Source: Ectocarpus siliculosus (taxonomy: Eukaryota; Sar; Phaeophyceae; Ectocarpales; Ectocarpaceae). From it: a DNA stretch of 43,765 bases. The notes under the pieces are model-generated. The model saw only the letters and a list, made by a program, of their open reading frames with translations. It was not told the origin of the DNA and did no database searches. Where the stretch lies: assembly GCA_000310025.1 (NCBI GenBank), contig FN649735.1, positions 811,338-855,102 on the forward strand, written 5' to 3'. The translations under genes and the position numbers were made by a program. Positions 1-43,765 of this stretch are shown here, piece by piece; within the stretch, counting starts at the first letter, position 1, and each line of letters starts with the position of its first letter.

Positions 1-240
1 GGGGTTCTTTAGGGCCAAATGTTTTTTCCGGCCATTTTCAACCCCCCAAAAAAACCCCTGGCCCAAATTTTTCCCTTGGGGGGAAAGGGCCCGGCCCCTT
101 GCCCAAAAAAAGGGGTAGGGGATTCATTCCTCCCATTTTTTTTTCCCAGGGAATTTCCCCCCCCTCCCCCCTTTTTTGTTAACCCCCCCCCCCCCCCCCC
201 CCCCGAAAAAACGGGAAACGGTTGTGTGTTACGAGCGCAC
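1..240. other. Low-quality, homopolymer-rich window end
   Basis: The first 240 bases are dominated by runs of G, C, A and T, including a C run of more than 20 near 183-204, unlike the rest of the window. Both strands show open frames here only because of the runs. This looks like an error-prone contig end, and I assign no gene. Confidence 0.6.
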
Positions 241-1459
241 TTCGTCACACTCTTGAAAAATAAATGGTACGCACCAACAACACCGATTCTACCACAACAT
301 CAGCTACCCGTGTCTACTGTAACGCCACTCACAAAACGCGCCGAATGCGCGTAGGAAGCTCCGTCCACACAAGCAGACCTCGGGGGCGCTGAAAAACAGC
401 TAACGAAATCAGCCGCCGCCCGTTAGTAGAGGGAAGCGCAGATGGTGGTGGGGGGGGGGGGGGCGACGACCGCGCAGCCCCCATGCCCCCCTTGAAGCAC
501 CTCTCCCATCAGCCATGAACTCATGAAAAAGCACGACGTTTCACCTTCTCTTCAGTCTTCTTCTTTCAAAGCCTAAACACGTTTCCAAAAAATCGCATCC
601 CAGCAGACAGCAAGCTACTTCATACCTGCCTCTCGTGGAATTTGGACATGCCGCTAGCCTGACTCAACCAACAACGCCTCGCACAAAAAACTAAACAAAA
701 CACGGAATGAGCAATGACCAACGGCTATCTATCCCTGCTGGTTGCCGTGGCCGAAGACGAGCGACGTTTGTGGGAGGGGGACCGGGGCCGGCGTGGGAAG
801 CATTCGGTCCATTTTCTTTTCTCGCCCTTCTTTTGCCACATCCGGAGGCGCGATGGGACAGGACGAAAAACTCAAACGGGCGAGGTGTGAGCCCACACAC
901 ACAACCATTGCGCGTGGAGGTACCGAGGTCGCCTCGCCACAGACCAGTGGTAGTGGTACTGCTTGCCGCAGCTCCTGCGGCTTCGTCTGCGGACGCGTTG
1001 GCAGCAGGAAGAGCCATCGACGAGCTGTTGGCGGCTGACGATGATTCTCGAACCAATTTCTTGGCTCAGCTCTCCAATCAAATCAGCGGCTGGCCGTGCG
1101 GCCCCCCCGGGGGGCGGGGGGGGCAGAAACACTCCGCCAGCCCACACGTGAAGATGCAACAGAAGGTGCGTCGCAGGCAGAAGCACAGATCGTGGATGGG
1201 ACCGCAGCAGCAGCACAAGCCTAGCGCTAGGCCGGGAGTTTGAAGGACCGGCGCGTGCGTGCGTCCGGCAGTCGTTTTTTGCAAAAAACAAAACGAAACA
1301 GGTGCAGAGCAAAACGCAAACGAGACGGCACGGGGGTGCGGAGTTGAACGTCTGATTTCGCGGATACAGAGACGCGAGAGAAGCGAAGAAGGCATCTTTC
1401 CCTCCGGGTGAACAATCTCACGGGGGATAGAGCAGACAAAAAGGGGCAAGACATAGCAG
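241..1459. other. Unassigned region with one weak plus-strand coding candidate
   Basis: No recognised gene. A plus-strand open frame at 707-1243 contains a stretch (about 935-1090) that reads like protein: a hydrophobic Ala/Val-rich segment, then an acidic helix-like stretch with DELLAADDDSR. The minus strand is also open here, so the frame alone proves little. It could be an upstream exon of the candidate gene ending at 1764, but I found no convincing splice link. Confidence 0.25.
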
Positions 1460-1764
1460 TTGAGCCCAGACTTACCGGCACTCTCAGCAACAACAAATCC
1501 CGAACCTGCAGTGCACACATACGTGAGTTAAGTGCCTGACGTAATAGTGCATTTTTAGTCCATTTTCCTGCGCAGGTGGTGTGCGAGTGCTCCTCAGAAA
1601 CTCTCAATGCGTGCTCCGTGTCAATCCCGTTTCTTCAACAACAAAACCCAAAGCCGTCCTATGAGGGTCGACCAACACGTCGTCTGTCTTCCGCAAGTGG
1701 ACAAGTTGGAGCCCAGGTGGTCCTCCCCCATGCCTACAATACCTACTTTGAGATCAGTGTCTAG
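1460..1764 (+). CDS. Candidate terminal exon(s) of an unrecognised plus-strand gene
   Basis: A short frame ends at 1522 at a good donor (GTGAGT at 1523). It resumes in the same phase after a pyrimidine-rich acceptor ending at 1575 and runs 63 codons (1576-1764) to a TAG. The implied intron is only 53 bp. The joined peptide ends in a Tyr-rich tail (HAYNTYFEISV). No domain is recognised and the start is not found. Alternatively this is chance open sequence in a GC-rich stretch; transcript evidence would be needed for more than a tentative call. Confidence 0.3.
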
Positions 1765-1913
1765 GGGTGACGGGTGTTGGTTGTGGGTATGGGTTGAGAA
1801 GCCCCCCTCTCTACTTCACGTAAAAACACTTAATCTCCTCCTCGGGAAGGCGGTCCACCGAGATGGTGCTCGACGTTGAACTATATCCATATGTAGCGCT
1901 CTTCGGTACTCAC

Positions 1914-2035
1914 GTGGTCCTCCCGGCCCGTGGTGTGGCCCGCCCCACCCTCCTGGCCCTCCGCCGTGCCCCCCGTGGCCTCCGCCATGCCCCCCGCCGT
2001 GCCCCCCGCCGGGACCACCCCCTCCGGGCCCAGGA
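1914..2035 (-). CDS. Gly/His-rich exon (GGGH repeats), gene unknown
   Basis: Read on the minus strand, this stretch encodes a glycine/histidine/proline repeat with four His residues at 3-4 residue spacing (GGGHGGGHGGGHGGHGGG), followed by a Trp and a His pair. The His codons are a mix of CAC and CAT. It ends at a strong donor (GTGAGT, exon end 1914, phase 1). A pyrimidine-rich tract lies just upstream, with a possible acceptor near 2022. Such repeats occur in metal-binding or cell-wall proteins, but nothing else of the gene is identified. The opposite strand is also GC-rich and open. Confidence 0.4.
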
Positions 2036-2099
2036 GTAGGGACAGAAGAACAGGCAGGGGGGGGGGTGGAGGGGGGGGGGTAAACGGCGGGTAAATTTT

Positions 2100-5000
2100 A
2101 TTTCGTTTAAGCCCAATGCGTTCCTCGAAGATGGGAATGTGCTTGTATTAAGCCCGATGCGTTCCTGGAAGACTCGTTACGTGTGGTTAGATAGGGTTTG
2201 AGGCGGCGAGGACGGTAGTGTGTGTGAGAAAGGTGTAATCGTGTTTCGCATGCCGAAAAGTGGTACAGGCAGAACAGGGAAACCTTTTTCGAACCACGTT
2301 TTTGACAAAAGCAGGAAGCAACGATTGGCCATCTGCGATTGGTCCTGTGATAACAGCAAACGCTCCCTCCTCTGGAGGACGCGTGGCGTGGTCAATGGTC
2401 TAACAAACGACGCCTAGGTCAACTGTTATATCCCAGTATAACTATCGTCTTCTCCTGGCCGTGCCGTGCCTCAAACTTCTCTCGGTATGGACCTGCTACT
2501 TTCCCCAGTTCCGTCATGTACATTTCTCTCGTCTTTTCTTGAAAAGGACGTTCTGCAGCTGCATCAACCCGATCTTCACACCCGGACCCGTTTAAGCAAT
2601 TGAACTTGCTGTCGTCTTCGTCTACATACCTTCCTGAATATCCGTATATGTTCTCGAAGGTCATTGTCCCAAGTCCGAAATTTGACCTTCAACGTTTGTT
2701 CCTGCATCCTGCAAGTACTCCATTCATTCTAGCCCTTCGTTCACTCATTTCGTAGATTTCTAGACCTTCCTGTTCCATAGTTTCCTTTCGTAGATTCACG
2801 TCTTATTTCTCGGCAAGAAGCATCTGCTATCTCTTCCTTGAGCCCCTCTAGGCATCCCATTGCCAACGCAACACATTCGTCGATATCGACCCCGCTCCAC
2901 GCTTCCTCTGCACGCTCTCTTCACTCTGTGGGCTGTCTAACAACCCCTCGCCTCGCCCACTTCGCCTCCCAAGCTTTTGTGGCGGTCGCTCCTCTCCCAT
3001 ATCTGCCATGTCGTATTGCCATTACTGTCATTGTATCTCTTCCCGTTCGTAGGGATTGGAGCCCCGAATTCTGCCCCTACTGCCGCGTTCTTTGTGCGCT
3101 TGGAACATTCCAGAATTATCTTCGCTGCTTTCATCAAACTCTTGTAGCCGTCGGGACCATGGGGCTAGCTAGATTCCAGCCAAAACACCGCTGTACAGCG
3201 GCAGGAGTTCGCTGAAAAGAAGCATCGCACAGGAGCTTAGAAGAGTACAGCCGGCGCGTACTGCCCGCACACGACTACCGGCAAACGTAACAAAATTCAG
3301 CTGCCACGTACTTCCACCACGAACAAACGAAAGCGAGAGGAAAAAAAGACACGATTGTCACAGGCGTCCCGCATCTGACGCGGGAACCCCAAGCCACCGC
3401 CGCACCCTTCGTTCGACGCCTTGTTGCCCCGTTGCGTGCCTAACGAACATAAGATACCTTCCAAGGTCTGCTCGAACCGCGCGCGGAGCGTTTTTACAGC
3501 GGCAAGCAGCTACAATTTTGCAGACCCGCTGGTGTTGTGCTGTCTGCCGAGCATGGCACTGCTTTCACCTTTGTGCTAGCTAGGCCCTGGGCTAGAAACG
3601 AGGGCTTGGAGGGAGGGTGCGTCCGCACGGCATGGTGTGTGTGTAGCTTGGCAAGGGGCCTGCTGCGCCAATGAAGGCAAGAACACAACGAAAATGCTCA
3701 TAATTTGCTCGGTGTGCATCATTCTTGTCACTGTAGGTGTGCAGCAGCTGCACTACGCGGCAGCAGTGGCCGTCGAGTCGAGACTCCGGATCACGCCAAA
3801 GGTGTTCTGGCTTTCACGAGTCGCGCCCTCGGTCTACTGCTGTATACGGAAAGCAGAAGCGACTGCTGCGTGCATACACTGCTGCTGTCGCCAGACGAGG
3901 AGAAGCTCTGTTCCCAGAGAAAAAACACCTGCAGCTGATCGTTAATAGCTAATAGTCCACATAGGCAGGCACGTGCGTATTAGCAAGAGAGGCGCCGATA
4001 CCGGCCCGCAAATAATGACTGCTGCTCCTACACATATCATCGGTTCTTTCAGCCTGATCGATGCCGGTGTGGGGAGTATTTAAGATTTAGTGCTGGGTAT
4101 GCATCAACCCTCATACGCAAGACATACAGGGGGGTGCTCGGCGCTGAGGGTGTGGCACTCTCGCTTGTTTCTCCTCACGCTCTTGAAGCGTGCCTCATGC
4201 GAGTGGGCCAGGTAGGAACCCCGACCTTCTGCTGCAACTTTTGAGGGTCCCTCGGTGTGTACCGCAGATTGGTAGACTGACTCCTCGGGGCCATCCGTGC
4301 AGTGCACGCACTGCGCGTCGCAACAAGAGTGGCGGCCCGATCTCTCGCATAGACAGGACAACGATTCTCCTGCAATGTGCTCGGTTGTTTAGAGAACATG
4401 ATGATCACAATCACACAGCACACAGCAGCAGTGCATGTTCTCATCTGTTTTCTGCTGTGAGCGCGAGCGAGCGGGGTTGCGGAACAATTGATGAAAACAA
4501 ACACCGGACATGTCCTCTCTGCCGGCTCATATATAGACGAGAGGACCTCATCAGGACATAGAGCATTGTTTGCTGGCACCTCGAGGTGCACCCAGCTCCG
4601 TGGTTTGAAGCCAGCAATACTCGATCGCGTAAGTAAAGGAGCACCCCACGGCTGCACGGTTTCACGCTTAGCGACCGACTGGCACGCTGGGGGCTTGGCT
4701 ATGCAGTCTAGTCTATCCACCCGCTACATGTATTTGTAAGGAACAAAGCGCGCACCCATGGCACGGAGGCGCCATGAGAAAGATAAATACGAAGCCGGGG
4801 CAATGGACTTTCTGTCTGCAAGTGTCTCTTCGGGGCTGGACGTCCTTAAGTGCTGGTGTGCGTACAACGGGCAAGCAACGTTCTCTTCTACATATATGTA
4901 TCTGCAGAAAGCACATGGAGCGAGCACCGAGACGTGTGCATTGGCACTCTTTCTCACCAGGCATTGCGCTGTTGTCGTTTGGTCCTTCAACTCCTTGAGA

Positions 5001-5343
5001 TATCCTCTCTCTGCTGTCCGAGGCGACCTCCCTGTTGTTAGAAGTGACCAGATTCTCGAAGCTTGTGGGCGTTAATGCGCAGGAACCGCGCACGCTGAAA
5101 GCTGAATGCTGAAGCGATGGTTGGATGCGTTGGATGGTTGCCGGGAGGGAGATACAAGTACGCCTTGTTCTACGGAGATCTGGGAGATCTGGAACACAGT
5201 TTTGGGAGATTGCGCATGAACACGTTCTGGTAACTGCTGAAGATTGGTTGCATAGGTAGCCTGTATCCTCTCCTACTCGTTCTGTCTCCCTCCGTTTCTT
5301 TTACTGCGGTGGTGGGCTCGCCAACAACTCCCCTTCTGCCAGC
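2100..5343. other. Unassigned 3.2 kb region
   Basis: No gene is recognised. Minus-strand frames at 2419-2664 and 2937-3137 have protein-like composition (an acidic stretch, then a Lys-rich stretch) but no start, splice context or family resemblance; they could be remnants of a decayed gene. A plus-strand frame at 3637-3945 has a hydrophobic stretch starting at the Met codon near 3694 that would pass as a signal or membrane segment, again without support. The many 60-180-codon frames at 4100-5090 occur on both strands and look random. Confidence 0.4.
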
Positions 5344-8300
5344 ATGGAAGGGAAAAAGGCTTCATGTAGGAAACTTGACGTTGATGTTGATGGTCACAAC
5401 GACGGGTTCTCTTTTCCTGTTCCGCGGTCCAGGTCCCGGCATCCTTCACGAGCCGGTATCGCCGTCCAAGACGGGGAAAATCTTCTCCGCTTGTACACCT
5501 CAGCGGGAGGAAAAGCTTGGCGAACTAGCCTAGGATGGCCAGCTGTAAGTGACTGCATGCCTAGGAGAACCAGCGCAGGGACTAGCCGATCGGTCTCACC
5601 CCGCCCCACATCGCGGAATCCTTTTGGCGAGAAGGCTGTATCCAACGACGGCGACCGACCGGCAGTTGCCGCGGCATCCGCAGCGGTAGCGGTCGGCGCG
5701 ACCCCCTCCATATCCCACCTCACACCTTGCCGCGGCGGCGGCTCCCCTGGTAATCCCTTCGCCCCAGCACTAGAGGAGGGGCAACCAAAAAGAAGAAGCC
5801 GCTCGCCTATCAACCCGTTTTCCCCGCCGATAGATGTTCTGCGAGCTGCTTCGGACGAGCTGCTAGCGCCAGGTGCCTCGCAAACTCCTTCACAATCGAC
5901 TGCTGCTGCCGCTGCTGCTGCCGCTACTGCTGGTGGCGGTACCAGGCCGAGAGCTGCAGAGATGATAGAGCCACCTCCTGACATCGATCTTTGTGCTCGA
6001 CCCGCTGAATCGCAGCAGCGAAGGGCAACGGAGAGACTACCAGCACGGCAACCCCTGCGAAGCGCGTCTCCGTCAAGCGCAGCAAGTGACACGGGTAGCT
6101 TGTTGCGACGTAGGTCCCGATCCCCTAATCCCCCACCAGCCACATCTACGCGACGGACCATGCTGGACCCACCTCGAAAGAAGGATTGGACACCTTCCGA
6201 CTCTAGAGCAGAGTGGTTCGGTGTTTCACTGGGGACAGGCGGGCGGGTGACCGAGCTAAAGCTGGTCGACAACGGCCTCGTCGGCACCCTTCCGAATGCT
6301 CTGGGTGGCCTGGAGATGTTGCGCTATCTTCATCTCGGTCGTAATACCCTATCAGGTTGGTCAGTTGGTTGGCTACCAGCAGAATTCAGCCCATGAGCCA
6401 ACCCCGGCTTTGCAGCAAGACCTCGTATCGGTGCCCAGTGATCGACAAATTCAAGACAAGGCGAAAGAATAGACATGCTTGTTCTAAAGCAAAGCTTATC
6501 ATGAACAAGCGGTTGTCTTACTCTGAAAACAAGGGACCTTCGAACGCAAGTTCAGCGATTGGCTGAAACGGGATGCGTTTCAACCCCTGTTGCCCAATCC
6601 CATCCCCTGCTTACTCTCCCCCGACCGGCCCCACTCGAAAAGGGACTATTCCAAGCGGCCTCTCGAGCCTCTGGGCCCTCGAGTGGCTCAACCTTAGCGA
6701 AAACGTTCTTACGGGACCGGTGCCGGGGTCTCTGTCCAGTCTTAGCAGATTGGTGGAGCTGAACCTCAGCGCCAACCGCCTTACTGGCCCTCTGCCGCCA
6801 GAGCTCTGCGGCATGGCGTCCCTTGTTTGTCTCCAGCTCTCGAAGAACGACCTGGAAGGCTTTCTACCGGCTGAGGTATGTGTCATTCCACCTTTGGTCT
6901 AGTTTTGTTTTACTCACGCTCGATGTACCTGTGCATATTTTTGGTCCGTTGGCCTGGAAACGCGCTAGAATCAAACTGTGCGCACACCCAAGAACTAACC
7001 CGTCTAGCTGTGGCTTACCCACAGTTCACTGGCTCCCGACCGTGAAGGCTACTCCAATTGTAGATCAAGTGTTCTTCGGTCTCCAAGTTTCGAACCACAG
7101 CCAGGGTTTTCACTCTTGTAAGGTTGTTCTATGGAGTAGTACTTCGTGGGGTGAGGTTGTTAGAATACCTGCTGGCGAAAGTAGCACACAGGGCGGCGCG
7201 CACGGAATGCACTATTGAATGCTTTCAGTTCTACGCCTCTGTCCTTCGTTATTCAGAGATGGGAAGGGCAGTCCAAACTGAAAGGCATGCATGCACGCAG
7301 AGAAGAATTGACGCCCAGTTGTTGCAGCCTCACATCATCGGAGCATCGAAGATGCGCTGCGCATACTATGGTACAGTAGTACAGTGTGAGCCGGTGATGT
7401 CCTTTCGATGTGAGGCTGTGATCATGACTACGCGCACAAAGGTTTTCTCCACCAAAGGGCAGACTTGTGGTTCGATGACGTCTGGGCCTATGGTAGGGTC
7501 CACCTAGCCCACGGATAATTACTCCCTAGGCATACAAGTTGTTTGAGCTGCATCGTTTTACATGGTAGCTCACGCCGCCCGAGCATCACTCCAAATTCTT
7601 CTGCGAAAACCCTAAAACCAATATATCCCTATATTCCAAGAAGACGGCGACTTCTGTATATCGCGACCAAGGTCTCTCACTCCCACGTGGAATTTCTCTC
7701 ATTCTTATACTCCCCACACCATCACCACAATGTCGTTGTCATCGTCGTTACCTTTCAAGATTTCAGAGCTAACCTCACTGGTAACCCTGTGTCTGGACCA
7801 CAACCGGTTTTGCGGGCCGATTCCGCGAGGGGTAGCGGGAATGAAGGCCCTGAAGGAGCTGCGGCTGGATCACAACGTTCTCACGGGTGAATGGATATCT
7901 CAACCTAGCCCATTACCGAAGCAACAATCCTGCCTTTGGTTGGTTCTTTTTACCGAATCCAAGCGGATTTGTTGGATCAGATAAACCCGCCGGAGAGGTT
8001 CTGCTGGAGGTTGGAATCGTCCTTTTACTTATTCATTTTTTCCCGAAGAACGTATCGGCTATGTGTACTCCGAGTAGCTTTGCACGTCCCCGTCGTCGCT
8101 CTTTTGAATGCCTCCTTCTTCAACCTTGTGCCGATCCGGGCTACACTATCCTCACGCGAGCGAGTTGCGGTCGAGGACAGTCAATACCAGTGGCGACAAC
8201 GTTGGTGCGTACAGAGAGCAATACCAAGCAACTGCGGAAGTATTCGACACAACCCCGTCTCAAGCGCTCAACGATGTAGGCGTTGAAATACCTCTGGTTG

Positions 8301-8555
8301 TTCGCGTTGGACACAATCTCGTTCGACTAACAGGAAGACTGCTTCAATATTAGCACAGGTTAACCACACGATCCCCTCCTCCCAACACCAGGCCGGATAC
8401 CTTTGGGTATGGGCAAGATGAAGTCTCTCAAGATCTTGAGCTTGTCGAACAACCTGCTCAGAGGGTCCATGCCGGAGGGACTGATAGCAAACCTCGGCGC
8501 GACCCGGGTGCAGAAGTCTATCATGCCTGGCAACCGCCTGGCGGATGTCGACACC
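5344..8555 (+). CDS. Plant-type LRR protein with NPF-containing disordered insert, at least four exons
   Basis: Exons 5344-6355, 6643-6875, 7760-7886 and 8392-8555 join in phase (1, 0, 1, 0) and give 512 codons. Residues ~45-63 carry an LRR N-cap start (LYTSAGGKAW then GW) and residues ~283-300 carry its usual continuation (EWFGVSLGTGGRVTELKL). About 215 Pro/Ser/Ala-rich residues separate them. Tandem plant-type repeats follow (LxxLxLxxNxLxGxxP), for example LEWLNLSENVLTGPVP, with junctions falling inside repeats as in other LRR genes. The last exon ends at a strong donor (GTGAGT). A possible terminal exon is 8805-8864 (acceptor ending CCCAACAG, 19 residues to TAA). The role is likely protein recognition. 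No transmembrane segment or kinase domain is seen. The chosen ATG is the first in frame; a true start further upstream is possible. Confidence 0.75.
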
Positions 8556-9086
8556 GTGAGTTTCTCGTACTGGCAGCTTGGGTCTTACGCCCTCTAGACC
8601 CCGTTAGAGCGGCACTCGCCCTGGGACGTGGTAGAAGTGTTGAAGCGTGCGCCTTCCCACACGAAAGATCTGAAATCACGAAAATGCACGCGGTCCCCCC
8701 CCCCTCCTTCCAAATACATGACATGCGACCAATAGTATCTTCCGTATTGTTCTTTGAGCCCCCAGCGCGCACCAAGGTCAAGCCGAACTCAAACTTCCCA
8801 ACAGGCGAGTGTGGGTTTCGCCGCTTTCATGAGCATTCGTGTAGGACGGTGCGAAAACAAATAAAAAAATTCTTGACGGGATAGTTACAGGGGATATGCA
8901 TACCTAGTAAAGTAACATAGCAAATACTGCTGCTGATACAAAGCGGGTATAGAGCCAGGCACGTTCGCATCATATCCCGACTATTTAGCGCAGTGAGCTT
9001 CCCCCACGCACGAGCGAACTCCCCTGCTTTGAAGAACATCTGCACCTTCTTGCATTTTCATAAATTCATGCGCACGTGCTCAGGCA
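8556..9086. other. Gap between LRR gene and XK-related gene
   Basis: This stretch holds the possible last LRR intron and terminal exon (8805-8864), then an AT-richer spacer. No other gene is seen. Confidence 0.4.
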
Positions 9087-12000
9087 ATGCTGCTATTGAG
9101 GCGCCCCTTGCACTGCCGAGCCGACCGGTGGCTGCTAATATTCTCGCTGTTTGCGGCTTACGTGGACCTCGGGACCGACGTCGGGGCGGCGGTGACATTC
9201 TACTTAGGTAACAAGGTCGTTGATTTGCTGCAGCTGCTGCTGCTTGTGTGACTTCCGTACAACTGTTGCTGCCGCTGCCGCTGCTGCTGTATTTTTGCTG
9301 CATATTCCACCGATACTGTTGCATGCAGTAGTTGTTGCAGGTCGTTTTTTTTGCTGGTAGTTTTGTCGGGTAATTTTACGTTGGTGTCGATGTTGCTGTT
9401 GCTATTCTGAATACGAATTGCCGTCGCTGCATCATAACCATCCGCCGTCGTCCGTACACGTGAGTGTTTCATGTCCCTTTTCTGCCCGAATATCGTCTCC
9501 GACTTCGCTCAGGTCCAAACAGCAGGTGCTCTCTGTTCCTTATCAGCGGCGGCCAACAATAACAATATATCGTCTTTGCCGCTGTTTTTCTTGCTGTGTT
9601 CCGTACCACCCCGCCTAGGCTCAGACGTGTTGTCCTTCGTCCTCGCGGTGATTTTCATTGTCGTGCCCACGAGCGTCGTGGTCGCCAGCACCATGAGCGG
9701 GTCCAGAGAGCGCGATCGGAACAAGAAGATATTGCTCACCGTTCTTCAGGTGCACCCCTCATCTACGGAGCCCCTCGTGCCTCTCACCTTGGCCCTTTAC
9801 CCACTCTCAATCTGACTAGTATTCCTGTCATTTTTTCTCCCTTGACGCCACGCCGTCTGGAACCCAGCACAACACTGATAGAAGTATCCGCTCACCTTCA
9901 CCGTGAGCTGCTTATCTTCGCCTTTTACGTTCGAAGTGTGAAAAGCATCTCATGGGAACACATGACGGACGAGGAAGTATCGATAACGAGAACCCCTCCT
10001 CCATGTGTTGTCCTTTCGGCAAAAAAACTCATTCACTTTCATATACAGGAGGGGGGGTGGGGGTAGGACCAGGGGAGTATAATAGCTCGAGTTTTACAAA
10101 TCGATCCGGACTGCCATGTAGATCAAGAGGTTAGCAACGCTACGTGCTCGACCGGTCGATCTTCGCTTGTTCATACAAGAAAGACACATAAAAAAGCTAG
10201 AGTACAAACAGTGCCGGCGCTGTCACGCGATGAAGGTGGCTTTCCTTCCCTCGCATCGACCGCCCCCCCTCCTCAACCTGCAGCTTCGTCTAGTGTGGGA
10301 AGCGCGCGACGGGTTGAAGAAAAGGCGAGAGACGAGAGACTACAAGACGGCCAAGTTCGTCGAGGCGTGCTTTGAGGCTGCGCCACAGGTAAGAGGGTGG
10401 CTGCTGCACCCAGCGCATTAGCTCGCAGTCGAACAGCTTATGATCGCAAGGCGAAGGTATGGGCGATCACCACCACCACCAAGGTCAGGAAGGCAGAAGG
10501 AGGCAATTTTGTCGTATCAACAGCGGTGGCATGATGCAATGCACGTACGAGATCGTCTACATGGGGATTATATTTCGAATTCGCAGAGGGGGGATAGCTT
10601 TCTGTACCAGCTTGTGTGCAACGCAACCAAGAACTGCGCCGCTTCTCGTGTGTGCTCTTGGAGACGACTATGGTCAAGGATTCAAGAAGAAACCACTCCC
10701 TTTTGCAGATGCTGCTGCAGACCGTCGCGGTAGTGTCCCTGTGGAACGACAAGGAGACCGACAACTCGGACGCGTTCGTGGCCTTCTCGATTATGAACTC
10801 CGTCTTCTCCGTCTCGTGGGAGACCATGTCGGCTCTGGACAGGTGAAACGGCGAGCCTTCATGCTCTTTGTCTTTGAGGCTGAAGTGTACCACGTTGAGA
10901 TCTGCGAGATCGCGGAGTCAAAAGTGGGCGCCGGAAGAGGGAGAAGTGGTCCGTTCCGTAGAAAATGTGTGATGGGAGAAGCGCCAGCACGATGTGCGGC
11001 AGTGACTCGCCGCAATAGCTCTTCTATCTCAAAATAGGTACAACACGCGGTCTTCCCACCTACCATCAAGAATTTCCTCTTGCGTCTTTACACTTTACTG
11101 TAATTCTGTTGTTGAAGTTCTTGCGTCTCCCGAAATGCCGGGACTTCACCTGCGCAACACCGCCACGAATTTCTACCTGCTTGCCTCGTGTCACCCTACG
11201 TTTTGTCGCGACCTCGTTTCCAAGAGGGTGGGCGGAAGAGATGGTCGAGGAGCGGGCCAGACAGGGGACGTCGTGGCCTTGCGGAGCATCAGCTCACCGC
11301 TGGCTCGTGCTCTTGAGCCTGTGGGTCTTCCACGTGTGCGAGGCGAGTGCCATGCTACTTACATCGTCCCCCCCCCCCCCCCCCGGGGGCATGGTGCTCT
11401 CTTTGGCCGCCGCCCGCCGGACATCATTGAAGGGTTCTCGTGATTTACTGCTACAGCACTAGCTTCCTTCCTCTCGGAGGTCGCAATTTTTTCAACACAA
11501 GACCCAGCAATGCCTCAACTGTTGCTTCCACCCATTGCGTGGTACGGCAGGTCGGGTTACGGGGGTTAAGCCTCTCCATGCTTGCTCTAACGCTCCGGGG
11601 GTGGTCGGCTCTCGTGATGGCGGGTGTGTGGGGCGCGCGGGTTGGCATCGCGAAGGCAACGGAGGCGTCTGACCTCAAAACTACCAAGGTGCAAGCAGCA
11701 AGGAGTTGCGCTCTACACGACTGCAACGGAACGTGTGAGCACCATGTGCGCACTACCTGCCGCACAATATTTCCGATGTCTGGTTTTATCGCCATGGCTA
11801 TCTAAGTTAGGCACTTGACGGATGAATTGTTCTTGGTTGTGTCACTGTCGAAACGCCCAACCCACCATCAGGTTCTGATTAAAGCCCTTGCAGCATGCCT
11901 GCTCGACTCCATCTGGGACAGCAAGTCTGCCTACATCGCCGCATCGGTATGCACTTTGCTTGAGGTGAGTGTTTGTGTCACCGTGGAGGTCGCGTTTCCC

Positions 12001-12602
12001 GAATTGCTACGATCCCCCCCGCGCCTCCTCTCCCCTCGGTGTGCACCTGTCCTACTCCCATCGCCGCTTGAAGGTGCGGAACCGAGCTTCGCTATTAATT
12101 GTACAACGATAGTCATCGAATGCAACCGTACGTTCAAGCGGAATACATGGTCGCAACAACCGTCAGAACTGTTACACCGCCACCGCAAGTATACCGCGAA
12201 CACCCCCGCCTTGCCCCCTCCCCCTCTTCTCCTCTTCCCTGTTCCCCTCTCCCTACTACTCCCCAGTCGAGCACTTTCTTCGTTGTGGCATCGTTAGAAT
12301 TGCGAGGAGAAAATACTCCACTCGAAGAAGCCTTATCCGAAGTAGCGTGGGTCGCAGGGAGCGTCTACGCCCTACGGTTCGTGCTCGACCTCTGGTTAAG
12401 GGCGCCGCTGCACTGGGGGACGTTGATCGATGTTGAGGACTTGCCGTCTTGCTGGAGGGAAGGAGTTTCCAGGCTGAGAGGGGCGCTATTCGAAAGGCGT
12501 TCGCCATCAGCGACAACGATGCCAGCAGAGCCATCGCCACTTGCGACCACGCCACAGGCGACGCCACTGTCACCACGGCGTGCTGGCTTTCTGCCTCGGT
12601 AG
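9087..12602 (+). CDS. XK-related (XKR/CED-8-type) membrane protein, about eight exons
   Basis: Exons 9087-9207, 9619-9749, 10284-10388, 10709-10842, 11225-~11390, 11551-11688, 11872-11964 and 12267-12602 have matching phases except at the fifth exon's end, where a C/G run obscures the donor. The order fits XK-related proteins. The first helix contains DLGTDVGAAVTFYLG. The second runs DVLSFVLAVIFIVVP. After a basic loop comes the hallmark FVEACFEAAPQ, followed directly across an intron by MLLQTVAVVSLW. Next is a helix with SVFSVSWETMSALDR and further hydrophobic segments (HRWLVLLSLWVFHVCEA; LSLSMLALTLRGW). Animal family members include phospholipid scramblases of the plasma membrane; whether an algal member scrambles lipid is inference. 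The start ATG at 9087 lies just after a possible acceptor, so an upstream exon is possible. The C-terminal exon is less certain. Confidence 0.7.
9225..9296. repeat. CTG/CCG trinucleotide-rich stretch in XK-related intron 1
   Basis: Interrupted CTG and CCG triplets lie inside the first intron of the XK-related gene. They create a fake Gln/Ser-rich frame on the minus strand. Confidence 0.5.
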
Positions 12603-13486
12603 ACCTACAGCAGATAGATTGTGTCGTTATTGTTCCTTGGATACAAATTTAGTCTAGTGCGCTGCCTGATAGATGTGACTTCCCCTTATTCATGTCCCAA
12701 ACATCCAACAAGGTAGGTGCGTGTATTTTAGTGAGCGATGGTTCTGTTTTCGGGAGAAAATGTAATGCTAAGATAGCAGTATGTAGGATCTTTTCCTTCT
12801 TGAGAAGAAGAGGCTGGCTGTAGCTTTAGCTAGCTGTAGTTGGGATTCGATGCGCCCTCGTTTGTTGGCGCCGAGCCAACGTAGAAGGAATGTGTTGTGG
12901 TGTAAAGGTATTGCCTGCAACTTCCTACATAGCTCAAGCACGTACTACATGGGCCTGGTGTGGGTAACCACTGACTTGAGACGCTGTTTGGAGTGTTGCG
13001 AAGGTTCACCAATTACATCGCGACGTAAGTCCTTGTAGCAAGAATTGTTGAAAGGGGTGGGGGTGTACCACTGTTCACGGCCGGTAACCGGCGTAAGCGC
13101 GGAGGCATTGGCTGTTTACTACAGTAGTGGGTGTGCTCTGAGAACGTAAGGTCGAAATGTTGTGGGTCTCATTGTTTTGAGTTGTCACCAATTTACAGAG
13201 GATAGGGGTAACACGCTCACGGAAAATGAACAACCAGGGTTCACTGCAACGTACTGCCTGAGCAAGATCCAGCGGATACTAAACATTTCAACTCTTCGGT
13301 GTCAATCATGGCACGTCTGCCATGACGCTTCCGATCTCATCAGAACTATCGTACATTTTCAGTTCTGACCGATACACGACTACATATAATTAAACATCAC
13401 CTCATTCCGTGCAAGACAACACAATTTATTTTCTTTTTCATTGGTCGTCTCTCCTGTCGAGTACTGAGTCTACCGGCTACCTTCTA
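12603..13486. other. Intergenic spacer, convergent gene ends
   Basis: This lies between the stop of the plus-strand XK-related gene and the stop of the minus-strand four-exon gene. It is AT-richer than the flanking exons. I see no coding or RNA feature. Confidence 0.5.
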
Positions 13487-15556
13487 TTAGCCTGCCGTCA
13501 ACACGCGCCTCGAAAACCACGGGGGCTCCGTGTCTTTCACGACACACCCATCATCGCCACCACCGCCAGCCCCTCTCCGCTCTGCAGGGCCCGAGCTCAT
13601 GGCGGTGCTCACGGTGGCATCACAGCAGACGCTCTGACTGGCGGAAGCGGCGGTGGGATATAATCCACCGTTGCCACCACGTGCGAAATCATGTGTGTCT
13701 TGGTTGCGGTTGTTGATGTCGCCGTCATTGCCTCCCTCTTGCTCCTGGAAAGGTCCCCCATGAAATTCGGTGGCGAAGAAAACATCGACCCTTCCGAGTC
13801 GCAGCGAAGAAGAAGAAGTGGCCTCGCCGCCACGCGTTCGTTCTGTTTCTCGTGCGAGACGGTGGTGGATGGAGTCGTGTGGAGCAGCGCCACGGCAGTG
13901 ACGCGTCAATCGGCGTGTTGGCATTCATGCATTCGACGCCATCACTGTTGTCTTGAGCCGTTTCGACACGGTGCAAACCTTATACATGCATGGCCCAATA
14001 ATCTACGTGTAGCATAGGCCACGCTCTAATACGGTAGCGTTGAGTGACCCTGGGTCGGGGTCGAGTGCATGAAGAGCATAGGTGTTGGGGCTGTACAGTT
14101 TAGAGCGGTATCAGTAAGAGGAATGGTTGGGAATATCTTGGGGGACATGTACATGTAGACCGCGTAGTGAAATATCGAACTCTTACCACCGGTGGTGTCG
14201 GAGGAAGGAGAAGCAGACGCCAGAGCTTCGAGGCGAGCAGCGTTCCGCGTCAGCACGGCGATTTTCGAGCGGATCTGGTCGGCCTCCTGTCGGACGGCCT
14301 CATCCTCCTCGTCCGCCATCAGCTGCATGCGCCGCTTCGAATGAAACGGAAATAATGGGAGGGTGCACGGGCAAGGGAGAAGGGCTTGTTTCTTGGAACC
14401 GGGTGGTGGTACAGAAACGCTGATAGTGAGAGCAATGACGGGCGCCGTGGGTGGAACGGTGGCAGAGTCGCACGGGTACGGCGATGCCAGCATCTAACAA
14501 TAGGGTCCATGATATCTCGGGACGTAGTGTTGACACATCGAACAACGTGCAACACTCGATCGCATCTCGCCCGGGTTGGTGTTGATTGCTTGGTGACTTC
14601 GGCGAAATAGAGAGTGCTGGTGTTTGCCTATACGGAGCGAAAATGGGGCGGGACAGGCTCATGAGTGTCACCTCCCGGCGAATGACCAAAATCCTTGTGT
14701 CTAGGATTGATGGGGTGTTACCTGGGCATGCGATGCCTCGCGGTACATCTTTCTCGCCCGATCCCTGGCTTCCTCGCCAGACAACCAGTCCCACTCCAGC
14801 GGCCCCACCCCTCCCGGAGCAGACACGCCCTCCTCCAGCGTTCGGAGGAGCACCCTGACATCGGCCTGCGGGTCTCCTCCTTCCTCTTGACCCCCTCCGC
14901 CACCGAAGCCTCCTTTGTTTGTGACCCCGTTCCGACCGGCGGCGGCGGCGGCACCGCCGCCGGAGGAGGACGCAGAGGAGGACAGAGCGGCGGCCGCGTC
15001 GAAAAGAACGTCGAGGTTTGTTCGGCTGCTGCCGTCTGGTATCGCTGCAACAACCTTGCCGCTGCCACCTTCGCCGATTCCGCTGAGGCTGTTTAGGCTG
15101 TCATCGTCAGAGGACAACTGCGGTTCGATTCCGTAGATGCGGGGGCGCCGTCCCTGGATGACCATCTTCTTTATCCCCGAGAAGGCTTGCTTACGAGTTA
15201 GGAAGAGCTTGGCGGGAGGAGTACTACCTGCCACACATACAGGAGGAGAGGGGATTGGGGGTGGGGGTGTTTATTCGACATTTGGATCGGCTGTCGCGGT
15301 ATCTCTCGCTGACCCCCCCATGACCCTACGCCTCCCATTCCCGTTCTCCAGAACAACGGTTTTCAGGTGCCCGCTATGTCAAGCCACGACGCTGACATCT
15401 CTATTCCCACACTAGTGTCACCCGTAGCAAAAGGGTACCCATCGGGTATAACCTACCTCCCTGACCGTCCAAGATTCGCTTGAGCTCGATCCTCTCCCAG
15501 TGGTCTAGTTGCCCGGGCCCGCCGGAGTTGCGGGATTTATTGAACTCGCATGCCAT
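13487..15556 (-). CDS. Complete four-exon gene for a 365-residue protein of unknown function
   Basis: Minus-strand exons 15556-15457, 15227-14722, 14322-14187 and 13842-13487 join in phase 1, 0, 1 and give exactly 366 codons including a TAA stop. All donors are good (GTAGGT, GTAACA, GTAAGA). The N-terminus has a charged helix (LDHWERIELKRIL), followed by a basic segment (LFLTRKQAFSGIKKM). A Ser-Asp stretch (LSSDDDSLNSLSG), Ala/Ser/Gly-rich low complexity and a second conserved-looking patch (PLEWDWLSGEEARDRARKMY) follow. Exon 3 is an acidic then basic coiled-coil-like helix (about 30 residues from MADEEDEAVRQ). The last exon is Gly/Asn-rich and probably disordered. I do not recognise the family. 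There is no signal peptide or membrane segment, so a soluble cytosolic or nuclear protein is likely. An alternative start would use an upstream exon spliced in at 15550. Confidence 0.6.
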
Positions 15557-16229
15557 GGGGGCTCTGGCGGGAAGCACCTCCGTGTCGGGACATTCCTGGG
15601 CGTGGCGGAGACAACGGTGGTTGGGCCCACGCTTTGAGGCATTGGGAGATCGCGTGGCACGTTGCTGTACACTGTTCTAGGCTAGGGCCTTTGAGGCAAA
15701 GGCCACGGTGTTGCGTTGGGAGGTACTGTGTGGGTGGTGTTTTGAGAGGAGAATTTTTGCGGGGAATGGGGCGTTTCATTTCGCGTGGCACGGGGATGGG
15801 GTAGCGTTTCTTTCGTATTTGAGTTTCACTTCATTATTTTCCCGTGTGCACCCCGTATGCATAGCCCAATAGCACAACTCGGCGTAGCAACAAGGGCAAA
15901 CACGAGTAGAACTTGCAGGTGGAAACAAACCTGTTTCGTGTCCATGTTATCAACAGGCTGTGCGTTGTGAGTGGCACCTGAACGCCGTCGATAACACACT
16001 ACTTTCTCTCTTTTTCGAAGCGATATCTGCCGCTGGCGTGTGCAATTTTCGCGGTATAAAACTGTGGGACACTCTATGTCCGTGAGCGTGAGCTAAGATA
16101 CGGCAAACGACGGGTCTAAACTAAGGGTGGGGGGTGGAGGCCCGATGTGCACACAGAACGCGAAGCCCACACACACAGTTGTTATTATAGTCACGGCCAA
16201 AAGAGGCAAACGCCGGAGAAAACTCTCAC
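15557..16229. other. Spacer between two minus-strand gene models
   Basis: This holds possible promoter sequence for the 15556-13487 gene, or an intron if that gene extends upstream. No feature stands out. Confidence 0.35.
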
Positions 16230-16450
16230 CGAAATCGGGCCTTTTCCGCCTTTTCCACCACCGCCGGCACCACTGTCCCAACTCCTCCCAGACGCGGGAT
16301 GCTTCGGAAGAACCTGCGTCGGCGATGGTTGACTACTCCGCGGGCTTTTCGGCTTCGCCTTCCAAGCCTTGTCAAGCACCCTGCGCTGGTCGTCGAGATC
16401 TCTGCCTCCATGCTTAGGCTCGACCGCCCCGCAGAATGAAACGTAGTTCA
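16230..16450 (-). CDS. Candidate exon, Lys/Gly/Pro-rich, unassigned
   Basis: A minus-strand open stretch with G/C-ending codons encodes a charged segment (RDLDDQRRVLDKAWKAKPK) and a Gly/Lys-rich end, finishing at a good donor (GTGAGA, exon end 16230, phase 0). It lies between the stop of the gene upstream (16687) and the ATG at 15556. It could be an upstream exon of the 365-residue gene: a phase-0 acceptor at 15548-15549 would fit. The exon start is not resolved. Confidence 0.35.
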
Positions 16451-16686
16451 CGAAGCTGTTCCCGTGTTGGTGGGGACCAAAGGGGGTCCGGGAACGAGAG
16501 GATAGGGGAGGGAAGAGGACGAGAGTGGATCTTGGAGCTCGGCGGGTTTGACGCGCTCGAATACGGTACATCACCAAAAGCGACGCAAACTTGACGATTC
16601 GACGGCGCCAAGAAGGCGTTCCCGCTACACCTCGAACAAGAATCCTCCCCGATGGATCTGCTGAAGACGACTTTGGCGTCGCTGAT

Positions 16687-17801
16687 CTAGTCTTCCATTT
16701 TCTCTCCTCGCTCCCGCTCCGGAGCAAACGGTAATAGTTCCAACGCAAACACTTCCCACCTCTGCCCCAGGAACACCGGGTCCCTTCCTAAGGACACGGC
16801 CCTTCGCGGGGGCGATGCTCGGAACGCCTCCAACAGTAGCCCTCCCACCAAGCCTTTTTTCCCGGCGAGGAAGCCGGTATTGTCGGCCTCGTCGGCGGCG
16901 TCGGGACCCACGTCTGGCCACAGCCCGTGCGACCTGAGGCATCTCGTGAACAGGTGCTGTTCGTTTTTTGCAAGGTCGGGGACAAAGCGGGTTGACTTAA
17001 ACTTCGCGGGCGGAACACAGGAGGACTTCAGCACTTGTCCGCATCAGAATATACAGGAAAGGGAGCTATTTATCTACATTGCAATACTGTCATGTACCAT
17101 AGGAGTGGAGGGACGGAAGCTCGTACTACCATCGTTGGCGATGGGGGAGGTTTTCTTGTAGCGGATGACCCCACCCTTCCCTCCGCTAAACGGGATACGC
17201 AAGTGTTTCTAAACATCTTCCTGAAGTCATCGAGCACGGATGGTCACATCTCTAGAAAGCGTTTGTTCCGTTCTTCCCCGTCACCGCTGATAAAGCGTGC
17301 ACTAACACTAAGCAAGCTGAATTTCCAACTTTTTCCAGCTAATTCTCGTTGCTACCTTCCCCCACCCTCCACCAACCTGAGTCACCACTTCCTCTCGCCG
17401 GGCATCCTCCGCCATGAACCACTCCTTCAGCAGAATCCGGCGCTGCTTGACGATGGCTGTCATACGACTCAGCTCCTTCGAAGGGGAACATCATAACACA
17501 GACAGGTGGGGTGTATACCTAGGTTTCGGTCATCAATGGAGCTTTTCCCCGCCGTCGCCGGTGTGCACCCGCGCCCTTAAGCGCGATGAACAAAAAAGGG
17601 GGCTGCTTGCACCAAGAACGGGTAAAAGAGCTCAACAGATATATCAACAAGGTGCAAGTGTAGTATAGGGTTGTTATGAGGGGTTGAACCCACCTTTCGA
17701 AGCAGACCTTGCATCCGCTTGGTGTCCAGAGGACGCGCCGCCGCTGGGGAGGGGTCAGCGGTGTTGGCACCCCCGCCTCGATCGCCCTGCCAGTTCTTTG
17801 T
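16687..17801 (-). CDS. Three C-terminal exons of an unrecognised gene, possibly the 3' part of the LRR gene upstream
   Basis: Exons 17801-17694, 17475-17377 and 17001-16687 (all phase 0) encode 36, 33 and 104 residues and end in TAG. The first two form a basic, helix-rich segment (KRMQGLLRK, then ELSRMTAIVKQRRILLKEWFM and AEDARREEVVTQ). The third contains FVPDLAKNEQHLFTRC and ends with WEVFALELLPF and a charged tail. No domain is certain; the helix-acidic loop-helix pattern is faintly like a degenerate EF-hand, which I do not claim. No start codon was found. Its position directly downstream of the SDS22-type LRR exons on the same strand makes one transcript possible, but I could not find a donor in the right phase. 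Confidence 0.5.
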
Positions 17802-17977
17802 CTGCAGTTTGTTGTTGGTGACGTGGGAGAAAAGATAAGGGCACAAGAGGAGGGTGAAACCAGGTATGGCCTGCCGCCTGCCAGTACAACTCCGGCAAGA
17901 TTCGCGCTGAAAGTACAGGTGACTCAACTGCGCACGTGTAGCGTTTGTTGGTGTCAAGTACGCCGGGTAGCAAGGGA

Positions 17978-20148
17978 TCAAGTCAGCGACGCACGAAGGA
18001 GGGCAACATGAGTATGGAGAAGAAACGGTTGGTAGACGCGTGTGCATGCCGATGTCGGGGAGTGGCGTCTTCCTGCTTGGAACGCTGATGCATCGAAATT
18101 TCTGTACGGACTATGTGGAGGGTTCCAACGTTGAATGGTGTGCTGTCTCTTGCGAGTCACAGCGACAGTAATGAACATGGGAGGGCTATGCAGCGATGAG
18201 CGCAAGTTAGAGAGGCCGAGCAAGCCAATTGCCGTGCCATGAAGAATGGCGATACAGCGCAAGTCCTCTTGCGTACTCGGAGTACCTACTAAGATGTGCT
18301 CTGGCGAGGCCAAATCGATCTGACCCGGTGCCAGAGCGTCGAGGAATGTACAGGGGGGGGATGGACGCAACAAGGATATGGTACGCGTGCTTGCTGAGAT
18401 AGCAGTTGATTCATGGAGTAGTTCGTAGATGTACCCCATGTCACTCGCCTCCTCTGCCGCTAGATCCTGGGTAAGCCGCACGCTGTCGCTGTGAGCACCT
18501 CGCGCGGACGCTTCCCAGCTTTTGGGAACCCGCGCTCGGCGAGCGCTGCTTCTCTCCTCTTCGGTTATCTGCCAGTTCCGATGCAGCATGACCATAGTAA
18601 ACGGTCGGCAAACTAACATCGTCGGAAAGACGACCAAAGACAGGGGTTGCGGGCAGCAGTATCACCGACACCCCGCTAATGCCTATCACGTAGCTATGTC
18701 ATTCTTCATGCCACGACAACGTTCAAAGCTCACGTCATGCTTCAATATCAATTGCACCGATCTCCCGAAATATACATACGCAAGACTCCCACCTAGGGAA
18801 TGAACACCGGTTCGAAGACATGAAGATGGCCATGAGTTGTGCACCTGTTCCATACCTTGTGCATATCCAGCGTTTCCAACCAGGGAAGATTTTTTATGAC
18901 AAGCAGGCGGTACCCGGTTTCTTCCGCGAGGGGGTTGCCGGAAAGTTCTAGATAGCGCAGATGTCGCATGAGCCGCAAGATTCCCAGGCTTGCCTGGTGG
19001 TTGAAATAGACGGATGTTCGATTGATGGGAACGGCAAAAACGCCGGAAGATTTCACAGTCGACGTGCGTACAGGATATACCCGTGCTAAAACAATCGCCA
19101 CCCATGCATTGTCGTTCGTGAAGGAATGGGTGAAACGGTTAAGAGAGGTGTGGAGAGACATGTACCGCGGTGCGCTAGTGTTTACTCGTTGCACGACGGG
19201 ACGCAAACGCACCGAGAGCCCCACCTGTAGCAGTGGACAAACGCTCTATATTTCTCGCGCAGAAAAACAGAAGTCAGCATTGCACTGGCACGAAGTATCA
19301 TGTGCGTTTACCTGGAGATTGCCGATGCGGTTGTTCCCCAGCGTTAGCGTATGCAAGAAGGTGAACGCTAGCAGGGATCCCTTTTCGAACCGCACCATGA
19401 CGTTCAATATGGGGCCGATGAGGGAGAGACATCAGAATCGTGTTGGCAGTACAAGTTGGACCAACCGCATAAACACAACTGGTCAGTGGAAACTCCGTGA
19501 GGTAAGTCCACCTGCTCTTCTGGTGTTGTATATTTTGGGCGATAAGGGTATCTCACGGGGGATTCTCTACGAGGATTGAAACCAACAGCTTTAGGCAAGA
19601 CCCCCCCGCATTATGTCCGACAGCCGTCTAGCGTCAGAATAAAGGGAAGCAAAAGATAGAGAACCTGTGTTGTGCAACCTCCCCCGAATTTTTAATACCT
19701 TCAGTGTTCCAATGCGGTTGTTGTGAGCATACAGGCTCTTGATGGTCGGGTTGTAGTCAAGGTTCGTGATGCGCGAGAGAGAATTGTCGTTGACCCAGAG
19801 TACCTGCATCACCGCGTCACACGAAATATGGTTTGTTCGAGGCATCTGCTACAACAACGGTACAGGCCCTATCACATCCTGAGTATCGCTAGAGGGGGAC
19901 ACATGTATGGGTTGTCGGTCACCCTTCCTGGTAGAAGCTTCGCCGTTGTCTTGCACACAAATGGAGCCTTGCAGGCAAACAGCAAGCAACATATTATCCC
20001 CTCCTACATACCCTAGCCCTGCCAATAACTCAGGCGGATAGACGCGTCTCGTGGTTGGTTTTGGTAACGCCGACGCGCACCTCTAGACTCTCGAACGCCT
20101 CCATATCGTCGGTGAGGTGAGTGATGCCCCGCTTCGCCAGGTGCAGCT
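17978..20148 (-). CDS. SDS22-type leucine-rich repeat protein, LRRC72-like
   Basis: Five minus-strand exons join in phase: 20148-20081, 19803-19699, 19380-19312, 18993-18856 and 18568 onward (open to a TAA at 17978). Each short exon encodes about one LRR: ELHLAKRGITHLTDDM; VLWVNDNSLSRITNLDYNP; IKSLYAHNNRIGTLK; LHTLTLGNNRIGNLQ; LRYLELSGNPLAEETGYR. The cap LLVIKNLPWLETLDMHK follows, and the next exon starts ITEEER. This order, including the loop-strand-loop cap leading into a TEEER motif, matches LRRC72 and its relatives, a family of cytoplasmic/ciliary-type LRR proteins. A possible first exon carries an ATG at 20692, but its donor is weak. The last exon may be spliced further; the 197-residue open tail is not all convincing. 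Function is inferred from fold only: protein-protein binding. Confidence 0.7.
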
Positions 20149-20692
20149 CTTCACCACGTATGACCACACAAGCGTGGGACAGAGATCAGGGGTTAAAATG
20201 CCAAAACAACACAGTTGTCCTATGCAGAGCGCGGACCCACTCTGGGAACCGCTGGAGTATGCATACATACATGTACATAGGACGACGAACCTCCTACGTG
20301 GATTTGTTTGATTGAGTGTTGTTTTCTACTCAGTACCCGCTTCCACCCGTATGTGCCTAACTGACCGGACAACACTCGTGTTCACAGGCTAGCTACCCAC
20401 CTGGGTGCGCATTACAGATATCAAAGAATATGAAGAGATCCGGAAAAATCAATATATACATGCGCTATTAATGAGAGATTACATGTCCTGCACGACAGTC
20501 AGACTCCGCAGGTGACAGGTTGCTGCTTCTAGATCGTCGCACACTTTCGTACGACGTATTGCGTGTTTCATTAACTAGCGTCGGCCGTACTAACCGGCGG
20601 ACCAAGGCGTCAGTGTTACAGCGGAGGTAACAAACGCGACCAGGACTCTTGTCATCGGGCTTCTCCGGTAGGGGGACTGCGGAGGAGGACAA

Positions 20693-23600
20693 CAGGGTCC
20701 ATTGTCCGTGTATTTTGAAGGGGGGAGACTATACAGTATCACCCGTAGAATACCTGTTGCGGTATGTGCTTCCTCGCAAGCACCATTTCCTTGAAATTGG
20801 CTACTTTGCAATGTCTATCTGCCTTTCATCTAGTCGTGCCGTGGAGCTCGTCATTAGCTGCAGCATCGACGCTGCAATTCATTTTGCTGGACACCTCCCC
20901 AAGAAATAGTCTAATCTGGGAAATCAGGACACGCACACCATCGTTCTTTCTTTTCATCGTTCTTTCTTTTCATCGGGCTCCTGGGGCAGGGGAGCCGTGG
21001 AGGTGGCTGCACGATGGGATCCACTCCGTGTTCAATTTTGTAGAAAAGGTCGCTTGTGCGACCAATACAACAGGATGCTGCAAATTCTCGAGGACTTGAC
21101 ATTGCGTGCTTGGCGGTCAACAAAAAATAATATTGGCGGTCATGAGTCATGACTCACACCTGTGCAGTCGGCGATATTTTTTGCGAGGTTATTCAGCTCT
21201 TGTCGAGGTCTGGCAGGCACACCCTCACTATGGCCGCCCTCATATCTCATCGGTCCTCCTGAAGGTTGGCTAGTTAGCAGTAGGAGTTCAACGTGCGCGT
21301 GCCGGGTCGGGACTCTGTCTCTATCTATACGCAGTACGCCGTACGCCGTGGGCTAAGAGGCGGCGCAATTAAAAGGCGGTGCAACACGAAACGGAACCTA
21401 ACCAATCATCATTACATCATTACGTCATTCGACTGTGGGTATATCTCGAATGGGTACAAGTAGTCTTTCTGTGTGTGTTTTTTTATTCCTTAAGTCATTA
21501 CGTCATTACGCTCGACGTCACCGTGTGTCAGCGAGGGCAGTACTGTTGTGTTCTACAACAAATCAGAAGGGGGCGATACACGGGCCAACACGCCAGCTAG
21601 TGATGATTGTACAACAACAACATGCAATGCGTACAGCAGGCGTCATTTATTTGTCGTCGATTGTCGATGTACACGCAGCAGGAGCTGTTGTTGTTGATAG
21701 AGAGTACAGCAGGAGGAATGGGTCCCTAGTCTTTCTGTGTTTGTATTTATACATATATTTCCTAAGAGGTGGACTAGAAAACGCCCACTCCATCTGTCTG
21801 CCTGCCTACTACCTACTGTCTATTTTTTAATTATTTATGAGCAAAATACACGCTATCCCCGGCAACATAAAAGTTTGCGGGAGCTTTTCAACTCGCTCGG
21901 TGGTTCTCCATTATTAGTAGTAGTCAGTACGGTCGGTTTCAACATTTCAATGTAAGACAACAACAACAACAGCAGTACCACATACAGCAGAAGAACAATT
22001 GAATAAAAAAGTACAGCATTTACTGTCGTTTTCTTTCGAATTGCCCACCACACTGAAGAGGGCAGGGACTGAAGTATCCTCCCGGGGCCATAGACTAGTG
22101 GATGAACGTGCAAAAGTTGAAACTTCTGCGACAAGGTTGATGTCGGTGCAGATTTATACGAAGTACGCAGTAGTCACCGAAGACGAAAATAAAAGGGTGC
22201 CGGAAGAGAGTAGTTGTGCATGTAGTGAAGAAGGGAGAAAACTGAGATTTCAGCGGAAGACTAAGAGCAAAAGAGGACGAAAGGTGAAAAAAAGTACACA
22301 TCAAAACTGTACGAGGAATAGCAACCGCAAGCGGGAGCTATACCACCAGCGTCTACTTGGGTCAATCGCTGGTGAGGAATTGTAATGGTATGTGACCCCT
22401 TCCTTCAGAATCAATCACCTTTGAGCTGTGTAGAACTCTGTTGTCCGACCACAGTAGCAGGTTGTTGTTGCTTTCCGTTGTTCTCTTTCTCTTGATTAAC
22501 GCTTTCCAAGCCAACGCACAATATTCCACGCACACACGATCAGGGATCGTCTGTACGCACACACTGAATAGATGGGCACATGTCTCGGCATAAAGCCCTG
22601 ATCTAGCATGACGTCACGTCTTAGCATCCGACGGCGCCAAATAACCATGATCAACCACGATCACATGTCTACCTCCACATACCATAACAATAGCCCACCC
22701 TGAGTGGACGTAGATGCAGATACAGAAGCAAACTTCGGAGGGACTCTAGCCAATCAACAACGATCTCGCACGAATGAACCGATCGAATACGCAATTAAGT
22801 AAGCCAGAACCTTACGGGAAGGGGGGCTACGATGCGATCGAGTGCTGAAATGTATACATAAAGAGTAAGAAACGAAAACCGAGCCTGCAAAGGGTCAAAC
22901 GACATAGAAAACCGTTAGGGGTCGACCAAAATCAAGACAAGCATGGCAAAAGGGGGTTTCCGGGGAACGTAAACAACGGCCAAAGAAAAGGACGGGAACC
23001 AACGCCAAAAACATCGTTCGCATGTCACGATGCAACGTGGTTGCGATCGGGGTGGGGCGAGGAAAACAATCTTTCTTGTGCGTCAAGGCCAATTGGATGA
23101 AGAAAAATGCTAAAGAAAATAGCAAGATGGAACACGTTGGCCGTGGCATGCAATAGGAGCACTGGCGGAACGTTGGACCATATAATATGCAAAGCAAACC
23201 ATAGGGGGGGGGAGTTCAACGATGCACCAAATTTGGGTGTCACCGCAACTAATGACGAACCTAGGTCGCATTGAAAACTAGGGAAAGGGGAGCGAAAACG
23301 AATGCCAAGTCGCTCGATTTTCTAGATACCGTTGGGAGTCACGAACCAATTGGTATTGACTATGAATCGTGGGAACATTTGATTGACTATTTAAACACTG
23401 CATCCACTCGTCGACGCCAATGAGAATACCTATAGAGTCAGAGTCACTGCGGCGGTGTTGTCTCTCCTTGGTATATATTATATGTGGCGAGGAAGTGCCA
23501 AGCGTAGCTGAGTCTCGGCTTAGCTAGCTTAAGAAAGGTGGAAGTGAGAGGGGGGGCGCCTTCGTTAGCATTTCCCCATCTCCGAGATTCACATGATGAA

Positions 23601-24078
23601 CGGTCACGGTATTCTGTGAATCTTTCCTGGCAAATGTCATCGGACGGTAGAACATTGTTCATTGTAGTCTGACGATCTTTGCTGGTCGGTTGTGCATGAT
23701 ACCTCTAGGAAGCTAGCTAGATGCTTGTATCCTGGTTTCCACATCGAAATCGGTATGTCCAAATCTATCTCAACGTACGCGAACAAGAAGTACAAAATTT
23801 ATTGGATTGTGTTGGAGCCAGAAACTCTTTGGTTTATTTTTCTGCGTTAATCACTTTTCATCACCTGACAGCGTCCTGCCGGGTACAGCAGTGCTGTAGT
23901 ACTGAAATAGAACCGGCTCGGAGATAACAAATGTCAATCGGGTCGAGCCTGAATTCCTTATTGTCGGTTGAAGTGTCAGCCGAAGTATTCAATTTTCTAG
24001 CAACTGGTTTCTTTTTTGGCTGTCGCATCCTGCTAATTTTCGTCTTGTATTACTTGAAGAAAGCAACAACACAGACAG
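20693..24078. other. Gene-poor AT-richer region
   Basis: No gene is recognised over 3.4 kb. It contains a short perfect tandem duplication of a 16-base pyrimidine-rich unit near 20937-20972 and several CATTACGT-like repeats between 21410 and 21510. The plus-strand frame at 21999-22385 is Lys/Arg-rich but has no splice context or family likeness. Confidence 0.4.
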
Positions 24079-24201
24079 CTCATTTTGATATTCGAGGACA
24101 AACAACTGTTTCAAGCCCTCAAGAGAAGCAGCGGAGTGCTATCAGTCCCGTTCAGCATGCAGCATGTAGTGATTCGCGATGCCGCAGTACTCCAGCTAGC
24201 T
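24079..24201 (+). CDS. Isolated exon-like stretch with good splice sites
   Basis: A 41-codon open stretch is bounded by an acceptor (ACAGACAG ending at 24078) and a strong donor (GTGAGT at 24202), both phase 0. It reads like protein (IFEDKQLFQALKRSSG, then VPFSMQHVVIRDAAVLQL). No neighbouring exon was found and the family is not recognised. It could be a relic exon. Confidence 0.3.
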
Positions 24202-25464
24202 GTGAGTAGCACAACCAACCCGCGTCGGCGCGGGGGCGTGAGGCCGCGCGGCGAAATAACCGCTTCTCCCCCCAGTATGTGGGCCAAGCACTAGAGCTAG
24301 GAGGTGGGAGCAACACAACAAGAAGTGCGACGTTTCTTGTTCGACAGCTACCCCTTGATATGTCTTGGGGGTATCGCACGATCCTGTTTCATATTGGAAC
24401 GTTTCTTATGTTGTAGCCGAGATTGAGTTTGTTTCTAAGCCCTAGTTTCATATGTATGTTTCGTAAGCGTTTGAGCCATTTTTTCTTAACGGAATCTTGC
24501 TTAATTGCCGGCCCGTACTGCAGGAGCTCCAAGCCGTGGTCACGCAGAAGGGTTCGTTTCCCTGAGCCCCCCTACCCACCCCTCCTGCCCCTTCGATTTA
24601 TGCACCTACAATTGGTTCGAACCAACGAAATCACGAGGAAACAGGCAAGGAACAGCGCGCTGCATCTGACTTGGAATTTCGCACGGCGAAATGCACAGCA
24701 GACAACGAGGCACCAGTATGGAACGATCGAAGAAGACCAATAGTGGGAATGGCGTGAACGTGAACAGGTACACGTATGACTGACTTGTAGCTCAAACGTT
24801 TGGGGGTACACCTGCGTGTTGACGAACACGCACATAGTATGAAGTACAGTAGTGGTACTCGGGTACAAATCGGCACTTTGTAAAAGTACCGGGACAGCGG
24901 ATTATGAATATTTGTTGTGCGGGCAAAACCCACGAAATACGTGTCTGAACCCGTTCGTTGTGTGTACGTACGCACACAGACTATAGGAGGGCCGCACACA
25001 CTTTCAAAATGTTGCACCTCTCTCAATGAAGGAAAGGAAACACTATAGCAGAGTAGGTGTCGTCACAGCGGCAGCCGAGAAAGAAAACGTGCATGTTGCT
25101 TCCCAGAAAAGCATACGGGTCTTTCGTCGTTCGAATGAGTGTGTGCTTCGTATTGTCAAAAGATGACTGATGATGATGACTGCTTCAAGTGATAGCATAT
25201 AGATGCGAAGATGTCAGAGCATCACCACCACACTGCTTGAAGCGGTCTGGCGAGAGGATGAGCGTGCAGACGATTGATAGATGAACACGCACGGATCCCT
25301 GGGTGTGCGTACTCGCTCGACCTAACAAGCGCGTGTGCGTGTGTGAACTCCCTCCTCGTCCAACCCTCCTAGCTTCGTAGCGATTCCTGGGTCGTGACGT
25401 CAAGCATGCTTTACTTCAGAAGTAGCCCTTGTCGCTGTACACAGGTCCGTCAATTTAATCCCCC
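24202..25464. other. Left flank of the retrotransposon
   Basis: No gene or RNA feature is recognised between the isolated exon and the left target duplication. Confidence 0.4.
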
Positions 25465-25468
25465 TTCG
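25465..25468. repeat. Target-site duplication, left copy (TTCG)
   Basis: TTCG directly precedes the left LTR and is repeated directly after the right LTR at 37317-37320. A match of four, not five, bases is seen. Confidence 0.7.
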
Positions 25469-25934
25469 TGTCACAGAGGTTATCACGCTATCGCTTAGGG
25501 TAGCTCACTCATGTGTTAGCGTAACAAGCACTGGCTAGGGTTCAATTAGTTTCTTCCATTTCATGGTCAGTTTCATCCATTTCATGGTCAGGTTCATGGT
25601 ATCTTACCATTGGATTCAAGTTGGGGGCTAGCAAAAGGGATACCGTCCCTGTGGGTCTAGCCCTGTGGGTCTAATCAAGGTGGGATTAGCAAGGGGGGTC
25701 TACCTCATGCATTGACTCACAACTGGTTGCTGCTTAGCGATGTGGGTCAAAGTTCCTCTTCCGAGATTGGCCGTGTTAACAGTGAGCGATCACCCAAAAC
25801 ACGTGTTGAGGCGGAGCTCTAGAGGGGCTCCGCCAATGATTCAGGTACACCCTGGGGTATACCCTAGCCCTCCTCAAACCATCGTGAAATGGAATGATTC
25901 TCAGTATTTAGCGCCCGTTCATGCTACCGTGACA
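25469..25934 (-). repeat. 3' LTR (left), 466 bp
   Basis: This LTR is identical in length and almost identical in sequence to 36851-37316, with TG...CA ends extended to a 6-base inverted terminal repeat (TGTCAC/GTGACA). Internally it has two near-copies of a ~21-base unit built on CCATTTCATGGTCAG (25550-25592) and a GC-rich inverted repeat GGCGGAGC...GCTCCGCC near 25811-25834 that could fold as a hairpin. Confidence 0.9.
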
Positions 25935-25943
25935 CCCCCCCAG
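25935..25943 (-). promoter_or_regulatory. Polypurine tract next to the 3' LTR
   Basis: On the element's sense strand seven G residues sit immediately before the LTR's TGTCAC. This is the expected position of the plus-strand primer. It is short and made of G only, which is unusual. Confidence 0.6.
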
Positions 25944-26245
25944 CATACATGTGTTGAAAAACACAAAATGCTAAGGAGGTAGCAGAACGTGTGCTTCTCC
26001 CTCCTCAGATCAAACCACGCCGGGAATATAGATCTGAAAAGGGAGGATGCCGCCCTCCCCCAGGTTAAACCACAAAAAAATGGATTTTAACCTCGAGAGG
26101 ACGGATGCCGGTGTGTTCGACGTCGATGTTACATTGCTGAAATCATCGACCCCGAATGACGGCCGTTAGTACTTTGGCCGCCGTATACCGGACTCCTTGA
26201 CGATGACGATCTTGGACTGAAGAAGGCGATCGTCCACTGAAGAAG

Positions 26246-26531
26246 GTGATCTTCCACTGTTGAAGACGTTCTTCCACAAACAGTCTCCACAGACCGACGA
26301 CTATGACGATGATCTTGCGTCTTGACCGACGATCACCGACTGTTGAGGACGATCTTCCGCTGTAGAAGACGATCTTGGAACTCCTCAGGTGATCTTCCAC
26401 TGTTGAAGATGTTCTTCCACCAACAGTCTTCACAGACCGACGACTATGACGACGATCTTGCATCTTGACCGACGATCACCGACTGTTGAGGACGATCTTC
26501 CGCTGTAGAAGACGATCTTGCAACTCCTCAT
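26246..26531. repeat. Tandem repeat, two copies of 143 bp
   Basis: 26246-26388 and 26389-26531 are near-identical, differing at a handful of bases. Each is itself built from shorter GACGATCTTCC-like units, so short frames here are artefacts. Confidence 0.8.
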
Positions 26532-26539
26532 TCGTGACA

Positions 26540-26562
26540 CTGCCGTCACACCCCCCCCAGCT
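26540..26562 (-). promoter_or_regulatory. Second polypurine-tract-like motif
   Basis: The sense strand reads GCTGGGGGGGGTGTGACGGC here. The true LTR edge reads GCTGGGGGGGTGTCACGGT. The similarity covers the G run and the first bases of the LTR, about 600 bp inside the element. It may be an ancestral LTR edge or a second priming site. Confidence 0.4.
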
Positions 26563-26602
26563 TCCCGCATGGAGGACGGAAGATGGCAGGCAGTGTACGA
26601 CT

Positions 26603-27394
26603 TCACGATTCTTGAGCGGTCAGCGGTGGGAGTCTGGTGGCAAGATCCATTCGACGCCTTAGCTTCCTGCGATTGAGCTCTTCCCAATCTCCGTCACTGA
26701 ACTCCACCCTCCGATACGGATCATAGGAATCGCAGACCTTCCCTCTGCTGATCACAGTATTGCTCTCTTGATCCATGAGCTCCCGTCCAACCATGGTTCC
26801 ACAGGGAAATTCCGCGAGAGCTTCGGTCCGCGTTGCTACTTCGCGTTCTCCTCGCGACGGCGGTCCCGGGGGTCGTGGTGCGATATTCACCCCGTGAAAG
26901 TCTTCCCACAGTGCATGAAAAACATCAAGTTACAGAGGCGAGAAACTGTCTCTGGCAGTGTCTTCGGTGATCAACGGAGAAGTGGTGCCATCCTGATACT
27001 TTCCTCTATACTCCCATGCCCATGCGGACGCTATTCCTCCAGCGCCCTGGACCACCCGTCTATTCACCAAAGTATACAGAGATGCCGCGACGACGGAGTC
27101 TTCAGCTAATCCTAAATCCGGCGACCATCCAAACTGACCAAACTCATCTTCAAATGGATGTCTGATGTCTTGTGGTCGAGAATGAAACGGCTTGAAGTCC
27201 GTGGCTGCCACCGTCCTCTGGCGGATTTGACGTCCATGCAGTCTTACAGTAAATCTCAACCCCTCTCGCACGACGTGCACGACTTGCGACGGTCCTGTTC
27301 GGCCACGCCTGGCAGAGCTCCGACAGCATCTCTTGTAGCACCGCTCCCATCCTCTCGACCGTTCCCTGTCCTCTAGGATGGTTGGTTGGTCCAA
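26603..27394 (-). pseudogene. Integrase C-terminal region with Tudor-like domain, interrupted
   Basis: One frame runs from about 27310 to 26603 with a single in-frame TAA at 26930-26932. Its first part (GPSQVVHVVREGLRFTVRL) resembles the SH3-like barrel that follows Gypsy integrase cores. After the stop the frame continues (LDVFHALWEDFHG) into a Tudor-like module: GTMVGRELMDQES, then YDPYRRVEFSDGDWEELNRR at 26720-26662, and ends in TGA. The DGDWEEL signature is typical of Tudor/chromo-like tails that some Gypsy elements carry, where they may read histone marks to direct insertion; that role here is inferred. The join to the integrase core is out of frame, and roughly 100 residues of the usual core-to-tail region appear to be missing. 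Confidence 0.7.
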
Positions 27395-28500
27395 AATCGA
27401 GGGATATTTTCAGCCAACGGTACAGGTGTTCCATGATCGCCGAGGTGTTTTCTGCTCCCGGATCACAGCGCACTGATATGGGCAGTCCGAAGGTGGGGAT
27501 GAGCTCCAGCAATTTCTTACTGACCCCCAACGTTTCCTTCGTGGGAAGCGGAAAAGCGAAGAGGAACTTGGTTGCTCGATTCACTATCACCAGCAAGTAC
27601 CTGTTGCCCCTGTTCGATGTCAACTTCATGTCCAGAATGTCCATCTCCAAGACTTCCCATGGACGTAAGAACCGTGCCGTTTGCTCCACTGTCTTTTTCC
27701 GCATACGGCATCGACATGACAACACGCAGTCTCGCACATCTTTCTTCAGTGATGGTCAATGGTACTTGTCCTCCACAATGATAATAGTGCGAGCTATCCC
27801 CGGATGTCCAAATGTGCCATGTGCCAGGGCCAGTACTGCAGACACCAGATTTCGAGGTAGAGCTACAACATGTGCCGCTCCTCTCGGCGCGAACCACAGT
27901 AGACCTTGATCGTCCAGGATATAGTCCGCCTGCTCTCCTTCGCCTCGCTCCAAATTGTCCCGGATGGGCTTCAACCTCAAGTCATCCTGTTGGGCCTTTT
28001 TCAGTTGGTCACCGTCTCGTAGAACACGCTCCATGTTTTCCAACTGCTCAGAATGTCCCCGGCATAGAGGGAAATCGTTGTCCGGCCGTTCTAACCTTGG
28101 TTGTGATTTCTCGTGGTCGGACCTCGATGGTGTTGTAGGAGAGCTCTCCATGGACACTGATCGCCCCTTGTGTTTTGGCACCCCGGTCTCGTTCTCTGAA
28201 GAGGTGGTCGGTTTCACGATGTTGGATGGAGTGGGTGTCGGCTGTGCCGGCTGTCGTGCTCGCCGAGCCGCACTCCGAGTCTCCGCCGGGATCACCTTAA
28301 AACGTGTACGGTCGACGTGACGGTCGACTGCATCTCCCCGAGTCACCGCTGCCGCTGTCTCATCGTCCGGATACAAGCTGGCCAAGTCGATGAGCAGGTC
28401 GTCGTCTACTCGTGTGATGTCACCTGTCTCTCCGTTCTTTGTACCATCCATTCTACGCTTCGGCCTTCCTTTCAGTTGTAGGAGATTCAAAACTTCTCTC
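27150..28500 (-). pseudogene. Integrase (HHCC zinc finger and DD35E core), one in-frame stop
   Basis: This is in the same frame as the upstream ORF starting at 28613. The zinc-binding part reads HGTFGHPGIARTIIIVEDKYH, continuing after the stop to CVLSCRC. The frame is broken only by TGA at 27756-27758, exactly where the conserved Trp (TGG) after the Tyr is expected. The core has the first Asp in LEMDILDM (27641), the second in VRCDPGAENT (27464) and the Glu in GQGTVERMG (27356), with 35 residues between the last two. After SELCQAWPNRT the frame loses similarity. The enzyme would join element DNA to the genome; this copy cannot make it without readthrough or help in trans. Confidence 0.85.
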
Positions 28501-29362
28501 AACATTGGCGCTAATGTGTGCTCTTGCATCACTCGAGCTACATCGCATCTTCTTAGAGTTGGTGGTACCTCGTAGTTGGTCTGGTTGGTGGTTAGCTTCA
28601 CATAATCTCCCATGATAGCACTTGCGCGACCTGCAACGACCCTGCGTCATTGGGGTGTGCCGTAAAAGCTGTTGGTAGGGGTTTACGACCCATGATGTGT
28701 TCCCTCGTAACCGTCACCACCGGCGTCTCAAACGAAAATATCTCCTTGTGCTGACGTCCCCTTTTCAAGAAGAAGCATCCTTGTCTTCTCAAAAAGGCAC
28801 CCACCGTGGGTGTGGACGGTGCGGTTCTCTCCACATTCTTGTTCCACTGAGCTAGTTTAGCTGTCAAGTTAGAATCCCCGCTCTTCTTGACTGCCACCAC
28901 AAACACTCTCCGTTTTGTTGTGGGTATCCCGACTGCTGTCGCTGACAACGACGCAGTTGCCGTTTCACAGCCTGCCAGGTGCAGTTCTGGTTGAAGAATA
29001 TTTTTCCATCTCTCTGATCCTGCAAAGCCTACTGGACTCTCCATTACCAGGATCTGGATTGGGGACGACACGAAAATCTGCACAATGTTGTCTGCAGTTC
29101 GCCCTGTCCTCGCTCCTTCGTCTTGACCATCCTCAATGGCGCACGCATTGCCAATGAGAATTTCGGGTTTGTACTCGAGGATCGTTTGGCGTGTGGCGGG
29201 TTCTAAAGGCTGACGAATCAATGTTGCATCACCGGCTCCTCCGTTGACTCTGATGCATTCCATGGTCTTCCAATCCGAGTCAACCACACATTTTACGTCC
29301 AACATACCCTCCATGGCTTGTAATGCTCCACCTGCTCCTCGACCGAGAACAGCCGCCCTCGG
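28500..29362 (-). pseudogene. Cytosine-5 DNA methyltransferase-like domain inside pol
   Basis: The frame is continuous with RNase H (ORF from 30025 to 28598). Motif I-like AAVLGRGAGGALQAMEG starts at residue 223. Then come VVDSDWKTMECIRVNGG (cofactor-binding acidic strand and the r.N position), EILIGNACAIEDG with Cys295 at the motif IV cysteine, GARTGRTADN, ILVMESPVGF at the motif VI place (ENV expected), and GIPTTKRRVFVVAVKK at motifs VII-VIII (GvPQxRxR). A short target-recognition-like stretch follows. The domain tail (AQVLSW, then YEVPPTLRRCDVARVM) continues in another frame from 28613, so a frameshift at about 28600 splits it. Family members transfer methyl groups from S-adenosylmethionine to cytosine. 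Several catalytic positions deviate, so activity is doubtful. Capture of such domains by retrotransposons is known from other eukaryotes; in this order it is notable. Confidence 0.8.
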
Positions 29363-29733
29363 CTGTCTTGGTGTAAAGAGATCTTGTGCTTGTTGATACG
29401 CCCCTACGTACTCCTCGTCCCTCGGTGTCAGCGCATCAGGTGTGATCTGCAATGCATAGAACACACTGAGATTCTCCACGTCTCCATCGTCAACCTCTGT
29501 TGGCCCCAGGTCAGCTAAGCAGATTCCATCGAGTTTGATGTCTTCCTGGCGGAGCGTGGCTAACTTTGGCTGTGAGTCACTGGTCTCCTCGTCTTCCGCA
29601 AGTTGTGATTGTGCCATCCTTTGTAGAAGAACCCCTTCCAACACTGGTCCCGCTGGCCCACTCCCTCTTACTTCGTCAACTCCATCACCCGGCAACGTGG
29701 TGTCAACATCGGGTTCGTCTGAACCTTTCCGCC

Positions 29734-30098
29734 GAAGTCTAGAAAGAGCGTCTGGAACGACATGGTCGGTTCCCCTTCTCCACTTCAAGACCATATCATA
29801 CGCCATCATCTTTAGCGCCCAACGGTTCATCTTTGACGATAGGTTCTGGCTGGTGAAGAGCCACATCAAGGCCGCACAGTCCGTGATGAGAGTGAACTGA
29901 CGGTGCTGAAGGTAAATCTTGGAATGGTCTAGTGCATACAACACTCCCCGAACCTCCCGATCGTTTGACGATAGTTGTTTTTTCTGACCTGGACAACCTC
30001 TTACTGGCGTATCCGACCGGAGCATCTCTGTTCTCCACCTGCTGTGTCAGGACTGACCCTGCCGCGATCAAGCTTCGATGGTGCTGGTCGAGTTCCAT
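29734..30098 (-). pseudogene. RNase H domain of the retrotransposon, frameshifted
   Basis: The first part (AAGSVLTQQ, then PVGYASKRLSRSEK) is in the frame starting at 30098. The rest (QLSSNDREVRGVLYAL, FTLITDCAALMWLF, HVVPDALSRL) is in the frame of 30025. The switch lies at a run of six A on the sense strand (29978-29983), a likely indel site. The catalytic Glu (REVRG), Asp (LITD) and final Asp (VPDALSR) are present; the first Asp, normally just before GAVLxQ, is lost in the deletion upstream. The linker to the methyltransferase (about residues 100-220) is acidic and unassigned. Confidence 0.85.
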
Positions 30099-30135
30099 CC
30101 CTTCCGACCATGATCCCTAAGAACTCAAGGCGCCT
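30040..30135 (-). pseudogene. Reverse transcriptase remnant
   Basis: In a third frame the sense strand reads KSRRLEFLGIMVGRDGTRPA, the conserved end of the Gypsy polymerase palm (vxFLGxxVSxxG). It is followed directly by RNase H sequence. The YxDD-containing palm, fingers, thumb and connection are absent, so two deletions flank this scrap. Confidence 0.7.
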
Positions 30136-30638
30136 CGATTTGACTCGAGTAGACGTCCCGTGGGGTCCCGAAAGGCCGTCTTACGTTTGTCTGTCTCCTC
30201 AAGTTCCAGTTGATGATATGCGCTGCCAGGTACGTTGAATTCTTGGTCAACATAGATGGGCCATGTCAACGTTCCATCATCCTCCCACGTTGTTGACTCT
30301 AATTCCAGATCCTCCATTGCCAGCACTTCAAACGGCGGTGATTGTTGAACGTCTTCCTCTGCTTGATCTTCCACCATGTAGAACGCTCGAGTTGGTTCGT
30401 TCTCCTCTTTTGGTCTCCTATGTAGTCCACGTAGTGTCTTAGCTTTCACTCTCGAAGGCTCCATGTATGGCAGCAGTGGTGTTCGATCAGATGTGGGTGA
30501 TGGTCGAAACCACCCAGACCCCGAGCCTCCAAAGTCTAGTGTGCTGTTGTATTGACGCATGAACGCACTGCCTAGAATGAGACCTACAGGAAGTCCCTCC
30601 CCGACTCTCACGCTCACACCGAAAATCTCATCAATCAA
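30117..30638 (-). pseudogene. Aspartic protease C-terminal half and linker
   Basis: The frame starts near the gag remnant's end. It contains LPVGLILGSAFMRQYNSTLDF, the second half of a retropepsin (ILGxxFLxxxxxxLDF). The active-site DTG/DSG loop is missing, apparently deleted at the gag junction near 30640. An acidic linker follows (EDQAEEDVQQSP; EDLELESTTWEDDG), and the frame stops at 30117 where reverse transcriptase sequence begins in another frame. Confidence 0.7.
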
Positions 30639-32895
30639 GGGAGTGCTCCCCTCCTGACCATGTGAGGCGAGTCCAGCTCATCTCGGATGGTGGGCATGTT
30701 GTCGAGCTGCTGTCGGTAGCGTTCTCTGATCGTGAGCAATTGAGCCTTGTGTGGCATCCTGTCTCCCCATTGAGGAAAGCACAACTGCAACGCTTTCTCC
30801 TCCAAGATCTGAAGATCACGCATAGAGAATAGTTGCCAGAAGTAACCTTCTTCTGTGGCGTACGGGGCCTCCGGGTCAAGGTTGTGAGGCTCGGAAATAC
30901 TGCACCATTCGCACTTGCGCGCCAACCACGACGCCTTGAGTCCCAACACTATACCGTTGAATGCTGCGATGGCTGCCCGACGTGTAGCATGTTTCCGTGC
31001 TTCTTCTTCTGTCATGAGCCTCAGGAGATCCAGTGCCGTCACCTCCGTTGTCCACCCCTCACATCATGGACTAGCATTTCTTGGCCCCGCGATGCCTGGT
31101 ACTCCGTGACGACTGCCATTTCCTGTGGCAGCACCCCAAGGAGCATTTCCACTCGCGCCGGAGTGAAATCATCGGGCTCAGGATGAACCACCTGATGTCC
31201 CGAAGCTGGATGAGTAGCCATGCGATCAGGCGGAAACTTCGCTACCGCACCGGACTCCATGGCGTACTCCTTTGTGACGACGTCTTGGAAGACCAGCGGA
31301 TCATATCGAGCGTGTGTCCTTCGTGTTGATCTGCAACGGGGGTCCTTCAAAACCTCCTTCTCCCGTACCTTGGACGATACGTTTCTTGATACCTTCCCAC
31401 ACTTGGCGACACTGTTTAGGGTCCTCCATGTTGACCGCATACACCGAGGAGAAGGGTGACGGTCCATAGTATCCTCCGTTGTATCCATATCCGTGAGGCG
31501 CAGACCCCACACCTCCCCCTTCTCCATGTTGTAGAGGCGAGAAGCCATGACCTGGACCCCCAGAATGCTGCTGTCCCTCCCGGATCGGGGAATGGCTGAG
31601 GTTGTTGATGAAACCCTCCCTGCGACGGGAAGCCTCCCCCGCTATAGGGCATGTGGGGACGTCCTCCGTCAACGTTCGCATGGGACGAAAACTGTCCGTG
31701 GGACGGTGTCAGCTGATGAGGAACGCCCCATGAACGGTGAAAGCCTCCTTGGTGCTGAAGAGGTCCTCCCGCCTGTGGGTAGTGTGCTGGAAATCCGTCC
31801 TGATGAGGAGATGGTCCTCCCTGTTGCGGAGGTGTCGGCAGAAGTGGCTCTCCTGGCTGATGAAGATGTTGAGGTGGTTGTCCTCCATCATTCTGAAGAA
31901 ACTGCCCTCCTTGCTGTTGGAGTTGCGAAGGTGGAGGTCCTCCCGGTGGAGGAGGCGGTCCTCCCTGCGGAAAAGGAGGCAGTCCTCCCTGTTCTTGGGA
32001 TTGTTGGGGCAGTAGTCCCTCAGGCGTCTGGGAAGGCGGACCTCCGGGCGGCGGCGGGGGCGATCCTCCCTGTTGTTGAGATTGCTGAGGAGGCTGTCCT
32101 CCAGGCGGTGGAGGAAGCGGGTGGGGACGTCCTCCGTCAACGTTCGCATGGGACGAAAACTGTCCGTGGGACGGTGTCAGCTGATGAGGAACGCCCCATG
32201 AACGGTGAAAGCCTCCTTGGTGCTGAAGAGGTCCTCCCGCCTGTGGGTAGTGTGCTGGAAATCCGCCCTGATGAGGAGATGGTCCTCCCTGTTGCGGAGG
32301 TGTCGGCAGAAGTGGCTCTCCTGGCTGATGAAGATGTTGAGGTGGTTGTCCTCCATCATTCTGAAGAAACTGCCCTCCTTGCTGTTGGAGTTGCGAAGGT
32401 GGAGGTCTTCCCGGTGGAGGAGGCGGTCCTCCCTGCGGAAAAGGAGGCAGTCCTCCCTGTTCTTGGGATTGTTGGGGCAGTAGTCCCTCAGGCGTCTGGG
32501 AAGGCGGACCTCCGGGCGGCGGCGGGGGCGATCCTCCCTGTTGTTGAGATTGCTGAGGAGGCTGTCCTCCAGGCGGTGGAGGGAAGCGGTCCTCCCTGCT
32601 GTTGAGGTTGCTGAGGAGGCGGTCCTCCAGGCCGTAGAGGAAGCTGTCCTCCCGGCTGTTGAAGTTGCTGAAAAGACGGTCCTCCCTGCTGGTGGAGTTG
32701 CTGAGGAGGCGGTCCTCCAGGCGGTGGAAGGGGCGGCCCTCCCGGCAGTGGAAGGGGCGGTCCTCCCTGCTGGTGGAGTTGCTGAGGGGGCGGTCCCCTA
32801 GGCTGCGGAGGGGGCGGCCCTCCCTGCGGGTACTGCTGCTGGTTGTGCATGTTGTCTTTGCCATTGAGAAGTGAACCGTAATCACAAATCATCAC
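30635..32895 (-). pseudogene. Gag-like Pro/Gln/Gly-rich protein, frameshifted
   Basis: The likely start is the Met-rich beginning at 32895-32850 (ATG before HNQQQYPQGG). The protein opens with several hundred residues of PPQQ, GGPP and QQGG repeats, then has a more ordered part: YAVNMEDPKQCRQVWEGIKK, then DPLVFQDVVTKEYAMESG, then LLRLMTEEEARKHATRRAA and RERYRQQLDNMPTIRDELD. These pieces sit in different frames, with switches near 32580, 31600, 31320 and 31045. At 32580 one extra base in a G run, relative to the second copy of the internal repeat, explains the switch. No zinc knuckle is seen beyond a single CEWC, and none remains before the protease scrap. It would form the particle core in an intact element. 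Confidence 0.65.
31654..32589. repeat. In-frame 468-bp tandem duplication in gag
   Basis: 31654-32121 and 32122-32589 are almost identical (two substitutions and one inserted G seen). 468 is divisible by three, so the unit adds 156 residues of low-complexity Gag. Confidence 0.9.
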
Positions 32896-33396
32896 TCCGC
32901 AGCATCGCTGGTGTTGGTATCACAACCTTCAGACGTTGAGAATGAGTGATAGACCTGTGTTCACGATCTCCATAATACAGAGTCTTTGTCGTTCAATATC
33001 GTAAAAGTAGAGATGAATGTCTGCGGTGCCAACATACCCCTGTATGCCCATGTGATGCTGGGCTTCTTCACGTGAGCTGTCGTGGGAAGGTCAACACTGA
33101 CGACACGCGGTGATTGTGGTGACCACTAGCATTAAAACCGGGTACAACGTCGGTGCGGACATGTACGTGTGCCTTGTGATATCACAGAGAACCTAAAGCG
33201 TGAAGGAAATCCCCTCAAGGTCATATCCATCGCAGAACCAAGGTGCTTGGTATGATTCATTATGCATTCTCTGACATGATAAAGACCGTTGTAACCAACA
33301 ACATGACCCACGCATTAACAACCATCCTCCAAAATGTATCGGCCAACATCGTGCTCCTATGATCCTTCCAGGACGTGCGTTATTCCAAGAACTTCC

Positions 33397-34220
33397 TCAA
33401 ATACATACCAGCAATATGCCATAGGCGGTTGATGTGTATGATACATTGGCGTTCATGAGTGTGATAAGCACGGCATCCTCAAAAACGATATAAACCACAT
33501 CCCTCAACATTGTGGACACTATACAACATTCCCACACAATCCAGTCCAACGTGTCGCATTTTTCCTCTTTGACATCCACGCTGAAGATAGGCTTACTGCT
33601 TACTAGGACACCGTACTGTTCATAGGTGCTCCTTTCACCGGCCCCGCAGAGCATCCCCAACCACCCGGGCGGCATCCCTCTCGTCGAAGTATACTTGATA
33701 GGCATGTGAAGCCCACGACACCGACCGAGTCCTTTGTTTCTTCCGAGGCTCCTGTCCCTGGGCCGTTATACTCGTATTTGCGTGACCTCGTGGGAGGTAC
33801 GGGACCGTCAATAGCAATGTCTGTCACACGAGTAGCAAAGCATTTCCGCCCTCTTTTAAGAGCAGTCAACAAAATCCGTCTGTCTTCCTCATCATCATCC
33901 GTGTTCGCTATGTTTCCCCCCTCATCAGAAGGTGCCAGCATCTTCGGATGTAGTGGCATGTGGTTGAAGGTGACGGTAAAGGTCGTGGTGTCGTGCTGCG
34001 GGTTTCCGTCATAATGTTTCCGAATGACTCTGCCTTCTACGGTCGTCATGGTTCGGGTGTACGAGGTGTCGGTGATGGAATCCATGCGTTGGCACCGGAC
34101 ACAGAAATAATGGATCGGCAGGGAAGTATGGTAACGACACAGGTGTGGTGATGAGAATATGCCACCCATGGCCGAGGCAAGTAATGGAAGATCGTAATGC
34201 AGCACCCAGTGTAACGACAT
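33397..34220 (-). pseudogene. Extra ORF upstream of gag, broken by frameshifts
   Basis: Three overlapping minus-strand frames (34220-33603, 33817-33635, 33705-33397) read as one protein with two frame switches. Protein-like stretches include TTFTVTFNHMPLHPKML, an acidic NTDDDEEDRR, a basic LKRGRKCFATRVTD, YFDERDAARVVGDALRG, and a hydrophobic C-terminal part (STMLRDVVYIVFEDAV). It lies inside the element leader in the sense direction, about 500 bp before gag. I recognise no domain. It may be an extra element gene or a captured host exon. Confidence 0.4.
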
Positions 34221-34720
34221 AGTGGTACTATTTAGGTATACATTTTAATATCGTCCTGGATAATAACAGTCGACTGGTAGCTCTCACTACTCGCTCTATT
34301 ATGCAGTAGTCGACGTTTTAGAATGTGCTACACAACACACTAATGTGCTGTCATCACGATCGATCCATCCCCTGTTCGGACATCTGCAAAATATGTCCCA
34401 AGAACCACGCATAATTACAACAGAAGGTGTTGAAACGGCATCAAAGACACGGTTGGTTGAAGATACCGCGTTGGTGGAAAATTATGCCACCTGTGGCCGA
34501 GACAAGTCATAGAAGATCGTAGTGCAGCACCCAGTGTAACGACACAGCAGTAATATGCTACTTTTTATCATCCTCCTGGTCAAGAACAGTCAACTTTTTA
34601 GCTCTTTCACTCTATTATACAGTAGTAGCAGTCGACCTGTTTAGAATATGCTACACAACACACTAAGGTGCTGTAATCACGATCGGTCCATCCCCTGTTC
34701 GGACATTAGCGTAATATTTT
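34158..34720. repeat. Diverged tandem repeat, unit about 323 bp
   Basis: Blocks at about 34158-34395 and 34484-34715 share ordered matches, such as CAGCACCCAGTGTAACGACA, GCTACACAACACACTAA and CCATCCCCTGTTCGGACAT, with substitutions and small indels. They are noncoding and older than the gag duplication. Confidence 0.7.
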
Positions 34721-36226
34721 CCAAAGATTTCATGAAATACATGTCTTCCGATGGATGCCTAGTATATATATGCGAAAAACAACCCAACGATGAGCAGCAG
34801 CCTTAACTGGCGACCACGTCACTGTTTGTTGTCGATGCGACACGGTTAATTGACTCCGATTCATGGGGAAGATATGCGACAGACAGCCGTCGAGTGGTAG
34901 AAAGATACAACTATTGATGTTTATCGTAGCGCGTCAGTGCATTAGGTACCTTCATCACTACACAAGTATCTTTTCCGCTCTTCCTATACCATATACTTTA
35001 CACACAACAAGCACCATGGAAATTAATCTACATAATTATTTAGCATTCCACTATTATTATTATGATCGATCCATTTCCAGACGGTGTGTGTCAGCATATG
35101 ATTCCCCATGCATGGTTGAACGATAACAACAGCGTCGCGTCAATGTTGTTTTTGCATGATTGAGGAGAGTACCCATCAGCAGCATGGCCATATCTGCCAG
35201 ATGTAGCATAGCTCTCCGAGCGAATCACAGTCACATACCAAAGATTTCTGTAATTGCGGGTAAGGCACGTGAAAGACTGCTGCGTCAGCTGTACATCAGC
35301 TGCGGCCAGGGCGAGTGAAGCGGCTGCTGCATGACGATTTCAGAGAGGTACAGCGGAGAATTGCATGCATACAACGTGTGTGTGCGGAGATTTGATAAAC
35401 ACCAGCACAACCTTGCCAACCCTCGCACCGCATAGTGTCACGTGCATCAAAACCAGCACGCTGTAAATTGGTTAGGAACACACTCCAACCCACAAGAAAA
35501 TAGGGAAAACGTAGCACTGCCAATGACATAAACAGTGGGTTGGTGGCGTATCCACCCTCGGTATGCGGAGATAGCGGAAAAGGGCGGGGTAAAAAAAAAA
35601 AATGTACGAAATCTACGAACCGCTGTGGTAGAGCATCAATCAAGAGGTGATGACAACCAACTGGCATAACGGCGCGGGTATAGAACAGATTGCCTACAGG
35701 AACTCGCAGCCATATGGATGGATGAAAGCCTCTGCCGGTTGTACCAGGTGAAGAGCATGTGTGTATGGCGCAATGGCCCCGAAAAAACGTTGTGTCCAGA
35801 GCGCAATATGCGGTGCATTAGCATTTTGTGAGGAAAGTGCGTGTACAGCAGTCCATGTCATCTGGTGTGGTCCCCATCAGCACACCTGTCAGCTGATACG
35901 ATACCTTGTGACCATCACTCGGCAGCCAACAGCTGTTATACCTCCCTCCGTCCAGGACAAGCGCTGGTAGCCATGGTGCGTGCATGAGACAACTATCTCA
36001 TGTTGTGTGCAGAACTCAAGCAACCCAGCAGCACAGCAAAGTAAAGCACGACAATTCGCAATTTTTCTGACGTACACCCGGTGAGCAGTTTTACACTGGA
36101 ATAAAAGGTAGTGCCAGCTCTAAAAAAAAATCCATCATCTTGATTTTAGAACGGGAGTCAAAAAGATTTTTTTCTTGCATGAATCTGGTTGTAGATTCGA
36201 GTCCGCTGTGTTACGTTCTGAAAGAT
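34721..36226 (-). other. Noncoding leader of the retrotransposon
   Basis: No coding feature is supported. It lies between the 5' LTR region and the upstream ORF in the element's sense direction. Such a long leader (about 3.9 kb from LTR to gag) is unusual. Confidence 0.5.
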
Positions 36227-36933
36227 CGTAATCCCCCCCCCACGGGGAACGGTACCATGCACAGGGTGCAGCTCACCAGTAGTGTCTTCGATACCGATAT
36301 GAGGGGCCCCTGTCATCGAAGACTAGGTCTGTTGAAGTCATGTATCCGAGGTGATAAGTGATTGAATTTTGCACGATTGCGAGCGAGTCCAACCTCTGCT
36401 GTAAAAAAGATCGTCAGTTGAAGCAAGCAGCAACTGAATCAGAAGCAAACGCCCCTGCGTGTAAACAAAACTAAAGTAATCCCTACTCCTCCACCATGTC
36501 ACAGAGGTTATCACGCTATCGCTTAGGGTAGCTCACTCATGTGTTAGCGTAACAAGCACTGGCTAGGGTTCAATTAGTTCGTAATCCCCCCCCCCACGGG
36601 GAACGGTACCATGCACAGGGTGCAGCTCACCAGTAGTGTCTTCGATACCGATATGAGGGGCCCCTGTCATCGAAGACTAGGTCTGTTGAAGTCATGTATC
36701 CGAGGTGATAAGTGATTGAATTTTGCACAATTGCGAGCGAGTCCAACCTCTGCTGTAAAAAAGATCGTCAGTTGAAGCAAGCAGCAACTGAATCAGAAGC
36801 AAACGCCCCTGCGTGTAAACAAAACTAAAGTAATCCCTACTCCTCCACCATGTCACAGAGGTTATCACGCTATCGCTTAGGGTAGCTCACTCATGTGTTA
36901 GCGTAACAAGCACTGGCTAGGGTTCAATTAGTT
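36227..36933. repeat. Tandem duplication of 354 bp spanning primer site and LTR edge
   Basis: 36227-36579 and 36580-36933 are near-identical, differing in the length of a C run and a base or two. Each includes leader sequence, the primer-binding-like site and the first 83 bases of the LTR (plus-strand order). The duplicated LTR piece lies at 36497-36579. Confidence 0.9.
36839..36850 (-). promoter_or_regulatory. Primer-binding-like site next to the 5' LTR
   Basis: On the sense strand TGGTGGAGGAGT follows the LTR end directly. The TGG start matches the CCA end of a tRNA; the expected primer would end ACTCCTCCACCA. I cannot name the tRNA. A second copy sits at 36485-36496 in the tandem duplication. 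Confidence 0.6.
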
Positions 36934-37316
36934 TCTTCCATTTCATGGTCAGTTTCATCCATTTCATGGTCAGGTTCATGGTATCTTACCATTGGATTCA
37001 AGTTGGGGGCTAGCAAAAGGGATACCGTCCCTGTGGGTCTAGCCCTGTGGGTCTAATCAAGGTGGGATTAGCAAGGGGGGTCTACCTCATGCATTGACTC
37101 ACAACTGGTTGCTGCTTAGCGATGTGGGTCAAAGTTCCTCTTCCGAGATTGGCCGTGTTAACAGTGAGCGATCACCCAAAACACGTGTTGAGGCGGAGCT
37201 CTAGAGGGGCTCCGCCAATGATTCAGGTACACCCTAGGGTATACCCTAGCCCTCCTCAAACCATCGTGAAATGGAATGATTCTCAGTATTTAGCGCCCGT
37301 TCATGCTACCGTGACA
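36851..37316 (-). repeat. 5' LTR (right), 466 bp
   Basis: This matches 25469-25934 over its whole length, with one substitution seen (CCTAGGG here, CCTGGGG in the left copy). It begins TGTCAC and ends GTGACA, followed by TTCG. Confidence 0.9.
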
Positions 37317-37320
37317 TTCG
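37317..37320. repeat. Target-site duplication, right copy (TTCG)
   Basis: This is the same four bases as 25465-25468. Confidence 0.7.
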
Positions 37321-40300
37321 AATGTTACCTGCATAGTTGACAGACGCAACACAATTGTGGGGTTGCACCATACATCCATCTCTATGTCTCTGTAAGACGG
37401 TCAATCAAGATTGGAACCAGGGGGCAGAACCAGGAAGTTGATCCATCAGCTGAGAATTGGCGAAAAAAATGTCATGTCTATACCCTCAGGCGGAAGGAAG
37501 GGGCGAGAGGATCGGGATCGGATGGTTTTGGTATTGATGGTTTTGTGCTGTCATCCCGGGAACATTTTCACAAAAAATTAAGGCTCAACGCGTTGGAAAA
37601 GTATGCAAAACGGGGTAACAAATTGGCTCAACGGCCGCCGGTGCGATACTAAATCCTATACCGTAGGCAAATATATGCAGCAGTAGCCCGTGCTCAATCA
37701 TTTAGATTATGTGAGGCATTGGACCTAGCTGAAATACGTGTTTCGTACGAGCGGGCCAGCACATGTATTTTCTCCAAGCATCCATGACGTCGAAAGGAGA
37801 TGTTTTGTGTGGGATTCGTCGGGCCTCAACAACACTAACTCGGCTCTTAATCAATCATGTAGCGCAACTGTGGGGGTTTACCTGCGTTGTGACAGGCACC
37901 ATGCATTATAATGCATAATCGCTTTCAGATCATCGGTGGAATTCAGAGGCGTTTTTCCCATGTCCATGAAACAACCGGACATGTATGTCCTGACAAATCT
38001 CCGCTCGCGCACGCGCCGCGCGCGGAGATTTCCGCGTTTACCTGTCGTCACAATCTGCAGTATCTCCTTCTTCGCGACAACGGCTACCAGAATCACTTTC
38101 GCGAAGGACCGGCATGGAGAGTATCAAAGAATCCACAACTTGAGCTTGCGAGGGGCCAAGGGCCAGGAAGGTGGGCTCAAAGGCGTTGGCGTCTGGGTTT
38201 GCGTCCAGTACTACGAATCGTATCGCGACTCGTCTTGTCTTGGACTGAGTACAGCCCCGCTCAAAAAGGCTGTGGAATGCTTCCACTTGCAGCTAGTTTT
38301 ACTGAGCACGATGATTGCGTCGCGGCCATACCATCGAATAACAAAATGACCCCACTGCACGTTCCAAGACGAAAGATCGTCTGATAGAGTCTCTCGTTGC
38401 TCCATCAAGCCTCCTGTTGTATCACGAACACGAACAGCGCGTCATTGTAAAGCCCCTGTGCGACGTACTACGCCGTGACCCGTTTCAATCCGGCAGGTGA
38501 GAAACAAAATGTAAGCGATGACAAACAGCAGAGAGAGGCGCGCTGTTTGCTTTGTCAGCGACCACAGGCCCGCGGTGGCCGGTGTGTTTCATCCTAGCCA
38601 GTCTTCAGGTCGGGACACATTCTTTGACAAATGTATCGGCCTCGAACTCTATTCGGTCTTCGACAACAAACTATTATTTTATTTTCTTGGAGGTTTCACT
38701 CGGAAATTCATGCTGCTGAAAGAAGGGCTGTTTTAGATGGTTGAAACGTCGGAATAACGTGTAGACGGAGACGCGTCTTCTCGTCGAAAAGACACAGCAA
38801 GCTGTCGTTTTTTTTGCGAAATGGCAGGAATTGTATGTAGCTGGCATCATGTATTGGAAACCTGTGGTCACCAGAGGAAGAACCCCTGCCGTTCGGGGGG
38901 TGGAAAGCACGTACTAGCTGAAGCAAAATGTGTACGAGAACGAGACTGGAGGAGGGCGCTGGAACAGAGAGGGTAGAAGATATCCACCACATGCACTGCT
39001 GTTGTGTATGCATACATACTTACCCAACATAATATTGTAGCGCTGCAATTATTTCGACGACTCATGCTCCACAGCAGCATGTCGACCATGTACAGCAGTA
39101 TTGGCATTCCAGAGACTACAACTGTGTCGTCCACATAACAGGAGCTCATACAAAGCTTTTGACTATGCGTGCATTCCCCGCTGGATTCTCGTCTGGCTTG
39201 TAGCGGACGGTCCCAGATCAGAGCTATCTCGCGCCCTCACTTCGCCTGCTGCGGCGAAACCGGCACACCTTTGGCGATATTTTTAGTCAGGGTCGCACGG
39301 CCAAAGTGCTTCTCTAAAGCACCCAGAGGTTCTTTATCCCATAGACGTGTCAAAGGGACGTCCGAAACACGCCATAAGAGTATACAGTAGCGAGCGTTAC
39401 GGGTGGCAACAGCAGGAGCTCACACTTCGTGGTTCTTTGACTCGTATGTTCGATCCAGATCTCCGAATCTCCGAATCCCAGCTCCCAGATCGGAGATCGG
39501 CCGGAAGTTAGTCCGCGTTTTTGAGGTTGCGCCGCATATCTGGCATCAAAGCCAGGTGGACAGGTGTAGGCGTGTTGCCCAGCGAGGGTACAGCAAGAGA
39601 CAGGGACAGAGGACCAGGTAGCCAGGGAGTGTGCTGTAGAGACATGGCGGCTCCCTCGGTAACTGGTGTTCAGGTGGCACATCCTACACTACATAGTGAA
39701 TCGTTCCCCTGTGCCTCCGACACCTGTCCTTCGCAGGTGCGTTTCGTGAAGAATCAACCAACCGTTGCGGCTTCGCGGCCGGTTGGCTTTACCTCTCCTC
39801 TGTGTTACAATCACCGCTCAGAAGTCGCCACGTTCGCTGGGGGGTTCACTGCAGAGACCGAACGCGGGAGATGTCAGGTGAGCTTCTATCTGTAAGATGT
39901 GCAAAGTTATCGTCGATCTTGTAAGGGTATGTTCTGCCTTTGGATACGCGGTTGCCTGTCCAGTTGGCGGGTGAGCCGTACCAACACAACGTCCAGTGTT
40001 CTTGGCGTCAACAGAACCTCCACCAGTTTTCTCACCGTTGGTTCTACACTGCGCGTCTTGCCCGTGGGCCCTCTCTGTAGGTCTCTCCAGACGAGAGAGA
40101 CGGACATCACGGGATCCCGCACACGGCACAGAGAGCCTGGGAAGTTGCTTGAACTTGGGCTTTTAGACTACAACCGCTGATGTCTATGGCCGTCCTCCAA
40201 CATCTGTACATCTATTTTGATACAAACACGGAAGTCCAGTTTTCCTGCACGAGTCACTCAATCTTCACCACTGAAGTCGCTTCAGCACATTCCCGCTTAG

Positions 40301-41307
40301 AGTCCTCCCGCACGAAGAATGCCCTTCTGTGATACCGGCACAGTGTACAGTTTTTGGAATCATGCTCTCTTCTACCGCAGCGGTATGTCTTCACCCACAG
40401 CCGACCTTAAACACTTGCGCAGCGTTCCGTTGCTTCTTCATAGTGTGTTATCTGCATTCCGTGTATCGCACGGGTTGGGTGTACAGCAGTGTCGGGACCA
40501 CTGCAGCGTTGTTTGGTAGCAGCATATCCCGTTCGTCGCCACCACATGGCATGGGGAACATCTCTGCAATTTGGCCAGGATCCCGGCGAGACAATGTACA
40601 GCAGCAGCATATCAACCTACATAGTACCGTAGCATAAGACGGTTGGCTGACTTGCGAGTGCCAGGATTGAAGTCCGCACACCCTTGCTTTTGCCCCCCCT
40701 CTCATTGTCCCTGCTCGTCCCTCCACCCCCCCCCTGTTACCTCTTTCGCTCGCAAACTTCAGGAGGCCGGAGACGGGCACCGATCTGCCCCGGCTGAGAT
40801 GGCCACCTGCTTGAGGTGTGCCGCTCGACCTCGCTCGTCGCACTTTTTTTTGCCCTATGTTTGTCTTGTTCTTTCTACCCTTGGACGTGGCGAACACCAG
40901 TGTATGGTTGAAATGATGATTCGCTGATCCCGATGTATGAGGCCGCGGCGTGCTCAATTTCTGATAATACTGCACTGTAGAACACAAGAATGATGAAAGT
41001 TGTCGATACCTTCATGCGTTGCGAGGGCTACTGCCGGGCGGTTACCCTTCGCGAAGAAGATGTAATTGGCCATGCGGCTCGTTTGCAGCAAGCCAAAGAA
41101 GAAAAGCTGTGAGTTTGCTCCTCCTGCTGTGATATCCACTGCCCCTCAGCCTTTGTTTCTGGCCGTGCGGCTGAGCATGCTCAAGCTTTACCTTTTCCCC
41201 CCAACTCCCACCGCCGGCCGCGCTGCCCTCTCCTCCTTCCCCCCTTCCCTTGGCCGAATTTCCACACACTGGTTTTGTCGTCCCTTGCATGTTTCTCCTT
41301 TCTGCAG
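37321..41307. other. Right flank, about 4 kb without a supported gene
   Basis: Overlapping frames on both strands at 37880-38410 have protein-like patches but no consistent reading, and may be a decayed gene. Frames at 39350-40180 and 40320-40990 are on both strands and unremarkable; one minus-strand stretch near 40750-40900 ends at a possible donor (GTAACA). Nothing else stands out. Confidence 0.35.
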
Positions 41308-41479
41308 GGCGACTCTTGTTGTCGCAGTGCAAACCAAGCCTGGGAAGCTGCCCCAACATCCCGATTGACCTGGCCGACAACAGCACTCTGCGAACCATGC
41401 CGATCCTGATGAAGCTCGGGTTTTGCGACATGGTCGATGTTCTCGAAGTGTCCACGTCTCGATACCGAACAAAATTGGG
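41308..41479 (+). CDS. Candidate exon upstream of the kinase fragments
   Basis: A good acceptor (CCTTTCTGCAG ending 41307) opens a plus-strand frame of about 57 codons that reads like protein (CPNIPIDLADNSTLRTMP, then ILMKLGFCDMVDVLEV), ending near a possible donor at 41480. The minus strand is also open over a long stretch. It may belong to the kinase-like gene whose remnant lies at 42178; that link is inferred from strand and distance only. Confidence 0.35.
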
Positions 41480-42156
41480 TGGTTGTAGATGTTGGTGCAG
41501 TTGGGAAATCATTGTAGTCGCTACTGGATACTGGATATCATGCAGATTGAGTGCTCTCTGCTGTTTAGGTCGAACAGCAGCTACACCATGTTGTTGGTTA
41601 CTGTTTTGATTCGTTGCTGTTGGTAGTCGTGAGGATTGGCATGGACAAATATTGAGATGCACACCGTGGGCAACACCACGCTCTCGATCATCACTGAAAT
41701 ACCCCAGACATGATAGTGGACACATCGGGTACACGAAGATGTGAATGTGCGTGTTGTCCAATGAAATGTGATGAATCGTGGTTAGTAGCGTGAGGCCCAG
41801 AGGAAACAACGAGCTCTTGATGTTGAAAAACCTATTGAAAAATGTGCTTGGGCCGCCGTGCCCCCCCTTTCGTCCCCCCACCTCCTCGAAAGCCGTGAGT
41901 GGCTGTGTTTGTTCCAATTTTACTGTTTTTATGTTCAACCATTTGTTGTTCAGGATATGACTACAATGAGAAGCGCACTTACTCAGCGATAACTTTTTGG
42001 TCACACCTCTGCTTATACCGCATTACCACGGTGTATCTACCGCAAACTTTATTTCCCATGCGCGAATACCGTGCACGAATCAAACACCCCTCCAACCGTT
42101 CAGCCTCCTCTACCGGTCTGGTCTTCCTAATTTACCATTCGTGTGTGCATGGTCCT
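41480..42156. other. Unassigned stretch before the kinase palindrome
   Basis: It contains a plus-strand patch near 41787-41893 with coding-like composition but no clear exon borders. Confidence 0.3.
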
Positions 42157-42300
42157 CTACGATGCGGCCTGCGGCCTGTGCACGTCTATGGCAGCGGCAA
42201 GGTCCACCGCGACACCAAGCCGGCAGACATCATCGTGATGATGAACATTTAGATTGGCAGCGCGACAGTCAAGGTAGCCGACGTTGGGCTTACGTGCAGT
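42157..42300 (+). pseudogene. Protein kinase fragment, catalytic loop, plus-strand copy
   Basis: The frame reads VHVYGSGKVHRDTKPADIIV, the HRDxKPxN catalytic loop with Lys kept but the Asn replaced by Asp. A TAG follows after MMNI. In frame beyond it is ATVKVADVGLTC, the strand before DFG with DVG in place of DFG. The upstream match to the other copy (YDAAC) needs a one-base shift. No other kinase lobe is found nearby, so this is a relic. Confidence 0.65.
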
Positions 42301-42754
42301 GAGTGGTGATGCGCAATAGTAGACATTCGACACCATAAAGAGTTCAAGTTTAGGCAGCAGCAGCAAGTACCTCATCAATTACGCGCAATGGATGCCCAGA
42401 TGCCTCACGAAACATTGCAGAAACCCGGCTGCTGTCTCCATTGCTAGCCTAGTCGAAAGGCCTTGTTCCTACTCCCAGCTCCCCTAGCAATGGTCTGCAT
42501 CGACATGGCGAGTGAAACAAAGGTCACGCCCTTTGTTTCACACACCATGTCGACGCAGACCACCGCTACGGGGGGGTGGCGTTAGGAAGAAGGTTTGGGA
42601 CTAGGCTAGCAATGGAGACCACAGCCGTGTTTCTGCAAGGTTTCGTGCGTCGTCTGAGCATCGATTGCGTGTAGTTGATGAAGTACATGCTGCTGCGGCC
42701 AAACCTTGGACGCTTGATGGTGTCGAAAATACACTATTGGGCAACAGCACTCAC

Positions 42755-42899
42755 CGCACGTGAGGCCAGAGTCGGCCACGTTGCCCGTCACGCTGCGATC
42801 CTACCTGTCCAGCATGGCGACGATGTTCGCGGGCTTGATGTCTCCGTGGACGATGCCTTTGTCATGGACGTGCGCCAGGTCGCAGGCCGCATCGTAAGG
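42755..42899 (-). pseudogene. Protein kinase fragment, catalytic loop, minus-strand copy
   Basis: The frame reads YDAACDLAHVHDKGIVHGDI, then KPANIVAML: a good catalytic loop with HGD in place of HRD and the Lys and Asn kept. A TAG follows LDR. In frame after it comes DRSVTGNVADSGLTC, where DFG is DSG. The stop is at the same codon as in the plus-strand copy. A GTGAGT follows as in a donor. Confidence 0.7.
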
Positions 42900-43480
42900 G
42901 ATCCTGCGCAAACGAAGACCTGGAGGCTGAATGAACGCTGAGAGAATTACCGTAAACGTCGGAGTTTCCCCCCCCTAGTAGAGCGTTCCCCTCCCCCCAT
43001 TACCTTTTCGGCCTGGAAGCATGGTTTCGTTGATTTAGCCCCGGGGTAGATCGTTTTCGACCAAAACAAGTTCCCCCGGGTATTTCAATTTCCTCCCGGG
43101 GTACCAGTATTCCCACGAGTTCCCCGCGAGGGGGATGTACTTCTCTAATTTTCTGAGTCGATTTTGTTGCATCGCGGAGCACAAAAAGCATGATATGGGT
43201 CGGAAAATTCATTTGTTTGCAGATCTGCGCTTAGAGCGAGATTTAGGTGTGCCGTTTGTCACTGGAAGGCGGGCCCTTCCTCTTCTTGGAATCACTTGCG
43301 GGACGAGACAAACTCCCTCAGCTGCTGTCCTCCTTGCAGTCTTATTTCTCTTCGCCTTCGTTGCTCTTACGTTCCTCCTCCCTCTGCTCGTTGAACGCTT
43401 GCTCGTAAACCTTATCCAACTCAGTTTCGCCACTCTCTGTGTGTTTGGTGTGTGGACCATCATTATTTTGCACAACCCCC
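42900..43480. other. Unassigned region near the window end
   Basis: A minus-strand frame near 43342-43440 has a charged helix (LDKVYEQAFNEQREEERK) that could be a terminal exon, without further support. 43040-43130 is rich in CCCGG-type runs. Confidence 0.3.
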
Positions 43481-43765
43481 CGGGGGGGGGCTTCCCCTCG
43501 GGGTAGCGTTGGAACCCCCCCCCCCCCCCCAGGGGTTACAAATGTCTCTGGAAGTGAAAGCACCCCAAAAAAAATTAAGTCATACGTAGCTGTCCTCCCT
43601 ACCCCAGGAAATAAACCCATGATGCCCAAAACCCTTAGCAGGAGGGAGTTCACCCTTTATGGGACCCCCCAAAAACCCCACGGCGCTTCCCCCTTGGGGA
43701 AGTGAAAACCCGGGCCGGGGAAAACCCCGGGGGCCCCCTCCCGGTTTTGTAGGGGTTCGAGGTCA
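43481..43765. other. Low-quality, homopolymer-rich window end
   Basis: Long C, G and A runs (for example a C run of 16 or more near 43516-43531) resemble the opposite end. It is probably error-prone contig end sequence. Confidence 0.6.

What the first reader, a model, noticed from the sequence alone, without database searches (positions are those of the whole stretch)
28500..29362. DNA methyltransferase-like domain built into a Ty3/Gypsy pol between RNase H and integrase
Seen: one open frame runs from RNase H (VPDALSRL) through motif I-like, motif IV-like (NAC), motif VI-like (MES) and GIPTTKRRVFVVAVKK stretches, before integrase begins. Known: C5 cytosine methyltransferases have these motifs in this order, and a few eukaryotic retrotransposon lineages (reported for example in dinoflagellates and a charophyte alga) have captured such domains. 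Inference: this element, apparently from a brown-alga-like host, is another capture, possibly used to mark its own DNA or to influence silencing.
Basis: partly seen in the sequence, partly recalled or inferred. Interest (0 to 1): 0.93.

Follow-up and report, generated by a model that had tools for sequence, protein, structure and literature searches.

The report
Methyltransferase-fold domain in brown-alga retrotransposon
A jumping gene from a brown-alga-like genome carries, between its RNase H and its integrase, a diverged relative of the enzymes that methylate cytosine in DNA, although brown algae are reported to have lost those DNA enzymes.

The parts
36851..37316 (-). 5' LTR (TGTCAC...GTGACA)
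   Evidence: 466 bp, 1 mismatch to the other LTR
25469..25934 (-). 3' LTR
25465..25468 (.). target-site duplication TTCG (left copy)
   Evidence: left flank ends ..CCCTTCG
37317..37320 (.). target-site duplication TTCG (right copy)
   Evidence: right flank begins TTCGAATG
36832..36850 (-). putative tRNA primer-binding site (begins TGG directly after 5' LTR)
   Evidence: read by eye; no tRNA match tested
25935..25941 (-). putative polypurine tract (G7) directly before 3' LTR
   Evidence: read by eye
30120..30677 (-). protease-like segment running into an RT remnant
   Evidence: ORF; no Pfam match; the protease label is by eye; RT remnant by tblastn with P0011
30070..30227 (-). RT remnants (P0011 residues 181-214 and 286-305 only)
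29735..30113 (-). RNase H, in two frames (break near 29980)
   Evidence: PF17917 E 1.3e-11; tblastn P0011/P0013; end
29363..29734 (-). linker 1, found in relatives too
28455..29368 (-). C5-methyltransferase-fold domain (28604-29368 in one frame, 28455-28607 in another)
29327..29347 (-). motif I equivalent LGRGAGG
   Evidence: hhalign alignment; coordinates
29141..29152 (-). motif IV equivalent GNAC (catalytic Cys position)
   Evidence: hhalign pairs this Cys with that of PC; coordinates
29033..29044 (-). motif VI equivalent MESP (Glu of ENV)
   Evidence: hhalign alignment; coordinates
28907..28930 (-). motif VIII equivalent GIPTTKRR
   Evidence: hhalign alignment; coordinates
27960..28454 (-). 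linker 2, less conserved
   Evidence: 33-49% against 57-74% in the domain's C-terminal end
27762..27857 (-). integrase zinc-binding (H2C2-like), followed by an in-frame stop
   Evidence: PF17921 E 0.0081, below cut-off; stop
27375..27665 (-). integrase core
   Evidence: PF00665 E 1.2e-8, above cut-off
26657..26728 (-). possible Tudor-like segment at the end of pol (weak)
   Evidence: PF21743 E 0.1, below cut-off

Best explanation
The domain is a diverged C5-methyltransferase, built into Pol between RNase H and integrase of a brown-algal Ty3/Gypsy family and kept there by selection. It most likely acts inside the particle or pre-integration complex on the element's own nucleic acid: it flips out a cytosine, attacks it with the conserved Cys of GNAC, is helped by the conserved Glu of ME(S/A/N)P, and methylates C5 with SAM, marking or protecting cDNA (or RNA) before integration. 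Shown: homology, fold, placement, recurrence, and conservation of Cys and Glu. Inferred: catalysis, substrate, selection and role. The window copy is itself defective and, being young, was probably mobilised by proteins from other copies (inference).
Against: The Pro of the PC dipeptide is Ala in all 8 rows with the Cys, and the Asn-Val of ENV and Gln/Arg of motif VIII are changed, so activity may be low or lost. P0018 (Ectocarpus) lacks the motif IV stretch and P0006 has no readable one. P0003 and P0008 are near-identical there, so the 8 rows are not independent. hhalign probability is 79%, not near 100. The motif X resemblance did not beat shuffles. Both models are poor beyond about residue 182-185. 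P0001 against P0002 shows equal conservation of domain and linker (0.66 each). P0014, which holds the first half of the domain, has no PF00145 match. Ectocarpus shows negligible 5mC (PMC12477816 passage; PMC3145265 passage). CpG depletion inside the element is mild and not significant once the tandem repeats are left out (p 0.07).
Confidence: 0.5

Rival explanations
1. A pseudo-methyltransferase: the fold is kept as a nucleic-acid (or SAM) binding module that helps RT, RNase H or integrase, but methylates nothing.
For: PC to AC, ENV to ESP/EAP and QxRxR to TxKRR changes; brown algae are reported to lack DNMT1, 3 and 5 and Ectocarpus 5mC was not detected by HPLC.
Against: The nucleophile and Glu positions are conserved while neighbours vary, which a pure scaffold need not keep.
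Confidence: 0.33
2. A decaying relic without function, carried along by a recent burst.
For: The window copy and several fragments are frameshifted or deleted.
Against: P0003 keeps a 609-aa open frame through the whole domain at 52% identity to the window, and the domain is mostly more conserved than the linkers.
Confidence: 0.1
3. The same capture as KnitGypsy-Dnmt3: a DNMT3-type domain shared with the charophyte element.
For: Both are Gypsy elements with a DNMT-type domain in Pol (PMC5890265, section 9 read).
Against: That domain is described as Dnmt3-related with conserved key functional residues; here motif IV and VI residues are changed. No tree was built, so this is not excluded.
Confidence: 0.05
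4. A different SAM-dependent Rossmann enzyme or chance resemblance.
For: The window's own domain has no Pfam or PDB sequence match, and the family profile finds no PDB chain.
Against: Fold lists, the PF00145 match and the shuffle control point to C5-methyltransferases.
Confidence: 0.02

Closest known systems
KnitGypsy-Dnmt3 of Klebsormidium nitens (de Mendoza 2018, PMC5890265; sections 9 and 11 read, other passages seen)
   Same: C5-methyltransferase domain inside Pol of a Gypsy LTR retrotransposon
   Different: That domain is Dnmt3-related with key residues conserved, in a host with 5mC; here motif IV is NAC, the class is unassigned and the probable host lineage is reported to lack DNMT1/3/5. 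Its position within Pol is not stated in the text read.
SymbioDIRS-Dnmt3 and SymbioLINE-Dnmt of Symbiodinium (PMC5890265, passages and discussion)
   Same: retrotransposon-encoded C5-methyltransferases; CG depletion reported for SymbioLINE-Dnmt
   Different: DIRS and LINE elements, not LTR Gypsy; key residues reported conserved
Ectocarpus Gypsy families with chromodomain, Tudor or NADAR domains (PMC12477816, passages seen)
   Same: host genus of the nearest named relatives; Gypsy Pol with captured domains; possible Tudor-like end here
   Different: no C5-methyltransferase domain is mentioned in the passages seen; supplements not read
DNMT2 (tRNA C5-methyltransferase), the only such enzyme reported from brown algae in the papers seen
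   Same: fold; phmmer of P0004 lists DNMT2 as its only methyltransferase hits, E 0.19-0.2, below an unrelated phytase
   Different: DNMT2 has ENV (seen) and PPC (recalled); this domain has neither

Membership tests
C5-cytosine methyltransferase superfamily (PF00145 type) | C5-methyltransferase fold | tested here: met
   Searches (P0003 segment; window copy): each of the 50 rows shown is a C5-methyltransferase; C-terminal third of both models poor
C5-cytosine methyltransferase superfamily (PF00145 type) | profile match above curated cut-off | tested here: inconclusive
   P0004 23.2 bits against 22; P0003 10.9-13 bits, below; no match for the window, P0001, P0002, P0005, P0006, P0007-P0010, P0011, P0013, P0014, P0018; several of these do not hold the domain
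C5-cytosine methyltransferase superfamily (PF00145 type) | catalytic Cys of motif IV | tested here: met
   8 of 10 rows with letters on both sides; P0018 and P0006 have a gap there; paired with the PC Cys by hhalign
canonical DNA C5-methyltransferase (DNMT) | PC dipeptide of motif IV | tested here: not met
   NAC in all 8 rows that have the Cys
canonical DNA C5-methyltransferase (DNMT) | ENV of motif VI | tested here: not met
   Glu kept in 10 of 11 rows, but followed by SP, SA, AP, NP, YP or RT, never NV; the RT row (P0009) looks out of frame
canonical DNA C5-methyltransferase (DNMT) | motif X | tested here: inconclusive
   score 15.1; at least 5 of 200 shuffles score 16.4-20.8
canonical DNA C5-methyltransferase (DNMT) | methylates cytosine in DNA | not testable with these tools
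   needs biochemistry or methylome data
Ty3/Gypsy (Metaviridae) | LTRs and short target duplication | tested here: met
Ty3/Gypsy (Metaviridae) | order RT - RNase H - integrase | tested here: met
   RT remnants, RNase H, then PF00665 integrase downstream; P0011 and P0013 have a PF00078 RT before RNase H
Ty3/Gypsy (Metaviridae) | placement by RT phylogeny | not tested
   no tree built; RT mostly missing here
DNMT1 / DNMT2 / DNMT3 class | clade placement by phylogeny | not tested
   only viral-contig C5-methyltransferases were at hand; no tree built

The most novel reading that the evidence does not exclude
Brown algae, thought to have no DNA cytosine methyltransferase, still carry an active one of a new, diverged class inside retrotransposons. 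It uses a non-canonical NAC active site on the element's cDNA or RNA, and copies of it could be an overlooked source of the trace, mostly CHH 5mC reported in Saccharina and attributed there to DNMT2.
Probability: 0.12. Interest if true: 0.92.

Novelty: new variant of a known kind. Interest (0 to 1): 0.74.

Why it matters
One survey reports no DNMT1, DNMT3 or DNMT5 across brown algae (PMC13076208 passages), and a review reports only a DNMT2 homologue in Ectocarpus (PMC3145265 passage). A C5-methyltransferase fold in Pol of a family with Ectocarpus members suggests that such searches can miss diverged, transposon-borne relatives. It adds a case of this domain captured by Gypsy elements, in a host lineage without the usual methylation system. 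It also makes a clean test possible: any 5mC found on these elements would have few other possible makers.

Tried and rejected
Own-genome search for more copies: the genome search was busy or unreachable in all 11 tries, so copy number and dN/dS in this genome are unknown. Viral-contig scans with P0003, P0004 and the window ORF and a genome-contig scan with the window ORF gave no relative by tblastn. Sequence searches against PDB: window domain none, family profile none, P0004 only weak and mixed (phytase first at 0.022, DNMT2 at 0.19-0.2, aldolases at 1). The Tudor-like end was only weakly supported: PF21743 E 0.1, and PDB gave only UreE at E above 1. No Rfam match at gathering score and no tRNA in the window. 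No DNMT3 structure is among the 50 rows shown; that does not exclude a DNMT3 origin. A phylogeny was not attempted because identity to the structures listed is about 9-20% and no eukaryotic reference set was at hand. Literature searches for this capture in brown algae showed none in the listings and passages seen; supplements were not readable, and only open-licence PMC papers are held. PMC6338049 (passage) says in general terms that DAM/DCM-encoding retrotransposons occur in Stramenopiles, naming no brown alga in the passage. The PC/ENV counts in the viral reference set are circular, because those motifs were used to pick the set, and are not used as evidence.

Full report
What is there. The window carries an LTR element on the minus strand, 25469-37316. 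The LTRs (466 bp, TGTCAC...GTGACA) differ at one site and are flanked by TTCG on both sides. A primer-binding-like TGG sequence and a G7 tract sit at the expected places (by eye). Coding parts in order: repeat-rich gag-like region (by eye), a protease-like stretch (by eye; no Pfam match), RT remnants, RNase H (PF17917), linker 1, the extra domain, linker 2, integrase zinc-binding-like and core (PF17921 weak, PF00665).

State of this copy. tblastn with P0011, an RT-RNase H protein named Ectocarpus sp. CCAP 1310/34, finds only its residues 181-214 and 286-305 ahead of RNase H, although its PF00078 match spans 132-292. Frames break within RNase H near 29980 and in the extra domain near 28607, and a stop interrupts the integrase. 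With LTRs this similar the insertion is young, so the copy was probably moved by proteins of other copies, or the defects are newer than the insertion (inference).

Catalytic residues. The alignment pairs the Cys of GNAC with that of PC, the Glu with that of ENV, and GVPTxKRR with GVPQxRxR. In alignment A5 (12 rows; columns checked), 10 rows have letters on both sides of motif IV: 8 read NAC, and P0018 and P0006 have a gap. Eleven rows reach motif VI: 10 have the Glu, one of them (P0009) in a stretch that looks out of frame, and P0006 lacks it. P0003 and P0008 are almost identical there. Motif VIII reads KRR in window, P0001, P0003, P0004 and P0005, and ERR in P0006; P0002, P0008 and P0009 lose frame there. 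So the nucleophile and Glu are kept while PC, ENV and QxRxR are not. I therefore call it a diverged C5-methyltransferase relative, not a DNMT. The resemblance of its end to motif X did not beat shuffles.

Recurrence and host. The first (domain) gave 6 proteins, the second (profile; only the 7993 best candidates were scored) 8, four of them new, the third (RNase H part, 24 candidates of 0.55 to 1.75 times the query length) 11, eight of them new. Two of the last, P0011 and P0018, are named Ectocarpus sp. CCAP 1310/34; P0011 is 88% identical over 87% of the RNase H part. Of those 11, 10 carry linker 1 or its start after RNase H and P0017 ends five residues after it; five (P0001, P0002, P0013, P0014, P0018) enter the methyltransferase domain in the same frame; none was seen to run into integrase (partly by eye). 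It is not excluded, since these are fragments limited in length and whole elements could not be read.

Selection. The domain is more conserved than linker 1 in 6 of 7 pairs and its end more than linker 2 in 4 of 4 pairs, and less than RNase H. One pair (P0001/P0002) shows no difference. DNA of the relatives was not available, so dN/dS was not computed.

CpG. LTR CpG o/e is 0.53, below all 67 non-overlapping 466-bp flank windows; the internal region averages 0.85 against 0.95 (p 0.0075), but p is 0.07 without the tandem-repeat part. The LTR is one sequence, so this is only a hint. De Mendoza et al. read CG depletion in SymbioLINE-Dnmt as possible RNA or cDNA methylation, with other causes allowed (PMC5890265 passage).

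Literature. PMC5890265 (sections 9 and 11 read, passages elsewhere) describes Dnmt3-type domains in Gypsy Pol of K. nitens and DNMTs in Symbiodinium elements. PMC13076208 (passages) reports complete absence of DNMT1, 3 and 5 across brown algae. PMC3145265 (passages) reports only DNMT2 in Ectocarpus and no 5mC by HPLC. PMC12477816 (passages) lists Ectocarpus Gypsy families with chromodomain, Tudor and NADAR domains and a ParB plus N4/N6-methyltransferase in a DNA transposon, but no C5-methyltransferase in Gypsy in the passages seen. PMC6916402 (passages) attributes methylation of about 1.4% of cytosines in Saccharina to DNMT2. PMC6338049 (passages) reviews methylase-bearing retrotransposons in general.

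Verdict. The finding is real and the capture reading holds. The kind of thing is known; the host lineage, the active-site changes and the depth of divergence make it a new variant. Whether it methylates anything is open.

Noticed in passing
window 42138-42916: An imperfect palindrome of about 780 bp (78% identical to its own reverse complement) outside the element.
   Followed up: no
window 36223-36933: A direct repeat of about 355 bp (99%) next to the 5' LTR that includes 83 bp of LTR sequence.
   Followed up: no
window 31653-32589: A 468-bp tandem duplication (99%) in the Pro/Gln/Gly-rich gag-like region.
   Followed up: no
window 26244-26530: A 143-bp tandem repeat (96%) between the end of pol and the 3' LTR.
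   Followed up: no
window 26606-26929: End of pol resembles a Tudor domain weakly (PF21743 E 0.1); a Tudor-bearing Gypsy (Gypsy-10_Ec32) is reported from Ectocarpus (PMC12477816 passage).
   Followed up: partly
window 5260-8000 (+): Leucine-rich-repeat-like exons of a probable host gene (by eye).
   Followed up: no
window 25469-25934 and 36851-37316: LTR CpG o/e 0.53, lower than every one of 67 non-overlapping flank windows.
   Followed up: partly
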